Under the pieces are notes generated by a model. That model ran no database searches. It was not told where the DNA came from and worked only from the letters and a program-made list of their open reading frames with translations. A DNA stretch of 64,000 bases from a virus, in IMG/VR virus record IMGVR_UViG_3300044639_001309, positions 56,347 through 120,346 of that record; one strand, given 5' to 3'. Shown piece after piece: positions 1 through 64,000 of this stretch; within the stretch, counting starts at the first letter, position 1, and every line of letters begins with the position of its first letter. Both the position numbers and the translations under genes were made by a program.

Positions 1-1
1 C

Positions 2-316
2 AAGAGACTGCAAACTCATAGCGATGTTAAAAAAATTATTGTTGTTACACATACAGTACCGTCTAAAGATTTGATTAGCCATGACATTGAATTAGTTGGA
101 ACACATAGATACAATACCATGGGCAATAGTTTTATTCAACAAATACTACACGAAGATTCGGAAAACAAGATTAGCCATTGGTGCTTTGGACATTATCATG
201 GCAGCGTTGATCGTGTGATTGACGGAATACGATATGTTAACAACTGTAGAGGAAGAGGCGATACACAATGGAAAAAGTCAGTGTATCATCCTCTACGAAT
301 TGAAGTTAATTTTTAA
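2..316 (+). CDS. Calcineurin-like metallophosphoesterase, C-terminal part (5' end outside window)
   Basis: The reading frame is open from base 2, so the gene begins upstream of the window. The visible 104 residues contain a strand followed by VVTHTVP, and later WCFGHYHGSVD. These match the two late metal-binding histidine motifs (GHT-like and GHxH) of calcineurin-like phosphoesterases. Such enzymes hydrolyse phosphomonoesters or phosphodiesters with two metal ions; the substrate cannot be told here. The gene is on the plus strand and converges with clpS, with the two stop codons overlapping by 4 bases. A TTG at 71 could be mistaken for a start, but motifs upstream show it is internal. Confidence 0.75.
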   Translation, partial: KRLQTHSDVKKIIVVTHTVPSKDLISHDIELVGTHRYNTMGNSFIQQILHEDSENKISHWCFGHYHGSVDRVIDGIRYVNNCRGRGDTQWKKSVYHPLRIEVNF

Positions 317-615
317 GCAGTCTCGGGTTCTAATTTAATCTGCAAGGGATACCCTTCGGTTCTAGCACTAATAGTAATTTCAATTCCCTTTTGCTCAGCA
401 ATTTCATATGGCAAAACTGCAACACACGCAGATCCAGCGTCATGAATATCTGTTGTGATTTTTTCAGCGGTAACTGCGTTATATTCGAAATATTGAATTA
501 AACTTTCAATCACAAATTCCATAGATGTTTGATTGTCGTTGATATAGATAACCTTAAACATTGGAGGCTCTGCCAGTTTTACGTTTGGTTTAATTCTATT
601 TTTAATGTCGGCCAT
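313..615 (-). CDS. clpS: ClpS-like adaptor of the ClpAP protease (N-degron recognin)
   Basis: This is a 100-residue protein with the ClpS core. KVIYINDNQTSMEFVIE (residues 21-37) matches the family motif KVILxNDDYTPMEFV. The N-degron pocket residues are recognisable: N26, D27 and H58 align with E. coli N34, D35 and H66, while the third acidic residue is N28 (D36 in E. coli). ClpS delivers proteins with N-terminal Phe, Leu, Trp or Tyr to host ClpA. The N-terminal extension (about 17 residues) is short, as in other ClpS. It lies downstream of hsp20 and in the same cassette as clpX, suggesting control of host proteolysis. The D-to-N change could shift specificity. Confidence 0.85.
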   Translation of the reverse strand: MADIKNRIKPNVKLAEPPMFKVIYINDNQTSMEFVIESLIQYFEYNAVTAEKITTDIHDAGSACVAVLPYEIAEQKGIEITISARTEGYPLQIKLEPETA

Positions 616-640
616 TGTTATTATCTTCCTTTGCGGATAC

Positions 641-661
641 TGTAGGGCACCGTGCCCTACA
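641..661. repeat. Perfect 10-bp inverted repeat between hsp20 and clpS
   Basis: TGTAGGGCAC and GTGCCCTACA face each other around a single base. In minus-strand RNA this makes a strong GC-rich hairpin between the hsp20 stop codon and the clpS ribosome-binding region. No T run follows on the minus strand, so it is not a classical intrinsic terminator. It could stabilise the hsp20 mRNA end, attenuate clpS, or be a protein-binding operator. Confidence 0.55.
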
Positions 662-684
662 AGTATTTAACATTAACTATTATA

Positions 685-1119
685 TTATGAAGCGTAGTTA
701 ATTGCAATAGTCTTTGGCTTGGCTGAGTCAGGAATTACACGCTCTAGCTTGACAGATAAGATTCCGTCCTTGGCCACAGCATCCTTAACTTCAACATAAT
801 CACCTAGACTAAATATGCGAATAAACTTACGAGCACTAATGCCTTGATGACGGAAGATATATCCTTCGGGCGTTGTTTCTGTTTTTTCGCCGGTGATAAT
901 TAGCTCACCGTCTTTAACAATAATTTCAAGATCGCCTTGATTAAATCCAGCCACAGCAACCTGTACTTCGTAGGTGTTTTCACCTGTTTCTACAATGTTG
1001 TATGGAGGGTAATTAGTTGCGGCGTGATCGATTTGATTAACAATACGATCAAATAGTCTATCAACGCCAATAGCGTTACGATAGAAGGGGGTAATATCAA
1101 AAGATGTGATTTTAGTCAT
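685..1119 (-). CDS. Small heat-shock protein, Hsp20/IbpA family
   Basis: This 144-residue protein has the alpha-crystallin domain at about residues 37-130. NIVETGENTYEVQVAVAGF matches the bacterial IbpA start of that domain, and GELIITGEK and GILSVKLERV are the last strands. The C-terminal tail carries the family's I-x-I-type motif (TIAINY). sHsps hold unfolding proteins in a refoldable state without ATP. T4-like cyanophages commonly carry one. The start is supported by AAGGAG 6 bases upstream of ATG. A sigma70-type promoter and a leader hairpin lie upstream (1155-1215). Confidence 0.92.
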   Translation of the reverse strand: MTKITSFDITPFYRNAIGVDRLFDRIVNQIDHAATNYPPYNIVETGENTYEVQVAVAGFNQGDLEIIVKDGELIITGEKTETTPEGYIFRHQGISARKFIRIFSLGDYVEVKDAVAKDGILSVKLERVIPDSAKPKTIAINYAS

Positions 1120-1154
1120 GTCATTTCTCCTTTATTAAGCAAGTTGACTATACG

Positions 1155-1180
1155 TTGTAGCCCGACCATCGGCGCTACAA
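1155..1180 (-). promoter_or_regulatory. Leader hairpin in the hsp20 5' UTR
   Basis: TTGTAGC (1155-1161) and GCTACAA (1174-1180) pair perfectly, with an inner CCGA/TCGG pairing. The hairpin falls in the predicted start of the hsp20 transcript, about 35 bases upstream of the AAGGAG ribosome-binding site. Many sHsp mRNAs carry RNA thermometers, but here the visible stem does not cover the ribosome-binding site, so a thermosensor role is not shown. Confidence 0.4.
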
Positions 1181-1186
1181 ACTATA

Positions 1187-1215
1187 TTTATACAGGAAAT
1201 ATCTAGATAAGTCAA
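1187..1215 (-). promoter_or_regulatory. Promoter of hsp20 (TTGACT-17-TATAAA; also TATAAATA)
   Basis: Read on the minus strand: TTGACT at 1215-1210, a 17-base spacer, TATAAA at 1192-1187. The -10 region continues as TATAAATA, the exact T4 late promoter consensus, so the gene could be read both early by host sigma70 and late by the phage sigma factor. The start codon is 68 bases downstream. Confidence 0.65.
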
Positions 1216-1667
1216 TGTTGTTCGGCTATGTTAGATGTACAGGTGCGCTTGTCTTTAAAAACAGAAAGAGTAAGACGAGCCACACAAGTCAATTTGCCAG
1301 CATCATTTTTTAAATCAATAGCCCACACCTGAATAGAATTGCCCAATTGAATTGGACGAGCTGTTGCAGTTACCCATCCTCTGTTTGCTGGAGCAATGTG
1401 GTTGGCATTAACATCTAGTCCTACACATCGAAAGCCAGGGTCAATTGCATGATAGGCAGCATAAGATGCCACAGTCTCTGCCAATACCACATTTATGCCG
1501 CCGTTTATAACACCCCACGGTTGCATAGTTCTATGATCAACAGGAATACGTGCAGTTACATAATTGTCACCAATTTCTGTAAATTCAATCCCCACATGTT
1601 CTCCACTATTTCCTTTACTCAACGCATTAAGTAAATCCAAAGATATGGGTTTTTTCCAAATGGTCAC
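1212..1667 (-). CDS. Hotdog-fold acyl-CoA thioesterase, YdiI/MenI-like
   Basis: The 151-residue protein resembles E. coli YdiI/MenI over its whole length. QPWGVINGGINVVLAET (49-65) aligns with QPFGLLHGGASVVLAES, placing the catalytic glutamate at E64. VGLDVNANHI aligns with VGLEINANHV. These enzymes release CoA from aromatic or short acyl thioesters, for example DHNA-CoA in menaquinone synthesis. The usual HGG is NGG here, so the histidine is replaced. It sits between hsp20 and a small gene in the host-interaction cassette. Substrate unknown. Confidence 0.85.
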   Translation of the reverse strand: MTIWKKPISLDLLNALSKGNSGEHVGIEFTEIGDNYVTARIPVDHRTMQPWGVINGGINVVLAETVASYAAYHAIDPGFRCVGLDVNANHIAPANRGWVTATARPIQLGNSIQVWAIDLKNDAGKLTCVARLTLSVFKDKRTCTSNIAEQH

Positions 1668-1670
1668 TGA

Positions 1671-1898
1671 TTATTCTCCGGCATTGTTCTTGACGTTTTT
1701 GACTTGATATTCGCAGGCTGACCAGGTAATAAAAAATAACGTAAAATGCTCGGCTTGATTTAATCCGAGTCGATATTTTAAACCCTTGGCCACTTTAGTT
1801 GTATAAGGTATGTTGTGTTTTTTTGCCCAAAGAGCAACTGCATCTTCAAGGTCATCAAAATTGTCCATTGCTTTTAAAATATCAAATTCAATGTACAT
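1671..1898 (-). CDS. Small protein of unknown function
   Basis: The product has 75 residues, acidic at the N-terminus and basic in the middle, with one hydrophobic stretch (HFTLFFITWSACEY) too short and mixed to be a clear membrane segment. I do not recognise a family. The start ATG overlaps the stop of the bS21 gene by one base (TAATG), so the two are probably translationally coupled, and the thioesterase begins 4 bases after its end. Confidence 0.6.
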   Translation of the reverse strand: MYIEFDILKAMDNFDDLEDAVALWAKKHNIPYTTKVAKGLKYRLGLNQAEHFTLFFITWSACEYQVKNVKNNAGE

Positions 1899-2098
1899 TA
1901 ATAAAGTTTTTTTGGAAGCTCTTGGGTTTGTAGATGTTTACGCCAACGTGCTTTAGCCTGACTTTTTTTAAGTTTTTTTTCTTCTGTTGGCTTTGTATAG
2001 TGTTCACGTTCGCGAAGTTCGAGTAATAGTCCCGAGTTGGCTATTTTTTTCTTGAACTTTCTTAGTGCTTTTTCGATGTTGCCGTCTGTGACAATCAT
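1898..2098 (-). CDS. rpsU: 30S ribosomal protein bS21 homologue
   Basis: The 66-residue product reads MIVTDGNIEKALRKFKKKI and continues with ELREREHYTKPTEEKKLKKSQ, the bS21 signature (xVxxGExxxxALRRFKRxxExxG then REFYxKPxxxR). bS21 binds the 30S platform near the mRNA 3' end of 16S rRNA and helps initiation. Phage-encoded bS21 is known from pelagiphages and huge phages and may bias host ribosomes to phage mRNA. I chose ATG at 2098; an in-frame TTG at 2110 would add four residues. It overlaps the next gene by one base and follows clpX. Confidence 0.92.
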   Translation of the reverse strand: MIVTDGNIEKALRKFKKKIANSGLLLELREREHYTKPTEEKKLKKSQAKARWRKHLQTQELPKKLY

Positions 2099-2120
2099 TG
2101 CTTTCCCCAAAATATCTCCC

Positions 2121-3317
2121 TTATATGTTATCAGGATTATTTATTAGGTCCGCATTGATATTCACGCATTTAATTTCTCGTTTGACATAGTCTCTTAGTT
2201 TAAACATGTGTGGCATTAGTGCTCTTTCAACTTCTGATTGCAAAGCTCTTGCTCCAGTTCCTGAATTAATTGCACGTTTTACAATTGCGTCAATACTGCT
2301 AGATTCAAAATTTAATTCCACTTGATCTTGTTTAAAAATCCAACGATATTGATCCAGGATATTGTGTTTTACTTCGGTTAGCACACGAGTCATCGAGTGC
2401 TCATCTAATTCTTCCAAGGTAACCACACTAGGAAAACGTCCTACAAATTCAGGAATCATTCCAAAACGCACTAGATCATCAGGAGTAACTTGAGTTAGGT
2501 CAGCATCTCTCTTAGAAATCATTTCTGTGTTAAATCCAATATTTGATCCGTTGATACGATTTTTTAAAATGCTGTCAAGTCCAACAAATGCACCACCGGT
2601 AATAAACAAAATTTTACTAGTGTCGATTTCAATCATCTCGCCGCCAGGGTGTTTTCTACCACCGGAGTTTGGAATACGACATACAGTACCTTCAACTAAC
2701 TTTAGCAATGCCTGTTGAACGCCCTCGCCCGACACATCCCGAGTGATACTGGTGCTTTCACTTTTACGTGCAATTTTGTCAATCTCATCTACAAATACAA
2801 TTCCACGCTGTGCTTTTTCAACGTCATTGCCCGATGCCGCATATAACCGACTAATCAACATTTCAACGTCGTCACCAACATAGCCTGCTTCAGTAATACT
2901 GGTAGCATCTGCAATAACAAAAGGAACATCTAAATATCTTGCCACTGTCTTGGCCAGAAGTGTTTTACCCGATCCAGTTGGGCCAAGCATGAGGATGTTG
3001 GCTTTGGATAGTTCAATTTCTGTTCCTATGTTTTGTAGTCGTTTGTAATGATTAACAATTGCAACGCTAAGAACAACTTTTGCACGATCTTGACCAATGA
3101 CGTATTGATCAAGAAATTCTTTGAGTTTCATGGGATCCATGCGTTCTACGTCATTAACAATTTCTGCAGGTGGCTGGTCTTCTAACAAGTCCTGGCATAA
3201 TGTGACACATTCGTTGCAGATTGCAACATCGTCACTGACAATTAGTTTTTTTACTACGTCTTTTTCTTTGCCACAAAAGCTACAGGCGTGTTTGTGTTGT
3301 TGCAGTACAGCAGTCAT
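2121..3317 (-). CDS. clpX: ClpX, AAA+ unfoldase of the ClpXP protease
   Basis: The 398-residue protein has every ClpX hallmark: an N-terminal C4 zinc domain (C12, C15, C34, C37), Walker A GPTGSGKT (112-119), pore loop GYVG (145-148), Walker B IVFVDEID (173-180), the RKH pore loop (221-223) and an IGF loop (260-262), which docks on ClpP. No clpP is seen in the window, so the protein presumably caps host ClpP. The length is close to bacterial ClpX (about 424). It starts by TAATG overlap with the stop of the upstream membrane-protein gene and is followed by bS21. Confidence 0.97.
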
Positions 3318-4825
3318 TAAATTGGTCCTTGTTTAAGTTTTTCTTCGATTTGGGAACGTTCACTGTCATTGAGCAGTTCAGGGTCGTACTCGCCTGAACT
3401 TATTTTACTAATTAAATAATCAATGTAAGAGTCATTATATACATATCTGTCGGTTAATTTTTTATCAACTTCAATCCATTTTTGTCCATTGTATTTAAAT
3501 AACTTGGTTGGTTGGTATGCTGTGTTAAGATACATTTCTCCTTTTGCAGAAGACTCGGGTAATTGGTCTCCATAAGGAATGTCTAAATCTTCATTGCCAA
3601 TATCTAAGTAATCTTCCCATGGGTAATGATCGATAAAGCCTGCGTCAACTAATCGCCGTTGATTTTTTAAAGTTTCATTGGGGTTATCTGCTTTCCAACG
3701 ACGTTTAGCTTCTTTGACTGCGTCTGAATCGTTTTCGACCTCTTCTTCGACCTCTTCTTCGACCTCTTCATTAACTGGGTCACAATCCGGGTTAGCACAA
3801 ACTAATCCTATGCTGGGTACATCGACCAGTGGTGTACCACATTTTACACAAGGTATAGGATCTGATTCAATTGATAGTGTTTCAACTGGATGGGTTTCTG
3901 GATTTGTAAACATCCAACCTGGAGGATGTAGGTTGTTCGGAAATAACTCGTCTTTGATTATCAAGTCACCAGTGGGCAAATCTTCGTTGGCTGATTCTTT
4001 GATTTGATCAATTTGATCGTTGGTTAACGGCCCATCGTCTTCTTCGTATGCTGGTGTTTTTTCTAAATCTTCTCTACGCCACTTTAAACTTTCAGTTGCG
4101 GCCAACAACATCATGATAGCCAAGGGATCAAACACAGCAACAATGATAATGATCACCCAGGTCACTGCTTTTTCCAGCAAGTTGGCATCAGGGTTATCAC
4201 CATAGATAAATGAAGCAATGTATTTTATTGGTCCTACTTCGGCTTCTACTTTTCTAACCTCGGCGGCAATCGGCGCTCGCTCTTCAGCAAATATGCTAAT
4301 TCTTTTCTGTTCGGCTTCGATTTCAGCAAGGAGACGCCCACGTTCCTTTTGTTGCGTCCTACGGAGAGCCACGGCTTTATCTGCACCTGTTTCTGAAGTG
4401 CTTCGGCCCATGACCTGGTCCACTGCCTCATCCATTTGTTTAAGAGCTTTGCGGTTTGCATCTATGTTCTCTTTGGCTGTTTTAATTTTTTCATCGTAGA
4501 CTGCAATCTTGGCCTGCACATCACCTGATACTAGGCTTTGATCACTGTGGGCTTTTGACAAGAAGCCAAAAATACCCATTGATGTTATTATCATCAATAT
4601 ACCAACTGCAGGCACTAGATACAATTTCATGGTTAACCGGCAACGGTGCCAGTATTCGTGTAGCCAGACTGTTACAACTAGTTTAGCAACCTCAAGTATC
4701 GACCCCATAATCATGATAGGCACTACTGCCGCGGCAAATATAGCCGCAAGACCTGCAATTGAATAGAAAGCGGCAATGGCAGATAAAGACAGGGCTATTG
4801 CTAAAGTTAGTAGTGACAAAAACAT
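3317..4825 (-). CDS. Membrane protein with coiled coil and zinc ribbon, unknown function
   Basis: The 502-residue protein has hydrophobic segments at about 1-50 (two helices), 68-90 and 221-243. A long charged coiled coil (about 100-195) lies between the last two. After the membrane part come an acidic linker, a zinc ribbon with C326, C329, C343 and C348, an EEVE triple repeat (from a 12-bp DNA repeat near 3737-3773) and a basic-acidic tail. The layout suggests an inner-membrane anchor presenting a metal-binding domain to the cytoplasm. I do not recognise a named family. The stop codon overlaps the clpX start by one base. Confidence 0.75.
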
Positions 4826-4827
4826 AG

Positions 4828-5097
4828 TTAGTTATTTACCGGTTTTTTAATCTCTTGTTTGATCAACTCAACTCCTGTTTTGAGCGTAATCCACACGCCA
4901 AATTTAGAATCAGGCACTTCAAACCAAACATCAACTCGAGGGTTATCTGACCATCTAATTTTATCAAGTTTACGCCGTACCTTTCCCTGGCAAGACCATT
5001 CTTTACCAAACAAGCGGCGACACTCAGCCATGACATTATACCATTGCTGAGAGTTTTTTATTGCAAAATAAAACTTGTGGGATTTTTTATTTTCCAT
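4828..5097 (-). CDS. Small basic protein of unknown function
   Basis: The 89-residue product is rich in Lys, Arg and Trp (QQWYNVMAECRRLFGKEW, KIRWSDNPRVDVWFEV). It may be a small beta-rich domain. It is separated by 2 bases from the membrane-protein gene downstream. No family is recognised. Confidence 0.55.
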   Translation of the reverse strand: MENKKSHKFYFAIKNSQQWYNVMAECRRLFGKEWSCQGKVRRKLDKIRWSDNPRVDVWFEVPDSKFGVWITLKTGVELIKQEIKKPVNN

Positions 5098-5161
5098 CCA
5101 TATCTTTATCTGCGACCTTCTTTAAGATAATAAAGTTTCTTCATAATGAAGAATGGCTATA

Positions 5162-5377
5162 TTATTCTAATCCAAAATGTTTGAGTAAAGCTTTTTCCTT
5201 ACCGGATACTGTGGCACATTCTCGAACAATGCCTTCAGCAAATAACTGTAATTCATCCAGGCGCAAGGCACAGAATAAACTTGGGTTTGCTTTAAATGCA
5301 TCAAGAAAGTCCTCTTCGTTGAGTTTTTCTTTAAAAGCATTATCAGCAATTTTAATAAAATTTTCATGCATAGTCAT
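5162..5377 (-). CDS. Small helical protein of unknown function
   Basis: This 71-residue, mostly helical, acidic protein follows DNA ligase with an ATGA overlap (its start over the ligase stop), so it is translationally coupled to the ligase. Its length and pattern (FLDAFKANPSLFCALRLDEL) give no family match I know. Confidence 0.6.
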   Translation of the reverse strand: MTMHENFIKIADNAFKEKLNEEDFLDAFKANPSLFCALRLDELQLFAEGIVRECATVSGKEKALLKHFGLE

Positions 5378-6747
5378 AATTTTTCTCCTTGTTCAAATCC
5401 ACGGAATCGCAAAAATCGAGGAAACCTCAAACTATACGATCCGTCTTGGTTTTGCGTAACTGCGTCAGCTTCAACTTCAACCACGCACCCCAAAAGTTTA
5501 TCCCTAGCGGTCCAATACTCATCGCGATCGCTATCAGACAAACCACTGCCAACATTAACCCTAATATTTCGGTCATTATCGACTCCTTCACAAATTATAG
5601 CACCCAACCGGCCAAGATTGCGACCGGTTCCTTCTTCGAAACCCACAATATCGAGATCAACAGTAATAGTAGGTTTCCATTTCATCCAAAAGTCTGAACG
5701 TTTGCACTCGTAAGGTGCATCCATGTTCTTGATCATGATGCCTTCATAACCTTCTTGTACTGAAGCTTCGGCAAACCTGCGCATGACATCATGTCCTTCT
5801 GCTGTGTCCAAGTCCACATCCATACCGGGCATGATTTGCACACACCCATTTTCTGGTAACATTGCTTGAGCACGTTTTAAGAGATCAATTCGCTTGTGCT
5901 GTTGCAAATTACAAAAGCCTTCACGGAACTCTGTCAACGGCAAGATGTCAAACACATGATACACCATGTTGTCTGTTTTAGCATTGCTCTTGCGTTGTGC
6001 TTGCTTCATCAAGTCCTGGAAATTCTTGCCCACAATCTCGCCATCCAACACAAACTGTCCACCAAAGGCAGAATCACGCTGGAATGCTTTGCGATGTTCT
6101 TCGATAAAGTCTGCAATCTGTGGGAAGTTCTCAAACTCTTTGCCATTACGGCTGTACAATGTACAAGCAGATCCATTCACAACTGCCAACACACGCACAC
6201 CATCCAGCTTGACTTCCAGGCGTTTGATACCTTTTAACTTTTTGGGCTGGTCTGTAGAATCCTGGGCCAGTTGGCAACTGAAGATTGGTATCTTCCATTC
6301 AGTCTTGCCCAGTACTTTGTTTAGAGTTTTCTCTGAGATACCGCATCTCAAGTCCTTGATCAACACCCGTCGAGCCAAGTTATTCCACTCGTCTGAGTCA
6401 AACATTTGACTGCAAGTTTCGATTGCTTCTCTTGCACGATTACCGGTGACGCTTCTGGTACGTAGACTTTCTAACAAGGCCCAAAATGTAGTCCAGGGGT
6501 TAGGCATACCAGTCAGCCCGTTGGTCTCGGGTACCTGACGGATGTTAAAAGTGTAGAAAGGATTATAGGCCTGGTAGCAATTAAAGAGGAAACATTGTGC
6601 ATCGGCACTACCAAGTCTTGCCGCCATTAGTGCTTTTTCAATAGTTTTTTCTTTGTGTATGCGACTGTCCGAACTTTCCAGATCACGTATCCAGCCTGCG
6701 GCCATTGTGTTGTCAAACCTTTCGTCGCTAAAATTAATATCTTGCAT
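5374..6747 (-). CDS. 30: ATP-dependent DNA ligase (T4 gp30 type)
   Basis: This is a 457-residue ligase, close to T4 gp30 (487). Motif I is KLDGVRVL, the KxDG site adenylated by ATP (about residue 160). Later motifs are VLDGEIV (motif III), EGIMIKN (motif IV) and WMKWKP (motif V). An N-terminal helical domain includes RCGISEKTLNKVL. It seals nicks during replication and recombination. It begins 5 bases after the upstream hypothetical gene and overlaps the next by 4 bases. Confidence 0.95.
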   Translation of the reverse strand: MQDINFSDERFDNTMAAGWIRDLESSDSRIHKEKTIEKALMAARLGSADAQCFLFNCYQAYNPFYTFNIRQVPETNGLTGMPNPWTTFWALLESLRTRSVTGNRAREAIETCSQMFDSDEWNNLARRVLIKDLRCGISEKTLNKVLGKTEWKIPIFSCQLAQDSTDQPKKLKGIKRLEVKLDGVRVLAVVNGSACTLYSRNGKEFENFPQIADFIEEHRKAFQRDSAFGGQFVLDGEIVGKNFQDLMKQAQRKSNAKTDNMVYHVFDILPLTEFREGFCNLQQHKRIDLLKRAQAMLPENGCVQIMPGMDVDLDTAEGHDVMRRFAEASVQEGYEGIMIKNMDAPYECKRSDFWMKWKPTITVDLDIVGFEEGTGRNLGRLGAIICEGVDNDRNIRVNVGSGLSDSDRDEYWTARDKLLGCVVEVEADAVTQNQDGSYSLRFPRFLRFRGFEQGEKL

Positions 6748-6752
6748 AGTAT

Positions 6753-7247
6753 TTAACTTCCTGTAGAAAGAATAAGTGTACGTGGATCATCTTTGGCAAT
6801 TTTAAAACCTTCAATGAACATGTGATGTTCATCACCGCTGTCACGGATACAGGCATTGGCCGCAACATACAATGCCGACCAAGTTAGTCCATTGATCTCA
6901 GAACTCACTGTGTCGTCGCCCCAATGGTCTTTGTATAACACACGATCCACACCTTCAAAGGGATGACGATCGCCAAGATTGTTTGCGTCGTAGACACTCC
7001 AGACAGCTGACAATCCTAGTTGATTTTGAACATCACTATAATGCTCTTGTTTAAGTTCAAACGACTTGCTGTCTTGTTCGTATGCACTGGTAAGACCTTT
7101 GCGAATGTCTGTTGCGGCACGGGCCAGCTTGATGTACAGTTCAGGTTTGAGTACTTCTTCAAGCTGTGTTCTGACCTGATCCAACTCCCACAAGGCGTTA
7201 TGTATAGTCTTGAATTCTTCAGCAGTGAGTGTAGGGCTACAGTTCAT
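6753..7247 (-). CDS. Conserved hypothetical protein
   Basis: The 164-residue protein has an N-terminal helical half (LTAEEFKTIHNALWELDQVRTQ onward) and a C-terminal half rich in Trp and Asp (AVWSVYDANNLGDRHPFEG). No catalytic motif is evident. It lies between a small membrane protein and DNA ligase in the same operon. Confidence 0.65.
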   Translation of the reverse strand: MNCSPTLTAEEFKTIHNALWELDQVRTQLEEVLKPELYIKLARAATDIRKGLTSAYEQDSKSFELKQEHYSDVQNQLGLSAVWSVYDANNLGDRHPFEGVDRVLYKDHWGDDTVSSEINGLTWSALYVAANACIRDSGDEHHMFIEGFKIAKDDPRTLILSTGS

Positions 7248-7253
7248 TATAAA

Positions 7254-7406
7254 TTATTCCTTAACAAACGACACACCTGATGCCATTATCATTAGACCAA
7301 ATGATGCTGTCAATGCGGCATAAAATAAATCAAGATCTGTTTGACTGTGCTCAATGCCACCAACTGCACCAAAGGCAATCAATAACCCAATCATAATTCT
7401 AATCAT
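7254..7406 (-). CDS. Small membrane protein, 50 residues
   Basis: This short frame reads MIRIMIGLLIAFGAVGG, then EHSQTDLD, then a second hydrophobic segment LFYAALTASFGLMIMASGV, ending SFVKE. Two membrane helices joined by an acidic loop are predicted. Its ATG overlaps the stop of the upstream gene by one base (TAATG), and the next gene starts 6 bases after its stop, so it fills the gap exactly. Role unknown. Confidence 0.7.
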   Translation of the reverse strand: MIRIMIGLLIAFGAVGGIEHSQTDLDLFYAALTASFGLMIMASGVSFVKE

Positions 7407-7882
7407 TATGCTGTTTCCTTTACAGTTTCCAAGGCTTCTGATAACAACACCAGTTTCTTGTAAAACTTTGTATCACTCTCGTAAGTGTTACCCACATACC
7501 AGACCCCATCTTGCATAATGTAATACCATTCTGCACAGCATCCGTCGGCACGTTCAAAGAACTTGGCAAAGGTTAAATCCACTGCAAAGTCGAAGCCTTC
7601 TTCTCCGCGGTCACGACCGTAGAACGTGCATGAATCTCCGTGGTCCAACTTGTATTGCTCACGTTCCGCTGGCGTGAGGTCAAAGTGACTGAAGGCATGT
7701 TTTTCGCCGATGTTCTGGCGGAGGCTACTGAGGTCCCCAAGGGCCACAAGGTGGTTTGCTTTTGCTGAGTCATAGTGTTCCTGTAGAATAAGACCATTGT
7801 GTTCGAGATAGCCATCCCAGTGACAGTAAACTGATTTACATTTATCACCATGCATAACTGCAATGCGACTACGAGTACCCAT
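7406..7882 (-). CDS. Conserved phage protein (GTRSRI/VYCHWDGY family), unknown function
   Basis: The 158-residue protein begins MGTRSRIAVMHGDKCKSVYC and then HWDGYLEHNG, a motif I recall from hypothetical proteins of many phages and bacteria. It has several His, Cys and Trp residues but no assigned activity. AAGGAG lies 7 bases upstream of the ATG. A strong promoter (7914-7942) lies just upstream. Confidence 0.75.
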   Translation of the reverse strand: MGTRSRIAVMHGDKCKSVYCHWDGYLEHNGLILQEHYDSAKANHLVALGDLSSLRQNIGEKHAFSHFDLTPAEREQYKLDHGDSCTFYGRDRGEEGFDFAVDLTFAKFFERADGCCAEWYYIMQDGVWYVGNTYESDTKFYKKLVLLSEALETVKETA

Positions 7883-7913
7883 ATCAAGCTCCTTTGTGTT
7901 TCAGTATATGTAT

Positions 7914-7942
7914 ATTATAGCAAATTGGGAATTATCGGTCAA
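7914..7942 (-). promoter_or_regulatory. Strong sigma70-type promoter, TTGACC-17-TATAAT with extended -10
   Basis: On the minus strand: TTGACC (7942-7937), 17-base spacer starting GATAATTCCC and ending TTTGC, TATAAT (7919-7914). TGC before TATAAT is an extended -10. It serves the 7406-7882 gene and those downstream. The -35 box overlaps the TGA stop of the upstream gene (7939-7941). Confidence 0.85.
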
Positions 7943-8361
7943 CCTAAAGGAATGACCCTGGGATTGTTGGCCAGTACCTTTTTGGCACTTGCAAGGAATT
8001 TGGTATCACGTTTAAAATCTGCAAGACGGCTTTCGGGATAAAACTTGACAGTGAGTTGATCAATATTAAAGTGAGCTTTCTTAATCTGATCTGCTACCTT
8101 GTTATACGGCTGTGTCTCTAGCTCTTTGATTAGGGACTGTTCTTTGGCCACAGCCTTTTCAAATTTAGTTTTGTCTTTGTGATAGGTTGCAATGTAGTCT
8201 GTCCTAAGTTTAACATTAGTATGACACATGTCAATTCCCCATTGTAAATGATGTTGGGCTTCTGCTAGATTCTTGTACTGCCTGGGCGTCTTACGCTCAG
8301 TCCAGCCCATGTCATTGACCTGCAAGTAGGTACCATTGTCTAATAGGATAGTGTGTTTCAT
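7939..8361 (-). CDS. Hypothetical early protein
   Basis: The 140-residue, basic, mostly helical protein starts MKHTILLDNGTYLQVNDMGW. A central Lys/Glu/Gln-rich stretch may form a coiled coil. It has its own strong promoter (8395-8423), so it is probably an early gene. No family recognised. Confidence 0.7.
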   Translation of the reverse strand: MKHTILLDNGTYLQVNDMGWTERKTPRQYKNLAEAQHHLQWGIDMCHTNVKLRTDYIATYHKDKTKFEKAVAKEQSLIKELETQPYNKVADQIKKAHFNIDQLTVKFYPESRLADFKRDTKFLASAKKVLANNPRVIPLG

Positions 8362-8394
8362 TTTGGTAGCTTCCTTTTTAATTGCAATACAAGT

Positions 8395-8423
8395 ATTATA
8401 ACAAAACGGGAATTATCGGTCAA
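8395..8423 (-). promoter_or_regulatory. Strong sigma70-type promoter, TTGACC-17-TATAAT with extended -10
   Basis: TTGACC (8423-8418), spacer GATAATTCCCGTTTTGT, TATAAT (8400-8395), with TGT as extended -10. It is nearly identical to the promoter at 7914-7942 and again overlaps the TGA stop of the upstream gene (8420-8422). Confidence 0.87.
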
Positions 8424-8704
8424 CCAGGGTACTTGGGGTACTTGGGACGTTTGGGGCAGAAGGGACAGTCAGCATCCTTGCATGTGCCTTCCAACCACTT
8501 GTTGCAAGGGTCACAATAATTGCTGTCAAATTCAAAATTATAACTGCGAAAAGTGCCACAATGGAAACATCCAATATCCTCCTTGGGGTCAAACTGTAGT
8601 CGTACCTTGGGATTGGCATTACGACGGCTGAGATTTGGATTGCGGTCATGCGCCTCCGCTTTCATTGTTGTGAGATACCCTCTACTATTTTCCCAACCAT
8701 TCAT
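8420..8704 (-). CDS. Small zinc-ribbon protein
   Basis: The product has 94 residues when started at ATG 8704, 4 bases after the upstream stop. An in-frame ATG at 8821 lies inside the neighbouring gene and is less likely. The second half holds CFHC, then CDPC, then CKDADCPFCPKRPK, so two zinc-binding knuckles are probable. The C-terminus is a Pro/Lys/Tyr tail. Role unknown; a nucleic-acid or protein-binding adaptor is possible. Confidence 0.65.
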   Translation of the reverse strand: MNGWENSRGYLTTMKAEAHDRNPNLSRRNANPKVRLQFDPKEDIGCFHCGTFRSYNFEFDSNYCDPCNKWLEGTCKDADCPFCPKRPKYPKYPG

Positions 8705-8708
8705 AATC

Positions 8709-8969
8709 TTACTCCGAAAACTCGTAAAACTTAACGCTGGCATCCAATTTCTGCAATTCACGTGCCGCGGCAGACAATTGACGATAGCGGGCTTGGACCT
8801 GGCTACGGGGCAGTTCGCCATCGCAGGTCAAGTTCTCTGGACTTAAATCTGCATCCAAACTGTCAGCAACTTGCTGACGACCGGCGGCTGTGGTGATTTC
8901 ATATTGACGACCATTAAAAATCGCATTCCATTTGTTTTTTTGGTCAATGTATGCTTGAAGTGCTTTCAT
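8709..8969 (-). CDS. Hypothetical early protein
   Basis: The 86-residue product starts MKALQAYIDQKNKWNAIFNG and is largely helical (SQVQARYRQLSAAARELQKL). AGGAG lies upstream of the ATG and a strong promoter at 9000-9028. No family recognised. Confidence 0.65.
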   Translation of the reverse strand: MKALQAYIDQKNKWNAIFNGRQYEITTAAGRQQVADSLDADLSPENLTCDGELPRSQVQARYRQLSAAARELQKLDASVKFYEFSE

Positions 8970-8999
8970 CTCTAACTCCTTTTTAATTACTATACAAGT

Positions 9000-9028
9000 A
9001 TTATAGCAAAAGAGAAATTATCGGTCAA
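9000..9028 (-). promoter_or_regulatory. Strong sigma70-type promoter, TTGACC-17-TATAAT with extended -10
   Basis: TTGACC (9028-9023), spacer GATAATTTCTCTTTTGC, TATAAT (9005-9000). It shares the GATAATT and TTTGC blocks with the other early promoters and stands directly downstream of a terminator (9041-9059), so it insulates and restarts transcription. Confidence 0.87.
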
Positions 9029-9037
9029 CCAAAAGAA

Positions 9038-9063
9038 AAAACCCTAGAATTACTAGGGTTTTT
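9038..9063. terminator. Bidirectional intrinsic terminator
   Basis: ACCCTAG and CTAGGGT (9041-9059) pair around AATTA, flanked by A runs on the left and T runs on the right, so either strand gives a hairpin plus U tract. On the minus strand it ends the 9256-9489/9084-9284 operon. Confidence 0.8.
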
Positions 9064-9083
9064 GTTGTAAAAAAGCCACAATT

Positions 9084-9284
9084 TTAGGTTGACAAGCAAC
9101 GAAATAATTGGGAATTTAGATCGTCGATTTCTTCGCGGGGAACATAGAAATCTGTAGTACTATCGTAGTACTCACCGGCTTTGGGGTCATAGTACAATAC
9201 CCTGCCATTGACATAATGAAACGGACCTTCTAACCCTTTGCGGGGCAAAAAGCGATCATCCTTTTGAAACTTTACCCAGGCCAT
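9084..9284 (-). CDS. Small protein of unknown function
   Basis: The product has 66 residues from ATG 9284, which has AAGGAG 7 bases upstream. An in-frame upstream ATG at 9305 has no such site. The sequence (GPFHYVNGRVLYYDPKAGEY) looks like a small beta domain with many Tyr and Asp. It overlaps the upstream gene by 29 bases. Confidence 0.65.
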   Translation of the reverse strand: MAWVKFQKDDRFLPRKGLEGPFHYVNGRVLYYDPKAGEYYDSTTDFYVPREEIDDLNSQLFRCLST

Positions 9285-9489
9285 TTCGGAACTCCTTGTC
9301 AACATAAAATTGGATTAGTTCTCGTTGAATTTGTGTGATTAAATCACCATGGTCTTCGTTGACAACAAAGCGAACAGGACAGTCGCCCCATTTGGCTGTG
9401 CGATTGAACTCGGCAAACCATTGTCGATGTTCTTTGTTGTAGGGGTTAAAAACAACCCAGGGACGACCGTGCAATGCTAGTCTGCTCAT
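9256..9489 (-). CDS. Small protein of unknown function
   Basis: The 77-residue protein begins MSRLALHGRPWVVFNPYNKE. It has many aromatic and Arg residues and no recognised motif. It is the first gene after the promoter at 9529-9557. Confidence 0.6.
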   Translation of the reverse strand: MSRLALHGRPWVVFNPYNKEHRQWFAEFNRTAKWGDCPVRFVVNEDHGDLITQIQRELIQFYVDKEFRNGLGKVSKG

Positions 9490-9528
9490 TTAATAGGCTC
9501 CATGTTCTAAAGTTTTAAACATAACGCA

Positions 9529-9557
9529 ATTATAAAATAATTCCAATTTTGTGTCAA
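9529..9557 (-). promoter_or_regulatory. Sigma70-type promoter, TTGACA-17-TATAAT
   Basis: TTGACA (9557-9552), 17-base AT-rich spacer, TATAAT (9534-9529): perfect consensus on both boxes but without the TGn extension or GATAATT block of the other early promoters. It drives the 9256-9489 operon. Confidence 0.85.
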
Positions 9558-9576
9558 CCTCTAAGTTAGTAACCGC

Positions 9577-11454
9577 TTACAATTGGGTATCTGTGGGGAC
9601 ACCGACAGCACCTAAAGCGGCGATATTTCTAGCTTCACGCATGGATGCAATAATTGCCTGTCCTGTTTGGTTGCTGACATCAGCCACGCTGTTGATATAG
9701 TCTGCGGCCTGACCGGGCTCTACATCCTTGCCATAAGAGGCCAGACTTGATGCAAACGACAGTACAGAAGATGTTGCGTTTGGCTGTAGGTTAGCAAAGT
9801 CAATCTGTGCTTTGGCTTGATTGGTTTTTTCTCTTTCCAGCTGAGCTGCCATATTACCAAATGCTGATGTTGTTATGGCAACATTGGTAGAATTTGTTGT
9901 GGCAATGTTTGAAATATCGCTGGCCGCAATTGGGATTAGTACATCAAAAACACTAGCATACAAACTTGGAGCAGAGTTTGCTGGCCCATACGTTCCTGCA
10001 CCAGGCTGTGGTGCTGGTATTATAATTTCTCCCAGTTCCGCCGGAGGTGGCGACGGATTTGGATTAGATTGATTGTAGGCGCCGTTTAACACATAATTCA
10101 TCACAGTAAACACGCCAAGTTTGACAGCACTATTTGGATTTCCGTCGTCAAATGTCAGAGTATAAAATGCATTTGCCGTTGCAAGGTTTGACATGGTTGC
10201 TGTCACAATTGGCAATTCTATATTTTGTACTGCTCCGGCAGCTGTGCCAATCACATCATTTAATACAAGAGTATTCCCTGGACCTGTTCCTGATCCCAGT
10301 TGTGATTGTAATGTAGAACCAACTGAAGCCGGCACTGGAGTTGTTAAAGCATTTATATCTCCAAGACCTGTGTTGGTTTCTAGACTGGTAACTGCTTTGC
10401 TCATTGATACCAGCGTGGAATTAAAAATCCCTTTAATCTGCATCAGCGATGCTACCAGTGCTTTGTTGGCCAATGCCTGGTCCTGCGGAATAATTTTTTG
10501 TAACGTGTTATAAAGATCAATGTATGTCTGTGGCAGTAGTGTTGCCAACTGTTGATTAACGCTGCCTGACTGGTCTACATAAATTTTTTGTAATCCGTTG
10601 GCAGTAGGTGCAGTAAATCCGCCAAAGCTGGTAGGAAAAATTTTGACAGGATTTAGTAAATCAGCCATTGTTGAAATATTACTTGTGGTAACTTTCATAA
10701 TAGCGTTGACCTGTGATAGTGCATCACCTGTGATTTTTGTCATGCCTTCGTACAAGGCTTTGTTTACATTTTCAGCGAACTCGACTTTGGCTATACTGTT
10801 TAATTGACTGTCAGTGGCACCGGCAGCAATGGCCATGGCACGGATAGCAGGTGTTAGTCCTGCTACGTTTACAAACTGTTTTAGCAATGCGGCAGGACTT
10901 CCAAGACTATTAAGGTCTTTAAGATTGATCAGGCTGCCAAGCTTTTGCAGATCTTCACCAAACTTTTGCAAATTTGAATTAACACTGGAAAATCCACCAG
11001 TGGTCAGATCATCCATGTTGGTAAAAGTGGTTGCAAGTGTTTTGGATTTTTCGTTGGCTTTTAAGAATTGGTTAGCCTGTGAAATATACCCCTGTGACTG
11101 AGAAAAAATTTGTGTGAACTTGCTGACATCACTGTTACCCGTTTCTGTATTGGCAATCATTGTGATATAGCCAGTGAACCCAGTGGTATAGGTATTGCCT
11201 AATGCATTGGCCGCAGATGATGGAATAGCATTGGTAACAGCAGGAAAGTTTGATGCTCCCAGCGTCTGAAGATCTGCTATTGTGGCATTGCCAATATTGC
11301 CAGCAATGGCATTGGCCACCACACCCATAAACTGCTTAACAACAGCAACGTTGTTGTAATTGGTAATATTCAAAGTTAGATTGCCACTGACAGTGATGCC
11401 TTGATTTTCTGTAAGGCCTGCGCTGGCAATCAATTGAGTAGGACTTAGACCCAT
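9577..11454 (-). CDS. Large probable virion protein (baseplate or tail-associated), unknown
   Basis: The 625-residue protein is rich in Ala, Asn, Thr and Ser with few Cys, as in phage structural proteins. The N-terminal half alternates helices and NTT-type stretches, a Pro-rich linker (SNPNPSPPPAELG) lies near residue 460, and the C-terminus is helical. It sits 3 bases after the PAAR tail-tip gene, suggesting a baseplate or tail role. I do not recognise a T4 counterpart. Confidence 0.6.
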   Translation of the reverse strand: MGLSPTQLIASAGLTENQGITVSGNLTLNITNYNNVAVVKQFMGVVANAIAGNIGNATIADLQTLGASNFPAVTNAIPSSAANALGNTYTTGFTGYITMIANTETGNSDVSKFTQIFSQSQGYISQANQFLKANEKSKTLATTFTNMDDLTTGGFSSVNSNLQKFGEDLQKLGSLINLKDLNSLGSPAALLKQFVNVAGLTPAIRAMAIAAGATDSQLNSIAKVEFAENVNKALYEGMTKITGDALSQVNAIMKVTTSNISTMADLLNPVKIFPTSFGGFTAPTANGLQKIYVDQSGSVNQQLATLLPQTYIDLYNTLQKIIPQDQALANKALVASLMQIKGIFNSTLVSMSKAVTSLETNTGLGDINALTTPVPASVGSTLQSQLGSGTGPGNTLVLNDVIGTAAGAVQNIELPIVTATMSNLATANAFYTLTFDDGNPNSAVKLGVFTVMNYVLNGAYNQSNPNPSPPPAELGEIIIPAPQPGAGTYGPANSAPSLYASVFDVLIPIAASDISNIATTNSTNVAITTSAFGNMAAQLEREKTNQAKAQIDFANLQPNATSSVLSFASSLASYGKDVEPGQAADYINSVADVSNQTGQAIIASMREARNIAALGAVGVPTDTQL

Positions 11455-11457
11455 TTT

Positions 11458-11748
11458 TTATCCTGCAAATACATCGCCGGATCCCTGACTAATTTGTGTG
11501 CATTCTGGACCAAGGGCGTCGCCAACTCTGGCAATGGGTTTACCGTTCACAAACACAGATCCTGACCCACCGGTGACTTTTGATTCGTGGATGGGGCATC
11601 TGCCCTTTTTAAGTTTGTGTGGGTCTGTGCTGTCTCCTTGGCGCACAACGCCAACGCCGTTTACTTTTACATCTCCACTGCCTGATATTAAAGTAGGCGG
11701 GCTACAATCAACCACACATTTATCACCGATTCTTGCTACTGCTGGCAC
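11458..11748 (-). CDS. PAAR-domain tail-spike tip protein (gp5.4-like)
   Basis: The 96-residue product starts at GTG 11748 with GGAGAG just upstream, giving (M)PAVARIGDKCVVDCSPPTL, the normal PAAR start. Gly-rich turns (SGSGDVKVNG, GGSGSVFVNGKPIARVGD) repeat as in PAAR proteins, and His and Cys residues can bind the metal at the cone tip. PAAR proteins sharpen the membrane-piercing spike on gp5-like trimers. The gene overlaps the upstream one by 26 bases. Confidence 0.9.
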   Translation of the reverse strand: MPAVARIGDKCVVDCSPPTLISGSGDVKVNGVGVVRQGDSTDPHKLKKGRCPIHESKVTGGSGSVFVNGKPIARVGDALGPECTQISQGSGDVFAG

Positions 11749-11938
11749 GTTCTCTCTCCATAAGATCTTTAAATCTACTTTTCCAAAGATCAATTTCATC
11801 GTGATCTTTGTCATTGTGTGGTGGCGGAGGAATCTCCGGGTCAAACTCAATAACGTGATCAAGAATTTCGGGAATGTCTTCGTATCTAAGATAGGTATCG
11901 ACTTTCCCGTTAACCATGATTTTAAAGCAATGAGGCAT
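11723..11938 (-). CDS. Conserved small phage protein
   Basis: The 71-residue product MPHCFKIMVNGKVDTYLRYE then DIPEILDHVIEF resembles conserved hypothetical proteins of T4-like marine phages. The Pro-rich turn and acidic helix (PPPPHNDKDHDEIDLW) are typical. It may take part in tail assembly because it is coupled to the PAAR gene, but no function is known. Its ATG overlaps the upstream stop by one base (TAATG). Confidence 0.7.
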   Translation of the reverse strand: MPHCFKIMVNGKVDTYLRYEDIPEILDHVIEFDPEIPPPPHNDKDHDEIDLWKSRFKDLMERERASSSKNR

Positions 11939-12237
11939 TAGCCTGTGATAATTTGCTTGCTAATTGGCGCAATTCCAGTAGTAGCCTGAATGTAACTGTT
12001 ACGAACATCCTCACGAGCTTCGGCAATCATTGCCCAACTAGAATTATTTAGTCGCATATCTTTGTCCTTGTTTGCACTAAACAAAGTTGGCATCATTTGT
12101 AAACCTTGTGGGCTTAGTACGCAACTAATTGGTTCTTTGATAATCATGTAATCAGCATGAATTTCAAGTATTTTTGCAACTAGTTCTTCTCCGGTGATAA
12201 GTTTGAATGTATAAGTTTCGTTAATTTCTGGTTTCAT
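11938..12237 (-). CDS. Conserved phage protein, possible Sm-like beta-barrel
   Basis: The 99-residue protein starts with TYTFKLITGEELVAKILEI, a pattern like the first strands of Sm/Hfq-type barrels. The rest (PISCVLSPQGLQMMPTLFSA) is conserved-looking but unassigned. It overlaps glutaredoxin by 4 bases (ATGA) and the next gene by 1 base. The Sm-like reading is a guess from the strand pattern only. Confidence 0.6.
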   Translation of the reverse strand: MKPEINETYTFKLITGEELVAKILEIHADYMIIKEPISCVLSPQGLQMMPTLFSANKDKDMRLNNSSWAMIAEAREDVRNSYIQATTGIAPISKQIITG

Positions 12238-12503
12238 AATGTTCCTAGGTTATTAGTAATACCCAAACGTGTTTTAATTTCGTCTGCGTTAAGCTTACTT
12301 AAACCTTGAAAGCCACCATCAACAAATAATTTGTCACCATTATAAATTTGCGGAACTGTGCGGTGTCCTTCACTGACAATGAACTCACGAGCACTGGTGT
12401 CTTGGTCAATTTTAACTTCATCAAATGGAATTTCCCATTTTGTTAATAGTGCTTTTGCTTGATCGCAAAACGGGCAATGATTTTTTGAATATACTGTTAT
12501 CAT
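12234..12503 (-). CDS. Glutaredoxin
   Basis: The 89-residue protein has the CPFC active site (residues 10-13, NHCPFCDQAKALL), the cis-proline TVPQIYNG and the GGFQGL glutathione-binding motif of classical glutaredoxins. It probably reduces the phage ribonucleotide reductase, whose genes lie directly upstream, as T4 NrdC does. Confidence 0.95.
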   Translation of the reverse strand: MITVYSKNHCPFCDQAKALLTKWEIPFDEVKIDQDTSAREFIVSEGHRTVPQIYNGDKLFVDGGFQGLSKLNADEIKTRLGITNNLGTL

Positions 12504-12529
12504 TATTGTTTTCCTTATTAAAACTGATT

Positions 12530-13657
12530 TTATAAACTCAATCCTGTAAATGTGTTTGAGTCAACATCTTGTCTTGTGCCACCAACAATATAACTAGAAA
12601 TTTCTGTTTCCTGAGGTGCCACTTGTACGTCGGCGCCGGCAATCCATTTGGCAGTCCAAGGCAACGGATTACTTCCTGTTTTTATTCCACAGTCTAATCC
12701 TATTGCAGTCATACGTTTACAGGTCAACCAGTCCACATAATCAGACAACAGTTTTTCATTGAGTCCGATCATTGACCCATCTTTAAACAAATAACGAGCC
12801 CAGGATTTTTCTTGTGCGGCAGCGGCCAAAAACATTTTTTCACATTCAACTTTGGTTTCTTCTCTAATACGAGCAAAGTCAGGATCATCTTTAGGTAGGA
12901 TTTTAATTAATGTTTGTGTAGATGCCAGGTGCAGATTTTCGTCGCGGGCAATTAATTTAATAATCTTGGCATTGCCTTCCATTTTCTTGAGTTCTGCAAA
13001 TGCCCAACTACAAGCAAAACTAACATAAAAACGAATGCCTTCCAATGCATTGACGCTATTAATAGCCAACCATAGTTTTTTCTTAAGTTCATATTCATTC
13101 ACCACAATATCTTTGCCATTGACAACGTGATTTCCTGCACCTAAATATTGATACGCAGTACTTGCTTCAATGCAGTCATCATAGTACTTGCTAATATCCT
13201 TGGCGCATTCTATGATTTCGTCGACGTTGGTTAAGTCATCAAATACTGTACTCGGATCCGAAAACACATTTCGAATAATATGAGTGTAGCTACGACTGTG
13301 AATGGTTTCGCTGAATGCCCAGGTCTCGATCCAAGTTTCTAATTCTGGAATTGATACCAATGGTAAAAAAGCAAGATTAGGACTACGGCCTTGCACACTA
13401 TCTAATAAGATCTGTCGTTTTAAATTACTAGTAAAAATATGTTGTTCAAAATCAGTCAAGTCTTTAAAGTCTTTGGCATCTCGTAATACATCAACTTCTT
13501 CGGGTCTCCAAAAGAAACCCAATTGTTTGTCAGTTAACTTGTCAAATTGTTTGTACTTTAGTGTTTCGTATCGTTGTACATTAACCGGTCCAGTAGGGTC
13601 CAGAAAAGCTAATTTTTCCGTGTGATGTTTTGTTGTTATTGGATTGAATACTGACAT
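12530..13657 (-). CDS. nrdB: Ribonucleotide reductase class Ia beta subunit
   Basis: The 375-residue protein carries the di-iron ligand motifs: [28 protein letters not shown] and [12 protein letters not shown]. It generates the tyrosyl radical used by NrdA to make deoxynucleotides. The order nrdA-nrdB-glutaredoxin on the minus strand matches a dNTP-supply operon. Spacing to nrdA is 12 bases. Confidence 0.97.
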
Positions 13658-13669
13658 GTTATTTCTCTT

Positions 13670-15988
13670 TTAAATCTTGCAACTGTCACAATCATCCGCA
13701 GATTGATCGACAGTAGTATCAACACTTTCTAACAGTATTGACTTTCCTTGCGACAGTCTTTCAGCGTCAATTTCTCCGCTACCATCGTATGTATTGAAAT
13801 AGTATAGCTGTTTGCCACCATACTTAAAGAACATGATAAGATGCTTGAGCATTTCGCTCATTGGAATCTTTTCATCTTCGAAAAATTGTGGATTGTAACT
13901 TGTGTTAACGCTAATACCCTGATCAATATATTTTTGCAGGACTGCCATAATTTTCAAATATCCCTCTGGGCTTTTTTGACTCCATAGCAGTTCATATTTG
14001 TTTTTTAGTCGACGATACTCTGGTACAACCTGCTTGAGCACACCATCTTTACTTTGTTTAATAGAAACATAGCTACGAGGTGGTTCAACCCCGTTGGTAC
14101 TGTTGCTAATTTGCGCACTAGTCTCTGCTGGCATTAGAGCCATCAGTGTACTATTACGAATACCATGCTCGCGTAATTGACTACGTAGACCTTCCCAGTT
14201 AACATAGTCAACATGCGGGACTAGTTCGTCAACTTCATGTTTATATGTGTCGATTGGAAGAATACCATCACCGTATTTGGTTTCATTGTTCTTGGGACAT
14301 GCTCCTCTTTCCTTGGCAAGATCTGCGCTGGCTTTAATTAGGTAATAACTCCAGTACTGTGCCCATTTGTCAACCACTGGTAATGCCCTTGGGTCAGTAT
14401 AGGTTAAATCATTTTTTGCTAACCAGTAGGCAAAATTAATAATGCCAACGCCTAATGGTCTGCGATTTTGTGTAGCAAGTTCGGCAGCAATAATAGGATA
14501 ACTTTGATAGGATAACAAATTGTCTAGTCCTCGAACAGCAAGTGTACAGGCTTTTTCCATGTCTTCGGGTTCTCTAAACACTCCCCAGTTGATAGCACTC
14601 AATGTACATAGTGCAATTTCGCCTTCGGTGTCGTGTATGTCTTTAAGAGGTTTAGTCGGCAAATCAATTTCACAGCAAAGATTGCTTTGTTTAATTGGTG
14701 CAAGTTCAGGTTTGAAACTGCTGTGACTGTTGGCGTGGTCAACGTTCTGCAAGTACACACGACCTGTATCTTTACGTTCTTGCATGAATGCAGTAAACAG
14801 ATCAATTGCCTTGACTTTCTTTTTACGCAACTTGGTATTACGTTCGGCTGTTTCGTATAGTTCTCTGAAACGATCTACATCAGCATAAAACGCATCAAAC
14901 ATTTCAGGAACATCGTGTGGACTAAACAACGTGATGTCACCTCCACTGAGTAATCGTTCGTACATGACTTTGTTGAACTGTACTCCGTAGTCCATGTGTC
15001 GAACACGATTGTCTTCGGTGCCTTTGTTGTTTTTAAGAACCAACAGGTCTTCAACTTCTAAATGCCATACTGGATAATACAATGTTGCCGCTCCATTACG
15101 AACGCCACCTTGGCTACAACTGCGTGTGCCAGCCTGGAACATTTTATAAAAGGGAATAACACCAGTGTGGTAAGCATCTCCATTACGGATGGGACTACCA
15201 ATAGCACGGATGCGTCCGGCGCCGATGCCAATACCGGCCTTTTGACTTACATATTTTACAATACTAGATGTCGTAGCGTTGATGCTGTCTAGGCTATCAT
15301 CTGTTTCAATGAGAACGCAGGAACTGAATTGACGTTGCGGTGTTCTAACTCCAGCCATTACTGGAGTAGGCAAACTAATTTGATGTGTGCTAATTGCATC
15401 GTAGTAATCCTTAACCCACATCATCCGTGCTTCTTTGGGATATTTGCTAAACAATGTTGCCGCAATAAGCATGTATGCAACCTGTGGTGTTTCTAATATC
15501 TCTTTGGTCACACGATTTTGTACAAGATATTTGCCGCGGAACTGTTCCATAGCCGCATAGGTCAATTGGTCGTCGCGATCATGTTTAACATGTCCATTTA
15601 AACGTTCCCACTCTTCTGAACTATAATCAGCTAGTAGCTCATGATCATAAAACCCACGAGCTACATTTTGTTCTACCAACTGAAAAAGATCACATGGTTC
15701 ATATTTGCCATAGACTTCTTTACGCAAGTGATAGTTGATTAACCGACCAGCAACATATTGATAATTTGGAGTTTCTTCACTGATTAGATCAGCGGCACTT
15801 TTTATTAGAGTTTCTTGAATGCTTGCAGTTGGGATTCCGTTGTAAAACTGTAAATGGCTTTTGATTTCTAATTCACTAGCACTGACTCCTGTGATTCCTT
15901 CTGTGGCCCAAAAAACTACTTTATGCATTTTTTCGAGATTGAGTGGTTCTCGATTACCATCTCTTTTTGTTACTTGTATTTGTGTCAT
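13670..15988 (-). CDS. nrdA: Ribonucleotide reductase class Ia alpha subunit
   Basis: The 772-residue protein has an N-terminal ATP-cone (about 1-90, starting IQVTKRDGNREPLNLEKMHK), so it can sense ATP/dATP. It also has catalytic-site cysteines (RQFSSCVLIETDD, SNLCCEIDLP), the conserved ALMPAETSAQISNSTNGVEP stretch and a C-terminal redox pair DDCDSCKI. It converts ribonucleoside diphosphates to deoxy forms. Full length, no intron or intein break seen. Confidence 0.97.
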   Translation of the reverse strand: MTQIQVTKRDGNREPLNLEKMHKVVFWATEGITGVSASELEIKSHLQFYNGIPTASIQETLIKSAADLISEETPNYQYVAGRLINYHLRKEVYGKYEPCDLFQLVEQNVARGFYDHELLADYSSEEWERLNGHVKHDRDDQLTYAAMEQFRGKYLVQNRVTKEILETPQVAYMLIAATLFSKYPKEARMMWVKDYYDAISTHQISLPTPVMAGVRTPQRQFSSCVLIETDDSLDSINATTSSIVKYVSQKAGIGIGAGRIRAIGSPIRNGDAYHTGVIPFYKMFQAGTRSCSQGGVRNGAATLYYPVWHLEVEDLLVLKNNKGTEDNRVRHMDYGVQFNKVMYERLLSGGDITLFSPHDVPEMFDAFYADVDRFRELYETAERNTKLRKKKVKAIDLFTAFMQERKDTGRVYLQNVDHANSHSSFKPELAPIKQSNLCCEIDLPTKPLKDIHDTEGEIALCTLSAINWGVFREPEDMEKACTLAVRGLDNLLSYQSYPIIAAELATQNRRPLGVGIINFAYWLAKNDLTYTDPRALPVVDKWAQYWSYYLIKASADLAKERGACPKNNETKYGDGILPIDTYKHEVDELVPHVDYVNWEGLRSQLREHGIRNSTLMALMPAETSAQISNSTNGVEPPRSYVSIKQSKDGVLKQVVPEYRRLKNKYELLWSQKSPEGYLKIMAVLQKYIDQGISVNTSYNPQFFEDEKIPMSEMLKHLIMFFKYGGKQLYYFNTYDGSGEIDAERLSQGKSILLESVDTTVDQSADDCDSCKI

Positions 15989-15991
15989 TGT

Positions 15992-16417
15992 TTAACCTAT
16001 TAAATAGCGTACTTTTTCGCTGTCAAGCGTTTTTTTAATTTTGATGTTTGCGGTAGAGATATTTAACAACTCTTCCGGGGACCAATTCAGTATATATTTC
16101 CCTTGGTTGATCAGGACTAAATTAGTCTCGTCACAACTGGCCAATTCAATTTTGTCAATATCTGGATGGTCTATCATCATAGTAGTATACACTATTCCTA
16201 GTGATCTTGCAAGATCACAGAACAGATTATCTGACAAAAGTTCCCAGGGATTTGGCCATGTTTCCAGATCGTCCCAATGTAGGTGGTACGGAGACCAAGG
16301 TGTTTGTTGCCACCAATGGTTTATTTTGTTTAAAGATGATTCAAGGCTAAGATTCTTAGCCTCTTCTCGAAGAATGGACCATTGTACTAAACGGTCCTCA
16401 AATTTTACAGGCCACAT
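15992..16417 (-). CDS. Hypothetical protein
   Basis: The 141-residue, Trp-rich protein begins MWPVKFEDRLVQWSILREEA, with NHWWQQTPWSPYHLHWDDLE in the middle. It lies 3 bases from nrdA and 3 from the tail fibre gene. Function not recognised; it may belong with the tail gene as an assembly factor. Confidence 0.65.
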   Translation of the reverse strand: MWPVKFEDRLVQWSILREEAKNLSLESSLNKINHWWQQTPWSPYHLHWDDLETWPNPWELLSDNLFCDLARSLGIVYTTMMIDHPDIDKIELASCDETNLVLINQGKYILNWSPEELLNISTANIKIKKTLDSEKVRYLIG

Positions 16418-16420
16418 TAA

Positions 16421-18007
16421 TTAAGCAAGGTGAGCAATAGAATAAGTTAGTGTTCCGGGATCCCCGGTGTTGGTTGTGGTGTATTTTACAGACACAGTAT
16501 TAACTACCTGTGTTGCAGAAAGCGTGACACCAGCAGTTAAGTTTTCAGTGTAGTCATCACTGTAGGATAATGTTAAACTACTGTCATCGCTGATCTGTGC
16601 AGTAACAATCATTGTGCCGTGTCTAATCGAACTAGAACGAGAGATAGTATAATCAAATCTAAAAGCCTTGGTGTCAATTGAATTGACACTAAAAATTGTT
16701 TGGTTGGACTGATTATTACCTAGCGTAAAAGTTTTTCCTGATTCTCTGGCATATCTACCCAGCTGAATCAATGTAGTAGTATCCACTGACCCGCCAATGA
16801 TGTCTATCCGTGGGTAGATGTTGTTGTCAGCATCTGTTCTTGCAAACAAATCACTGACTGAAATATTATTGTCATTGCCAAATTTAACAACTGAGCAAGC
16901 TGGACTAGTTGTGTAATTGTTACCAACATCTAAGAATGCATTATATGCACTAACGTTTAATCCGACTTCGTCATAATATATGCCTTCGGCATAGATTCTA
17001 TCAAATATATTGTGTACGGCACGGAAGCCCGTAGGACCTCCATTGATAGGTGTTCCTTCTCCAAGCACAATACCCCTATAGAGTGTGTCAAACTTACTGT
17101 TGCTAACTGTTATACCTGAGATTTGATAATCTGTGTTCATACCATATGTTAGGCCTTGGAATTGACATTTATCAAATACTATTTGATTGCAAACTAAATT
17201 GGTAGTACTGTAAAATCTTACGCCGGCAATATCATCAAGACTTTGGTTTGTGCTAATGTCAGTGTCTGACAATGGTCCAATAAAGTTAACACTATCAAAC
17301 CAACATTGTGTTGCATCTTCAACATTGAAAATATCTGTTACCACTGAACTTTCAAAAGTCATTGAAGAAATTTCAATGTTGCGAGGAGCAACTGCTCCGT
17401 TGTTTCCAATGTTTGCACCGGTTTGTTGCTGACTATCACCGTAACGTGCAACGTAAGCAGATAAGCTACTTAAATCAGTAGAGATATCAAGTTGAATAAT
17501 AGAACAGTTGGCACCTTCGCCAACTAGTTTTGCGTAGGTTGGAATAATCAGTGATTCTGTAATTCTATATGTTCCGGCAGGAAAATACAAAGTTCGACGT
17601 ATTTGGCTATTGGTGTCTCTACAATAAAGTTGGAACAATGCTCGATTAATAGCTTCTGTATCATCAGCGGCGCCGTCGCCTTTTGCGCCAAAATCCCGTA
17701 CGTCAGCAATGTCATCAAGCTTGGCCTGAAGCGTTCTAATGGTTGGATCGTCGGGGGTTGGTCCAGTCTGTGCGGCATACCCTACAGCAATATCTTGATA
17801 AGTGTAATTACTTAAAACAGTGATGTCTGAGAATTCTGTTAAAATTTCAGTGTTGCCGATGACCGGGGCACCTTCGTCGGGTGTTCCGTTGCCTATAAAA
17901 AGTTGGCGACTGTCAATACACCAGCCGAATTCAGCTCCTGAAAGCTGTGGAAGGTTCTCCTGGAGACCTTTCCGATTTGTAATTCTTGATACTTGTACTA
18001 TAGCCAT
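16421..18007 (-). CDS. Tail fibre/spike protein with pectate-lyase-like beta-helix
   Basis: The 528-residue protein has an N-terminal attachment-type module (AEFGWCIDSRQLFIGNGTPD) found in many tail fibres. It then has VRDFGAKGDGAADDTEAINR (about 102-121), the entry motif of pectate-lyase-3/GH28 beta-helices, with beta-helix-like repeats to about 400 and a beta-rich C-terminus. It is a receptor-binding or polysaccharide-degrading fibre; catalytic residues are not certain. A late-type promoter lies 24 bases upstream. Confidence 0.88.
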   Translation of the reverse strand: MAIVQVSRITNRKGLQENLPQLSGAEFGWCIDSRQLFIGNGTPDEGAPVIGNTEILTEFSDITVLSNYTYQDIAVGYAAQTGPTPDDPTIRTLQAKLDDIADVRDFGAKGDGAADDTEAINRALFQLYCRDTNSQIRRTLYFPAGTYRITESLIIPTYAKLVGEGANCSIIQLDISTDLSSLSAYVARYGDSQQQTGANIGNNGAVAPRNIEISSMTFESSVVTDIFNVEDATQCWFDSVNFIGPLSDTDISTNQSLDDIAGVRFYSTTNLVCNQIVFDKCQFQGLTYGMNTDYQISGITVSNSKFDTLYRGIVLGEGTPINGGPTGFRAVHNIFDRIYAEGIYYDEVGLNVSAYNAFLDVGNNYTTSPACSVVKFGNDNNISVSDLFARTDADNNIYPRIDIIGGSVDTTTLIQLGRYARESGKTFTLGNNQSNQTIFSVNSIDTKAFRFDYTISRSSSIRHGTMIVTAQISDDSSLTLSYSDDYTENLTAGVTLSATQVVNTVSVKYTTTNTGDPGTLTYSIAHLA

Positions 18008-18031
18008 GTTGTGAGATCCGTTTAGTTCTAG

Positions 18032-18038
18032 TATTTAT
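18032..18038 (-). promoter_or_regulatory. Late-type promoter motif ATAAATA
   Basis: Minus-strand AATAAATA lies 24 bases upstream of the tail fibre ATG, matching the T4 late promoter core TATAAATA in all but the first base. No -35 box is seen, as expected of sliding-clamp-dependent late promoters. Confidence 0.6.
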
Positions 18039-18052
18039 TCAGGATCGCAGGC

Positions 18053-18772
18053 TTACTGTTGTAGATAAAATTGCTCTACTTTGCGCCACCACAAATCTCG
18101 ATAGCGGTCAAACTCTGCACCTTCTAACACAAACTCTTGGTATTCTGGGGGTTTAATGATATTGAATTGGTCGTCAAGATCGGGTTTGACGCACATAAGC
18201 ACCACACCCTTGCGTATTTTTGTGCCGTGTATTTCATTATGAGCTTCGGCATAAGCGCACAACTGCACAAAATAGTCGTCAATCCATTCACGCTTTTTGG
18301 GCTTGTTGGTTTGCTTGTAATCTAAAATAGCTTCTTCGTTCAAGTGTATGCCGGCGCCGTCTGTTGTGCCTGCGTAGATGCTGGGAAAGTACAAGGGTAC
18401 TTCGATTCCCCAGAACTCATTGACATTTTTTAAACCATTGTCCACAACAACCTTGGCCATGGCATGACTGGGCCAAGAGTAAGGATTTGAACCAGGTTCT
18501 TTGATGGTGCCATCACGTACATACTGTTCAAGATATGTGTGCATTCTAGTGCCGCGATTGGCAGCTTCTGTGGTGATCTGCTGTGCTTTTTCTACCCCTA
18601 CACTTCGGCGCCAACGATTTAGAGCTTCGACTTTTTCTTGTGGTTTTGTCTTGTCTAAGATTGTGGTTACACTGGGAAGATTCTTGCCATCGGGTGTGGC
18701 ATAAAAACGTTTACCATCAACAGTAACTCGAGGAATTGGTTGGTAGTTGTATCGGTTAATTAATTTTGTCAT
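18053..18772 (-). CDS. PD-(D/E)XK exonuclease, RecB-nuclease-like
   Basis: The product has 239 residues from ATG 18772 (an upstream in-frame ATG at 18787 is less likely). PSVTTILDKTKP and the helix NRGTRMHTYLEQYV are the typical entry of Cas4/RecB-like nucleases. GTTDGAGIHLNEEAILDYKQ supplies the D...D-x-K metal site, and QLCAYAEA is the trailing Q-motif helix. It would degrade DNA ends. It is the last gene of the iscU operon and overlaps its neighbour by 17 bases. Confidence 0.85.
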   Translation of the reverse strand: MTKLINRYNYQPIPRVTVDGKRFYATPDGKNLPSVTTILDKTKPQEKVEALNRWRRSVGVEKAQQITTEAANRGTRMHTYLEQYVRDGTIKEPGSNPYSWPSHAMAKVVVDNGLKNVNEFWGIEVPLYFPSIYAGTTDGAGIHLNEEAILDYKQTNKPKKREWIDDYFVQLCAYAEAHNEIHGTKIRKGVVLMCVKPDLDDQFNIIKPPEYQEFVLEGAEFDRYRDLWWRKVEQFYLQQ

Positions 18773-19367
18773 TGTAAATTTTATCAAGTTGATTTTCTTT
18801 AAGTGGATTGTATGCTGTGTGAGGTCTGAACACTTCGGATTCCATTAATGAATCAAACGTGTCTTTGCACTGATTATAATTTTTAATTAAAGTTTTAATA
18901 TTATGTGGGGATTTTGGAGTTTCTTGTATTTTTCTAACTGGAACAATGTTTAGTCTATCAAATACTGTTTGATGGTTATTGATGAAATCTTCAAAATAAA
19001 AAACTTCTATGTTCTTGTATAATTTTGCAGTTTCAGAAGTTGTGCAACTTTGTTGATACCAACGATGCCAACTAAACTGATATGCAAATTCTGAATTGGA
19101 ACCATTGCAATCAATATCAAATGGTTCTATAGTTTTTCCTGAATATTCAACATATTCGTCTGTTCGTTTAGCAATACACATTGATAAAATAGATGCAAGA
19201 AGGTCTCTGCGATCGCAGATTACTAAAACTGAATTTTTATTGATAGTCGGTAATACAAGATCATGTGTATGTGTAACTTGGTGCCAGTCAACACAACATC
19301 CGATAAGTTTGCTTAAAAATATACTGCCGGACCTGCCAGCAGATGTAACCAGGTACTCAACACTCAT
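18756..19367 (-). CDS. Sulfotransferase-like P-loop protein
   Basis: The product has 203 residues from ATG 19367, which overlaps the iscA stop by one base (TAATG). YLVTSAGRSGSIFLSKLIG (4-22) resembles the 5' PAPS-binding loop (PRSGTTxL). VLVICDRRDLLASILSMC resembles the 3'-phosphate motif with conserved Arg and Ser. FYFEDFINN resembles the late YEDL motif. These enzymes move sulfate from PAPS to sugars or peptides. Loss of some consensus residues makes the call moderate. Confidence 0.6.
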   Translation of the reverse strand: MSVEYLVTSAGRSGSIFLSKLIGCCVDWHQVTHTHDLVLPTINKNSVLVICDRRDLLASILSMCIAKRTDEYVEYSGKTIEPFDIDCNGSNSEFAYQFSWHRWYQQSCTTSETAKLYKNIEVFYFEDFINNHQTVFDRLNIVPVRKIQETPKSPHNIKTLIKNYNQCKDTFDSLMESEVFRPHTAYNPLKENQLDKIYNDKIN

Positions 19368-19690
19368 TACACTCTGAAACTTTCTCCACAACCACAGCGA
19401 TCTCTTTCATTGGGATTGATAAAATCCATGCCTTGTTTGAGACCATCGCTTTTCCATACCATGGTTAGTCCATTTAAATAAGGCATATCTTTTGGACTAA
19501 CATAAACTTTAAAACCGCTTGGATCTTCATAGTCTACTACATCATCCAGTGGGTTGTCAACGAATTCGACACGGTAAGCTAATCCACTACACCCAGTGGT
19601 GTGTACGCTTATTCGTATTCCTAGACCTTTGCCTCGACCGATTAGTGCTTGTTGTATTTTTTGAGAAGCATCATCAGATATATTAATCAT
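19367..19690 (-). CDS. iscA: IscA, A-type iron-sulfur carrier
   Basis: The product has 107 residues from ATG 19690, exactly the length of E. coli IscA. The three ligand cysteines are C34 (TTGCSGLAY), C99 and C101 (RCGCGESF). The start MINISDDASQKIQQALIGRG fits the family; a longer in-frame start at 19783 would lie in the upstream gene. A-type carriers pass Fe-S clusters to apoproteins. The gene overlaps the oxygenase gene by 8 bases, two genes after iscU. Confidence 0.96.
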   Translation of the reverse strand: MINISDDASQKIQQALIGRGKGLGIRISVHTTGCSGLAYRVEFVDNPLDDVVDYEDPSGFKVYVSPKDMPYLNGLTMVWKSDGLKQGMDFINPNERDRCGCGESFRV

Positions 19691-20273
19691 TTTTAAAATA
19701 ACCTCCGCAGGCAAAGCTAACACGTAATATATCATCAACCACAGGGCCAAGTGGTTGGTGTAGGCAAGAGCCGTTGTGCCCAACTAGCTGACCCGGCTCG
19801 GGTAAAATTCTTTCTGTAACATTTAACTCAGTGTCGTAATAGAGTAATGGGCCACCCCAGCTTTTTTCCCAAGTTGGGTTTAAATAAATCACAGTTGATT
19901 CGTAGCTGGAAATATCATCTTCCAGGTCTCTATGAATTACATCATCCTGTCCTTTTGTTAGCCCGTTAATCACAAAATTAAATATTTGAAAATTTGGGCC
20001 ATATGCCTGCATAACTTTATCTAGAATTGTAACCCAGATTGGAGATATAGTTGACTGCCAATTGGGCTGATTTACAAACCATGTGCTAGGGTCTGATTGT
20101 AATATTTTACCTGAGTAACTAGAAAACACACGATAACGCCATACATTTTTAGTTACACTATTATCAAAAGAACATCTCTTAGAATATTGCCACTTTGGAT
20201 TGTTTGTAATTTCTGCCCAGGCCAAATCTAATTCATCTTTTGTTAAAAAATTTGGAATGTTTCTTAAAATCAT
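19683..20273 (-). CDS. 2-oxoglutarate/Fe(II)-dependent oxygenase (prolyl-hydroxylase type)
   Basis: The 196-residue protein has the double-stranded beta-helix iron triad HRD (H114-x-D116), H172 in GSCLHQP, and the 2-oxoglutarate-binding R184 in LRVSFACGG. WGGPLLYYD and PEPGQLVGHNG are typical of the 2OG-FeII_Oxy family. These enzymes hydroxylate proteins or small molecules and are common in marine T4-like phages. Its place between iscU and iscA, with overlaps on both sides (4 and 8 bases), is unusual. Confidence 0.9.
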   Translation of the reverse strand: MILRNIPNFLTKDELDLAWAEITNNPKWQYSKRCSFDNSVTKNVWRYRVFSSYSGKILQSDPSTWFVNQPNWQSTISPIWVTILDKVMQAYGPNFQIFNFVINGLTKGQDDVIHRDLEDDISSYESTVIYLNPTWEKSWGGPLLYYDTELNVTERILPEPGQLVGHNGSCLHQPLGPVVDDILRVSFACGGYFKND

Positions 20274-20656
20274 CTAGCATGTCTTTTTTTATAATCTTCC
20301 ACAGCCGCTTTGATTGCGTCTTCAGCTAGAATACTACAGTGAATCTTAACAGGAGGCAGAGCTAGTTCTTCGGCAATTTCGGAATTTTTGAGTTGGCTGG
20401 CTTGGTCGATGTGCATGCCTTTGACCCATTCTGTAACGAGGCTCGAACTCGCAATAGCCGATCCGCAGCCATACGTTTTAAATTTTGCATCTGTAATAAT
20501 ACCTGTATCATTATCAACCTTTATCTGTAGTTTCATCACGTCACCGCAAGCAGGTGCGCCAACCATACCAGTACCAATATCAGTATCAGCCTTGTCAAAA
20601 GATCCGACATTCCTGGGATTTTCATAGTGATCAATTACCTTGTTTGAGTACGCCAT
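20270..20656 (-). CDS. iscU: IscU, iron-sulfur cluster scaffold
   Basis: The product has 128 residues from ATG 20656, the exact length of E. coli IscU; a longer in-frame start at 20695 is unlikely. MAYSNKVIDHYENPRNVGSF is nearly identical to proteobacterial IscU. The ligands C37, D39, C64 and C107 and the HscA-binding LPPVK (100-104) are all kept. It should therefore accept sulfur from host IscS and work with HscA/HscB. No iscS, hscA, hscB or fdx is seen here. Confidence 0.97.
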   Translation of the reverse strand: MAYSNKVIDHYENPRNVGSFDKADTDIGTGMVGAPACGDVMKLQIKVDNDTGIITDAKFKTYGCGSAIASSSLVTEWVKGMHIDQASQLKNSEIAEELALPPVKIHCSILAEDAIKAAVEDYKKRHAR

Positions 20657-20780
20657 GTGATTTCTTAATTTAATATTCCGTAGGCTATGCACCATAGCTC
20701 TAAACTTATCTTATACAATAAGTATGTGCTCAATAATCCTGTTGTTACTAACAGGATCTTGTTTTGTAATAATTTTTCTA

Positions 20781-21095
20781 TCATTGATAACAGGTCCGTG
20801 TGCGTGTGATTGTTCCATCAGAGTGTTGTGTTTCTGTCCACAGACTACAACTTTGTTGCGCAACCACTGGAGGATTTTGTACAATTACCGGCTGTTGAAC
20901 AATGACACGCTGTTGTTTGGCAATTTCATAACCAATCATACCTGTTACAACAGGTGCAACCCACCAACCAATACTTGATCCGCCGTGGTGTCTGTGGTGG
21001 TAAGATCCAAGCCCTTTACCGTGGTATCCATGATGTTGTGCCACAGCTGGCAATGTTGCACAGGCTAATGCCAGAGTGATGAATAATTTTTTCAT
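20781..21095 (-). CDS. Small exported protein, His/Gly-rich
   Basis: The 104-residue protein starts with a clear signal peptide (MKKLFITLALACATLPAVAQ, cleavage after AVA). The mature part has HHGYHGKGLGSYHHRHHGG, a short hydrophobic stretch (WWVAPVVTGMIGYEIA) and a C-terminus with two cysteines (C-x20-C). It resembles small periplasmic or outer-membrane-associated proteins of proteobacteria. The His cluster could bind metal. It has its own promoter and a GGAG ribosome-binding site. Confidence 0.75.
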   Translation of the reverse strand: MKKLFITLALACATLPAVAQHHGYHGKGLGSYHHRHHGGSSIGWWVAPVVTGMIGYEIAKQQRVIVQQPVIVQNPPVVAQQSCSLWTETQHSDGTITRTRTCYQ

Positions 21096-21142
21096 AACAT
21101 TTCTCCAAAAGTATTATAATATAACGCCTAAGAACTGTTATT

Positions 21143-21171
21143 AGTTTACAGGATTTAACTGATTAAGTCAA
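21143..21171 (-). promoter_or_regulatory. Sigma70-type promoter, TTGACT-17-TAAACT
   Basis: TTGACT (21171-21166), 17-base spacer, TAAACT (21148-21143). It precedes the exported-protein gene (start 21095). A second AT-rich TATAAT (about 21115-21120) lies closer to the gene without a good -35 box. Confidence 0.5.
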
Positions 21172-21176
21172 GTCTT

Positions 21177-21512
21177 TTATAAACCTTTTTTGTTCAAAGC
21201 TCGTTTGGCCATTTTGTCAACTGTGTCTCTAGCCTTGTCTACAGACATAGTAGAGTCTGGGACTTGTGCTCCTGCAAAAACGATGTCGTTGCCCTGAATA
21301 TTATCTATTAGATTACTAAGGGGAGGTTGTTGTATTGCTGTTATCAATTGATCCTTACTAAGACTAATTCCCATACTTTGGGCTAATCTTAAAAAGGCAT
21401 CAACTGATATTTGTTTTTGGGCGTTGGTGTCACCCGCACGACCAATTAAAAATTGTGTTAACGCTTCAAGTTCAGAATTATTAACACCTTGTTCAATCTC
21501 GTCTAGTCGCAT
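21177..21512 (-). CDS. Conserved phage protein of unknown function
   Basis: The 111-residue helical protein (MRLDEIEQGVNNSELEALTQ; QISVDAFLRLAQSMGISL) looks like conserved head-region proteins of marine T4-like phages, but I cannot name it. Its ATG overlaps the stop of the upstream gene by one base. Confidence 0.65.
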   Translation of the reverse strand: MRLDEIEQGVNNSELEALTQFLIGRAGDTNAQKQISVDAFLRLAQSMGISLSKDQLITAIQQPPLSNLIDNIQGNDIVFAGAQVPDSTMSVDKARDTVDKMAKRALNKKGL

Positions 21513-22405
21513 TATCGACGATCACGACCCAGTGACGACGCTGGAGGTAAATCATCTTCGGCAGCGTCGACATCTAAGTCTGCGGCATCTGCGTCAAGAT
21601 CAGCGGCATCGCCATCTAGGTCAGCACTAGCATCAAGATCGGCAGCTGGGTCAGCGGCTAAATCTTCTTCGCCAGGAACAACAGGTGCTTGTCCAGTTAA
21701 TACGGCTTGGGCGCCTTCGAGTTGAGTTTTGCCTGCTTGCACAGCACCTAGTAATGTGCTCAATGCGGCTGTGGCATCAGCTTGGAACTTGGTGGCTTGA
21801 TCAACACCCATGTCATTACGAATGCTGTCAGTTAATGCTGGTAAGTCTTTGAACTGCATTTCAGAGATCTGTTCAAGCATTTTCTGAATCTGGTCAACCA
21901 TGTCCTGTGCGGCTAAAACAACCTGAGCTTGTTGAATTTCGCTTTCTCTTAATCGACGTTTTGCAATTCTTGTTGTCTCTGCCATGCCTAGATTAGGTTG
22001 GCTTATTTGCTTTTGAATATTACGAACTTGCTCCTGCGCTGCCTTCAGTTGATCTTGTAGAGCTTTTTTCTGCTTGGCAATTTGCATACCCATCTGTGCA
22101 GGATTAACTGCTGGCTGACCAGGGACAGCCCCGGCTGTGCCAGGTGCTGGAGGAATTTGCTCTGAAAGTTTACTAGCAAGTCCTTGCTCAAGCATGATCA
22201 GCTTTAGGTAAGCGGGCTGTCTTTCACTCTTGTGAAAAGCAGGAGTGCTTTGATGCTCCTTGATTAGGTTTCTAACCTGTGCGAGCATCTGGCGTGTTTG
22301 GCCAGTGTTCAACCGGTCAAAGTGTACAGAATAACCTAAACGGTTTTCAAGTACCTTTTCGGTCTGTTTTGAAATTTGACGTGCGTCCAGTTCTTGCAGT
22401 TTCAT
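21512..22405 (-). CDS. Probable head or scaffold-associated coiled-coil protein with acidic tail
   Basis: The 297-residue protein has an N-terminal conserved part (MKLQELDARQISKQTEKVLE), a Gln/Ala-rich coiled coil (about 105-215) and an Asp/Ala tail made of DLDADAADLD-type repeats before a basic end (SSLGRDRR). Such acidic coiled-coil proteins are often prohead core or internal proteins, but no T4 homologue is certain. It overlaps the upstream gene by 59 bases. Confidence 0.6.
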   Translation of the reverse strand: MKLQELDARQISKQTEKVLENRLGYSVHFDRLNTGQTRQMLAQVRNLIKEHQSTPAFHKSERQPAYLKLIMLEQGLASKLSEQIPPAPGTAGAVPGQPAVNPAQMGMQIAKQKKALQDQLKAAQEQVRNIQKQISQPNLGMAETTRIAKRRLRESEIQQAQVVLAAQDMVDQIQKMLEQISEMQFKDLPALTDSIRNDMGVDQATKFQADATAALSTLLGAVQAGKTQLEGAQAVLTGQAPVVPGEEDLAADPAADLDASADLDGDAADLDADAADLDVDAAEDDLPPASSLGRDRR

Positions 22406-22874
22406 TATTGAATCCTCTAATTTGCCAGTATTTAGCCAGATTTACACATTTGTCTAGCTGTTCTTTTATAGATACTATGTGCATCTTTTTGTTTTGAACT
22501 TTAAGATATGCAATTTCTCTATGATTTTGATCTTTAAAACTTCGAGCCAGTAATTCACGTACACTGACGTCCCTAGATAAATGTGTGATTTTTTCATCTA
22601 GCATTTTTATAGTATTAGATAAGTTATACTGATTGTATTTGTCTGAGATGCACCAACTGATAGCATAGCGCATGGTTGAAAACTCCCCACAAACAGTATC
22701 TCTTATTTTAACTACAAATACGTTGTTTTCTTTAAAGATAAAGTATTTGTCAAACACCTGGTATTGATTGCTTCCGTCTAATGGAATAATCATATTGTTT
22801 TTCAACAAATCCAGTTCAGGCTGAACCAGTTGCTCAAGACGAACCAGTGCGTTTTTTATTGTTTGTTTTTTCAT
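22347..22874 (-). CDS. Hypothetical protein
   Basis: The 175-residue basic protein begins MKKQTIKNALVRLEQLVQPE. DGSNQYQVFDKYFIFKENNV and AISWCISDKYNQYNL suggest an alpha/beta fold. Similar AISWCI-type hypothetical proteins occur in T4-like marine phages, as far as I recall. Its last 59 bases overlap the next gene. Confidence 0.6.
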   Translation of the reverse strand: MKKQTIKNALVRLEQLVQPELDLLKNNMIIPLDGSNQYQVFDKYFIFKENNVFVVKIRDTVCGEFSTMRYAISWCISDKYNQYNLSNTIKMLDEKITHLSRDVSVRELLARSFKDQNHREIAYLKVQNKKMHIVSIKEQLDKCVNLAKYWQIRGFNNETARTGRTSNFKTDRKGT

Positions 22875-23131
22875 TTAAGTATATACTGTGTCACTAACCA
22901 AGCCACTGTAGCAGTTAGTGTTCCAATAATTCCTAAGCCCCAATTGATCAACTGAGAGTTTCGTTTTTCTGCCATTGTCTGAATCATGACATGCATTTCT
23001 TTAATGTCATTTTTAATTTCGTCTATGCAAACAATCATGCTGTCTATGCGAGTTTCCAATGCATTGTAGCGTTCTGCGCACAGTTCAACGTGCGCTTCTA
23101 AACTTTTCTTTTCAATATCAGTTGTATCCAT
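22871..23131 (-). CDS. Coiled-coil protein with C-terminal membrane anchor (XhlA/holin-like)
   Basis: The 86-residue protein has a heptad-rich N-terminal region (residues 5-60, LETRIDSMIVCIDEIKNDIK) and one C-terminal membrane helix (INWGLGIIGTLTATVAWLVT). The layout matches XhlA-type holin or spanin-associated proteins, but sequence alone does not prove a lysis role. A late-type promoter is 19 bases upstream. Confidence 0.6.
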   Translation of the reverse strand: MDTTDIEKKSLEAHVELCAERYNALETRIDSMIVCIDEIKNDIKEMHVMIQTMAEKRNSQLINWGLGIIGTLTATVAWLVTQYILK

Positions 23132-23149
23132 GATTGTTTCCCCAATACG

Positions 23150-23575
23150 TTATTTATTGTGTGCAGACTCAAAAACAATGTTTGTTCTAGGGATTAACAC
23201 ACCATCAAATCTATCTGTTTCTTCTAGATTAACCAGCATAGGAACACCATTACAGTCATAGTATAGGGCGCCAACGCTGTCGTTGCCTAATTGTAAGGCT
23301 GTTGGTTGTTCGACCGTGAATTCAAATTCCCAGATTTTTTTGCCATCTTCTGTCACTGTCACAGGATCAGTAATGTCCACAGGAGAGGTTCTAAGACTAA
23401 TGATTTGATTAACTGTTTCCCAGTTTCTCTGTTGATTTCTAGCATGGTGCCAGTCGCTTTGACTGTTGACAGTTGTACCTGTTTTTGTTGTTAACGGTAT
23501 CTGTGAGGCTTTAAAATGACTTTTTATACCAGTTGGCGTAATGTCAAAATACGTATAACATCTCAATCTTATCAT
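23150..23575 (-). CDS. Conserved phage structural-type protein
   Basis: The product has 141 residues from ATG 23575; an in-frame TTG at 23593 would add six residues next to a terminator. NSQSDWHHARNQQRNWETVN and SVGALYYDCNGVPMLVNLEE suggest a beta-rich virion or tail-completion-type protein seen in T4-like marine phages. Function not known. Confidence 0.65.
   Translation of the reverse strand: MIRLRCYTYFDITPTGIKSHFKASQIPLTTKTGTTVNSQSDWHHARNQQRNWETVNQIISLRTSPVDITDPVTVTEDGKKIWEFEFTVEQPTALQLGNDSVGALYYDCNGVPMLVNLEETDRFDGVLIPRTNIVFESAHNK
23151..23157 (-). promoter_or_regulatory. Late-type promoter motif ATAAATA
   Basis: Minus-strand CAATAAATAACG lies 19 bases upstream of the coiled-coil/membrane protein gene (start 23131). 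It matches the core of the T4 late promoter. Confidence 0.55.
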
Positions 23576-23591
23576 ATGGTATTTAACGGCC

Positions 23592-23618
23592 AAAAAAAAC
23601 CCTGGAATAAATCCAGGG
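23592..23618 (-). terminator. Intrinsic terminator after the 23642-24109 gene
   Basis: CCCTGG and CCAGGG (23600-23618) pair around a 7-base loop. On the minus strand the hairpin is followed by eight T residues. It isolates the short, probably highly expressed, upstream gene, which has its own late-type promoter. Confidence 0.88.
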
Positions 23619-23641
23619 TAGTTTTACACGGTGAGTGTTGA

Positions 23642-24109
23642 TTAGGCCAACTTGAAGCCTGGGTTAGTAACAAGTGTACCTGCAACGCTAACACCAGTTA
23701 CAGTACCGTCTGATGCTGTAATTTGAACGTTGCCAAGAGCTTGCAATTGTGTCTGCAAGTCTGCGGCAGTATAAGCGCCACTTGGGTAAACAGCATAGCT
23801 GATTTGACCTGTGTTGTCGCCTTCTACTTGGTAGATAGCAATAGTAGCTGTAGTCTGGATTGACTGGTTGAGTTGAACAACAACACCTGGGTTGAATACT
23901 GTGCCGCCGCCACTGTAGTTACCCAGTTGTGGACGTAGGTCAATTGCACTTGCTGAGCCGTCTTTAACTAGAACTTTGAAAAAGTCTAGTTTTGGACCTT
24001 GCATCTGCACTAGTGCATCAGCTGAAATTGTGCCAGTTTGTGAACCGTTGTTGATGTCTAACGCAAATACCGGTTGCGCAGTACCGTTGAATGGTGGAAA
24101 ATATGCCAT
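23642..24109 (-). CDS. Probable virion protein, single-gene late transcript
   Basis: The 155-residue protein (MAYFPPFNGTAQPVFALDIN) is rich in Gly, Thr, Gln and Val, has no cysteine and is predicted beta-rich, like capsid decoration or tail-fibre-type proteins. It is the only gene in the window bounded by both a late-type promoter (24152-24158) and a strong terminator (23592-23618), and it has an AAGGAGA ribosome-binding site. This suggests high late expression. No family recognised. Confidence 0.65.
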   Translation of the reverse strand: MAYFPPFNGTAQPVFALDINNGSQTGTISADALVQMQGPKLDFFKVLVKDGSASAIDLRPQLGNYSGGGTVFNPGVVVQLNQSIQTTATIAIYQVEGDNTGQISYAVYPSGAYTAADLQTQLQALGNVQITASDGTVTGVSVAGTLVTNPGFKLA

Positions 24110-24151
24110 TTTAAAATCTCCTTATGTTTGTGGCCTTGTTGGGCCTGCTTT

Positions 24152-24158
24152 TATTTAT
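24152..24158 (-). promoter_or_regulatory. Late-type promoter motif ATAAATA
   Basis: Minus-strand ACATAAATAAAA lies 42 bases upstream of the probable virion gene start at 24109. It resembles the T4 late promoter; no -35 box is seen. Confidence 0.6.
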
Positions 24159-24178
24159 GTCGATTCAGAAAAAATGGC

Positions 24179-26131
24179 TTATCTGGGATTGTTTTGTTGG
24201 GCGTTCCCAGCTGAAAAAACTCCACGGTTTACCAGCTTGACCAGTCCGTGCGGGGTGTTGACTACAAACCCTTCGCCTTCGGCTTTACCAGCTGTGGTTT
24301 GTTTTAATCCATTGACTTGTTGTTCAAGCTGTTGTGCCATGCCAAGCTTGGCATTATAAATGCCATCCCAAATTTGTTGTAGGCCTGTGTATGCAGGACT
24401 AGGGACAATTTTACCTGCTCGATCTAAAGTGAACAATTTGCCTGGCAGGTTGTCAGTTTTAGCATTGTATTGTCCTTGAACATCCGGATTGCCAGCCACT
24501 AACTCAGCATATTGTTTGCCGCTGGTATTGACTTTGAGCCAGTTGTGTAGGCTCAGCGTTGTGCCGCCAATGATGCGCTGATTGAAGTAGGTTTGAATTC
24601 TCTGTCTGACAGAGCCAGGAAGCGAGTTCAACAATTCGTCTACTGCTGTGCCGTATGCGGATACTGCTTTTTTGGCCGCCGAAAGATTGGGCTTAGACAG
24701 TTTGAATTTTGTACCCAGGGTCGGTGTTAATATAGCCACTCCACCCGGTACATTCTCTAATCCTTGTCCGTCCCATACTTGTGCTGTTTTATCACCCAGC
24801 TTGTTAAAGTGTTGATGCACAACAATGCCTCCCGACTTGCCATTGATAATTTGCCCTTCGGGGCTGTTGGCTGGAATAGAATATTGAACCAAATTGGGTC
24901 TGAACTGATATTCACCGCTGGTGGGTGTTAGCTGGCCTGCCCACAACAAATCGCCCCAGTAAAATCCTGAACCTTTAGTAGCCGCATCTAGACCTGGCCA
25001 AATAGCTTTTAACTTAGGATATAAATCTGTTCTTAAATTGCCACTTTTCTTTTGTTGATCGTATTTGATCCAATCTTCAGGGCTTTGTGCGGCATAGCCA
25101 GCGTCGAACATGTACTTGTCCATTATAGACAGACGTCCATTGGGCAAGCGCCCAAAGACCAATGCAGGTTTACCGTCCCATTTGATTGTGATATTTTTGT
25201 CATTGCTAGCGGCAGCTTCTAGGCCTTGTATGGCTCGAGATGCGGCTTGGCTATTGCCCATAAAGAAAGCATCTTCGGGGTGCGGAATTCTTGGATCTTT
25301 CTTGGCAGGCATTGTTGTGTCGGCTTCAACCAAGGGTTGCATGCCTTGATTAACAATTCTGTCACGAAGTTTTGCAATAAAACTTACATCACTTTCTTGC
25401 ACTTGCCCTGGCTCTTGAAGGCCGTCCCTAGCTAGGTATTCTCTAAAGTCCTGTAACTTGGCTTCACGGTCAGGATCTTTAGACAATGCGGCATAGATAT
25501 TTTCAACTGTGGCTAGATCTTTGGCAGTAGCTGTGGGGCCAAGTAAACTTTTTGCCGCTTGATCAGGATCCAGAGTTAACACATTTTCTGTGGCACGACT
25601 AATGATTCCTTTGGCACTGGCCTTGAGTCCCAATGCTTTGGCCACGCTACTCATCAAGACATTTCTATACATGCCTTTGTATTCTGAACCGGCGCCTCCA
25701 CCTAACCAAAAAGTACCCCAATTGAGATTGGGCATTAACATAAAGTCCGTTTGCACAAATCCTTTTGTTGGGTCTCCTGCAATAGGAGTTTTAAAATGTA
25801 CTGCTTCGCCGCTTAATTTTACCCATTCTTTTGGGTCTTGTTTCATTTTAATAATGAACTGGTCTAGATTTGCTTTTAACTGTGGTTTACTGATTTCGTT
25901 GCTATCAACTGCAAGGTCCAGGTCTCCGGATGTGGGTTTTTTTCCTGTACTGCCCAACCAGCGTCGCGGATATCCAGTGGATGGATCTTTGTCGTCGCTT
26001 AGATCAAGACCTGTGACTCCTTCTAACCATTTAATGGTTGCTGGAACATCACCTTGACTAATACGCTGTGTTAATGGCTGACCCTGTGCATCTTTAAACA
26101 CGTTGCCGCCTTCTAGCAACCTGTTGATCAT
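24179..26131 (-). CDS. Fusion of pol-beta-type nucleotidyltransferase and ligase-like (KxDG) domain
   Basis: The 650-residue protein has two recognisable catalytic modules. Near the N-terminus, WLGSTGKKPTSGDLDLAVD places G60-S61 and D70-x-D72, with a third carboxylate D129 (VQTDF), the signature of pol-beta/MNT nucleotidyltransferases. Further on, IKWDGKPALVFGR (K317, D319, G320) matches ligase motif I. FYWGDLLW (390-397) resembles motif III, EGFVV (620-624) motif IV and LVKLVN (630-635) motif V. It could adenylylate and join nucleic acids. It overlaps the next gene by 4 bases among virion genes. Exact substrate unknown. Confidence 0.7.
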   Translation of the reverse strand: MINRLLEGGNVFKDAQGQPLTQRISQGDVPATIKWLEGVTGLDLSDDKDPSTGYPRRWLGSTGKKPTSGDLDLAVDSNEISKPQLKANLDQFIIKMKQDPKEWVKLSGEAVHFKTPIAGDPTKGFVQTDFMLMPNLNWGTFWLGGGAGSEYKGMYRNVLMSSVAKALGLKASAKGIISRATENVLTLDPDQAAKSLLGPTATAKDLATVENIYAALSKDPDREAKLQDFREYLARDGLQEPGQVQESDVSFIAKLRDRIVNQGMQPLVEADTTMPAKKDPRIPHPEDAFFMGNSQAASRAIQGLEAAASNDKNITIKWDGKPALVFGRLPNGRLSIMDKYMFDAGYAAQSPEDWIKYDQQKKSGNLRTDLYPKLKAIWPGLDAATKGSGFYWGDLLWAGQLTPTSGEYQFRPNLVQYSIPANSPEGQIINGKSGGIVVHQHFNKLGDKTAQVWDGQGLENVPGGVAILTPTLGTKFKLSKPNLSAAKKAVSAYGTAVDELLNSLPGSVRQRIQTYFNQRIIGGTTLSLHNWLKVNTSGKQYAELVAGNPDVQGQYNAKTDNLPGKLFTLDRAGKIVPSPAYTGLQQIWDGIYNAKLGMAQQLEQQVNGLKQTTAGKAEGEGFVVNTPHGLVKLVNRGVFSAGNAQQNNPR

Positions 26132-27126
26132 TTTTTACCTTTAGATTCAACCACTGTTGTTTTTTTCTTTTTCTTGACTCTACTCTCTTTTAAGTCAGTA
26201 CCTCCTGTGCGCATCCACATATTTCGTATGGCTGATCTCACAGCTGGAGAGCCAGTGGATCCATCAGCATCTGCAAACTCATCAAACATCTTGGTAATCT
26301 TTTCTGCAAACTCATTTGAATTTGGTTTTACTGGTGCTGCCGGGGCAGACGCAGGAGTTGCCGTTGGAGTTGTGCCGCTTGCCATTTGTTGCTGTGCGGT
26401 ACCGGCGGCAGCGGTTTGCTTTTGTTGTCTAATTTGTGCAGGTGTTTGTGCTGGTGTAGTAGTTGGATTAGGCGCCATTTGTTGTTGTGCAGTGGTGGCA
26501 GCGGACGCTTGCTTTTGTTGTCTAATTTGTGCAGGTGTTGGTTGAGCAGGCGTTGCCGGAGTAGTAGCTGTTGTTGGTGTTGCTGGAGTAGTAGCCGGTG
26601 GCGTTGCTGGAGTAGTAGCTGTTGTTGGAGTAGTAGCTGTTGTTGGTGTTGTTGCTGGTGGCTTTGCAGGATTATTTCCGCCGCGTTGACCTTTGGGTTG
26701 TCTTTGTTGCATACGTGCGGCACTAGTTCTAACTGCCAACGACTGAAATGCCGCAGGTAACTCCTTGGGAGTATTTTTCTTAGATGCAACATACTGAATG
26801 GCTTGATCTACACGGGCTTTGCTGGTTGGGTCAAGTTGATTCATTTGACCACCTAGCATAACTTTGTTAACAAAATCAGTAAGGTTAGCAGTATATTCCT
26901 GATCACTAATGGGTTGTCCCATATTAGCACGTTGCAGATTTACAGTTTTGTTAATCCAATTTTGAGAGGCAACTTGTGCTAACTTTTTCATTGACTCGTC
27001 GTTTTGCATGGCTTTGATTTTTTGATCGTAGCTCATGTTTGCCAATGCAGGATCACGGCTCACAGCCGCTTTTAAATAATCCATAACACCTGCTTCGGTA
27101 AGTTTTGTTAGCTCATGAATCTGCAT
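26128..27126 (-). CDS. Low-complexity Thr/Ala/Pro-rich protein with internal repeat
   Basis: The 332-residue protein has a helical N-terminus (MQIHELTKLTEAGVMDYLKA), a long Pro-Ala-Thr linker, and a 31-residue tandem duplication containing PAQIRQQKQ and TAQQQM. It ends with a basic Lys-rich tail (RVKKKKKTTVVESKGKK). It is probably a virion or internal protein with a flexible linker; no named family. It overlaps both neighbours (4 and 14 bases). Confidence 0.6.
   Translation of the reverse strand: MQIHELTKLTEAGVMDYLKAAVSRDPALANMSYDQKIKAMQNDESMKKLAQVASQNWINKTVNLQRANMGQPISDQEYTANLTDFVNKVMLGGQMNQLDPTSKARVDQAIQYVASKKNTPKELPAAFQSLAVRTSAARMQQRQPKGQRGGNNPAKPPATTPTTATTPTTATTPATPPATTPATPTTATTPATPAQPTPAQIRQQKQASAATTAQQQMAPNPTTTPAQTPAQIRQQKQTAAAGTAQQQMASGTTPTATPASAPAAPVKPNSNEFAEKITKMFDEFADADGSTGSPAVRSAIRNMWMRTGGTDLKESRVKKKKKTTVVESKGKK
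26416..26540 (-). repeat. 93-bp in-frame tandem repeat
   Basis: About 32 bases from 26416 recur almost exactly from 26509, giving a 93-base period (31 codons) inside the Thr/Ala/Pro-rich protein. Shorter GTAGTAGCTGTTGTTGG-type repeats lie just downstream (about 26560-26660). Such arrays can change copy number by slippage or recombination. Confidence 0.7.
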
Positions 27127-27373
27127 TTGTTCTTCTCACTGTTCTAGTAAATTTACTTGGGTCTTTGTCCCGCATAGCATTGAACAGTTTACGAATTAGA
27201 TTTTCTGACTGCTCAGGCGTAAATGATGACTCGATTTGTTCAATCAATCTTATAGCAGATGCTATAACATGGTCAGCTCGGCTTTCAATGATATAGCGTT
27301 TATCCTGATCTTTATGTCGATCATTGTATAAACCATCTAATTCTTCAAGAATGCTACGTGTTTTCTTTTGCAT
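27113..27373 (-). CDS. Conserved small helical phage protein
   Basis: The 86-residue helical protein (RSILEELDGLYNDRHKDQDK; SENLIRKLFNAMRDKDPSKF) looks like a conserved head-region protein of marine T4-like phages, of unknown role. A late-type promoter is 23 bases upstream, and it begins the minus-strand operon running to the ligase-like fusion. Confidence 0.65.
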   Translation of the reverse strand: MQKKTRSILEELDGLYNDRHKDQDKRYIIESRADHVIASAIRLIEQIESSFTPEQSENLIRKLFNAMRDKDPSKFTRTVRRTNADS

Positions 27374-27396
27374 AATTTGCTCAGGACCTTTGATAT

Positions 27397-27403
27397 TATT
27401 TAT
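27397..27403 (-). promoter_or_regulatory. Late-type promoter motif ATAAATA
   Basis: Minus-strand AAATAAATAATA lies 23 bases upstream of the 27113-27373 gene start, in the 63-base divergent gap before the first radical SAM gene. The plus-strand promoter of that gene is not clear. Confidence 0.55.
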
Positions 27404-27436
27404 TTGATTATAACATAGTTTGTCTGTAAATACAAT

Positions 27437-28498
27437 ATGGATACATTTTGCGTATTACCGTGGTTTAGTAAAGAAATTGATTATAACAATAACAAAACAC
27501 CCTGTTGTTTATTGCCCAAGAATCACAATCTTGAAGAAATTAAAAAAGATTTATTATCTGGTCAAAGATCATCTGCTTGTCAAAAATGCTGGTCATTGGA
27601 AGATCAAGGTTTAAAAAGTGATCGTCAGGTTAAAAACAAATCTTTAGATTTTTATTGGGATAAAGACTTAACAAAAATCATACAAGATGCCACACACGGT
27701 ATTACTCCTACCCGCATACTAAAATTAACAACCAGTTACACCTGTAATGCTACCTGTGTAAGCTGTGGCGCCGGAGCCAGTAGTAGTTGGGCACAACTCG
27801 ATCGTCAGACAGACCCAACTATACCAATTAAAAAATACAAATTCATTGACATAGAAAAAATCAAACAAGATGTAGATTTTAAAGAATTAAAAATGCTAAG
27901 TTTGCTAGGTGGTGAACCGCTGTACGAAAAGAAAAACTTCGAATTATTAGAACATTTAATTGATACAGGTAACGATCAACTATTTGTAAGTATGATAACA
28001 AACGGAAGTGTTGTACTGTCAGATAAACAAAAAAGAATACTGTCAAAATTTAAAAATCTTAATTTTTCTCTCAGTATCGACGGAGTCGGACCTGTGTTCG
28101 AGTATCTCAGATTTCCATTGAAATGGGACCAGCTGAACCAAAATCTTCAATTCTTTAAAGAAATTTCAAAAAATGTTAGTTCAAATTACACATTAAGTAA
28201 CTTGAATGTGCTGTACCATAACCAAACAAAAAAATGGTTTGACCAAAATAATATAGTATATTCTGTAAATCCAATTTATAATCCAAAATGGTTACAACCG
28301 AGAGCCTTGTCCGCAGACATCAAACAAGTGCTTAAAGAAAAGCTCAGACCAATGGACTATAACATGTTTGTGGGGGCAGTACACACAGACCAAGACCAAC
28401 AAAATTTTAATTTAATGTTGGAAAATATCAAATTACAAGATTCTTCAAAGAATATCTTAATCAAAGACTATCTGCCAGAACTTGTTAATTTGTTTTGA
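27437..28498 (+). CDS. Radical SAM enzyme of the twitch-domain phage type (copy 1)
   Basis: The 353-residue protein has the radical SAM cluster motif C103-x3-C107-x2-C110 (TCNATCVSCG) and the SAM-binding GGEPL (158-162). N-terminal cysteines C5, C23, C24, C48 and C51 (FCVLPW, TPCC, ACQKCW) match phage twitch-type radical SAM proteins, where they probably bind an auxiliary Fe-S cluster. These enzymes often modify peptides; the substrate is unknown. It is a plus-strand gene inserted between minus-strand head and helicase genes and converges with a paralogue. Confidence 0.88.
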   Translation: MDTFCVLPWFSKEIDYNNNKTPCCLLPKNHNLEEIKKDLLSGQRSSACQKCWSLEDQGLKSDRQVKNKSLDFYWDKDLTKIIQDATHGITPTRILKLTTSYTCNATCVSCGAGASSSWAQLDRQTDPTIPIKKYKFIDIEKIKQDVDFKELKMLSLLGGEPLYEKKNFELLEHLIDTGNDQLFVSMITNGSVVLSDKQKRILSKFKNLNFSLSIDGVGPVFEYLRFPLKWDQLNQNLQFFKEISKNVSSNYTLSNLNVLYHNQTKKWFDQNNIVYSVNPIYNPKWLQPRALSADIKQVLKEKLRPMDYNMFVGAVHTDQDQQNFNLMLENIKLQDSSKNILIKDYLPELVNLF

Positions 28499-28502
28499 TA
28501 AT

Positions 28503-29639
28503 TTAAGAAATTCTCAATGATTCTGCCAATGTTGGTAACTGATCTTTCCAGTTAATATGTCGTCGAGCAGACAGTTCATCTAAGTACTCAACCCACAAGT
28601 CATTACCGTTGGCATTTAATAAGCTATTCTCAATGGCTGACCAGATGCCGTATTTTTTTATTTCAATTAATTGCGGTAATATGCATGTGGCAAGATTTTT
28701 ACTGATAGTATTTAATTTTAGTACAGTTCCACCGTGGCTGATTGGGCCAGCCATTTGAAAATTAAGACCTACTGGATCTCCTTGCGCATTGGTTGATAAA
28801 TTAGTTTTTTGCCATGCAATTAATTTATCAACTTCTAAAATATTGTGGATGCCAACTGTGCAAGTTATATCAATAATGATATTAAATGATTGCTGATTTA
28901 TAAATTCAATAAAAGTTAAAATTTGCTCCCATTTGGCGGGCCAACGTATAAAATCAAAAGCTTGAGTAGTTGCATCTATGCTAATAGAAATTCTCAGTAG
29001 TCCAACATTTTTCCAATAATCTAATACTTCGTCGTTGGGAATAATTGTTCCGTTGGTATTATAAGAAAGCTCAAGTTCTGATAACTGTCCTATCTCTCTT
29101 AGATGAGACAATATTTCTTTGTGATCAGAATTCATCAACGGTTCGCCTCCGTTAAAATATAATCTTTTAAGATGGCGCAAATCTAACGATTTCCAAAATT
29201 TATTATCTTTAAGATTGTTAATATATTTTTCTGACGACAGGTTGTTAAAACTATAATTTAAAATTTCTTGACGCCAGCGACTGCTATACTTTGGGCCACA
29301 GGAAATACATGCAAGATTGCAAACATTTTCACTATTCCAATCTAGAGATATTAGTTTGTTGTCGGTATTATTATCTATCTGATTATTATCAAACCAATCA
29401 ATCGAAGCATGCCTGCGACTGGGTGATCCAGTTTTTTCAATTCTCCAGCAATTGTTACATTGCGTCGGTTCTGAATTGTTTTTAAAATCGTGTTGTTTTT
29501 TTTCTATAGTTGAGCGAAGCTCTTCTATATTGGCCGGAATGTAAACAACCTGATTTTGACAACAAAATCCCACACCGATTGTATTTTTAGATTTTTTCTC
29601 TATGTATAAACTTTTCCAAACATCCGGGCAGTATTTCAT
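28503..29639 (-). CDS. Radical SAM enzyme of the twitch-domain phage type (copy 2)
   Basis: The 378-residue protein is a paralogue of the neighbour, with C107-x3-C111-x2-C114 (VCNLACISCG), GGEPL (164-168) and N-terminal cysteines C4, C26, C27, C61 and C64 (GFCCQ, CNNCW). The shared FIRWPAKWEQ/YLRFPLKWDQ stretch supports common ancestry, though overall similarity is modest. Its start overlaps the gp41 stop by 4 bases, so it is translated with the helicase operon. Confidence 0.87.
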   Translation of the reverse strand: MKYCPDVWKSLYIEKKSKNTIGVGFCCQNQVVYIPANIEELRSTIEKKQHDFKNNSEPTQCNNCWRIEKTGSPSRRHASIDWFDNNQIDNNTDNKLISLDWNSENVCNLACISCGPKYSSRWRQEILNYSFNNLSSEKYINNLKDNKFWKSLDLRHLKRLYFNGGEPLMNSDHKEILSHLREIGQLSELELSYNTNGTIIPNDEVLDYWKNVGLLRISISIDATTQAFDFIRWPAKWEQILTFIEFINQQSFNIIIDITCTVGIHNILEVDKLIAWQKTNLSTNAQGDPVGLNFQMAGPISHGGTVLKLNTISKNLATCILPQLIEIKKYGIWSAIENSLLNANGNDLWVEYLDELSARRHINWKDQLPTLAESLRIS

Positions 29640-31078
29640 GACTGTTTAATTTGTCCCAACAGTTGTTTTAATTTGGCACTTTGCACATCAGCTGATACCT
29701 TAGGTGGTTGTTCCCATGCTGGTGTTCCTGTAGGCCTTTCCCATTTAGTTGATGATGTGGTTTCAGCCGTATTGTCAGTTACTGTACTTTTTGTTTTGAA
29801 TGAGTCCATGATACTAGGTTTTGCACCGCCACGGAAATTATCGTTGTCAGACACTCCTGGGTCAGTAATACGCATGGTTTCAATGTTGTATTCCAAATCA
29901 ATCTTTTGTCCTACGCCTGTAGAACTACGACTTTTCATACACTGGATCTGATACTTGCCACGCTCTTTCATAGCACGTGACGTAAAGATACCAAACACGT
30001 TGTCAGCAGTATTAATCTTGGAAATACCACCTGAAATGTGCGAGTGATCAAACTCAATTTCTTCCACAGCACTACGATTCAACTGTGACGCTGTTACCAT
30101 TAACATACCTAGCTCTTTGGCCAAGTTTCGTAGTTCTTCACTCACATACTTGTCTTTTACAAACAAATCGTTTGGACTGACCTTTGCACTAACAGGCATC
30201 AACAAGTCCAGATAGTCAATCATCATAAAGTCAATTTTGATACCTGTTTGTATCTGCACTTCTTTGACATAACTGCGGATATCATTAATGTTGCTCTGTG
30301 CCGGCAATGCCTTGACTCGATATTGACCAGATTTTTTACTGACCAGGCGAACCTTCATTGTAGTAGTGTCAATGTCTTTGCGGATGTCTTTGGTACTCAT
30401 GCTGGTTAACATAGCATCTGTTCTTAAACTAGTAAGCTCTTCCGAAAGTTCTAGTGTAATGTATACTCCACTGAGACCTTGTTGCAACCAGTTTAATGCA
30501 ATGTTCATCATCACAAGTGATTTGCCAGATCCTGATCCACCTGCAAAGATGTTTAGTTCACCGCGACTGAATCCACCATACAACAACTTGTCCAGTTGTG
30601 GCCATCCTGTTGACACTTGTCCACCTGAATTAAAGTATTTGTTGATGCGAGCCGCAGGATCAGCAAAGTAGTCTGTGCCCATGTCTTTGGTTAAACTAAT
30701 CTGCACAGCATCTTTGATCAGTTTCTCAACTGGTTCAAACTCGCCTTTTTCTAACAAGTCTGCTGATTTAAGAATAGCACGTTCAAGTTCCTGACGTTTA
30801 GTAAACAATTCAAACTCGCCCATGAACCAATCGTAATGACCTTCGTTCAAGTCCGGCACTGGTGCAAGTTTAACGCCTGTGGTGGCTGAAATCTGCAGCC
30901 TGTCTGGCATGGTCTTGTGCTTGTCTGAGTGTTCTTTAATGAACTCAGCCGCAGGTCTCAAACTCTTGTCAAAGTTTGCTGGGTTATAAATATTTTGAAC
31001 ACGCACATAACTCGATGCGTCTTCTAACATCATCTCTAGGAATAATCGTTGGACATCAAGTCCGTAATCTTTTAACAA
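29636..31078 (-). CDS. 41: Replicative DNA helicase, T4 gp41/DnaB family
   Basis: The 480-residue protein, close to T4 gp41 (475), has Walker A GGSGSGKS (180-187), Walker B-type IDFMMIDYLDLL and the DnaB-type VTASQLNRSAVEE and ISGGISKINTADNV motifs. It unwinds the lagging-strand template and forms the primosome with gp61, whose gene overlaps its start by 23 bases. The C-terminus is an acid and Ser/Thr-rich linker plus a short helix. Confidence 0.96.
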   Translation of the reverse strand: MLKDYGLDVQRLFLEMMLEDASSYVRVQNIYNPANFDKSLRPAAEFIKEHSDKHKTMPDRLQISATTGVKLAPVPDLNEGHYDWFMGEFELFTKRQELERAILKSADLLEKGEFEPVEKLIKDAVQISLTKDMGTDYFADPAARINKYFNSGGQVSTGWPQLDKLLYGGFSRGELNIFAGGSGSGKSLVMMNIALNWLQQGLSGVYITLELSEELTSLRTDAMLTSMSTKDIRKDIDTTTMKVRLVSKKSGQYRVKALPAQSNINDIRSYVKEVQIQTGIKIDFMMIDYLDLLMPVSAKVSPNDLFVKDKYVSEELRNLAKELGMLMVTASQLNRSAVEEIEFDHSHISGGISKINTADNVFGIFTSRAMKERGKYQIQCMKSRSSTGVGQKIDLEYNIETMRITDPGVSDNDNFRGGAKPSIMDSFKTKSTVTDNTAETTSSTKWERPTGTPAWEQPPKVSADVQSAKLKQLLGQIKQS

Positions 31079-32045
31079 GTTGCTTTTTCCTTATTTCAAT
31101 TTTTATCTTACTGGTCTCTTTTGCTTGCATAATAGTTAGCAAGGCTCCTAACTTGCCCAACTTTATCACTGCATCATTAACGTCTTTACAGTCGTCTGGC
31201 CATGTAGGTATACTAACACTATATCCTAATTCTACAGCACGGTCAATCAGTTCTACACCTGCTGTGTCTTGGTCCGGAACCACAACTACTTCCTTGCCCA
31301 AGCTACGTATCAGTCTAGCTTGACTGTCGCTGATGGTGTTGTGCATTAGTGCAAGGCCGCTAATGCTTAGTGCATCAAATATACCTTCTGTAACAATCAC
31401 ATACTGCCAGTCATTATGTTGTAGGTCTGTGCCAAATACATAGCCCGGTTGGCTATGATTGATATACTTGGGAATCTTGTTATCTAAGAATCTAGCACAC
31501 CAACCTATTACTTTGTTGTCGTATGTAAACGGTATCAACACATACGGTCTGGTCCAATGAACTCCATCAGTCTTGATAGAAGTCATTACAGGAAAATCTT
31601 CTGGCACGCCGCGATGGCGGATGTAGTCCCAGTATGTTGGAAATTCTGGAGTAACTACTTCTGCGTAAGGCGGAAAGTCATCGGACTCACCAAACTCAAT
31701 TGCGCTCAGTGTGTTGGATACTCGTTGTCTATCTTCTAAAATTCCGTGTATGTTGCGATGTCTTAGACTTTCAAGATTGAGCATTTCAATCTCGTTGTCC
31801 GGCACACCCATCCAACCTAGCAATCGTTTGGCTTTAAAACTTAAAGTACGCCCTAGTACAAAGCTAGCTGTGTAGCCGCAATTGAAGCAGTGGTAACTCC
31901 AACCTTGGTCGGTGACTTTGATGCCGCCTCGGCCACGTTTGTCTTGTGAGTTACCATTATGGGTGCAACACACAGCATTAAAACTAGTCCAGCCCTGTGG
32001 ACTAGTTTTTCTTTTAGCAGGCAGGTAATTGATTATGTCTATCAC
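31056..32045 (-). CDS. 61: DNA primase, T4 gp61 family
   Basis: The 329-residue protein (T4 gp61 is 342) has a zinc ribbon (CCTHNG at about 27-32, CFNCGY at about 54-59). Its TOPRIM core has VTEGIFDALSI (catalytic Glu) and VVVPDQDTAGVELI (DxD). It makes RNA primers for the lagging strand with gp41. It overlaps the SGNH hydrolase gene by 4 bases upstream. Confidence 0.95.
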   Translation of the reverse strand: MIDIINYLPAKRKTSPQGWTSFNAVCCTHNGNSQDKRGRGGIKVTDQGWSYHCFNCGYTASFVLGRTLSFKAKRLLGWMGVPDNEIEMLNLESLRHRNIHGILEDRQRVSNTLSAIEFGESDDFPPYAEVVTPEFPTYWDYIRHRGVPEDFPVMTSIKTDGVHWTRPYVLIPFTYDNKVIGWCARFLDNKIPKYINHSQPGYVFGTDLQHNDWQYVIVTEGIFDALSISGLALMHNTISDSQARLIRSLGKEVVVVPDQDTAGVELIDRAVELGYSVSIPTWPDDCKDVNDAVIKLGKLGALLTIMQAKETSKIKIEIRKKQLVKRLRT

Positions 32046-32779
32046 TTAGACATTATAACACAATCTATCTCTTGTTGCAACATATCTCGCAGTATTATGT
32101 GTCCGTTTTCATTAGGGTGGCCGCCCGGAAACGTTAATTCCATTTCGTTTGGATGTCGTCGTAGCCAATGTACAAAATTAAATCCTGGCAATATCTTAGA
32201 AGGAACTGTAATTTCTTCTTGTGGCGGGCTTATGTCCCAGATCAACATTGGTAGATTTCTTCTGGCTGCCACACCATCAAAAAAGTACAACGCTTGTTCG
32301 TAGTTTAGCATTGACAATGGATCACTTTCACTCAGTACCATGTATCGTTTAATCATATCGGTCCATTCGCGAGTCACAGCACCGTCTTGGACTCCAGCAT
32401 GTACCCACGAACTGTGAACAAATCTATCCCACGTAGGAGCATTAGGGTAAGTTTCATGACTAGGGTTATAAAAACTCATTCGACTACCTTCGGTTAATCC
32501 TACTAGAACAATACATTCTTCGGGACTGGGTTCGTTGCGTAACCACCACAAAAAAGTCCACATGGTGCTTTGTAAACTGCCGCCGGGTATGCCAAAGTTT
32601 TTTGTGGGCAATTGATAATGTCTACCAAGTAATCCCAGGAAGCATTTTCGTTCACGATAAGACGTATTCTCTACTAGACTTGGATGCGCATCAGAATTGT
32701 GTTTTAACAACTCTGGATCAATTAACTCGTCGCCCCAGACCCAACTGTCCCCAAATCCAACAATTTTTTTAAATTTCAT
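32042..32779 (-). CDS. SGNH/GDSL-family hydrolase
   Basis: The 245-residue protein has GFGDSWVWGDEL with the block I serine (S11) and a late GGHPNENGH motif carrying the block V histidine. Blocks II and III (Gly, Asn) are less clear (FGIPGGSLQST, VGLTEGSR). Such enzymes remove acyl or acetyl groups, for example from polysaccharides. It is placed in the primase operon with 4-base overlaps on both sides; a link to the glycan island is possible. Confidence 0.75.
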   Translation of the reverse strand: MKFKKIVGFGDSWVWGDELIDPELLKHNSDAHPSLVENTSYRERKCFLGLLGRHYQLPTKNFGIPGGSLQSTMWTFLWWLRNEPSPEECIVLVGLTEGSRMSFYNPSHETYPNAPTWDRFVHSSWVHAGVQDGAVTREWTDMIKRYMVLSESDPLSMLNYEQALYFFDGVAARRNLPMLIWDISPPQEEITVPSKILPGFNFVHWLRRHPNEMELTFPGGHPNENGHIILRDMLQQEIDCVIMSK

Positions 32780-33567
32780 CGGTACTGTATTAAATCAATG
32801 TTCCCGTCGGACATGCCAAATGATAATCTTAGATAAGGATGATATCCTTCAACATTGATACCCAATCTTTCAATTGCATGAATGAAGTTTATTTCTGAAA
32901 CAGTATTACCTGTTTTTAAATCTTCAAAGTCCACGTCATACCACTCAACAGTATTAGCTGTGGCATCTGATGACCCTTGTACTTGAAGTGTGCCAGTAAA
33001 GTCCACTGGATCAATTTGAAATGTAGTAATACGTGTACCATTTGTGGTAATTGTACTGGTGTAATGGATAGAACTGTCAGGGGCTTGGCTTGGGATAGTT
33101 AATTCTTGGCTGGCAACAAAAGCTGGAAATACGCTGTCTACAATATCAATATTACCACGGGCGCCGGCATAGTCGTCTGTGAATACTGCTTGATTTAAAA
33201 CACCTGACGTAATTTCTAAACTCCAACTAGCGGGTTGTGCTTGGAAATATGTTGTCTCTTCGGCAGTGACAGTTACTTTAGCTCTGCCTGTTGGTGCATT
33301 AAGTGTCACAAGCTCTTTGGCATATAACAAATTTTCTCCGTTTTGACTAATCATACGGAACGTAAACGTTGCGCCTGTGATGTTTACAGGTTTTTGGTCC
33401 TGGTTTAGGAACTGGAATAAAATAACATTATCCACTCCTAAATTTAATTTTAAGTCTTTTGCGTACACTGGTTGCCACCTTCTATCAAAAGTTGAGCCAA
33501 TGCCTGACGTGTCAATCAGAATTACCTGTTGGATTTGCTGATATAAATAGGCAGTGGTTGAATACAT
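32776..33567 (-). CDS. Probable tail or baseplate structural protein
   Basis: The product has 263 residues from ATG 33567, which has GGAG 6 bases upstream; an in-frame start at 33579 lacks this. The N-terminal GVDNVILFQFLNQDQKPVNI then ATFTFRM resembles the BppU/baseplate upper protein N-terminal domain of tail proteins. The rest is beta-rich. A late-type promoter is 16 bases upstream. Confidence 0.65.
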   Translation of the reverse strand: MYSTTAYLYQQIQQVILIDTSGIGSTFDRRWQPVYAKDLKLNLGVDNVILFQFLNQDQKPVNITGATFTFRMISQNGENLLYAKELVTLNAPTGRAKVTVTAEETTYFQAQPASWSLEITSGVLNQAVFTDDYAGARGNIDIVDSVFPAFVASQELTIPSQAPDSSIHYTSTITTNGTRITTFQIDPVDFTGTLQVQGSSDATANTVEWYDVDFEDLKTGNTVSEINFIHAIERLGINVEGYHPYLRLSFGMSDGNIDLIQYR

Positions 33568-33583
33568 TTGGATCTCCAACTAA

Positions 33584-33590
33584 TATTTAT
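33584..33590 (-). promoter_or_regulatory. Late-type promoter motif ATAAATA
   Basis: Minus-strand CCATAAATATTAG lies 16 bases upstream of the structural gene start at 33567. It overlaps the ATG of the divergent plus-strand gene at 33589, an unusually tight divergent arrangement. Confidence 0.5.
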
Positions 33591-33966
33591 GGGTGATAAT
33601 ATCTTTACAAAATTGACTGAAAAGTATCCGTTTATAACTCTGTGCTTGTATGCAGGGACGGAATACGTGGGAATTATACAAAATCGAGATGACGCGATTA
33701 CAACAATCTACGACTTTGGTGATGTTACTGACCCTGAACTAAAAAAGCTGTTTATTGAGTTGGCCAATGATTGGTGGTGGGAAAGTAACCACAGTATACC
33801 TATTAACATATACTTAAAAGCAGAGTGGACTCCATTTAAGCCATATTTAAGAACTTTTGCCAACAAAGACCTTGAAATATTACACGGACCTGTTTGCAGT
33901 TTAAGTGATATCACTCGCAGAAAAAGTAAACGTAAATCAATTACACTAGTCAGAAAGATTGATTAA
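33589..33966 (+). CDS. Conserved T4-like marine phage protein, unknown function
   Basis: The product has 125 residues from ATG 33589 (MGDNIFTKLTEKYPFITLCL). YVGIIQNRDDAITTIYDFGD and WWWESNHSIPINIYLKAEW are stretches I recall from conserved hypothetical proteins of cyanophages. It may be a small regulator or assembly factor. Its end overlaps the convergent mini-DnaE gene by 21 bases. Confidence 0.75.
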   Translation: MGDNIFTKLTEKYPFITLCLYAGTEYVGIIQNRDDAITTIYDFGDVTDPELKKLFIELANDWWWESNHSIPINIYLKAEWTPFKPYLRTFANKDLEILHGPVCSLSDITRRKSKRKSITLVRKID

Positions 33967-34545
33967 TTTTTCAAGTTGATCTGCTTCGTGTAGCAAATTC
34001 ATGTGTAGGGCAACTAACACAGCATAGCTAATTGCATGTGATTTTTTAAACGTGTACCCGCGACTATCATCTCCGTCCCACACACCAGCAAAGACTGTGT
34101 TCCAATCTTTATTTTGTAAGTGTGCTTTTCCTGGCCTAATAATACTGATAAACGCAGCCATCCTAGCTATTGAATCTGGTTGCATCGACTTTAACAATTC
34201 TGTATAGTTTCCGACGTGTACCAACCGAGAAGCCCATGCGTTATCTGTCCATAGTCTTGTCCATGGAGGTGCAGTTTTGATCATTTGATCATAATGTTCA
34301 GGACTTTTAACCAACTGATAAACACTCATGTTTAAAAAGTCTATCTTAAAGTAACCACGTTGTTCGGCTTCTTCATAGTCTATGGCAGCACACTGATTCA
34401 CTGGATCGAATGGAATATCAGTAACGTAAACACCACTGTTGTGTCGACGCACTTGTTCATTAACTGATTGTCGTGCAGGAATGTGCTTTACTAATTTTAA
34501 TACTGTTTCTCTGTCAGCAAAGTCAATGTCGATATCTGCGCTCAT
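33946..34545 (-). CDS. Miniature DnaE (DNA polymerase III alpha)-like protein
   Basis: The product has 199 residues from ATG 34545 (TAATG overlap with the upstream gene). Several blocks align with E. coli DnaE in order: ADIDIDF (D6, D8) with PDFDVDF, HNSGVYV with HAGGVVI, GYFKIDFLNM (D69) with GLVKFDFLGL, AFISIIRPG (131-139) with LVALFRPG, and KKSHAISYAV (167-176) with NKSHSAAYAL. All three catalytic aspartates thus appear kept, but the PHP domain, most of the fingers and the beta-binding tail are missing. Activity is unproven. Confidence 0.65.
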   Translation of the reverse strand: MSADIDIDFADRETVLKLVKHIPARQSVNEQVRRHNSGVYVTDIPFDPVNQCAAIDYEEAEQRGYFKIDFLNMSVYQLVKSPEHYDQMIKTAPPWTRLWTDNAWASRLVHVGNYTELLKSMQPDSIARMAAFISIIRPGKAHLQNKDWNTVFAGVWDGDDSRGYTFKKSHAISYAVLVALHMNLLHEADQLEKLINLSD

Positions 34546-35219
34546 TACCATCCTGCCTTTGATAAAATGTCCTTGGCGTATTCTTGATCTGCCATATAAT
34601 CTTTAAATTTTTGTTGCCATACATCTGCGTCAATGTATGACCATATCATTGCAATTTGTTTTTCATCAAGTCCGTTTAAGAACTCCCGGCCACTGTCACA
34701 GTTGTAAATTACCCAGGGACTGATCTTGCCAGTAGTAATTGCATGACAAATTATATTAGTGTTACCGTATCTTAGATAATCTTTTGATGCATGACCATTC
34801 TTCTCTTCCCAGTCAATACTATGTTCAATAGACCTGGCCAATGCATCATTAACAGACTCAATTTTAAGATACCATAACAGGTATTCTGTGTAGATAGTAT
34901 CCTTGCACCAATAATCAAGTTTTTTATTTTGTTTAACCACCCATTCGGTGAACCTTGCAGGATTGATTGCTCGAATATCTACACAGTATCTGCCAAACTT
35001 AGCAAATGCTCGATAATACGAACTATCAGCAAAGTCATCAAATGTTTTTAATTTAGCTGACCCTTGTGTGACTTCGTAGAATTTTAAATATGCTTGAAAT
35101 CCCAGTTGGACTCCACGTTCATTCTGATCTTGTCTACGTTTCTTTTGTTCACAGACGTGTACTGCCAAACTACTTTCTCTAGAAAAGTCTTTTTTACAAT
35201 ACTGGCATTGGTATGTCAT
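34545..35219 (-). CDS. C2H2 zinc-finger protein
   Basis: The 224-residue protein starts with CQYCKKDFSRESSLAVHVC, a C2HC-type finger (C5, C8, H21, C23) followed by a basic stretch. The rest is helical and Trp/Tyr-rich, without a known domain. It is directly coupled to the mini-DnaE gene downstream (TAATG) and overlaps the gene upstream by 4 bases, suggesting a shared DNA-related role. Confidence 0.75.
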   Translation of the reverse strand: MTYQCQYCKKDFSRESSLAVHVCEQKKRRQDQNERGVQLGFQAYLKFYEVTQGSAKLKTFDDFADSSYYRAFAKFGRYCVDIRAINPARFTEWVVKQNKKLDYWCKDTIYTEYLLWYLKIESVNDALARSIEHSIDWEEKNGHASKDYLRYGNTNIICHAITTGKISPWVIYNCDSGREFLNGLDEKQIAMIWSYIDADVWQQKFKDYMADQEYAKDILSKAGW

Positions 35220-35659
35220 TTTTCCTGACCGTGATCTTTAACGTATTCATCTAGTTCTTTTTTAGTAATTAACTTACTAAGCAATTCTATCTCGTCCATT
35301 TTTTTGGTTGGATATAATTCTGCCAACTGCTTCTTAATACTTCCAGCACCTGCTTCTTTTTTCTTTGGAGCAATCCAAGGATGTCGTGGTGTTCCTAGGT
35401 CAGGACTAATAGCAGTGGCACACAACCACTGAAGTTTGGGATGTTTGTTTATAGCAAAAAAATGTTTGTTTAAGTAATGATTACAACTACGCACATAGTA
35501 TGCTTGTATCTCACTGCTATCCTCAACACTACTACCCCAACGTATCATAAGATAGTTGCTGAACTTTTTTAATTCTTCCGGAGTTAAACTATCATAGAAA
35601 TTACGATTCTTGGTATCAAGCTGGCGCATTTCATTATTGATGTTTAGTTTATCTGACAT
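35216..35659 (-). CDS. Conserved T4-like marine phage protein
   Basis: The product has 147 residues from ATG 35659 (an in-frame TTG at 35665 is the alternative). NRNFYDSLTPEELKKFSNYL, then YYVRSCNHYLNKHFFAINKH and PKLQWLCATAISPDLG, are blocks I recall as conserved next to DNA-replication genes in cyanophages. No function known. It overlaps both neighbours. Confidence 0.7.
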   Translation of the reverse strand: MSDKLNINNEMRQLDTKNRNFYDSLTPEELKKFSNYLMIRWGSSVEDSSEIQAYYVRSCNHYLNKHFFAINKHPKLQWLCATAISPDLGTPRHPWIAPKKKEAGAGSIKKQLAELYPTKKMDEIELLSKLITKKELDEYVKDHGQEK

Positions 35660-35852
35660 TACCAATTGCCTTTGACAATATATTAATATGGTTTTTCATA
35701 CGGCCATGCTCTCGATGAATACGTTCAATTTCGCTGGCCTGTTGTTTGAGTTTTTCTTCTAGTTCTGCGATCCGAGTGTCAATGGGGTTGATTTCTTTTT
35801 TTAGAATAACCGGCACTCGTGGTCTGTCTGATTCGTCTTTGTATTGTTCCAT
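35649..35852 (-). CDS. Small coiled-coil protein
   Basis: The 67-residue protein has a Pro-rich start and a clear heptad region (IAELEEKLKQQASEIERIHR). It directly abuts the membrane protein gene upstream (35853). Role unknown. Confidence 0.65.
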   Translation of the reverse strand: MEQYKDESDRPRVPVILKKEINPIDTRIAELEEKLKQQASEIERIHREHGRMKNHINILSKAIGNVR

Positions 35853-36056
35853 TTAATAAAACCTATTAATAAATTTTTGGTACACTGGAGAAATCCACCG
35901 AATGGTTACAAAAGCAATTGGCCAAGCTGTTATCCAATGTATTGCCCATAGTATTGCTTCTAAGTGAAAGTAGTCTTGGTGCATGTGAGTAACTGTGAAT
36001 GTAATCATTCCGGTTGCAGTTAAACTTGTTAATAATTGTAATATCAACAGTTTCAT
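35853..36056 (-). CDS. Two-helix membrane protein, DUF2798-like
   Basis: The 67-residue protein has two membrane helices (LLILQLLTSLTATGMITFTV and AIHWITAWPIAFVTI) ending PVYQKFINRFY. The pattern of TFTVTH, W, and AWPIAF fits small DUF2798 proteins. Another frame gives a similar-length product, but only this one has the helix pattern. Function unknown. Confidence 0.65.
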   Translation of the reverse strand: MKLLILQLLTSLTATGMITFTVTHMHQDYFHLEAILWAIHWITAWPIAFVTIRWISPVYQKFINRFY

Positions 36057-36557
36057 TTACCAAGCTTTGTTGTAGTCAACAATTTCACAGTTGCGACTAA
36101 CATCCTTTACAAAATATATGCACTCAGGATTTTCTCCATCCTGAATTGGAACTGCTAGCATTTGCCCATTCTTGAGTTTAGGCGCATACCAAGCAACTTC
36201 GTGGTAAACATCAATGATTTCAATATCAGGAAAACTAGGTCTAAAACTGGTCAGTGGGTTAAACTGGAAGGCTTTGAAGCCACGATCATTAATAGACGTC
36301 AGAGGCAGTACCTCGAGGTCTCCTATGTCGGGTTCTCCAATTAAAATTTGCCAATCAACTGGCATACGAATTTGATTTTCACCAATACGTAATACCAGTG
36401 CTGGACTATTAAAACTTTCCAAAAAGATCAAAGGAATATAATGATAATCTGGGTTTGATGGATCGCTGTTATCTAGTATTGCAAAACGCATGTCATCGAC
36501 TTCGTCAGGCAATGTGTCTAAATCGTAGCAGGCATTATCTAGTGTTAGTATTCTCAT
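36057..36557 (-). CDS. Conserved hypothetical protein next to UvsW
   Basis: The 166-residue protein (MRILTLDNACYDLDTLPDEV) is beta-rich with many Pro and Ile; VDVYHEVAWYAP-like stretches suggest a small globular fold. It is the first gene behind the promoter at 36565-36592. Confidence 0.65.
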   Translation of the reverse strand: MRILTLDNACYDLDTLPDEVDDMRFAILDNSDPSNPDYHYIPLIFLESFNSPALVLRIGENQIRMPVDWQILIGEPDIGDLEVLPLTSINDRGFKAFQFNPLTSFRPSFPDIEIIDVYHEVAWYAPKLKNGQMLAVPIQDGENPECIYFVKDVSRNCEIVDYNKAW

Positions 36558-36564
36558 AGTAAGT

Positions 36565-36592
36565 ATTATACAGTATTATTGCAGAAAGTCAA
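36565..36592 (-). promoter_or_regulatory. Sigma70-type promoter, TTGACT-16-TATAAT
   Basis: TTGACT (36592-36587), 16-base spacer, TATAAT (36570-36565), 8 bases upstream of the 36557 start codon. The transcript leader would be very short or absent. The promoter lies in the 38-base gap between uvsW and this gene. Confidence 0.6.
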
Positions 36593-36595
36593 CAG

Positions 36596-38062
36596 TTACT
36601 TGATGGTCATCCATTCTAATTTTTCAGCAGAGAATGGGTAGTTGGCTTCTTTGTAAAACTGTTTTCGTTTGGTCATGTGCCGCTTTGCAAATTTGCAGGT
36701 ACTGGTTATGTCCCAAATTTGAACATGGTCTTTATCTTCTGCTTTTCTAATGCCCCTACCAATTGATTGGATAACCCTTACAAAACTTTTTCCGGGCTCA
36801 ATCAGCACCAAGTTAAAGATTCGTGGTATATTAATACCAACCGCCGCCACCCCGTAAGTGGCAACAATAATTTTGCCTGTTGATTCTGCAATTTCATCAT
36901 AGTGTTCTTGCCTTTTTGTACCTTTGGTTGCGCCCGAAACAAATACTGCTTTGTCCCCAAGACGATCGGCCAGTGATTGTCCTGCACTGATACGGTCAAC
37001 CAGAACCAATGTGTTACCAGTCTCGTTGACCTGTTTAACTAAGCTGGCAATTGTATCTAGCCTGCCTGATTCTTCTAGTAGGTATTTTAACTCACTTTGG
37101 TAATTGCTGTATTCAACATGATCAACTAGCTGTACAATGTTCACATGACATTGTGCCAGCACACCCCTGTCTTGCAATTCACTGGCGGCCAACTTACTAA
37201 TAACTGGTCCAAGGCTAACATGCAATGCTTCAAATTCAAATCGTTCCTTGGGAACTGTACCGGTTAATCCCCACCGAATTGGCACTTCAGACATAACACT
37301 GGTCAACAACGTTTTTAGTGCATCTGCTTTGGCCATGTGTACTTCATCTACAATAACGCACACCACACCCTCAATGAAATCCCCAATGCTAACTTCTGCT
37401 TCGCCGGACTTGGTGTTCTTCATCATGTTGTTTAGACTCTGCCAGGTACAGATTGTGTGTGTCTTGTTATACTCTTTTCGGTCTCCAAAATATACTCCAA
37501 CGTCAAGTCCAAGATTAATGTAATCTTTTTCTGTTTGTCTCACTAGGTCTTTGTTGGGAACAATGATAATACTACGTCCGTATTGTTGTATGCTGTAACT
37601 CATAGCCGCAGTCATAATTGTCTTGCCTGCGCCTGTGGCCACTTCTTGTATGCATTGTGGGTTTTGTAAAAAGTTGTTGACTATCTCTACCTGATAGTCA
37701 CGCAACATAATTGGTTGGCCTTCCATCGGATGATTCTTGGGCCAATTTGTTTCAGCAAAGGTATCTTCCTTGACTAGCGTAAAATCAAAGGTGGTACGAT
37801 ATTCGCGCAAATCCTCTACGTCAATGTCGTAGTTGTAGTCTTCTAGGATGGGAATGATCTCAGGCAGTAGATTTACATAGGTACTGCCACCTAGTTGGAA
37901 GAAGCTGACCTTACCATCCCATCTGCCCAGTCTTACCGCTGGTAGATATCGTGCATAAGGAACATCAAACTTGAATTTATTTACTAAGGCACGCCTAGCA
38001 GTTAAATCAAGTCCTTCAATCTTTAAATTTACTTCGTCTCTGATTATTAATTTAGCCTGCAT
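36596..38062 (-). CDS. uvsW: UvsW-type SF2 helicase
   Basis: The 488-residue protein (T4 UvsW is 503) has Walker A VATGAGKT, DEAD-type box VDEVHMAKA, motif III GLTGTVP, and motif VI QSIGRGIRKAEDKD. An N-terminal domain of about 100 residues precedes the helicase core. UvsW unwinds R-loops and branched DNA and drives the switch to recombination-dependent replication in T4. It overlaps the upstream gene by 11 bases. Confidence 0.95.
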   Translation of the reverse strand: MQAKLIIRDEVNLKIEGLDLTARRALVNKFKFDVPYARYLPAVRLGRWDGKVSFFQLGGSTYVNLLPEIIPILEDYNYDIDVEDLREYRTTFDFTLVKEDTFAETNWPKNHPMEGQPIMLRDYQVEIVNNFLQNPQCIQEVATGAGKTIMTAAMSYSIQQYGRSIIIVPNKDLVRQTEKDYINLGLDVGVYFGDRKEYNKTHTICTWQSLNNMMKNTKSGEAEVSIGDFIEGVVCVIVDEVHMAKADALKTLLTSVMSEVPIRWGLTGTVPKERFEFEALHVSLGPVISKLAASELQDRGVLAQCHVNIVQLVDHVEYSNYQSELKYLLEESGRLDTIASLVKQVNETGNTLVLVDRISAGQSLADRLGDKAVFVSGATKGTKRQEHYDEIAESTGKIIVATYGVAAVGINIPRIFNLVLIEPGKSFVRVIQSIGRGIRKAEDKDHVQIWDITSTCKFAKRHMTKRKQFYKEANYPFSAEKLEWMTIK

Positions 38063-38597
38063 AGTTTTGTAGTTTCAGCCATTCTTGGTAAAAGTTATTA
38101 TCCAGTTCAGGTGATTCTACATAGTTAGCAAGATCCTCAACGGCATACCCCGATAGTATGCGTTCAAGTGTAACAATCTTTTTTGTATGTGTCTTTACCA
38201 TATTAGAGTAGTCTATTAATGTTTTTGCATATCCTGCAACGTCATTTGCACCGCAAAACTGTTGCATCTCTTCCCACACATTTGGTCTGTGCAACTGTTT
38301 AAATCTTTCTGCGGCCCACAATGCTGTGTCAAATTTATTTACAGTAACAGTAATAAAATCTTGACCAGCACTAACATGATAGGTTAAATCATGACTGGGT
38401 AAGCTATTATACACTAAACTAATGTTTTGTACATACTGAGTTTTTTCTAAATCATTTAAAAAGGTGTGAGGTTTATTTAGACGACATCTTTCTGCAGGCA
38501 TCCTAACTGCTGTTTTTGATAATTTGCAGTTGGTGGAATCTATTATGGCCGCTAACACATGACCGCAAGTTCCTCCTGTGTAACAAATAATGTTCAC
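38052..38597 (-). CDS. Hypothetical protein with TGGTCGH motif
   Basis: The product has 181 residues when started at GTG 38597, which overlaps the upstream stop (GTGA) and has GGGAG 8 bases upstream; TTG at 38612 is possible. It begins (M)NIICYTGGTCGHVLAAIIDS, a beta-strand then Gly-rich loop like a nucleotide-binding P-loop start, though not a Walker A. The rest is unassigned. It resembles the start of the 55030-55860 protein. Confidence 0.6.
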   Translation of the reverse strand: MNIICYTGGTCGHVLAAIIDSTNCKLSKTAVRMPAERCRLNKPHTFLNDLEKTQYVQNISLVYNSLPSHDLTYHVSAGQDFITVTVNKFDTALWAAERFKQLHRPNVWEEMQQFCGANDVAGYAKTLIDYSNMVKTHTKKIVTLERILSGYAVEDLANYVESPELDNNFYQEWLKLQNYAG

Positions 38598-39259
38598 GGA
38601 CAATACTCCCAATGTATTTTAACATTGCCATTGATCATATCATCAACCTCAGGTAGCCAGGTGTAATCAACAAGAGTGTCATTTATTTTAATCAGATCAT
38701 AATTGACCCACAACAACTTAAATCCGTATTGTTCCATACTTAACAACCAGGCTTGCAGTAATATGCTAAAATTGTGTTTTAATCGATTATGAAAAATAAA
38801 GATATCCCTAAAAGAGAAAAATATTTGTGTGCCTGGCTTAAAGAACCTAGTTTGGAATTGCCAATACTCGGTATACTCATCAAATGTTTTCCACCTTAGT
38901 CTTATGGTGTTGTTAACAATAAAATTGTCAGCTTGGTTGTACAAATGTTTAACAGAATCTTCTCCTGTGTCAATAACGGCCTTTGGATACCAGGACAGTA
39001 CCAAAGGTACTAGTTCGATTACTGTTAAATTGTCAATTGCAGGGTCAAGATAATATCCAGCACCATCATATGTAATAGTCTTACCTGGACTCAGATGATC
39101 AATGATGTACTTGTCGTAGTTGTCAAGTATGATTTCTTTTGAATGACGATTTCTTACAAAATAGTTATGTTTAGGTTTGCTAAATTTCCATCTTGTGTAA
39201 CTGGTTCTAAAGTCTGTTCTTAGAACTGCGTCTGCATATTTTCCAATTACTTTCGACAT
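38594..39259 (-). CDS. Hypothetical protein, possible Rossmann-like fold
   Basis: The 221-residue protein is rich in aromatic residues and Asn. HLSPGKTITYDGAGYYLDPA followed by LTVIELVPLVLSW could be the first part of a methyltransferase-like fold, but key motifs are not clear. It overlaps both neighbours in a three-gene unknown cluster (38052-39777). Confidence 0.55.
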   Translation of the reverse strand: MSKVIGKYADAVLRTDFRTSYTRWKFSKPKHNYFVRNRHSKEIILDNYDKYIIDHLSPGKTITYDGAGYYLDPAIDNLTVIELVPLVLSWYPKAVIDTGEDSVKHLYNQADNFIVNNTIRLRWKTFDEYTEYWQFQTRFFKPGTQIFFSFRDIFIFHNRLKHNFSILLQAWLLSMEQYGFKLLWVNYDLIKINDTLVDYTWLPEVDDMINGNVKIHWEYCP

Positions 39260-39777
39260 AATAATAACTCACATGATGGCACTACCCAGGTAAAACAACT
39301 ACCGTCTTCGACAAATATTTCGCTACGATTTAATACAACAGTATCTCGAAGATTGTTTTCTAACCATTTAACAATAGCTGTATCAAAATGCTCAGGTAAC
39401 CCTGGGTCAACAAATGTTTCTGCGGCATTTAAATAATAACGGTTTAAACAAAAGTAAATCCTAGGACATAAATCCAATAACAAATTTAGTTCTGTAATCA
39501 TATTTTTTACTGTGAGCCTGCTAAATCGTTGGTCAGTGATGACAACTAGTTCAGCGTCACCTGGTGATACCAGTTGAACATTGTGTTTATCAAAAAACTT
39601 ATCCAATATTTTATTATCTTTGAGTACATGAACTTTGCTGATACCATTGTTAATGATATAATCCTCAATGTTCTTTTCCCTGCGAATTTTGCACTCCTCT
39701 GCAAATAGTCGTAGCTGTAGTCTTCCCCAATTTGGGTGTCGCCATACTTTAGGATGTTTTTCAAACGTAATATTCAT
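39247..39777 (-). CDS. Hypothetical protein
   Basis: The 176-residue protein begins MNITFEKHPKVWRHPNWGRL. Alternating strands and helices (SKVHVLKDNKILDKFFDKHN; LCPRIYFCLNRYYLNA) suggest an alpha/beta fold. Nothing further recognised. It is the first gene of the unknown cluster and overlaps the next by 13 bases. Confidence 0.55.
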   Translation of the reverse strand: MNITFEKHPKVWRHPNWGRLQLRLFAEECKIRREKNIEDYIINNGISKVHVLKDNKILDKFFDKHNVQLVSPGDAELVVITDQRFSRLTVKNMITELNLLLDLCPRIYFCLNRYYLNAAETFVDPGLPEHFDTAIVKWLENNLRDTVVLNRSEIFVEDGSCFTWVVPSCELLLCRK

Positions 39778-39813
39778 AAGATTTTGTATTTACGGCACTC
39801 GTCAACACATACA

Positions 39814-39845
39814 AATAAAAAAAGAGGTACCCTAAGGTACCCCTT
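39814..39845 (-). terminator. Intrinsic terminator after the AAA ATPase gene
   Basis: Two GGTACC copies (39826-39831 and 39836-39841) form a hairpin that on the minus strand is followed by CTCTTTTTTT. It ends the AAA ATPase transcript 57 bases after the stop codon. Confidence 0.65.
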
Positions 39846-39848
39846 AAA

Positions 39849-39884
39849 CGGATCATCTAGGAGCTAGACTAAAATGATGATCCG
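39849..39884. repeat. 9-bp inverted repeat between AAA ATPase and terminator
   Basis: CGGATCATC (39849-39857) and GATGATCCG (39876-39884) pair perfectly over an 18-base loop that contains CTAG-GAG-CTAG. With the terminator it makes a double-hairpin 3' end, which may protect the mRNA. Confidence 0.5.
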
Positions 39885-39901
39885 GTAACCTTACCTGCTA
39901 A

Positions 39902-40933
39902 TTAGGCACTCTTCATACATGTTGTCTCGCTCATGCGCTTCCAGTTGTTAGGAAAGCTCTTGCGCAAGTCTGCAATCTTCAGCGCCATACGCAGACTTAC
40001 CTCACGCAGGCGTTCTTTGTTGACATGCATAAAGTCAATAATGTCATCTTGTGCATACTCGTTAAAGTCGTAGTCTGCAAACAACACACCATCTTTGGCA
40101 ATCTGTTTGATGCGCAACAGTTTGTCACGCATGGTGTCCAGGGTCAAGTCCAGATAGTGGCAACGACTTTGCAATGCGTCCAAGTGATCCCGCAATTTTT
40201 GCGATTTCATTTGGTCAAACTTTAAGTTTGTAATAAAGATAACACTACCTTTAAACTCAAAACGGTCTGGGATACCTTCACGACGCAAAGCACTAGACTC
40301 TGACAGCCATGAAATAGTACGCTTCTTGCCGGAGTCCAGGGCACCCTTGAGCAAGTTAAGAGCAACGTCATCTAACAAGATGCTGTCACAGTCGTCAAAA
40401 ACAACTACGCAATTGGCGTCACTAAATTTGTAAAGTGTTTGATACAAACCAATTGGAGTGGCACTACCTTTAACTACCTCGGCACGAAGTCGTTTGCTAG
40501 CCAATTTGTCAAACAAGCAGGCCTTGTCAATTTCTTGCTCCACACCAAAGCTTTTGCCTACGCCGGGTGGGCCGCTCACAATCATAGCACGGATATCGCC
40601 GCTGACACAGGCTTTGGTCATGTCGTGCAGGATATCAAATCGCTCACGAATACGATCCATTGCTTGCTCTTCGGTTTCCACCGGAGCAGTATGTTTAAAT
40701 TCTACTACCTTAGTTTCTTTTACACTGGGCATGTTATCTCCAACAATTTCTATATCTTGAATGCTATCAACTTTGATGCGTACCACATTGTGTTCTGCGC
40801 CAAAGTAGCCATTGCTTTCTACTGTCACAAAGCCACCTCGAGCGCCTTGTGTGTAGTCTTTAACTAGTGTAAAAGTAACACCACGAACAGTTTGTTTGCG
40901 GTAGTTACCGCTACGAACGAGTACTTGCGTCAT
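39902..40933 (-). CDS. AAA-family ATPase of T4-like marine phages
   Basis: The 343-residue protein has Walker A SGPPGVGKS (120-128), Walker B VVVFDDCDSIL and sensor-1-like VIFITNLKF. The N-terminal 70 residues form a basic, beta-rich domain. T4-like cyanophages carry a similar ATPase of unknown role. It has two strong tandem promoters and a terminator of its own, so it is a single-gene, strongly expressed early unit. Confidence 0.85.
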   Translation of the reverse strand: MTQVLVRSGNYRKQTVRGVTFTLVKDYTQGARGGFVTVESNGYFGAEHNVVRIKVDSIQDIEIVGDNMPSVKETKVVEFKHTAPVETEEQAMDRIRERFDILHDMTKACVSGDIRAMIVSGPPGVGKSFGVEQEIDKACLFDKLASKRLRAEVVKGSATPIGLYQTLYKFSDANCVVVFDDCDSILLDDVALNLLKGALDSGKKRTISWLSESSALRREGIPDRFEFKGSVIFITNLKFDQMKSQKLRDHLDALQSRCHYLDLTLDTMRDKLLRIKQIAKDGVLFADYDFNEYAQDDIIDFMHVNKERLREVSLRMALKIADLRKSFPNNWKRMSETTCMKSA

Positions 40934-40966
40934 TGATCTGGCTCCTGTTTTGTTAAGTTATGCTAT

Positions 40967-40995
40967 ATTATAGCAAACTGTGAATTACCGGTCAA
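40967..40995 (-). promoter_or_regulatory. Promoter P1 of the AAA ATPase, TTGACC-17-TATAAT with extended -10
   Basis: TTGACC (40995-40990), spacer GGTAATTCACAGTTTGC, TATAAT (40972-40967). It shares the GnTAATT and TTTGC blocks with the 7.9-9.0 kb promoters. It lies 34 bases upstream of the ATG. Confidence 0.87.
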
Positions 40996-41058
40996 CTGTT
41001 AGTTGATCTTGTTGCAAACAATACAAAACTTGTATTCCTTGCTACTTATTATTGTATA

Positions 41059-41087
41059 ATTATAGCAAAACCCTATTTAATGGTCAA
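41059..41087 (-). promoter_or_regulatory. Promoter P2 of the AAA ATPase, TTGACC-17-TATAAT with extended -10
   Basis: TTGACC (41087-41082), spacer ATTAAATAGGGTTTTGC, TATAAT (41064-41059). It is a second full-consensus promoter 92 bases upstream of P1, giving a leader of about 115 bases. The leader contains no start codon with a good ribosome-binding site. Confidence 0.82.
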
Positions 41088-41108
41088 CCAGGATTTTTTG
41101 CCTATTTT

Positions 41109-41198
41109 TTAAGCAGTTTTTGGGTGTTGTTTTTGTGCAACAAAAGAAAAACCCTACTAGTAGTAGGGTTTGATAAGAAAACTGCTTAATTTTTAAGC
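41109..41198 (-). terminator. Terminator with large alternative stem structure after the 41201-41767 gene
   Basis: Core hairpin AAACCCTAC/GTAGGGTTT (41149-41171) is followed on the minus strand by TTTTTCTTTTG. It is enclosed by a 12-bp outer stem: TTAAGCAGTTTT at 41109-41120 and AAAACTGCTTAA at 41177-41188. The CTGCTTAA arm can instead pair with TTAAGC at 41193-41198. A GTTG/CAAC-type hairpin lies between. The layout gives two exclusive folds. Confidence 0.7.
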
Positions 41199-41200
41199 AT

Positions 41201-41767
41201 TTATTCAATAGGCAATGCCCTAACAACTTTCTGTGTGCAAGTCAATGTGCTTTCGTTAGTAATTAAATATTGCCATCTACCAACTTGTGCAGGGTCAGTT
41301 GGATTTTTATCAGGAACCGCTACTCCGTTAATCTGAACGTTTTCTCTTCCATCGGTGACATTATAATCTACTGGTACATAATTATCCACAGATGCAGTTA
41401 CAAAGGTTCTTCCTGGATCATCAGCACTAAAAATTGGTCCAGCAGGAATAGAGTCGGGATTGTTTCTGTCTGGTAAACGACTTGGATCTACTGTGTATAC
41501 GTCGCCGCCGTAATTAGCAGTAATTCTGCCGTAGAATAAATCACCACCGGTCACAGTTAAAGTCAAAGGAATGTCACCATATACAGAAGTGTCTGCTTCA
41601 AATGTAAACAGTTCTGATAGGCCTTCGTTATTATTCCCAGGGGTTGCTCCTGTTGATGCAGAAACAGCGCCTGTAAACACTGGTTGATTGTTAAAATTTA
41701 AACTCACTGTTACAGGACCACCTGTAGTGAATGCTTTGCCATAAAACTTAAATGTGCGTGTAGCCAT
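41201..41767 (-). CDS. Probable virion protein with beta-sandwich (carbohydrate-binding-like) domain
   Basis: The 188-residue protein begins MATRTFKFYGKAFTTGGPVT. The N-terminal half reads like a small carbohydrate-binding beta-sandwich repeated in marine phage virion proteins; the C-terminal half (RENVQINGVAVPDKNPTDPA) is another beta domain. A TATAAATA late promoter, GGAG ribosome site and strong terminator make it a single late gene, likely a decoration or fibre protein. Confidence 0.65.
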   Translation of the reverse strand: MATRTFKFYGKAFTTGGPVTVSLNFNNQPVFTGAVSASTGATPGNNNEGLSELFTFEADTSVYGDIPLTLTVTGGDLFYGRITANYGGDVYTVDPSRLPDRNNPDSIPAGPIFSADDPGRTFVTASVDNYVPVDYNVTDGRENVQINGVAVPDKNPTDPAQVGRWQYLITNESTLTCTQKVVRALPIE

Positions 41768-41787
41768 TGTGTTATCTCCAATTATAG

Positions 41788-42507
41788 TTATTTATACTTG
41801 ATCCAGAACTTCTGCACAACCGGGTCAGTAATTTCATGAGGTTTGGGATTTCCGTGAAAAATAGCAATACGTGTTGTGGGGTCTAACAATGTGCCTGCGC
41901 CTGGTCGACGGTATTTTCTTGTTTTAAAATCAAGTCCTCCGTCCAACAACTGCCAGCGCCAGCTTTTAATTAAATTACTGTCAAAAAACCGTATGTCTCT
42001 TGGGTTTAATATTGCGGACAAATAATCTTGGTCTCCTGGGTATTTTTTTATTACGTCTGACAGATCTTGTGTCAAAAAATCGTTCCAGATGTAGCTAAAT
42101 TTAACTGTGTCCCAAAGCATTAAACTTGAGTTAATTCCTGCCCAATCACGCCATAGGTATTTAAAATCTTTAATTGTCCAAAAATACTTGCTACTATCGC
42201 TCCATAAACAGTCTATGTTTTCAAATATAACGGTGTCAAGATCTAGGTACAACATTCTGCCTTGAAAATGTTCAGGGTTAAAAAGTTGTAACTTGTACCA
42301 CCAACTTTGTCTAGGTCCAGAAACTCCTGGCCAATCTATTAATTCGTGTTTGATAAAAGGTGACGGTACACCACGAGAAGCTTCTGTGTAAACATGAAAC
42401 CGTACGTCCATGCTGACGTTTCTACAGATCATATGGTATAAAGTATCAACATAGGACCAGTTATATTTGTCTCCATGTATCAAACATGCACAGTCAACTG
42501 TGGTCAT
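41788..42507 (-). CDS. Glycosyltransferase (DxD, GT-A-like)
   Basis: The 239-residue protein has GRMLYLDLDTVIFENIDCLW, a strand-DxD motif binding a nucleotide sugar with metal, and later IAIFHGNPKPHE, a His-containing motif typical of GT8-like transferases. It starts with a 4-base overlap with the GT17 gene. Donor and acceptor unknown. Confidence 0.8.
   Translation of the reverse strand: MTTVDCACLIHGDKYNWSYVDTLYHMICRNVSMDVRFHVYTEASRGVPSPFIKHELIDWPGVSGPRQSWWYKLQLFNPEHFQGRMLYLDLDTVIFENIDCLWSDSSKYFWTIKDFKYLWRDWAGINSSLMLWDTVKFSYIWNDFLTQDLSDVIKKYPGDQDYLSAILNPRDIRFFDSNLIKSWRWQLLDGGLDFKTRKYRRPGAGTLLDPTTRIAIFHGNPKPHEITDPVVQKFWIKYK
41789..41796 (-). promoter_or_regulatory. Late promoter TATAAATA
   Basis: The exact T4 late consensus TATAAATA is on the minus strand 21 bases upstream of the ATG at 41767, overlapping the stop codon of the upstream glycosyltransferase gene. 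Confidence 0.75.
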
Positions 42508-43295
42508 AAAGGTGGGTTATGCCAGAAGTGTGGATATTGTTGTAATACTTGTTGTACAGGATCAGGATACACAGTAGGCACAACATGAGTAGTACACTTG
42601 TGATTGATAGCTGATATTGTGTCTAACTGTTTAAAAGCATGTAGTACTTGTTCGGGATCTCTGTGCTGACTTTCAATACAGCTAATCACTTTGTTTTTTA
42701 TTAGATCGTCACTGCCCATCCAGGTCCAATGCCAACCAACTGATTCGTTTATGCCAACACAATGATTGCGGTTTTTTCTTTTGACCACTGCTCGGTCGCC
42801 TTTGTATAAGTCATGTGGTGTTTCAAACATGCGCCGCCTGGCAACTACACTACCTTTCCAGCCACGATCTGCACGTTGATCAACTCGGTACATATACATA
42901 TCAAATCCACAACTCACTGGCCGATTATGTTGATCCATCTGATTAAGAATTTTACTCCACTTGGTTGGATCAATGACTTCGTCAAGGTCTCCGTGAATAA
43001 CAATATCATCCAAACTGCAACTGCTGAGTGCAGTTTTAAATCCTTGTCTCATTGTGGTTTCGCAGATTAGGTTGGTTTGATCAGCAGTCAGTGGTTGTTG
43101 AATTACTTGTATTCTTCCCGGATACTTTTCATTGTACTTTTTCAAATTGTCAGTCAGGTGGTAGGGTTTTTCAATGCCACTGAATGTTCTACTTGCTTCC
43201 AACACTATCCAGCGATCTACATAGTGGTTGGTAATGGCTAGATGTATGTCTAGCATGTCAAATTCGTTGTTAAACAATAAGGTATCGATGATCAT
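42504..43295 (-). CDS. GT17-family glycosyltransferase (beta-1,4-N-acetylglucosaminyltransferase type)
   Basis: The 263-residue protein starts MIIDTLLFNNEFDMLDIHLA and has EASRTFSGIEKPYHL, the GT17 (GnT-III-like) signature. It continues with DIVIHGDLDEVIDP, the metal-binding DxDE region, and GWHWTWMG. Eukaryotic GT17 adds bisecting GlcNAc; many phages and marine bacteria carry related proteins. Acceptor here unknown. Confidence 0.87.
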   Translation of the reverse strand: MIIDTLLFNNEFDMLDIHLAITNHYVDRWIVLEASRTFSGIEKPYHLTDNLKKYNEKYPGRIQVIQQPLTADQTNLICETTMRQGFKTALSSCSLDDIVIHGDLDEVIDPTKWSKILNQMDQHNRPVSCGFDMYMYRVDQRADRGWKGSVVARRRMFETPHDLYKGDRAVVKRKNRNHCVGINESVGWHWTWMGSDDLIKNKVISCIESQHRDPEQVLHAFKQLDTISAINHKCTTHVVPTVYPDPVQQVLQQYPHFWHNPPL

Positions 43296-43296
43296 T

Positions 43297-43935
43297 TTAA
43301 AACTTATAAATTATTTGGTATTCGTCGTATACAGGGTGTTTACCTTTTGACTCAAGGTATTCAACAATCCTACGACCTTTGCCAGTTCTTTGGTTTGTGT
43401 TTTTGAATCTACTGTTGTCATCTATGGCCACAATACATCCAGATTTCAAGTAAGGTTCAATTGCCTTAAATTCGCTTAAATGGTGCTCGGCGCTGTCCAG
43501 ATCATTTTCCCACTTGACGTCCCACGAATCTAAGTAGAACAAATCAACTGTAGATAAATCTGGTTGTTTGCTTAACCAAGTTACGCTGTCACTACAGGTA
43601 ACTGTAAAGTTCTTGGACCGTATTGCGGCTGATGCTGAGGAACATGCACCCGGATCAATATCTACTGACCTTACAGATCCGTTGTGAATGTCCACAAATT
43701 CAGTGAATAATTTTGCACTCTGGCCGTCTTTCCAGTTTCCGGGATTTCGTAGAGTGCCAGTTTCAATTATATGATACTGATCTTGACCGCGTGTTACCAG
43801 TTCAGCAAACATAATGTTAAATCCGTGTGCTCTTTGATATAAGCCATCGACTAACCCTCGCTTTATTGCGCTAACACGTGGGTTTAATAAATTGTAATAG
43901 TTTTTTCGGTAAAACTCTAACCAGTCTTGTTTCAT
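43297..43935 (-). CDS. Class I SAM-dependent methyltransferase-like protein
   Basis: The 212-residue protein has HIIETGTLRNPGNWKDGQSA (motif I-like region), VRSVDIDPGACSSASAAI (motif II acidic end) and VDLFYLDSWDVKWEND with IVAIDDNSRF later. This is the layout of Methyltransf_24-type small-molecule or glycan methyltransferases. It is 1 base from the GT17 gene. Confidence 0.75.
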   Translation of the reverse strand: MKQDWLEFYRKNYYNLLNPRVSAIKRGLVDGLYQRAHGFNIMFAELVTRGQDQYHIIETGTLRNPGNWKDGQSAKLFTEFVDIHNGSVRSVDIDPGACSSASAAIRSKNFTVTCSDSVTWLSKQPDLSTVDLFYLDSWDVKWENDLDSAEHHLSEFKAIEPYLKSGCIVAIDDNSRFKNTNQRTGKGRRIVEYLESKGKHPVYDEYQIIYKF

Positions 43936-43942
43936 TCTTTAT

Positions 43943-44524
43943 TTAAATTAAATTATTACCGGCTGTTGGTTTTGTGACCAACCAACAACGTCCTGATCTG
44001 CGTACTTTTATATTCATTGGTCCAAAAAAGTCCCAAACTGCTTGTTGCACTCCTGGATAACCTTTTGTGTAGTCATCACCACCAAACATGGCACCAGGGC
44101 ACAGTTTTGGCCACCATGCAGTGAGATCTTTTGTTACTGCTTCGTAACTATGTCCAGCATCCACATAACAAAAATCCACAGATTCATCTTTGAATTTTTC
44201 TGCGGCGGCCCAACTCATCATGGTCAACATGGTAATTGAATCTATCACTGGATTGACATTTTTACGGAAAATATTTTCCATGTCCTGTATCACGCCTTGA
44301 TCGTATGCTATGTCAGTTTCGCCCTGCCAGCTGTCTACACAATAGAATTCACCTAGTTTATCTCGATTGATTAACTCAACCACACAATATGCCGCGCTAC
44401 GACCTGTCCATGATCCTAGCTCAACCCATGTGCCTTTTTTAGGAAATTGTTCTAACACCATGTCAAGCATGATTGTGTTTCTAACGCTCATAAATCCGTC
44501 TATGTCTTGATAAAAGTGGTCCAT
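43943..44524 (-). CDS. Class I SAM-dependent methyltransferase
   Basis: The product has 193 residues from ATG 44524 (MDHFYQDIDGFMSVRNTIML); a longer frame up to 44599 would cross the divergent gene. GTWVELGSWTGRSAAYCVVE is motif I, FYCVDSWQG motif II, and VDFCYVDAGHSYEAVTKDLT the catalytic-side loop of Methyltransf_24/TylF-type enzymes. It probably O-methylates a sugar. Confidence 0.85.
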   Translation of the reverse strand: MDHFYQDIDGFMSVRNTIMLDMVLEQFPKKGTWVELGSWTGRSAAYCVVELINRDKLGEFYCVDSWQGETDIAYDQGVIQDMENIFRKNVNPVIDSITMLTMMSWAAAEKFKDESVDFCYVDAGHSYEAVTKDLTAWWPKLCPGAMFGGDDYTKGYPGVQQAVWDFFGPMNIKVRRSGRCWLVTKPTAGNNLI

Positions 44525-44561
44525 ATTATATTTACCATAATATACATAGATAAATATTTCT

Positions 44562-45317
44562 ATGAAAATCGTACTTGTTACAGGTGGGTTTGATCCCATA
44601 CACTCCGGGCACCTTGCTTACTTTAAATCAGCAAAACAACTAGGCGACATATTGATTGTCGGACTCAACTCTGATGAATGGCTTACTCGTAAAAAAGGTA
44701 GGCCTTTTATGCCTATGAGTGAACGTTTTGAACTAATCAGTGCGTTGAGCATTGTTGACGAAGTTGTGGTTTACAACGATGATGACAACTCCAGTTGCAA
44801 TGCAATTGAGTTAATCAAACAACGTTACCCAACTGATACTATTGTGTTTGCCAACGGCGGCGATCGTACCCAGAATAACATTCCAGAAATGGTGTTCGAT
44901 GACGTAGAGTTTGTGTTTGGTGTTGGTGGAGAGGACAAGAAGAATTCTAGTTCATGGATTCTCGAGGATTGGAAGAAGCCCCGGACCTCACGTGCCTGGG
45001 GATACTATCGTGTGTTACACGAAGTAGGCGCAAACACCAAACTCAAAGAACTAACAGTGACGCCCAAGACATGTTTGAGCATGCAACGTCATGATCAACG
45101 TGCAGAGTTTTGGTTTGTTGCTGAAGGTGAAGCCGCAGTTTATACACTAGACTCCAGCAGTGATCACGATCTGGTTGGCACATACGGTCTGCACGAATAT
45201 GTGTTTATCGACAAAGGCCAATGGCACATGCTGTGTAACGAAACCAACCAGCCGTTAAAATTAATTGAAATTCAATACGGTGAGAACTGTATCGAAGAGG
45301 ACATTGAAAGAAAATGA
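44562..45317 (+). CDS. Cytidylyltransferase-like domain fused to a PMI-type cupin
   Basis: The 251-residue protein has an N-terminal nucleotidyltransferase (MKIVLVTGGFDPIHSGHLAY, HxGH at 14-17, and later WILEDW) like RfaE/GmhB-type sugar-phosphate adenylyl- or cytidylyltransferases. The C-terminal half (about 145-250) reads RVLHEVGANTKLKELTVTPK, QRHDQRAEFWFVAEGEAAVY, matching the cupin of type II mannose-6-phosphate isomerases. It could activate a sugar phosphate that its cupin isomerises. A late-like AGATAAATA lies 6 bases before the ATG. Confidence 0.82.
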   Translation: MKIVLVTGGFDPIHSGHLAYFKSAKQLGDILIVGLNSDEWLTRKKGRPFMPMSERFELISALSIVDEVVVYNDDDNSSCNAIELIKQRYPTDTIVFANGGDRTQNNIPEMVFDDVEFVFGVGGEDKKNSSSWILEDWKKPRTSRAWGYYRVLHEVGANTKLKELTVTPKTCLSMQRHDQRAEFWFVAEGEAAVYTLDSSSDHDLVGTYGLHEYVFIDKGQWHMLCNETNQPLKLIEIQYGENCIEEDIERK

Positions 45318-45991
45318 TTCCAATTTTCATAGGATACGATCCTAGAGAAGCAATTGCGTTTCATACCTGTGCTAATAGTATTATTAGGCATGCAACACAA
45401 CCAGTACAGATTATCCCGCTGGCATTAAATTTATTTAAAGACTATAAAGAAACACACACAGATGGTAGCAATCAATTTATCTACAGTCGTTTCCTTGTGC
45501 CGCACTTGATGCAATTTACAGGGTGGGCCATTTTTATAGATGGTGATATGGTTGTGCGTGACGACATTACTAAATTATGGGAATTACAGAACCCCTACAA
45601 GGATGTATTGGTAGTCAAACATGATTATAAAACAAAGATGACTGAGAAATATCTTGGATCAAAAAATGAAGATTATCCTAGAAAAAATTGGAGTAGCGTT
45701 ATCTTGTGGAACTGCGGAAGTTTTCCTAATCGTAAGCTAACCCCAGGATTTATACAGAAAGCCACAGGGGCTGAACTACATCGATTTACCTGGATCGATG
45801 ATGAACGACTTGGCGAACTGCCGCCTGAATGGAATTGGTTGCCCGATGAATACGGGCCAAACCCCGCGGCCAAGCTCTTGCACTATACCTTGGGCACTCC
45901 ATGCTTCCACGAGTTTGCTGACACACCACAAAGTGAAGAGTGGCACAGAGAACGCATACTCACTGAGTATTGTTTACAAAGGACATTATAA
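45314..45991 (+). CDS. Glycosyltransferase, GT8-like
   Basis: The 225-residue protein starts MIPIFIGYDPREAIAFHTCA, a pattern of phage GT8-like enzymes. Its metal-binding motif is FIDGDMVVRDDI, and LHYTLGTPCFHEF is the late His motif. It overlaps the fusion gene by 4 bases and the next by 1 base. Confidence 0.82.
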   Translation: MIPIFIGYDPREAIAFHTCANSIIRHATQPVQIIPLALNLFKDYKETHTDGSNQFIYSRFLVPHLMQFTGWAIFIDGDMVVRDDITKLWELQNPYKDVLVVKHDYKTKMTEKYLGSKNEDYPRKNWSSVILWNCGSFPNRKLTPGFIQKATGAELHRFTWIDDERLGELPPEWNWLPDEYGPNPAAKLLHYTLGTPCFHEFADTPQSEEWHRERILTEYCLQRTL

Positions 45992-46800
45992 TGAGCGAGT
46001 GGTTATTTCTTAGTAAGAACGGCAAAGATGAATATATCAATATGTTTGCCCAAGGATGCGGAGGAAAAATAACCAACTCCGACGACTTTGATTATTATTA
46101 TGATGTAGTAGTTGATGATAGGCCCGTGGTACTGCGTGGGATTTTAAAACACAAAATTATGCGCAGTTGCTGGGAAGATAATAAAACATTCTATTACATG
46201 GACAGCGGCTACTTTGGTAATCAACCAAATGATCAGAATCCGCAAGGGTGGAAGAATTGGCACAGAATTGTAAAAAATGATCTTCAACACAACGAAATAG
46301 TTCCCAGGCCTGATGATAGATGGAAAAAACTTCGAATTCAATTGCACCCAAGAAAATATGGAAAAGTAATAATTGTTGCGGCGCCTGACGAAAAACCCTG
46401 CAAGTTTTATGGAATTGATTTGGAAACCTGGCTCATTGAAACTGTGGCAACTTTAAAAAAATACACAGACCGGCCAATTATTATCAGACAACGTGAGCCA
46501 AAAAGAATAGACCGTGTACAATTGAATCCATTATCTGCTATCTTGGCAAGAGATGTCCATGCATTAGTAACATTTAACAGCGTTGCGGCCACAGAAGCAG
46601 TCATGCAGGGAGTTCCAGCATTTGTGTTGGCTCCATCAAATGCGGCAATGCCGGTTGGCAACACAGATCTCAGCAAGATTGAAACACCCTACTATCCTGA
46701 TAGAGATAAACTCCATGCATGGGCACATCATCTTGCCTATGGGCAGTTTCATGTAGACGAGTTACGAGATGGTACTGCATTTAGGATTTTGACAAAATGA
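45991..46800 (+). CDS. GT-B-like glycan protein, paralogue A
   Basis: The product has 269 residues from ATG 45991 (TAATG overlap). LKKYTDRPIIIRQREPKRID, VTFNSVAATEAVMQGVPAFV and IETPYYPDRDKLHAW form a pattern shared with two other proteins in this island (46797-47759, 50660-51487). Placement of the EA..QGVP motif resembles the nucleotide-sugar side of GT-B or capsule-export glycosyltransferases (KpsC-like). Exact role unknown. Confidence 0.65.
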   Translation: MSEWLFLSKNGKDEYINMFAQGCGGKITNSDDFDYYYDVVVDDRPVVLRGILKHKIMRSCWEDNKTFYYMDSGYFGNQPNDQNPQGWKNWHRIVKNDLQHNEIVPRPDDRWKKLRIQLHPRKYGKVIIVAAPDEKPCKFYGIDLETWLIETVATLKKYTDRPIIIRQREPKRIDRVQLNPLSAILARDVHALVTFNSVAATEAVMQGVPAFVLAPSNAAMPVGNTDLSKIETPYYPDRDKLHAWAHHLAYGQFHVDELRDGTAFRILTK

Positions 46801-47759
46801 AAGTTATAAGTTATCTAGCAACCTTGCCTAAGAAACAAGAGCCCACACCTGAGTCTTTGCAAAAACAAAATAACAAGGCAAATACACTAAGATATTTTAT
46901 CGACGGGGTAATTAACGTCGGGGATGAAGGACAGGTGATTGAAACTATGCAATACGAACCAGCCGATGTTGCAATGATATTGGGCTGGGTTCACGAGAAC
47001 GGTAAAACTGGTGCTCATCTGGCGTTTAGACAAGAAATCATTGATCGTCAAAAAGCCATTGGTGGTAGAACTGTTATTGCAGATAGCAATTTGTTTTTGT
47101 ACAAAAACACTACCAATCCTGGATACTGGTTGCGTTATAGCTACGATGGAGTTTTTCCAACCACTGGCGAGTATTGCGATCATGAACCAGATCCCATCAG
47201 ATGGGAGATTATAAAACAAGCCATTGGTGTTGAACTAAGCCCCTGGCGAAAAAATGGAGACCATATTTTGATTTGTCTTCAACGAGATGGTGGTTGGAGT
47301 ATGGCAGGATGGAATGTGGTTGATTGGGCACTAAATGTCATAACAACATTAAGAAAGTTTACACAAAGAAGTATTCGTATAAGAGCTCACCCTGGAGACA
47401 AACGAGCAAAAAAATACTGCGAGCGTCTACTAAAACTTTGTAGAGGAAGAGCATTGCTTAATGTTCATTTTAGCACCAATGAAAGATTAGAAGATGACCT
47501 TAATCGATGTTGGGCCATGGTTAATCATAACAGTAGTCCTGCAGTTGCATCTGCATTACAGGGCATTCCGGTGTTTGTTACTGATCCGGACCGAAGTCAG
47601 TGCAAAGAAATTGCCAACATTAATCTAGCAAATATAGAAAATCCTATTATGTACGACCGAGAGTCGTGGATAAAACGCATAAGTCAATTCCACTGGAGCC
47701 ATAGTGAACTTAAATCTGGGCATTGCTGGAGACACATGAAAAGATGGGCCAACAAATGA
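46797..47759 (+). CDS. GT-B-like glycan protein, paralogue B
   Basis: The 320-residue protein shares LRKFTQRSIRIRAHPGDKRA, MVNHNSSPAVASALQGIPVF and IENPIMYDRESWI with paralogues A and C. Its extra N-terminal region contains DVAMILGWVHENGK and VIADSNLFLY, reminiscent of the first Rossmann half. Likely a sugar transferase of the surface-glycan pathway. It overlaps neighbours by 4 bases on each side. Confidence 0.65.
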   Translation: MKVISYLATLPKKQEPTPESLQKQNNKANTLRYFIDGVINVGDEGQVIETMQYEPADVAMILGWVHENGKTGAHLAFRQEIIDRQKAIGGRTVIADSNLFLYKNTTNPGYWLRYSYDGVFPTTGEYCDHEPDPIRWEIIKQAIGVELSPWRKNGDHILICLQRDGGWSMAGWNVVDWALNVITTLRKFTQRSIRIRAHPGDKRAKKYCERLLKLCRGRALLNVHFSTNERLEDDLNRCWAMVNHNSSPAVASALQGIPVFVTDPDRSQCKEIANINLANIENPIMYDRESWIKRISQFHWSHSELKSGHCWRHMKRWANK

Positions 47760-48484
47760 TAGAAATTATCACTAGTTTTGATCAACGATATTATGATTTG
47801 ATTGGTAAAGACTGTGTCAACTCCTGGTTGAAACATTGGAACCCATATTATAAACTCACTTGTTATGTTGAGGATTTTTCATTTTCTAATAATTACAGAA
47901 TTAAACAAATTCAATTTGATCAATTAGACAAGGACTATTACGCATTACAACAAGAAGACTTTCATAGAAGTGTTAAAAGATTTGCAAAGAAGGCATATAG
48001 TTTTATCCATGCCATGAATAACACTGACAAACAGTGGATATTATGGATCGACGCAGATGTAATTACGGAAAGTACCATGCCGTGGGATTTTTGGAATAAA
48101 ATTCTTGATCCGTCACATTTATCTTTGTATTTGGGAGTATCATATACCGAAGATAAACAAGGCAATCCAGGCAATTGGTTAGTACCCGAAACTGGGGTGT
48201 TTGCTGTTAATACGCATCATCCAAAATTTAAATTATTTAAATCTGAATACATTCGTAGATATAAGAAAAGAGACTACAAAGATCTCAGACGATTCTATGA
48301 CAATGATGTATTTGGTGCGGCAATCAAATTGTCCAAGGCCGACTGCACTGATCTATGCGCTGACTTTGCTAAACCTTATAAAACACCCATGAGACATACT
48401 GTTCTCGGCCCGTATCTGACTCATCACAAAGCCAAACACAGCAAAGAACACTACAGTCAGACTGGTACCGACGAGGACCAATAA
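47756..48484 (+). CDS. Glycosyltransferase, DxD type
   Basis: The product has 242 residues from ATG 47756, which overlaps the upstream stop (ATGA); in-frame ATGs at 47723 and 47744 lie in that gene. WILWIDADVITESTMPWDFW carries the DxD motif, and GNWLVPETGVFAVNTHHPKF and DNDVFG resemble acceptor-side loops. It ends tail-to-tail with the next gene, overlapping 28 bases. Confidence 0.8.
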   Translation: MIEIITSFDQRYYDLIGKDCVNSWLKHWNPYYKLTCYVEDFSFSNNYRIKQIQFDQLDKDYYALQQEDFHRSVKRFAKKAYSFIHAMNNTDKQWILWIDADVITESTMPWDFWNKILDPSHLSLYLGVSYTEDKQGNPGNWLVPETGVFAVNTHHPKFKLFKSEYIRRYKKRDYKDLRRFYDNDVFGAAIKLSKADCTDLCADFAKPYKTPMRHTVLGPYLTHHKAKHSKEHYSQTGTDEDQ

Positions 48485-49284
48485 GATTCACTTCTAGGAC
48501 GTACCAAATCTTTAAGATTACTACGTCCTACGTCTTTACGCTTGCCTTTAAGATGATCAAGATATGCTCCCCAGGGTGTATTAATCAACGGGTGCCCTTC
48601 GCCCTTGATCAATCCCTTGGACCAATTTAGTTGTTTCCAGTCCGGATGCTTTACCTGTACTTCTTTGCGTGTTTCATCAAATACCCAACAGTCGTTGTAT
48701 TCAGCCATGGTCATAACTCGGTCCGAGTCGTATGCCAACTGGAATTCTTTAAGCCATTCTTGTGTGGTTGAGTTTTTTAAATTCATTGCATACAATCCAC
48801 ATTCTGTAAATTTCTTTTCGCGACCTAAAAACGCCAGGCCTACATCTGGTGTGATTTGTTTGTTGATAAAATCTATTGTGATAGGAGTATGACATACCAT
48901 GTCAGCGTCCATCCAAAACAGTATATCAGCATTGGTATTTTTCGCGGCGTGGCACACAGAATAAATTTTATGACTAAAACGAATTGCATCCCATCTAAAT
49001 CCCAGGCCAGGAGCCTTGCCTTTGTGATCTACAGGACCTGTGGCAACTAAACCGTTGGCTCGTGGATCATTGCCCCAACGCTGTTTAAATGCTACAATCT
49101 CTGGACTCACAGCATGCAGGTCTCTCACATATAAGTTAGGTGCAGATTGGGTAATAGTGCAATCTTCTGTGTAAACATATAGGTCAACTTCTTGAGGCCA
49201 ATTTTGTAAAAATGTATCAATCATGCGGCTAGCATATTTTTGATAACCAGTGGCATGGAATGTTGTTAGTACTGAATATTTCAT
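48457..49284 (-). CDS. Glycosyltransferase, DxD type
   Basis: The 275-residue protein begins MKYSVLTTFHATGYQKYASR. ADILFWMDADMVCHTPITID carries DxD; ECGLYAMNLKNS and INTPWGAYLDHLKGKRKDVG are typical end motifs of phage GT-A proteins. It is the last gene of a minus-strand set with two methyltransferases. Confidence 0.8.
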   Translation of the reverse strand: MKYSVLTTFHATGYQKYASRMIDTFLQNWPQEVDLYVYTEDCTITQSAPNLYVRDLHAVSPEIVAFKQRWGNDPRANGLVATGPVDHKGKAPGLGFRWDAIRFSHKIYSVCHAAKNTNADILFWMDADMVCHTPITIDFINKQITPDVGLAFLGREKKFTECGLYAMNLKNSTTQEWLKEFQLAYDSDRVMTMAEYNDCWVFDETRKEVQVKHPDWKQLNWSKGLIKGEGHPLINTPWGAYLDHLKGKRKDVGRSNLKDLVRPRSESYWSSSVPV

Positions 49285-49997
49285 AGTGTTTGATAAATTT
49301 CTTTTTCTTTATTGTTCCAATACTGGTGATCGGAAATTTGTTGTTTTATAATAGAGGTATCTATCTGATCAAGTGTTTGATTTCTAGGAACATCTAAATT
49401 TATATCAACTCGGTCTGGGTGAAACCAAAATGCGTTTACTGCTCTTGTGTCAAATGTAAAAAACTCATAGCCATATTGTGACCACAAGTCTTTGTACTTT
49501 GACAGTGAACAGCCATAATGAAACTTCCTATTGTATGTGCCTTTTTTCATTGTTTTTTCAACATAAGGAAAACTGGCCCAGTCGTTACCAAAGTTCTTGT
49601 TGATCTCGCAACACACAGTGGCCGGGCAGAATCCTGATTGCAATAGGACTGACGCTACTTCATAATCAAAACTGTCAATGTCTAGGCTAAAAAAGTCCGG
49701 TTGCCAATACTGTTCTGGTATGTATTGTACAACATCGTCTGGAGAAATCATTCTCTGTATTTTAATCAATTGATCTGGCCACCGTTCGATCACGGATGGA
49801 TCCCAGTCCCATCCGTCTATGCCAACACCACAATACCCTTGATGTAGCAAATCCAGAGTCATATTTTGTGTTCCGTCGCCAAAGCCAATCTCTACAAAAG
49901 TTTTTTTTGGGTCAGATATTCCTGCCAACATATATTCAATAATTCCAGTTTCGTCATGTTGACTAAAACCTTGTCGTTCATACGGTAAATGTTTCAT
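49281..49997 (-). CDS. Methyltransferase-like protein (FkbM-related layout)
   Basis: The product has 238 residues from ATG 49997 (ATGA overlap with the upstream gene). TFVEIGFGDGTQNMTLDLLH is motif I, CGVGIDGWDWDPSV motif II, and DFFSLDIDSFDYEVASVLLQ the DxE-like loop of FkbM enzymes. Many phage glycan clusters carry this pair. Substrate unknown. Confidence 0.75.
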   Translation of the reverse strand: MKHLPYERQGFSQHDETGIIEYMLAGISDPKKTFVEIGFGDGTQNMTLDLLHQGYCGVGIDGWDWDPSVIERWPDQLIKIQRMISPDDVVQYIPEQYWQPDFFSLDIDSFDYEVASVLLQSGFCPATVCCEINKNFGNDWASFPYVEKTMKKGTYNRKFHYGCSLSKYKDLWSQYGYEFFTFDTRAVNAFWFHPDRVDINLDVPRNQTLDQIDTSIIKQQISDHQYWNNKEKEIYQTL

Positions 49998-50641
49998 AAT
50001 GGGGTCCAAATTGTGTTGCTCTTACTTTTAACTGGCGCGGATTCATATGGTCCGCATAAATCATTGAGCCATTGCCTGTGTTGATCTCGTTGGCCGTTGT
50101 CCTCAATTAACAACCAAGGTCTGTTCTGACGTATAGTATTGCGACTTCCTTCAAGGACTGCATTTTCAAAACCTTCAACATCAATCTTGATCCAGTCAAC
50201 AGATTGAAAATTGAATCGATCCAGTGTGGTCAACACTCCAGTGTGTTGTTCAAACTCTGGGTTGGGCACAAACTCTGCCACTTGTTTGGTATGCCCACAC
50301 TTGAGAGTTTGTAATTCAAATATTGCTGTCTGATCTCTATCGCCAAGACCCAGGTTATGCAATTCCACATTTTTATAATTTTCTAGATTTTTTTGCAGGA
50401 CTTCGAAGTTTTTAAGCACTGGTTCAAAACATATTACATGTTCAAAATGTTCTGCACTAGGTCTAGCAAATATGCCAATATTGGCGCCAATGTCAATCAT
50501 GGTTCTTTTGCGTGGAATATTTTGAAATACATAATACCTGTAGCGTTGCTGATAATGAACGTCTACAGCATCCTGCAAACGCTCGCTAAAGAATCCATTA
50601 AGAGGTTCGGGAGAATACCAGAGTGAATTGATTTTATACAT
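49994..50641 (-). CDS. FkbM-family methyltransferase
   Basis: The 215-residue protein has TMIDIGANIGIFARPSAEHF (motif I), VICFEPVLKNFEVLQKNLEN (motif II) and VDWIKIDVEGFENAVLEGSR, the FkbM hallmark. It methylates hydroxyl groups, commonly of sugars. Divergent from paralogue C (50660) with 18 bases between starts. Confidence 0.92.
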   Translation of the reverse strand: MYKINSLWYSPEPLNGFFSERLQDAVDVHYQQRYRYYVFQNIPRKRTMIDIGANIGIFARPSAEHFEHVICFEPVLKNFEVLQKNLENYKNVELHNLGLGDRDQTAIFELQTLKCGHTKQVAEFVPNPEFEQHTGVLTTLDRFNFQSVDWIKIDVEGFENAVLEGSRNTIRQNRPWLLIEDNGQRDQHRQWLNDLCGPYESAPVKSKSNTIWTPL

Positions 50642-50659
50642 ATATAACTATTTACACAA

Positions 50660-51487
50660 ATGAAATTTAGTCTATTTAATAACTTTGGTGCATTGAACTC
50701 GGCACCAGTATTTGCTGCCATAGAACAAGGTCTGAAATCTCTCGGCCATCAAGTGGTCCACAACGAGTATGATGCTGATGTCGCTGTGATATGGTCGATG
50801 TTATGGACAGGTCGGATGCAAGGCAATCGAGATGTATGGAAAGCATATCAGCACAAGCCTGTTATTGTTGCTGAAATTGGAATGTTGCGTCGGGGAGACA
50901 CATGGAAAATTGGACTAAACGGTACTGGAATATCTTGTTATAATTTTATTGATTTAACTGAATCAAGGACGCTGGATCTTGGATTAACACCAGTGCCCTG
51001 GAGAACCTCAGGTGATCACATTGTGATTGCATTACAACGTCAGGACAGTCAACAATGGGTTGGATTACCGGATACACAAACATGGGTCAATGATGTGTGC
51101 AGTCGTTTAAAAAAATACACAAATCGTCCAATTGTTATTAGATCCCACCCAAGACAAAAAATAATATCAACAGCTATTTCTCCAAATAAAATTGCCAATT
51201 CCTACGATTGTTTTGATTTTGATCAATCATTGGAAAACGCATGGGCAGTTATTAACTGGAGTAGCGGACCTGGACCGCAATCAATTATAAATGGTGTGCC
51301 TGCGTTTGTTGGCCCTAGCAGTTTGGCTGCACCAATTGCTGGATTTAATCTAGCAGAAATAGAAAATCCGGCAATGCCGGATCGTAGTAGTTGGTTGAAT
51401 ATGATAGCACATTCTGAATGGACCTTGGACGAGATTGCCAAGGGCTATCCTATTCAACGTTTATTGCCGAACTTGGTATCTCTGTAG
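50660..51487 (+). CDS. GT-B-like glycan protein, paralogue C
   Basis: The 275-residue protein shares LKKYTNRPIVIRSHPRQKII, AVINWSSGPGPQSIINGVPA and IENPAMPDRSSWLNM with paralogues A and B. Its N-terminus (MKFSLFNNFGALNSAPVFAA; VAVIWSMLWTGRMQGNRDVW) forms a Rossmann-like half. Its end overlaps the convergent gmd gene by 27 bases. Confidence 0.65.
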   Translation: MKFSLFNNFGALNSAPVFAAIEQGLKSLGHQVVHNEYDADVAVIWSMLWTGRMQGNRDVWKAYQHKPVIVAEIGMLRRGDTWKIGLNGTGISCYNFIDLTESRTLDLGLTPVPWRTSGDHIVIALQRQDSQQWVGLPDTQTWVNDVCSRLKKYTNRPIVIRSHPRQKIISTAISPNKIANSYDCFDFDQSLENAWAVINWSSGPGPQSIINGVPAFVGPSSLAAPIAGFNLAEIENPAMPDRSSWLNMIAHSEWTLDEIAKGYPIQRLLPNLVSL

Positions 51488-52438
51488 ATCTGCATTAACC
51501 ATATCTTCAATCATTTGTTTAAATGTTGTTTTTGGTTTCCAATCTAATAAACTGCGGGCTCTGGTACTGTCCCCGCACAGACTATACAACTCAGCAGGTC
51601 TTTTAAATCGTGGATCAGTTAGTACTTTGGATTCCCAGTCAGGAATATTGACATAATTAAACGCAACATCTAATAGTTCTCGAATAGTATGTTGTTCTCC
51701 TGTGGCAATAACGTAATCTTTAGCTTCGGCTTGCTGTAACATTAGCCACATTGCTTCAACAAAGTCTCCAGCAAAGCCCCAATCCCGACGACTGTCAATG
51801 TTACCCAGTGTAATTGTTTCCTGCAATCCTAGTTTAATACGGGCCACTGCATCTGTAACTTTGCGTGTAACAAATTCTTTCCCACGTAATGGGCTTTCGT
51901 GATTGAATAATACTCCTGAGCAAGCATAGAGACTATAGCTTTCTCGAAAGTTCACAGTCATCCAGTGACTATACAATTTACTAACCCCATACGGACTACG
52001 AGGAGTAAATGGTGTGGTTTCGTTTTGAGTGTTTGTTATAGCATTACCAAACATTTCGCTGGTGCTTGCTTGATAAAAACGACTATTTGGACTATGCGTT
52101 TTAATTGCGTTAAGGATATTAAGAGGGCCTATTGAATTGACTTCTGTAGTTAACTTGTTCAAATCCCAACTAATTCCAACAAAGCTCTGTGCCGCAAGAT
52201 TATATATTTCCACTGGCTTTAAACTTCTAATCAGATGATTCATTGAGTTTTCGTCGGTGATGTCACCAGTTACTAGTTCAATATCATTTTCAATTCCTAA
52301 CCATTTAATATTGTCAAGATTTGGATTGCTATATCTTTTAACTAGTCCAAACACTTGATAATCTTTTTCAAGCAATAACTTTGCCAAGTACGGACCATCC
52401 TGGCCGGTCATTCCGGTAACAAAAGCAGTTTTTTTCAT
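51461..52438 (-). CDS. gmd: GDP-mannose 4,6-dehydratase
   Basis: The 325-residue extended SDR enzyme has the NAD(P) loop VTGMTGQDGPYLAKLL, YNLAAQSFVGISW, TSEMFG, the catalytic YGVSK, and NHESPLRGKEFVTRKV, all diagnostic of Gmd. It makes GDP-4-keto-6-deoxymannose, the precursor of GDP-fucose, GDP-rhamnose or GDP-perosamine. Only this step is visible; the next enzyme may be from the host. Confidence 0.96.
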   Translation of the reverse strand: MKKTAFVTGMTGQDGPYLAKLLLEKDYQVFGLVKRYSNPNLDNIKWLGIENDIELVTGDITDENSMNHLIRSLKPVEIYNLAAQSFVGISWDLNKLTTEVNSIGPLNILNAIKTHSPNSRFYQASTSEMFGNAITNTQNETTPFTPRSPYGVSKLYSHWMTVNFRESYSLYACSGVLFNHESPLRGKEFVTRKVTDAVARIKLGLQETITLGNIDSRRDWGFAGDFVEAMWLMLQQAEAKDYVIATGEQHTIRELLDVAFNYVNIPDWESKVLTDPRFKRPAELYSLCGDSTRARSLLDWKPKTTFKQMIEDMVNADLQRYQVRQ

Positions 52439-52447
52439 TGGTTCCTC

Positions 52448-53212
52448 TTATTCTTTACCTAACCAGGTTAACGCTTTGTTAATCCAGGGTAGTGTTAGGT
52501 CTCGTTGTTTTACGTACCCATATTTGTTTATGCTATCAACAGCCGTGACTGGCAATAACTTTGCCTCGGCTAATTCATACCAGGTAGTGGTTTTTGGATT
52601 TTTTGGAGATTGATCACTGTTGTACACAACTGCATGTAACCAGGGACTATCTGGCTGTTTTAAAAAATAACCATCTCTGCAATCAAATCCCGAAACTGCC
52701 AGGGTATGAATTAGGCTGACCATTGTCCAATTGTAATATTGAAAATCTAACTGATCAAACGCCTGTGTATTAAATTCCATGTTGGTAGTCTGGGGCAAGA
52801 TTATGACCAATGTGGCATTTGGATTCATGACTTTTTTCCAGTTGGTCAATGTTCGAAACGGGTTTATAACATACTGAAATGAGTCATGCGACCAAATCAC
52901 ATCAAACATTGTTTTGTGTATTGTAATTGGGTCTTCAAAGTCTTGTCGTTGATATTGTGTATTGTGATATTTTCTAGCCATTGGAAATTGTTCAAATTGA
53001 TCAATTCCGTAACATTTAATATTTAAAGGGTCAGCACGTTCATCCCTGGTGGTTCTGGTGGCCCACCATTCAATGTCTAATCCACGTCCGCAACCCATGT
53101 CGGCTACTGTGGTAATACTTTCCATAAAGTCATCATATGCATATAACTGATTTAATGTTTGCAAACTGTGTTGATGACTCTCTTCTGGAGAAATAAAATA
53201 AGTTTTGTTCAT
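52448..53212 (-). CDS. Class I SAM-dependent methyltransferase
   Basis: The 254-residue protein has TVADMGCGRGLDIEWWAT (motif I), KCYGIDQFEQFPMARKY (motif II), FDVIWSHDSFQYVINPF (motif IV) and a post-core helix. It resembles sugar or small-molecule methyltransferases and follows UvsY with a 4-base overlap. Confidence 0.87.
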   Translation of the reverse strand: MNKTYFISPEESHQHSLQTLNQLYAYDDFMESITTVADMGCGRGLDIEWWATRTTRDERADPLNIKCYGIDQFEQFPMARKYHNTQYQRQDFEDPITIHKTMFDVIWSHDSFQYVINPFRTLTNWKKVMNPNATLVIILPQTTNMEFNTQAFDQLDFQYYNWTMVSLIHTLAVSGFDCRDGYFLKQPDSPWLHAVVYNSDQSPKNPKTTTWYELAEAKLLPVTAVDSINKYGYVKQRDLTLPWINKALTWLGKE

Positions 53213-53661
53213 ACTTGAATGTCTTCCATACCGGACGTTCGTAATCTAACAATATGGCCCATTTGCCATTGTTTAGTATCAAGTCCTTTCATAATACCCA
53301 GCCATTTATTACGCAATAGAGCCACTTCGTTGATAATAGTTTCAAAATCAATAACCTCATCCTCACCATCTACATATTTTTCAGCGTCTCGAGATGTTAA
53401 TGCACGAGCATATCCTTCCAGATATTTTTGGAAATGGCGTCGACGGATTTTGCGTAATTGTATATTAAGAAGATTGAGTACTGCTTCTATTTCCTGAAGC
53501 TGATTAAAACGATGTTCCGTAATACCCGGCAATTCTTTAATATTTTTTTCAACTAGTCCGCCTATTACACATTCTCTCTTGGCCAAGCCTAGCTCTCGTT
53601 CATAATGTGCAATAAAATCCGGAATAGCCGAAAGACTTGCTACTACCTTGCTATAGTACAT
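53209..53661 (-). CDS. uvsY: UvsY recombination mediator
   Basis: The 150-residue helical protein (T4 UvsY is 137) has ERELGLAKRECVIGGLVEKN and RRRHFQKYLEGYARALTSRD, as in UvsY of cyanophages. It loads UvsX on gp32-coated DNA. Synteny with UvsX (two genes upstream) supports the call. Confidence 0.85.
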   Translation of the reverse strand: MYYSKVVASLSAIPDFIAHYERELGLAKRECVIGGLVEKNIKELPGITEHRFNQLQEIEAVLNLLNIQLRKIRRRHFQKYLEGYARALTSRDAEKYVDGEDEVIDFETIINEVALLRNKWLGIMKGLDTKQWQMGHIVRLRTSGMEDIQV

Positions 53662-53663
53662 GA

Positions 53664-53921
53664 TTAATAATCTTCACCGTCCCAGTCCTCTTCTTCTTCA
53701 TACTCTTCGTCTTCATCCTGTTCTTCAGAATCGTTTTGAATATAGTTGACTAGTGCTTTTTTAATATCGCTGTCTGATTTAAATGTTGTTCGAATGTCTT
53801 CTGGAGAATAGTCGTGGTCAATTAGCATATTGATAAAACTATCTGCCGCTTCACTGCGATCAATTGTACCAATATAGCGTTTTAATTCGCTCCAAATTTC
53901 TGCTACTAAATCTAAATGCAT
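53664..53921 (-). CDS. Acidic small protein between uvsX and uvsY
   Basis: The 85-residue protein has a helical N-terminus (LVAEIWSELKRYIGTIDRSE) and an extremely acidic tail of Asp/Glu (SEEQDEDEEYEEEEDWDGED). In marine T4-like phages a similar gene commonly follows uvsX. The tail could mimic DNA or contact UvsX/gp32; function unknown. Confidence 0.75.
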   Translation of the reverse strand: MHLDLVAEIWSELKRYIGTIDRSEAADSFINMLIDHDYSPEDIRTTFKSDSDIKKALVNYIQNDSEEQDEDEEYEEEEDWDGEDY

Positions 53922-53926
53922 TTGTA

Positions 53927-54985
53927 TTATTCTCCCTGATCAGATTCTTCAGTACTTACCGTTTCTGTCTGATTACCAAAGTCTTTCATCACAACATCCA
54001 AGCATGAGTCATCGTTGCGTTCCCAACCTTTACGGAACTTCTTGATGATCTCTCCAGCACTGGTGGTAAACACAAGGCTGTTGCCTTCTTTTTTAAGCAG
54101 ACCCTTTTTCTCAATCAAATCAGTAAGACCTGAGTAAGGGCTCATGCCTGTTGTGTAAGGGATTTTAACCTGAACGCCTTCAAAAGGCTTGGCATAGCGT
54201 GTTTTCATAACTTTGCAACCAGCGCGAATGCCGTTTACTTCGGATACTTTGTTGCCGTCTTCATCTTCTTTGAGTTTCATCTTCTTCATAGCAACCACAA
54301 TTGAACTGGCATAGATAAAGCCTTGTCCACCTGAGATCTTGTCATCTGGATCAAACATGTCTTGACTTGCGTATGTGTGATTGGTACATACCAGACCAAC
54401 ATTGTAGCTACCAAACATGTTTACACAATTACGAACAAGTGCTGTGAGTGCTTTGGGTTTACGACCCAAGTCACCTTTCATTTCGCCTGCGTCAAATTGG
54501 TTAACGTCTGTGGGAGTCAACAACATACCCAATGAGTCAATTACAAACATGACCTTGGGACGTTCACCATCGGGCAGGGCTTTGTAGTCACTCATGAATG
54601 TTGAGATTGTTTTAGCAACATCATCAATCATGGCCATACTTAACTTGAGCAGTTTACTATCACTGGTGTCAACACCTAGTGCTTTGAGCCAGTCTTCATC
54701 CAATGCATTCTCACTGTCGATTAGCACTACAAAGATACCTTGTTCTTGTGCGTTCTTGACAATGTTGCCCGAACAGATATAACTCTTGCCTGCACCCGAG
54801 TCGCCAGCAAATACTGTTACCTTGCCCAGCGGAATGCCGCGGTTGAAGTCACCAGAGATAAGATAGTTTAAGGCATAGTTGCCTGTGCTGATCCAATCTG
54901 TGGGATCATTGAAGCCAATTGAAAGGCCGTCAATGCTTTTTGTGATTTCCTTACGGAACTTGCTTACGTCAAATGGTTTTGCCAT
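53927..54985 (-). CDS. uvsX: UvsX recombinase, RecA family
   Basis: The 352-residue protein has Walker A GDSGAGKS (61-68), VVLIDSENALDEDWL, Walker B VMFVIDSLGMLL, and L2-like SQDMFDPDDKISGGQGF, as in T4 UvsX (391). It performs strand exchange in recombination-dependent replication. An acidic C-terminus follows. It has its own consensus promoter at 55012-55040. Confidence 0.97.
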   Translation of the reverse strand: MAKPFDVSKFRKEITKSIDGLSIGFNDPTDWISTGNYALNYLISGDFNRGIPLGKVTVFAGDSGAGKSYICSGNIVKNAQEQGIFVVLIDSENALDEDWLKALGVDTSDSKLLKLSMAMIDDVAKTISTFMSDYKALPDGERPKVMFVIDSLGMLLTPTDVNQFDAGEMKGDLGRKPKALTALVRNCVNMFGSYNVGLVCTNHTYASQDMFDPDDKISGGQGFIYASSIVVAMKKMKLKEDEDGNKVSEVNGIRAGCKVMKTRYAKPFEGVQVKIPYTTGMSPYSGLTDLIEKKGLLKKEGNSLVFTTSAGEIIKKFRKGWERNDDSCLDVVMKDFGNQTETVSTEESDQGE

Positions 54986-55011
54986 TATGTTTTCCTAAAA
55001 ATGTAAAGTTA

Positions 55012-55040
55012 ATTATACTAAAAATTAAGTCAAATGTCAA
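55012..55040 (-). promoter_or_regulatory. Promoter of uvsX, TTGACA-17-TATAAT
   Basis: TTGACA (55040-55035), 17-base spacer, TATAAT (55017-55012), followed by a 27-base leader with AGGAAAAC before the ATG. Full sigma70 consensus. The -35 lies at the end of the upstream gene. Confidence 0.87.
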
Positions 55041-55860
55041 TGTGTAATTGTATGTATTTTTGCCAAAACGCAGAGACTATGTCAGAGTTAAAATCATCGT
55101 AGCCCATTTTTAAATACAATTCTTTCATTGCATTAAGATAGTTTTCTTTGACAAAAATATTATTATCAATGTCAAATGATAAAATTTTATTTGTATGTAG
55201 TGGATAAAATTCTGTTATTTCTTCTCGAATGTTATCAGGCAAATTTGAAAATTTCTTTATATCAAATCCTGAACGTTCAAATTCTTTCCAGCTTGGCCAA
55301 TTTTCACTGGCAAGAATTGCATATTTTTCTTTTGATTCGTTGTATCCGTATCCTAACACACGATCTCCAACGGTTTGTTTTAATGCTGATGCAATAGCCC
55401 AAAATTTTTCAAAATTTACTAAATTAATAATTCGAGCGTTTGGCCAAGCAGTTAAAACTTTTTTGCTAGGATTCAATTGATAAGGATGAAATGTCAAAAA
55501 TAAATCAAGCCCGCTGTTCAACTGTTCCCATATAAAATCACCAGTGATTGATCGTTGCCCTCTAAGAGACCAATCTGTTATATCTTGCCTGCAGAATAAA
55601 TCACTATTTTTCCACTCGTATCCATCCTGGGGATATCTAGGCACCCACTTTAACATTTCACTCTTGTTTGGAGGCAATGTTGTAAGTACTGCGTTTAATC
55701 TGTACTCATAATCATCAGGGTACCTTAGTAAATGTTTATTGAAATTAGGATTTTTAACCAACGTGTGACGACTTAGAGTTAAAGAATTGCAAATAAAATT
55801 CCCGCCGGTAAATGCAGGATATCTTATAATTACAAAATTGTGTGGCTCAGATTTGATCAT
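55030..55860 (-). CDS. Hypothetical protein, possible sulfotransferase-like fold
   Basis: The 276-residue protein begins with a strand and Gly-rich loop, NFVIIRYPAFTGGNFICNSL, resembling the start of the 38052-38597 protein and, weakly, sulfotransferase P-loops. ARIINLVNFEKFWAIASALK could be the second nucleotide motif. No firm family. It overlaps the upstream gene by 14 bases. Confidence 0.55.
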   Translation of the reverse strand: MIKSEPHNFVIIRYPAFTGGNFICNSLTLSRHTLVKNPNFNKHLLRYPDDYEYRLNAVLTTLPPNKSEMLKWVPRYPQDGYEWKNSDLFCRQDITDWSLRGQRSITGDFIWEQLNSGLDLFLTFHPYQLNPSKKVLTAWPNARIINLVNFEKFWAIASALKQTVGDRVLGYGYNESKEKYAILASENWPSWKEFERSGFDIKKFSNLPDNIREEITEFYPLHTNKILSFDIDNNIFVKENYLNAMKELYLKMGYDDFNSDIVSAFWQKYIQLHIDI

Positions 55861-56806
55861 GAAATACTTTTAAATAATTCTTGCTGAAATAGTGATCGTA
55901 ATTATACTCAATGGTATCATGCTCTAATAGATATAAATCTTGCCAATCCTCTACTGACAATAAACTAAACTTTGATATCATTGATGCTAGTTCTAGTAAT
56001 CTAATAACTGGATTCTGAATTGTGTCAAATTGATAATCAAATAATTTAGTGTATTTTTTGAATCCATAGTATTTTTCCACATAATCATGCCAGCCAGGTT
56101 GTGCGTATGTCAAGAACAATCCTCTGGTTACTACGCTGTATAAAAATTTTTCTGTTACAAATGGATAATAACTTGTGGCCAAGGTTTCGCTTACTATATG
56201 TAAAAAACTTTGTGTTAATTTACTTTCAAGATTATATATGTTGTCTGCATGAGCAAATCTAACGTGTCCAAAACTATATACGGTTTCTTGAAAATTACTG
56301 TTGTTTACAAAAAATTTACCACTAACACGAGCTTGGTCAGGAGTTAGATAATCCAATAAGTTCCCATCAATGTTGTCAGATGTAAATTGAAAATTCTTAC
56401 TGCAATACTCAGGAGTAAACCATTTAAATTTATCTAGTATTGAAACTAGTAATGTTCTACCAACGTGTGGTGATCCATTAAAACTACAAACAAAATTTTT
56501 ATAATTCAGTTCCGGATGCATATTATAATTATAAAAATGACCAGTATTAATTCTTTCCTGATTTTCTATTGAAAATGTAATTTTAAGATTTGGGTACGTT
56601 GATGTTATGTTGTTGGTAAAAATTTGATGGACTGTGATGTCAAAAATCTTATTCTCTTGACTGGCAAAATCATTTAATCTTTTTAGGATTTTATTTTGCA
56701 AATTAATATCAAATCCGCCCATGTGGTCGTTGAATAAAAATTTATCAGGTACCCAACTTGGGTCTTGTAATATTTTATCATAAACACGAGGGGGCAATGA
56801 TATCAT
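55847..56806 (-). CDS. Glycosyltransferase-like protein (GT10-like end)
   Basis: The 319-residue protein has a C-terminal FLHIVSETLATSYYPFVTEK then FLYSVVTRGLFLTYAQPGWH. This fits the donor-binding TEK....G.pf motif found in GT10 fucosyltransferases and many phage glycan proteins. The N-terminal half is divergent. It lies between an N-formyltransferase and an unknown gene, overlapping both. Confidence 0.6.
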   Translation of the reverse strand: MISLPPRVYDKILQDPSWVPDKFLFNDHMGGFDINLQNKILKRLNDFASQENKIFDITVHQIFTNNITSTYPNLKITFSIENQERINTGHFYNYNMHPELNYKNFVCSFNGSPHVGRTLLVSILDKFKWFTPEYCSKNFQFTSDNIDGNLLDYLTPDQARVSGKFFVNNSNFQETVYSFGHVRFAHADNIYNLESKLTQSFLHIVSETLATSYYPFVTEKFLYSVVTRGLFLTYAQPGWHDYVEKYYGFKKYTKLFDYQFDTIQNPVIRLLELASMISKFSLLSVEDWQDLYLLEHDTIEYNYDHYFSKNYLKVFHDQI

Positions 56807-57528
56807 ATATTTTTGTATTCATCAAAGGTATTTACATAATGTTTAACATTATTTTTTAAAAATATAGCTGGCTCATACGGAGGATAGTACATTGCTTTAA
56901 TAAATTGGTTAATTTGATTGTTGGACCAACCATCCTGTATAATTCCGTTAAATGGTTTTTCTTTATTATAATAACGTCCAAGTTTTGTTGGAGGTGTTCC
57001 TAAATTCTTTGTTAATACATGCTCAATTGATTCAATTGCATGGTTTAGTATTTTAAAATTTAAACTAAATGCTGTGTCTTGTTTGGAGATTAAAAATTTC
57101 TGTTGAAATATAATATTGCCAGCATCAAATTGACTGTTAACATAGTGCCAGGTATAGCCGGTAAATTTTTCATTGTTAATTAATGCCCAGCTTGACATCC
57201 ATCGTCCTCGATATTCTTCAAGCAACCCTGTATGTAAATTTATAATGCCATTTGGAAATTTTTTAATATTATCTTCAGATATTAAAAAAGGAATACCACT
57301 GATGTTTAACATCAACTCTGCAGATTGTGTAACATACTTATTAAAGTCGTTGTTATCTGAAATTGATGTGTGCTGTATTAACAATTGGTCACAAAATTTT
57401 GTTAACAGCAACTGATTAGGCGGATGATAGACCTGAATTTCTTCAGGTCTATATCCAAGCTCAAATAATTTACTAACTAGGGGGATACACGATGTATCAG
57501 TGCAACCAATTGATAAATTGCCCCTCAT
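56803..57528 (-). CDS. Sugar N-formyltransferase-like (formyl-THF-dependent)
   Basis: The 241-residue protein has the formyltransferase core: GIINLHTGLLEEYRGRWMSS holds the Asn-His pair of the family (HxSLLPxYRG), TGYTWHYVNSQFDAGNIIFQ holds the catalytic Asp, and RYYNKEKPFNGIIQDGWSNN resembles the ArnA/Fmt C-terminal region. It would N-formylate an amino sugar such as a 4-amino-4,6-dideoxy sugar. It ends the glycan genes before gp32. Confidence 0.82.
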   Translation of the reverse strand: MRGNLSIGCTDTSCIPLVSKLFELGYRPEEIQVYHPPNQLLLTKFCDQLLIQHTSISDNNDFNKYVTQSAELMLNISGIPFLISEDNIKKFPNGIINLHTGLLEEYRGRWMSSWALINNEKFTGYTWHYVNSQFDAGNIIFQQKFLISKQDTAFSLNFKILNHAIESIEHVLTKNLGTPPTKLGRYYNKEKPFNGIIQDGWSNNQINQFIKAMYYPPYEPAIFLKNNVKHYVNTFDEYKNI

Positions 57529-57540
57529 TATGAGAATTTA

Positions 57541-58530
57541 TTACTTTTGTTGACGTGAGCGAATCATTGCCAAAATGTCTTGTGCATTTTGTCCGCCTGC
57601 AGGTTTAGCAACAGGTGCTGTGGCAATCGGTGTGTCTTCGTCGTCAAACGGAGATGAACCAGCAGTAGGTGCTGGAGCAGGTGCTGCCTTTGCTACCGGA
57701 GCAGGTGTATCCTCATCGACTTCAGTAGAACTACCTGCAGGTGCTTGTACACCTGCTGGACGGAAGTATTGACCCCAACGTTCGAGATCGTATGGCTTGC
57801 CATCTACACTTGCTTCAAACATTTCCTTCATTACTTTCAATTCAACTTCACCAGGCTTCTTGGGTAAAAAGCTGGCAAGATCAAACAATCCGTGTGATTC
57901 AAGGGCAGTTTGTTCTGCTTCTGTCAGTGCAGATTCTTTACGTGCCCACTTAGACGTACTGTAGTCAGCGTAACCGCCTTTGCTGGTTTTACTAACACGG
58001 AAGTCTAGGCCACGCATTAAATCTGTTGGGATTTCTTCTAGTTCAGGATCCATCAATGCACCTTTAATAATGTTAAAGATTTGAGGACCAATGATAAATC
58101 TACGGATAGGATTTTCTGGTGTCTTGTCGTCACCAATTGGGTTCTCACGAACAAAGCCTTGGAAAATGTAACTGCGTTTTTTCCAGTACTTACGACCCAT
58201 GTCTTCAAGGCTCTTGTCCTTGAACCATGTGCGTACTTCTGCCAGGATTGGGCAAGCGTCGCCCCACATCTCAACACAGGGCACTTGTACCATGACCTGT
58301 TTAGAATCCATTTCTCCTTTGATGCCATTGAATGGCAGTCGAATCATGGCTCGTTCGGCCCAGAAGAATGTGTTTTTAGAGTTTGCGTCTGGTAAGAATC
58401 GAATAGTAGCATTTGCTCCTTCGTCCATGTTCCAGTGTGGGTAGATTGCGTTGTCGCCGCCTGATGATTGACCGCCTTTGTTTGACTCTGCGGCTGAGAG
58501 ACGTGCGCGGATTTCTGATAATGATGCCAT
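57541..58530 (-). CDS. 32: Single-stranded DNA-binding protein, T4 gp32 family
   Basis: The 329-residue protein (T4 gp32 is 301) has a basic LAST-type N-terminus, an aromatic-rich core (NTFFWAERAMIRLPF; ARKYWKKRSYIFQGFV-like stretch) with a Cys/His zinc region (VPCVEMWGDACPI), and an acidic C-terminal tail (FDDEDTP) that binds partner proteins. The final short helix AQDILAMIRSRQQK is extra. It lies near uvsX/uvsY functions and has a promoter inside the upstream terminator. Confidence 0.93.
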   Translation of the reverse strand: MASLSEIRARLSAAESNKGGQSSGGDNAIYPHWNMDEGANATIRFLPDANSKNTFFWAERAMIRLPFNGIKGEMDSKQVMVQVPCVEMWGDACPILAEVRTWFKDKSLEDMGRKYWKKRSYIFQGFVRENPIGDDKTPENPIRRFIIGPQIFNIIKGALMDPELEEIPTDLMRGLDFRVSKTSKGGYADYSTSKWARKESALTEAEQTALESHGLFDLASFLPKKPGEVELKVMKEMFEASVDGKPYDLERWGQYFRPAGVQAPAGSSTEVDEDTPAPVAKAAPAPAPTAGSSPFDDEDTPIATAPVAKPAGGQNAQDILAMIRSRQQK

Positions 58531-58587
58531 TTTAAGTTGCCTTTCTAAGTGTTATAAAATGTTTTCTAAGTTGCCTGTGATGCTAAT

Positions 58588-58625
58588 AAAAAAGCGTGTC
58601 ACTGTTGTAGTGTACACGCTTTTAG
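58588..58625 (-). terminator. Intrinsic terminator after the 820-residue protein gene
   Basis: AAAAGCGTGT and ACACGCTTTT (58590-58599 and 58614-58623) pair, with CACT/AGTG extending the stem. On the minus strand the hairpin is followed by TTTTTTATT. It separates the 58672-61134 gene from gp32. Confidence 0.88.
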
Positions 58626-58637
58626 TGTCAGCGTCAA
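58609..58637 (-). promoter_or_regulatory. Possible gp32 promoter embedded in the terminator (TTGACG-17-TACACT)
   Basis: TTGACG (58637-58632), 17-base spacer, TACACT (58614-58609). The -10 box lies within the terminator stem, so transcripts starting here would miss the 5' arm and escape termination, while read-through RNA would be stopped. Confidence 0.5.
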
Positions 58638-58671
58638 TGATATTTATGACGCATTTGCTCTAATAACTATT

Positions 58672-61134
58672 TTATGATTTCATCATGCCAGACAGTTGAC
58701 GCAATCGGCTTAGAACATCTTGCTCCATATCATCAAACTTCTGTAGTTTACCAGAGTGTCCGTATTGGCCTTGTAGTGATGTTGATTCTTCAAATGTTTT
58801 CTTAAATCCTTGTACAAAGTCACTTGGGTTTGGAGTGCCCGAGCCAACCATTTTGCCAAGAGCACCCATATTGGTGTCATCGGCACCTTCGCTCATTACC
58901 TGATCAATAAGTTTCTTGCCACCGTACAGTACAGCCAATAGCAAACCTAATGGTATTGCATACTTGGCGGCGGCCATTGCTAGCTCACCAATAGTTTTAC
59001 TGTCAACTGCATTGCCAACAATACTGGTTAATGCGCTGGCAGCATCTTTTGCATCTGTATAAACTTTGTTCATTCCTTGTGGAATGGATTTAGCAATTTC
59101 ATCTGCTATGGAATATATGCCGGCGCCAACACCAACCTTGCCGGCATTTTGAGCTGTTGCTTGTGCGGCTGATTTACCAACTTCCACAGCACCTTTACCA
59201 ACTCCTGTGGCTGCTTTTCCAGCAACATCAGCACCAGCTTTGCCTGTTTTGGATGCCATACGACCCAGTGCCGGGCCAACACGAGACAGTATTGGTAGCA
59301 ACATTCTTGCACCTGCGGCCAATGCAGGAACAATAGGAGCAATCTCATCAAGCTGTGCTTCTGACAGTTTGTTTTCTTTGCTTAGTTCTCTACCGGCCAT
59401 TTGTCCAGCTGTTCCGCCAGCGGCACCGCCAATTACACCACCAATTGCGGCGCCAACTGGTCCACCTGCTAATGCACCCAGTGCTGATCCAGCAACTGTT
59501 CCGCTGACACCGCCGGCTGTTCCGCCTGCAAGTTCGCCTTTCCAACCTTCGTTTAATCCTGACAACTGACGCATACGTTCAACGCTTTCACTGCTCATGT
59601 TGCTGGACTTGGTCATCATTACGCCATCGGTGTCAATGTCTTCGCCAAGATCTGATTCATGCAAACTGTCGTAGGCCAACTCATGTACAAGATCGCCATG
59701 CTCGTCGTTTAGTTGGTCCATTTCTTGATCACTTAGATCTGTTCCGTCAGTAAATGAAGCACGGCCAATATATGCATCACTAAAATCTGGATAGTCTCTA
59801 GAATCAACGTTTTCAATTTCTAAGCTACGCATGTCAACTTCTTTACCGTTGAGCATGATACCTTGTCTGGTTCCTTCCGCCACACCTTGTTCACCAGAGT
59901 CTGGACCCACTGTAGCGGTAATATCAATACCAAGCTCACCTAGACGATTGATAACTTCGGGATCTTCCCAGCAGTCAGCATTGGGGTCTCGGTCAGCTAG
60001 GTCATTCAAACGATCAAACAAGATGTCATCACCAACTAGGTCATACAATTGTTCTGTTGCATTGGTTGCATCAGCACCCACAATCAACGGCTTACTCATT
60101 AATTCTTTAAGTTTTGCGTCTGATTCAGGCGTGTCAGGTAATGCCCAGGTGCCCTCCATGACGTTGTCGGCCCATGATTCAAATTGATCTACTTCTTTCA
60201 TTTTATCTTCCTTATTGGCTAATTTTGCCAGAATTGGTAACGCTTCTTCTATGCGCTGGTCTATTGATTGTTCAACAAACAGGTCACGTATGGATTCTAC
60301 TGCATGATCTTTTTCGCTAATTTCAGCAGGGTCAAATGTGTCACGTGTTTCTAAATATCCACGACGGCTGATCATGTGTTTGGCTTTGTTCTTGAGTTCA
60401 GTATAATGTCTTACTGCCGACTCAACCATACCAATGGCATCATTGTTTAGGTTTTTGTGTCGTGCGGCACGAATAAATCTACCTAAAGTGTTTAGTTCTA
60501 CTACCATGCCGTTGATGTGCTGTCCAAGTGCATCGTAAGGATGGCCGCCTTCGGAACAATGTCTGGCCATGACCTTGCCGCACATGAGATTCTTATGTGG
60601 CAACTTGTATCGACTGCCATCTGCTGTTTCCACAAACAAACTTTCAATGGCCCGGAATCGTGCTTCGCCTTCTGCAATGTCACGGCTGTGCTTGATCATT
60701 AGTCGTGCTTCCATAGGCTGGTCACTGTAGCTTATGTTCTTTTTACCGTAGTAGCCTTCAAACAAGCCTTCTTTGATGGCTGCCATACCTTGCATGGTGT
60801 ACTTTAATCTGCTTAGATTGTTCAACTCAAAACTTAATAAATTTCTAGTTGCAAAATTTTTAAGCTGTTCTAGGAACTTGTACCAATCAGATTTATCATC
60901 ACCTTCCATGGTGCGGCCAACATTGTCCCCAAAAAACACCTGTAGTGTATTGTTAGGGCCTAGTAAAACAACCACAGTTCCGTAGTTTTTATTTTCTGTT
61001 TTCCAATCAAAGCTAAAGATCTCTGTTTGATTAGGGTCAGAAACAGGCTTGCCTGAATTATCCAGTAATTCAGGATCAAGGTTGCGTGTGACTAGTAAGT
61101 CGTTAAGTTCTGTAGCTGGCGTATTCTGATTCAT
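58672..61134 (-). CDS. Large probable virion/internal protein with glycine-zipper region
   Basis: The 820-residue protein has a folded N-terminal half (SRLKYTMQGMAAIKEGLFEG), an acidic middle, then a glycine-zipper (GTAGGVSGTVAGSALGALAG, GPVGAAIGGVIGGAAGG), an Ala/Gly-rich stretch and one membrane helix (YAIPLGLLLAVLYGG). MRQLSGLNEG and, at the C-terminus, LRQLSGMMKS repeat the same motif. Membrane-active glycine zippers suit an ejected or internal virion protein; function not known. It sits next to the terminase gene. Confidence 0.6.
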   Translation of the reverse strand: MNQNTPATELNDLLVTRNLDPELLDNSGKPVSDPNQTEIFSFDWKTENKNYGTVVVLLGPNNTLQVFFGDNVGRTMEGDDKSDWYKFLEQLKNFATRNLLSFELNNLSRLKYTMQGMAAIKEGLFEGYYGKKNISYSDQPMEARLMIKHSRDIAEGEARFRAIESLFVETADGSRYKLPHKNLMCGKVMARHCSEGGHPYDALGQHINGMVVELNTLGRFIRAARHKNLNNDAIGMVESAVRHYTELKNKAKHMISRRGYLETRDTFDPAEISEKDHAVESIRDLFVEQSIDQRIEEALPILAKLANKEDKMKEVDQFESWADNVMEGTWALPDTPESDAKLKELMSKPLIVGADATNATEQLYDLVGDDILFDRLNDLADRDPNADCWEDPEVINRLGELGIDITATVGPDSGEQGVAEGTRQGIMLNGKEVDMRSLEIENVDSRDYPDFSDAYIGRASFTDGTDLSDQEMDQLNDEHGDLVHELAYDSLHESDLGEDIDTDGVMMTKSSNMSSESVERMRQLSGLNEGWKGELAGGTAGGVSGTVAGSALGALAGGPVGAAIGGVIGGAAGGTAGQMAGRELSKENKLSEAQLDEIAPIVPALAAGARMLLPILSRVGPALGRMASKTGKAGADVAGKAATGVGKGAVEVGKSAAQATAQNAGKVGVGAGIYSIADEIAKSIPQGMNKVYTDAKDAASALTSIVGNAVDSKTIGELAMAAAKYAIPLGLLLAVLYGGKKLIDQVMSEGADDTNMGALGKMVGSGTPNPSDFVQGFKKTFEESTSLQGQYGHSGKLQKFDDMEQDVLSRLRQLSGMMKS

Positions 61135-61146
61135 ATCTTATATTTA

Positions 61147-62715
61147 TTACATCATTGTCATAACAAACGGCAGCGGTTCGATTACCACGTCCTGGTGATC
61201 GCGCATTTGATCATCAAGATTCTGGTGATAACTCTGCAATAACTGCATCATTCTAACCACCAGCAAGGTTGACATCACTAGATCGTCTGTTTCTCCCAGT
61301 TTTGCCGCATAGCTTGCGCCCGACGCAACAAAGTTTTTAAGTTCGCTGATCAGGCTTTTACTGTTGATTTTCATGCGCTTTGATTCAACCAGATGTTTTA
61401 ACTTGGCGCAAGCAGATAGCTTTGACTTGTTGGTTGTGTTAAATCCTTTACGGAATCTACGACTAACACTAACTCCAGGTTCACTAAGGAAATAGCCTTG
61501 TATGTTTTCTTCTCCGTATTCAGCAATAGAAATTAGTGCGGCTTCTCCAATGGTGTTATTTTCTACTGAAAAATATATACTTTTTGGATCTCGCACAGTT
61601 TCGTTAATGTGTCGAATAATATCAGCTAGTATTCTAACCTGTCCAGGAATGTCAGTTTTATTATGTCTCCACTCTCCAACCTGTAGTGTAGAGTTTGCAT
61701 CAAATATCTGAATTGCCGCTGGATCACCGCCGGTGCCCAGACTAGGATCAAGTGCAACAACATAGATTTTTTCAGGATCTATTCGTTGATACCATCTGAC
61801 TTCACCAGTTTTATAAACTGGGTCTACACCTTGTAAGTCAATTAATGTGGTTGGGGCAATCAGCGTTTCATCATTGATGATGAATTCACAATCCATTTCA
61901 CGTCGGAAACGATCTGACCCTAAGGCCGCACGTTGTTGTGTTGCCCAAGATTCGTCACGGTCAGGATGCTCATTCCAGAAGCTACGATAGGCTTTGAAGC
62001 CATTGACACCAATTTCAGTAGGATTACCAAATTCGTCTTCACAACGATTGGCGCCTTTCCATAACAGAGCAAACTGGTCTTCGTCACTGTTGGGAGTACT
62101 TGTGATAATTGCTTTACCACCAGTGGCCAGTGTGGGACTGATAGAAGTCCAAAACTCTGTGGCAATTGTGGGTCGAACAAATGCAAATTCGTCTGCGTAT
62201 AGTAATGATATACTCATACCACGACCGGTATTTTCTGTGGTTGTTGCCGACACTATACGTGAGCCGTTGTCAAATTCCAAACTACCTTTGTTGTAGCTGG
62301 TGACACCAGCACGAATATGATCAGGTACTGATTCATAGGCGTACCTCACACGTTGCATGATCTCTTGTGCGCCTGTGTATTTGTGTGCCGCAACTAATAT
62401 GGTTGAATCAGGTACAAACATTGCGTACCAGAGTAGATAGCCTGCGGCTGATGTTGACTTACCAGTTTGTCGAGGCATTAAACTAATGCTGTATCGATAA
62501 TTATGATAAGTGTGAATTAGCCTGCGTTGATATTCAAATGGATGATACAACATTCGACCTTGGGTAGGGTGTTGTATGTAGAAAAAGTGGTCCATAAAAT
62601 AAAGTGGACCACTAGCAGGATCGGCACAGGCAATGAATTCATCAAGCTGTTGCTCGGTATAGTTAACACGTAGATGGGGTGGCTTGATTAAAACGCCTTC
62701 TAAAGACTTACTCAT
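61147..62715 (-). CDS. 17: Terminase large subunit, T4 gp17 family
   Basis: The 522-residue protein has the packaging ATPase with Walker A MPRQTGKS (80-87), Walker B SLLYADEFAFV, coupling motif AIITSTPNSD, and the RNase H-like nuclease with VVALDPSLGTGGDPAA and YFSVENNTIGEAAL. It cuts and pumps DNA into the prohead. T4 gp17 is 610; the N- and C-terminal extensions are shorter here. No small subunit was identified. Confidence 0.97.
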   Translation of the reverse strand: MSKSLEGVLIKPPHLRVNYTEQQLDEFIACADPASGPLYFMDHFFYIQHPTQGRMLYHPFEYQRRLIHTYHNYRYSISLMPRQTGKSTSAAGYLLWYAMFVPDSTILVAAHKYTGAQEIMQRVRYAYESVPDHIRAGVTSYNKGSLEFDNGSRIVSATTTENTGRGMSISLLYADEFAFVRPTIATEFWTSISPTLATGGKAIITSTPNSDEDQFALLWKGANRCEDEFGNPTEIGVNGFKAYRSFWNEHPDRDESWATQQRAALGSDRFRREMDCEFIINDETLIAPTTLIDLQGVDPVYKTGEVRWYQRIDPEKIYVVALDPSLGTGGDPAAIQIFDANSTLQVGEWRHNKTDIPGQVRILADIIRHINETVRDPKSIYFSVENNTIGEAALISIAEYGEENIQGYFLSEPGVSVSRRFRKGFNTTNKSKLSACAKLKHLVESKRMKINSKSLISELKNFVASGASYAAKLGETDDLVMSTLLVVRMMQLLQSYHQNLDDQMRDHQDVVIEPLPFVMTMM

Positions 62716-62753
62716 ATCAATATATATGGTAAAAAGGCAGTTGAGCCAGAGTT

Positions 62754-63191
62754 TTAATTACACCAACTAGTTTTGGCTTCGCCGTAGTATTCACGTGCAA
62801 AACCATTGGCAATCAATTGCTGACGTAGACTGACACCGTTTAGTATGACATCGCCCAGCACACGGCCGCCATACTTGTCCCAGTCCATAAGCACAATCTG
62901 TCGCTTTTGGCTGTTGGCAATCATTTGTTTAGTAAACGCCGAAGCTGCCTCACCACGTTGAGCTTCACTAGGACACATGGCTCTATGTCCTTTTTCAGGA
63001 GTATCAACTCCAAACACACGAATACTGAGTTCCTGTTTGAGTGGTGCAGGTAACCAGGTGGCCTGAATACCCACTGTGTCGCCGTCTATGACTCTGGTGA
63101 TCACAGCATCATAAACAACACCAGGTTTTTGTTTGGGTTGTGCAAAGGCCAAGCATGGCACAATGAGTAAGAGAGTTAAGAGTTTTTTCAT
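62754..63191 (-). CDS. Secreted thermonuclease (staphylococcal nuclease-like)
   Basis: The 145-residue protein has a signal peptide (MKKLLTLLLIVPCLAFA, cut before Q) and the SNase core: VIDGDTV (D37, D39), IRVFGVDTPE with R58, D63, T64 and E66, and DKYGGRVLGDV with R110. These match catalytic Arg35, Asp40, Glu43 and Arg87. It would cut DNA or RNA in the periplasm. T4-like cyanophages often carry one near terminase. Confidence 0.93.
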   Translation of the reverse strand: MKKLLTLLLIVPCLAFAQPKQKPGVVYDAVITRVIDGDTVGIQATWLPAPLKQELSIRVFGVDTPEKGHRAMCPSEAQRGEAASAFTKQMIANSQKRQIVLMDWDKYGGRVLGDVILNGVSLRQQLIANGFAREYYGEAKTSWCN

Positions 63192-63195
63192 AATT

Positions 63196-64000
63196 TTAGT
63201 TAGTTAGTTCTTCCCAGCCCATTTTCCAAAGCAGGTCAGCGTTGGCGGCTGTGTAGGCCACTGCTAGAGTCAAGGTGCTGGGTGTTCCAGCCGCTGTTCT
63301 CCATAATTGAATTCGTTTTTTAACATCATCGCCAATTTCTACTTCGTCTCGGCTGCTGGTCAGACCAGAATAGACCACGGTGCCATCTGTGATCACATTG
63401 CTGTGTATGGCTGTTTGTACCACTGATCCAGCAACATTACTCCAGCTGGTTGTAAAGGTGGCATTTTCAATCAGTTGGAACTGGCCGTATCTAACATCAA
63501 TTAACAGAAGATCCAATTGCGCTGGCACAACTACTGCGTCAGGATAAGCCGGATTCAATCGGATACTGCACAAGGCTGTGACGGTGTTGGCCGAACTGAC
63601 TCGAGTTGGAACTGTGTTGTTGGTTACATAACCTATTTTGGTAGAGGGTGTATAACCGCCTTCGCTTATCACCGTGCTACAAATTTGTTTCATGGTACTG
63701 GCGCCTGAGGTAGCACCAGTGTTGGTTATTTCATAGCGTGGATTTAGTGTGGCAGTGGTCATGTACACCGTGGTGTTGCCCGGCTGATTGGCATGTTGGA
63801 ATGTGTGACACACAATGAATTCACCGTTAATAACAAATCCTGCTCTTACATTACCTACACCTAACCATTCAACATCATTCCAAAAGATTTGTGTTAATGT
63901 TGGATCTAATGTTATACCACTTGATCCAGCACCATTTAAGGTATCTCCATTCCAACTTGCTTGAGCAATTCGTTCTTCAACCACTACACCAGTTGTGCTA
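63196..64000 (-). CDS. Probable virion (tail/fibre) protein, C-terminal part; gene runs past window end
   Basis: The frame stays open to the last base, so the N-terminus lies outside the window; the GTG at 63984 is internal. The 268 visible residues are Thr/Ser/Asn-rich and beta-rich (VVVEERIAQASWNGDTLNGA; QIFWNDVEWLGVGNVRAGFV), like large virion proteins of marine T4-like phages. It lies 4 bases from the nuclease gene. Confidence 0.65.
   Translation of the reverse strand, partial: STTGVVVEERIAQASWNGDTLNGAGSSGITLDPTLTQIFWNDVEWLGVGNVRAGFVINGEFIVCHTFQHANQPGNTTVYMTTATLNPRYEITNTGATSGASTMKQICSTVISEGGYTPSTKIGYVTNNTVPTRVSSANTVTALCSIRLNPAYPDAVVVPAQLDLLLIDVRYGQFQLIENATFTTSWSNVAGSVVQTAIHSNVITDGTVVYSGLTSSRDEVEIGDDVKKRIQLWRTAAGTPSTLTLAVAYTAANADLLWKMGWEELTN

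Follow-up and report, generated by a model that had tools for sequence, protein, structure and literature searches.

A 502-aa membrane protein, here called MEM, is encoded directly upstream of clpX on the minus strand (3317..4825) of the window, the 64,000-nucleotide stretch of DNA analysed here, and represents the long-tailed form within a broad family of membrane proteins found in phages and bacteria. Judged from its relatives, the linkage of MEM to clpX is real and recurrent but not specific to clpX, and we lean slightly towards a reading in which MEM would serve as an envelope or scaffold membrane protein of a cassette carrying bS21, Hsp20 and Clp genes. These comparisons delineate a phage membrane protein that is abundant and uncharacterised, with a long form that is a marker of the bS21/Hsp20/Clp cassette, and they set the recurrent linkage of the two genes apart from an adaptor mechanism, which they do not favour.

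Gene neighbourhood of MEM

The window is phage DNA, T4-like as judged by eye from its gene content, and is contained in a 120 kb virus record; near-identical or identical MEM proteins occur in records of 175 kb and 342 kb. The MEM open reading frame starts with ATG and belongs to a series of genes transcribed in the order DNA ligase, a 71-aa ORF, p89 (4828..5097, an 89-aa protein that is a recurrent neighbour directly upstream of MEM), MEM, clpX (2121..3317), ribosomal protein bS21 (1898..2110), a 75-aa protein, a thioesterase-like protein, Hsp20 (685..1119) and clpS (313..615), all coordinates given here being on the minus strand. bS21 and Hsp20 were called from profile matches, and ClpS scored over the Pfam ClpS cut-off and under the NCBIfam ClpS cut-offs. 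The clpX product scored 505.8 bits against an NCBIfam clpX cut-off of 370.75 and contains the zinc domain and AAA+ motifs of the family; the Walker motifs, the pore loop, RKH and the IGF loop can all be made out in it.

As the preliminary description had stated, the MEM stop codon lies over the clpX start, with one base common to TAA and ATG (TAATG). Overlaps of 1 or 4 nt are seen in 15 of the 73 neighbouring minus-strand ORF pairs in the window, a count that uses crude starts and includes the MEM/clpX pair, so a single such overlap carries little weight and a conserved one carries more.

Predicted architecture of MEM

The core of MEM (4088..4822), delimited by hydropathy and predicted structure, comprises TM1 (4766-4822), TM2 (4694-4756), TM3 (4562-4630), a helical hairpin predicted as a helix pair (4202-4528) and TM4 (4088-4174). 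Hydropathy peaks at aa 26-44, 68-86 and 224-242, the first of which fuses with a hydrophobic stretch at aa 2-20 recognised by eye as TM1, together with charge, suggest about four transmembrane helices, in agreement with the four-helix membrane protein described before. Both AlphaFold models contain helices throughout the core, including a helix pair at ~aa 100-208 that corresponds to the periplasm-size coiled coil of the preliminary description; the full-length model (pLDDT 75.7, pTM 0.37) is weak in the first ~100 residues, and a core model from a more diverse alignment scores better (84.1 and 0.62). The hairpin is probably periplasmic, as a weak charge bias of loop 42-68 suggests, with four K+R against two D+E. 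The core is conserved across 66 aligned members, most of them picked by a motif at aa 83-93, and homology over the whole core, membrane helices and hairpin alike, is detectable in these 66 members, in 116 relatives from genome contigs, of which 80 were kept, and in the distant Salicola phage SCTP-2.

The remainder of the protein, from aa 256, forms an acidic tail (pI 4.2, 56 D+E, 23 K+R), again as described before. It contains a lineage-specific, zinc-ribbon-like C-x2-C-x13-C-x4-C pattern at aa 326-348 (3782..3850), which overlies predicted strands at 332-336 and 340-343 and bears out the earlier assignment of a zinc ribbon as a ribbon-like element. An acidic stretch at aa 352-368 (3722..3772) is followed by the tail motif WK..NP..K...G.I...PW at aa 377-403 (3617..3697), which is also found in phages without clpX nearby, and by a YNGxxW segment (aa 442-455) and a C-terminal helix (aa 467-497) within 3335..3502.

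A sequence search of the PDB with MEM returned nothing at E≤1, and fold comparison to the PDB gave no match at E≤0.001 for either the full-length or the core model. A second look with VIA found helical hairpins with Z up to 10.5, an arrangement common for long helices, and six fold matches in BFVD at E≤0.001 were all to uncharacterised or unnamed proteins.

Recurrence of the MEM-clpX linkage

Near relatives were taken from 80 loci listed of at least 599 stretches with full-length relatives; L005 and L060 were dropped, removal of near-copies left 62, and leaving out L010 gave 61. L001 encodes a protein identical to the window MEM, which replaces it in the alignment, and L001 stands for the window in the junction counts and the distance correlation. 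That full-length relatives abound and that a clpX match is present in 75 of the 80 listed loci argue that the observation is not chance. Among the 61 dereplicated relatives clpX follows MEM directly in 55, with 1- or 4-nt overlaps in 35 as located by script, other overlaps in 3, gaps of 0-4 nt in 12 and no start located by the script in 5; a gene intervenes in 4, and 2 have no clpX in the locus. In five loci (L009, L016, L017, L040 and L041) ~840 nt separate MEM from clpX, and a start codon lies at the MEM stop.

This conserved junction fits the suggestion of the preliminary description that MEM could recruit ClpX or substrates to the membrane, here taken as a membrane-anchored adaptor or tether that would keep phage ClpX(P) at the inner membrane and supply it with substrates, and several other findings point the same way. 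All 75 loci retain the zinc-domain pattern of ClpX and 71 of them an IGF-like loop, two ClpP-family genes are present in each of five large related records, clpS belongs to the cassette, and SCTP-2 has the same adjacency. In a ClpX tree of 26 rows, 19 labelled as near MEM and 7 not, where "nearby" here and in the tail comparison below allows one or two intervening genes and up to ~2.1 kb, the ClpXs near MEM do not make one clade: L200 and L202 group with Pseudomonas phage PA5oct, and L192/L217 and SCTP-2 stand apart, the SCTP-2 and PA5oct branches being long and unsure. The tree requires 4 label changes, at least 2 of them on starred branches; shuffled labels give 6.2, and 12 of 500 shuffles reach a count that low. 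Repeated adjacency is the expectation of cooperation, and a deep shared gene order with losses would give the same pattern; the separate ClpX lineages together with the SCTP-2 adjacency make it plausible that cooperation exists at the cassette level.

The MEM tail does not follow ClpX

If MEM recruited ClpX through its tail, a tail element would be expected in common among MEMs with clpX nearby, and none was found. The zinc-ribbon pattern occurs in 21 of the 61 aligned proteins, the tail having no cysteine in 38, and the ribbon was rejected as a general ClpX dock. In a BLAST comparison of 24 long-form tails, half of them with clpX nearby and half lacking it, a set that does not contain the SCTP-2 tail, the window tail matched 10 of the 12 tails without clpX versus 7 of the 12 with it; among these seven, L207 and L230 are near-copies of each other, and L229 and L243 have clpX ~1.8 kb off. 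Four tails with clpX nearby (L192, represented by 45 aa of tail only, L200, L202 and L217) match no other among the 24, the tail of L197, also with clpX, matches only clpX-less tails, and the window tail does not match the clpX-less tails of L234 and L242. In addition, the WK..NP motif pattern occurs in 14 of 26 long forms and in none of 39 short forms, and the 45-aa tail motif region, for which 7 of 8 records gave a match, shows 53% identity to its counterpart in a 353 kb record without clpX over the cut-off. From these tail matches, the distribution of the motif pattern and the identity in the clpX-less record, the tail follows lineage and cassette, not clpX, and the comparison does not support a dedicated ClpX adaptor acting via tail or zinc ribbon.

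Distance correlations were computed over 45 of the 61 loci. The MEM tail correlates with the ClpX zinc domain at 0.73 (partial 0.40) and with the AAA part at 0.67 (partial 0.29), and reaches its highest value with p89 (0.79, partial 0.56); since the tail tracks p89 more than the ClpX zinc domain, we see no signal specific to ClpX, although the higher value for the zinc domain than for the AAA part is a weak hint of contact. The tail of the clpX-less L032 lies at distances of 0.541-0.614 from its four nearest relatives versus a mean of 0.508 at that core distance, as relaxed constraint would produce, which is a second weak hint of a link to ClpX. By the tail/core divergence ratio, however, the clpX-less near relatives are not high, L032 ranking 27 and L079 ranking 6 among 61, lowest first. 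An SspB-like, XB-type C-terminal pattern was found in none of the 61 MEM proteins. Any conserved contact with ClpX would have to be made via the membrane core.

Co-occurrence across the wider family gave a divided answer to the pairing of MEM with clpX. The pair is directly adjacent in near relatives and SCTP-2, but beyond them clpX accompanies only half of the long forms and none of the short forms (counts below), and a search of 12 whole records chosen for having no clpX beside MEM found clpX over the family cut-off in none, two having weak partial matches below it. These records include ones of 353, 146 and 133 kb, and all 12 are linear and may be fragments; L219 and L233, counted as clpX-less in the tail comparison, lay outside this search. 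The co-occurrence with phage ClpX expected of a ClpX adaptor is therefore absent from much of the family, although hosts possess their own ClpX, which may serve instead. Taking the two sides together, we consider it unlikely that MEM is an adaptor or tether for ClpX. Two of the records, those of L198 (G009) and L256 (G010), contain ClpP-family genes and no clpX over the family cut-off, and the second ClpP-family match of G010 (C1:56508-57029) has an in-frame TAA.

Long and short forms of the family

A wider sample came from a DNA pattern built on the conserved SMGIFG/SKAH sequence, 80 loci being listed of at least 120 stretches; selection by an exact motif misses divergent members. Loci counted as testable if the ORF was closed and at least 2.5 kb of sequence followed it (43 of 80), and forms of at least 400 aa were counted as long; the 37 loci excluded for an open end or less than 2.5 kb downstream include L197 and L217, both long forms with clpX. 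Downstream of the testable long forms, S21, Hsp20 or clpS was present in 18 of 20, the other two having clpX only, and clpX was present in 10. None of the 23 testable short forms had clpX, S21, Hsp20 or clpS downstream in the sequence at hand. Upstream of MEM, Hsp20 was found in 8 loci whose MEM is short or cut off, three of them among the 23 testable (L214, L231 and L236). The 365-aa MEM of SCTP-2, next to clpX and near clpS, runs contrary to this division into long and short forms.

Other neighbours raise a lysis or superinfection-control function, in which the hairpin would act on the wall or block incoming DNA. Of 80 loci obtained with the copy of phage Mosig, all 63 that were testable encode a glucosaminidase directly upstream; several long forms are preceded by a cell-wall hydrolase gene (by Pfam, for the one tested) and by genes judged lipoprotein-like by eye; and in 17 of the 80 motif loci a short form sits between DNA-polymerase-like and UvsX-like genes (labels by eye), roughly the position of imm in T4. 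Around the window MEM, however, no hydrolase was found in the ten genes scanned, and holin and spanin profiles gave only scattered weak hits, with spanin matches in 3 of 61 for each of two families and in SCTP-2. Homologues also appear to reside in bacterial chromosomes: 116 relatives were confirmed in genome contigs and 80 kept, 10 of which have matches to phage query genes, and of 8 bacterial contigs inspected by eye, 7 have a chromosomal-looking setting. We regard a lysis or superinfection-control role as improbable.

In all 12 loci where it was clustered, among them L256:5098-5481, a ~130-aa protein (cluster 9) directly follows MEM, and the one tested had no Pfam or PHROG match at E≤0.01; one of these loci, L197, also has clpX. 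Use of the XacN1 copy on viral contigs gave 31 pattern matches, from which no relative was confirmed.

A model for MEM in the cassette

Taking these observations together, we speculate, with a confidence slightly better than even, that MEM is an envelope or scaffold membrane protein of the bS21/Hsp20/Clp cassette. Among the relatives compared, long forms sit in a cassette with bS21, Hsp20, ClpS and, often, ClpX. The glucosaminidase, cell-wall hydrolase and lipoprotein-like neighbours described above provide a link to the envelope. The hairpin would engage the cell envelope, and the cytoplasmic tail, via the WK..NP..PW and YNG..W/C-terminal segments, would hold a cytoplasmic phage partner at the membrane, so that MEM would act as an envelope or scaffold factor. 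The clpX overlap could set co-translation and dosage in the operon, from which docking need not follow, and a secondary contact of MEM with phage or host ClpX is possible. An envelope role does not fit every context, as the 17 of 80 loci with polymerase-like and UvsX-like neighbours and 7 records in which no glucosaminidase was found indicate. The readings considered here overlap, and their probabilities need not sum to 1.

A broader and quite doubtful version is that the MEM core would be the membrane seat of a phage-encoded proteostasis unit: phage ClpX(P), ClpS, Hsp20 and bS21 would be gathered there, on the inner membrane, the tails would be interchangeable, and ClpX would have joined in more than one lineage. 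If it is true that MEM brings phage proteolysis to the membrane, phages would build their own membrane-bound quality control.

Residues 408-466 of the window MEM match phrog_11591, a virion structural protein family, with E 8e-5 over a tail segment only, and that PHROG family matches the tail of 52 of 61 members at E≤0.1. A second, weaker match of the YNG..W tail was found in each of six records, with E between 3e-6 and 1.8e-3; the open frames concerned are 440-502 aa long. An anchor for virion assembly, in which the YNG..W segment in common with a virion-type phage protein would bring assembly to the membrane, seems very unlikely even with these matches, the common segment being ~40-47 aa and several relatives having none. 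Two of the second proteins, at L100:1351-2676 and L104:328-1830, have no MEM-like membrane core by eye.

Comparison with known systems

PF14362 (DUF4407) is matched weakly by 39 of the 61 near relatives at E≤0.1, with a best value of 4e-5, and by 13 of 66 diverse members at E≤0.01, and the window MEM itself does not match this profile. A Tetraspanin model matches more members than DUF4407 does (44 of 61 near, 33 of 66 diverse), and both may reflect membrane-helix composition. The likeness of MEM to SspB and other ClpX adaptors is limited to the genetic link with ClpX; MEM forms near clpX have no tail element common to all.

Among the matches listed, and within the parts of these sources at hand, the literature on phage ClpX/ClpP, bS21/S21, DUF4407 and membrane-anchored ClpX adaptors does not describe MEM. 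Phage-encoded ClpX has been suggested to act in virion assembly or replication control (PMC7824862, PMC11242549), and the accessible portions of these two papers mention no membrane partner for it. MEM was matched in 13 phage records, none of which belongs to the ClpX-encoding jumbo phages Atu_ph07, Phosso, PA5oct and phage G. PA5oct has clpX-S21-heat shock-clpS; in its locus (L308) two genes separate S21 from the heat shock protein, and an annotated FtsH-interacting membrane protein and FtsH lie further on.

Within ten genes of bS21, published phages carry Hsp20 (n=127) as well as two CLP proteases (n=50 and 47), according to PMC9723584, a paper whose available text does not mention a MEM-like membrane protein. 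The phages of that study itself, so far as its available text goes, have bS21 among virion genes, unlike the window cassette. bS21 is reported there, in the same text, to be transcribed late in a phage group other than that of the window, from which late expression of the bS21/Hsp20/Clp cassette may be inferred by analogy.

SCTP-2 differs from the window in that its MEM is 365 aa long, is similar in the core only and is separated from clpX by a 71-nt gap. Like the window, it has the MEM homologue (29% over 280 aa) directly upstream of clpX (gp195-gp194), with clpS two genes on.
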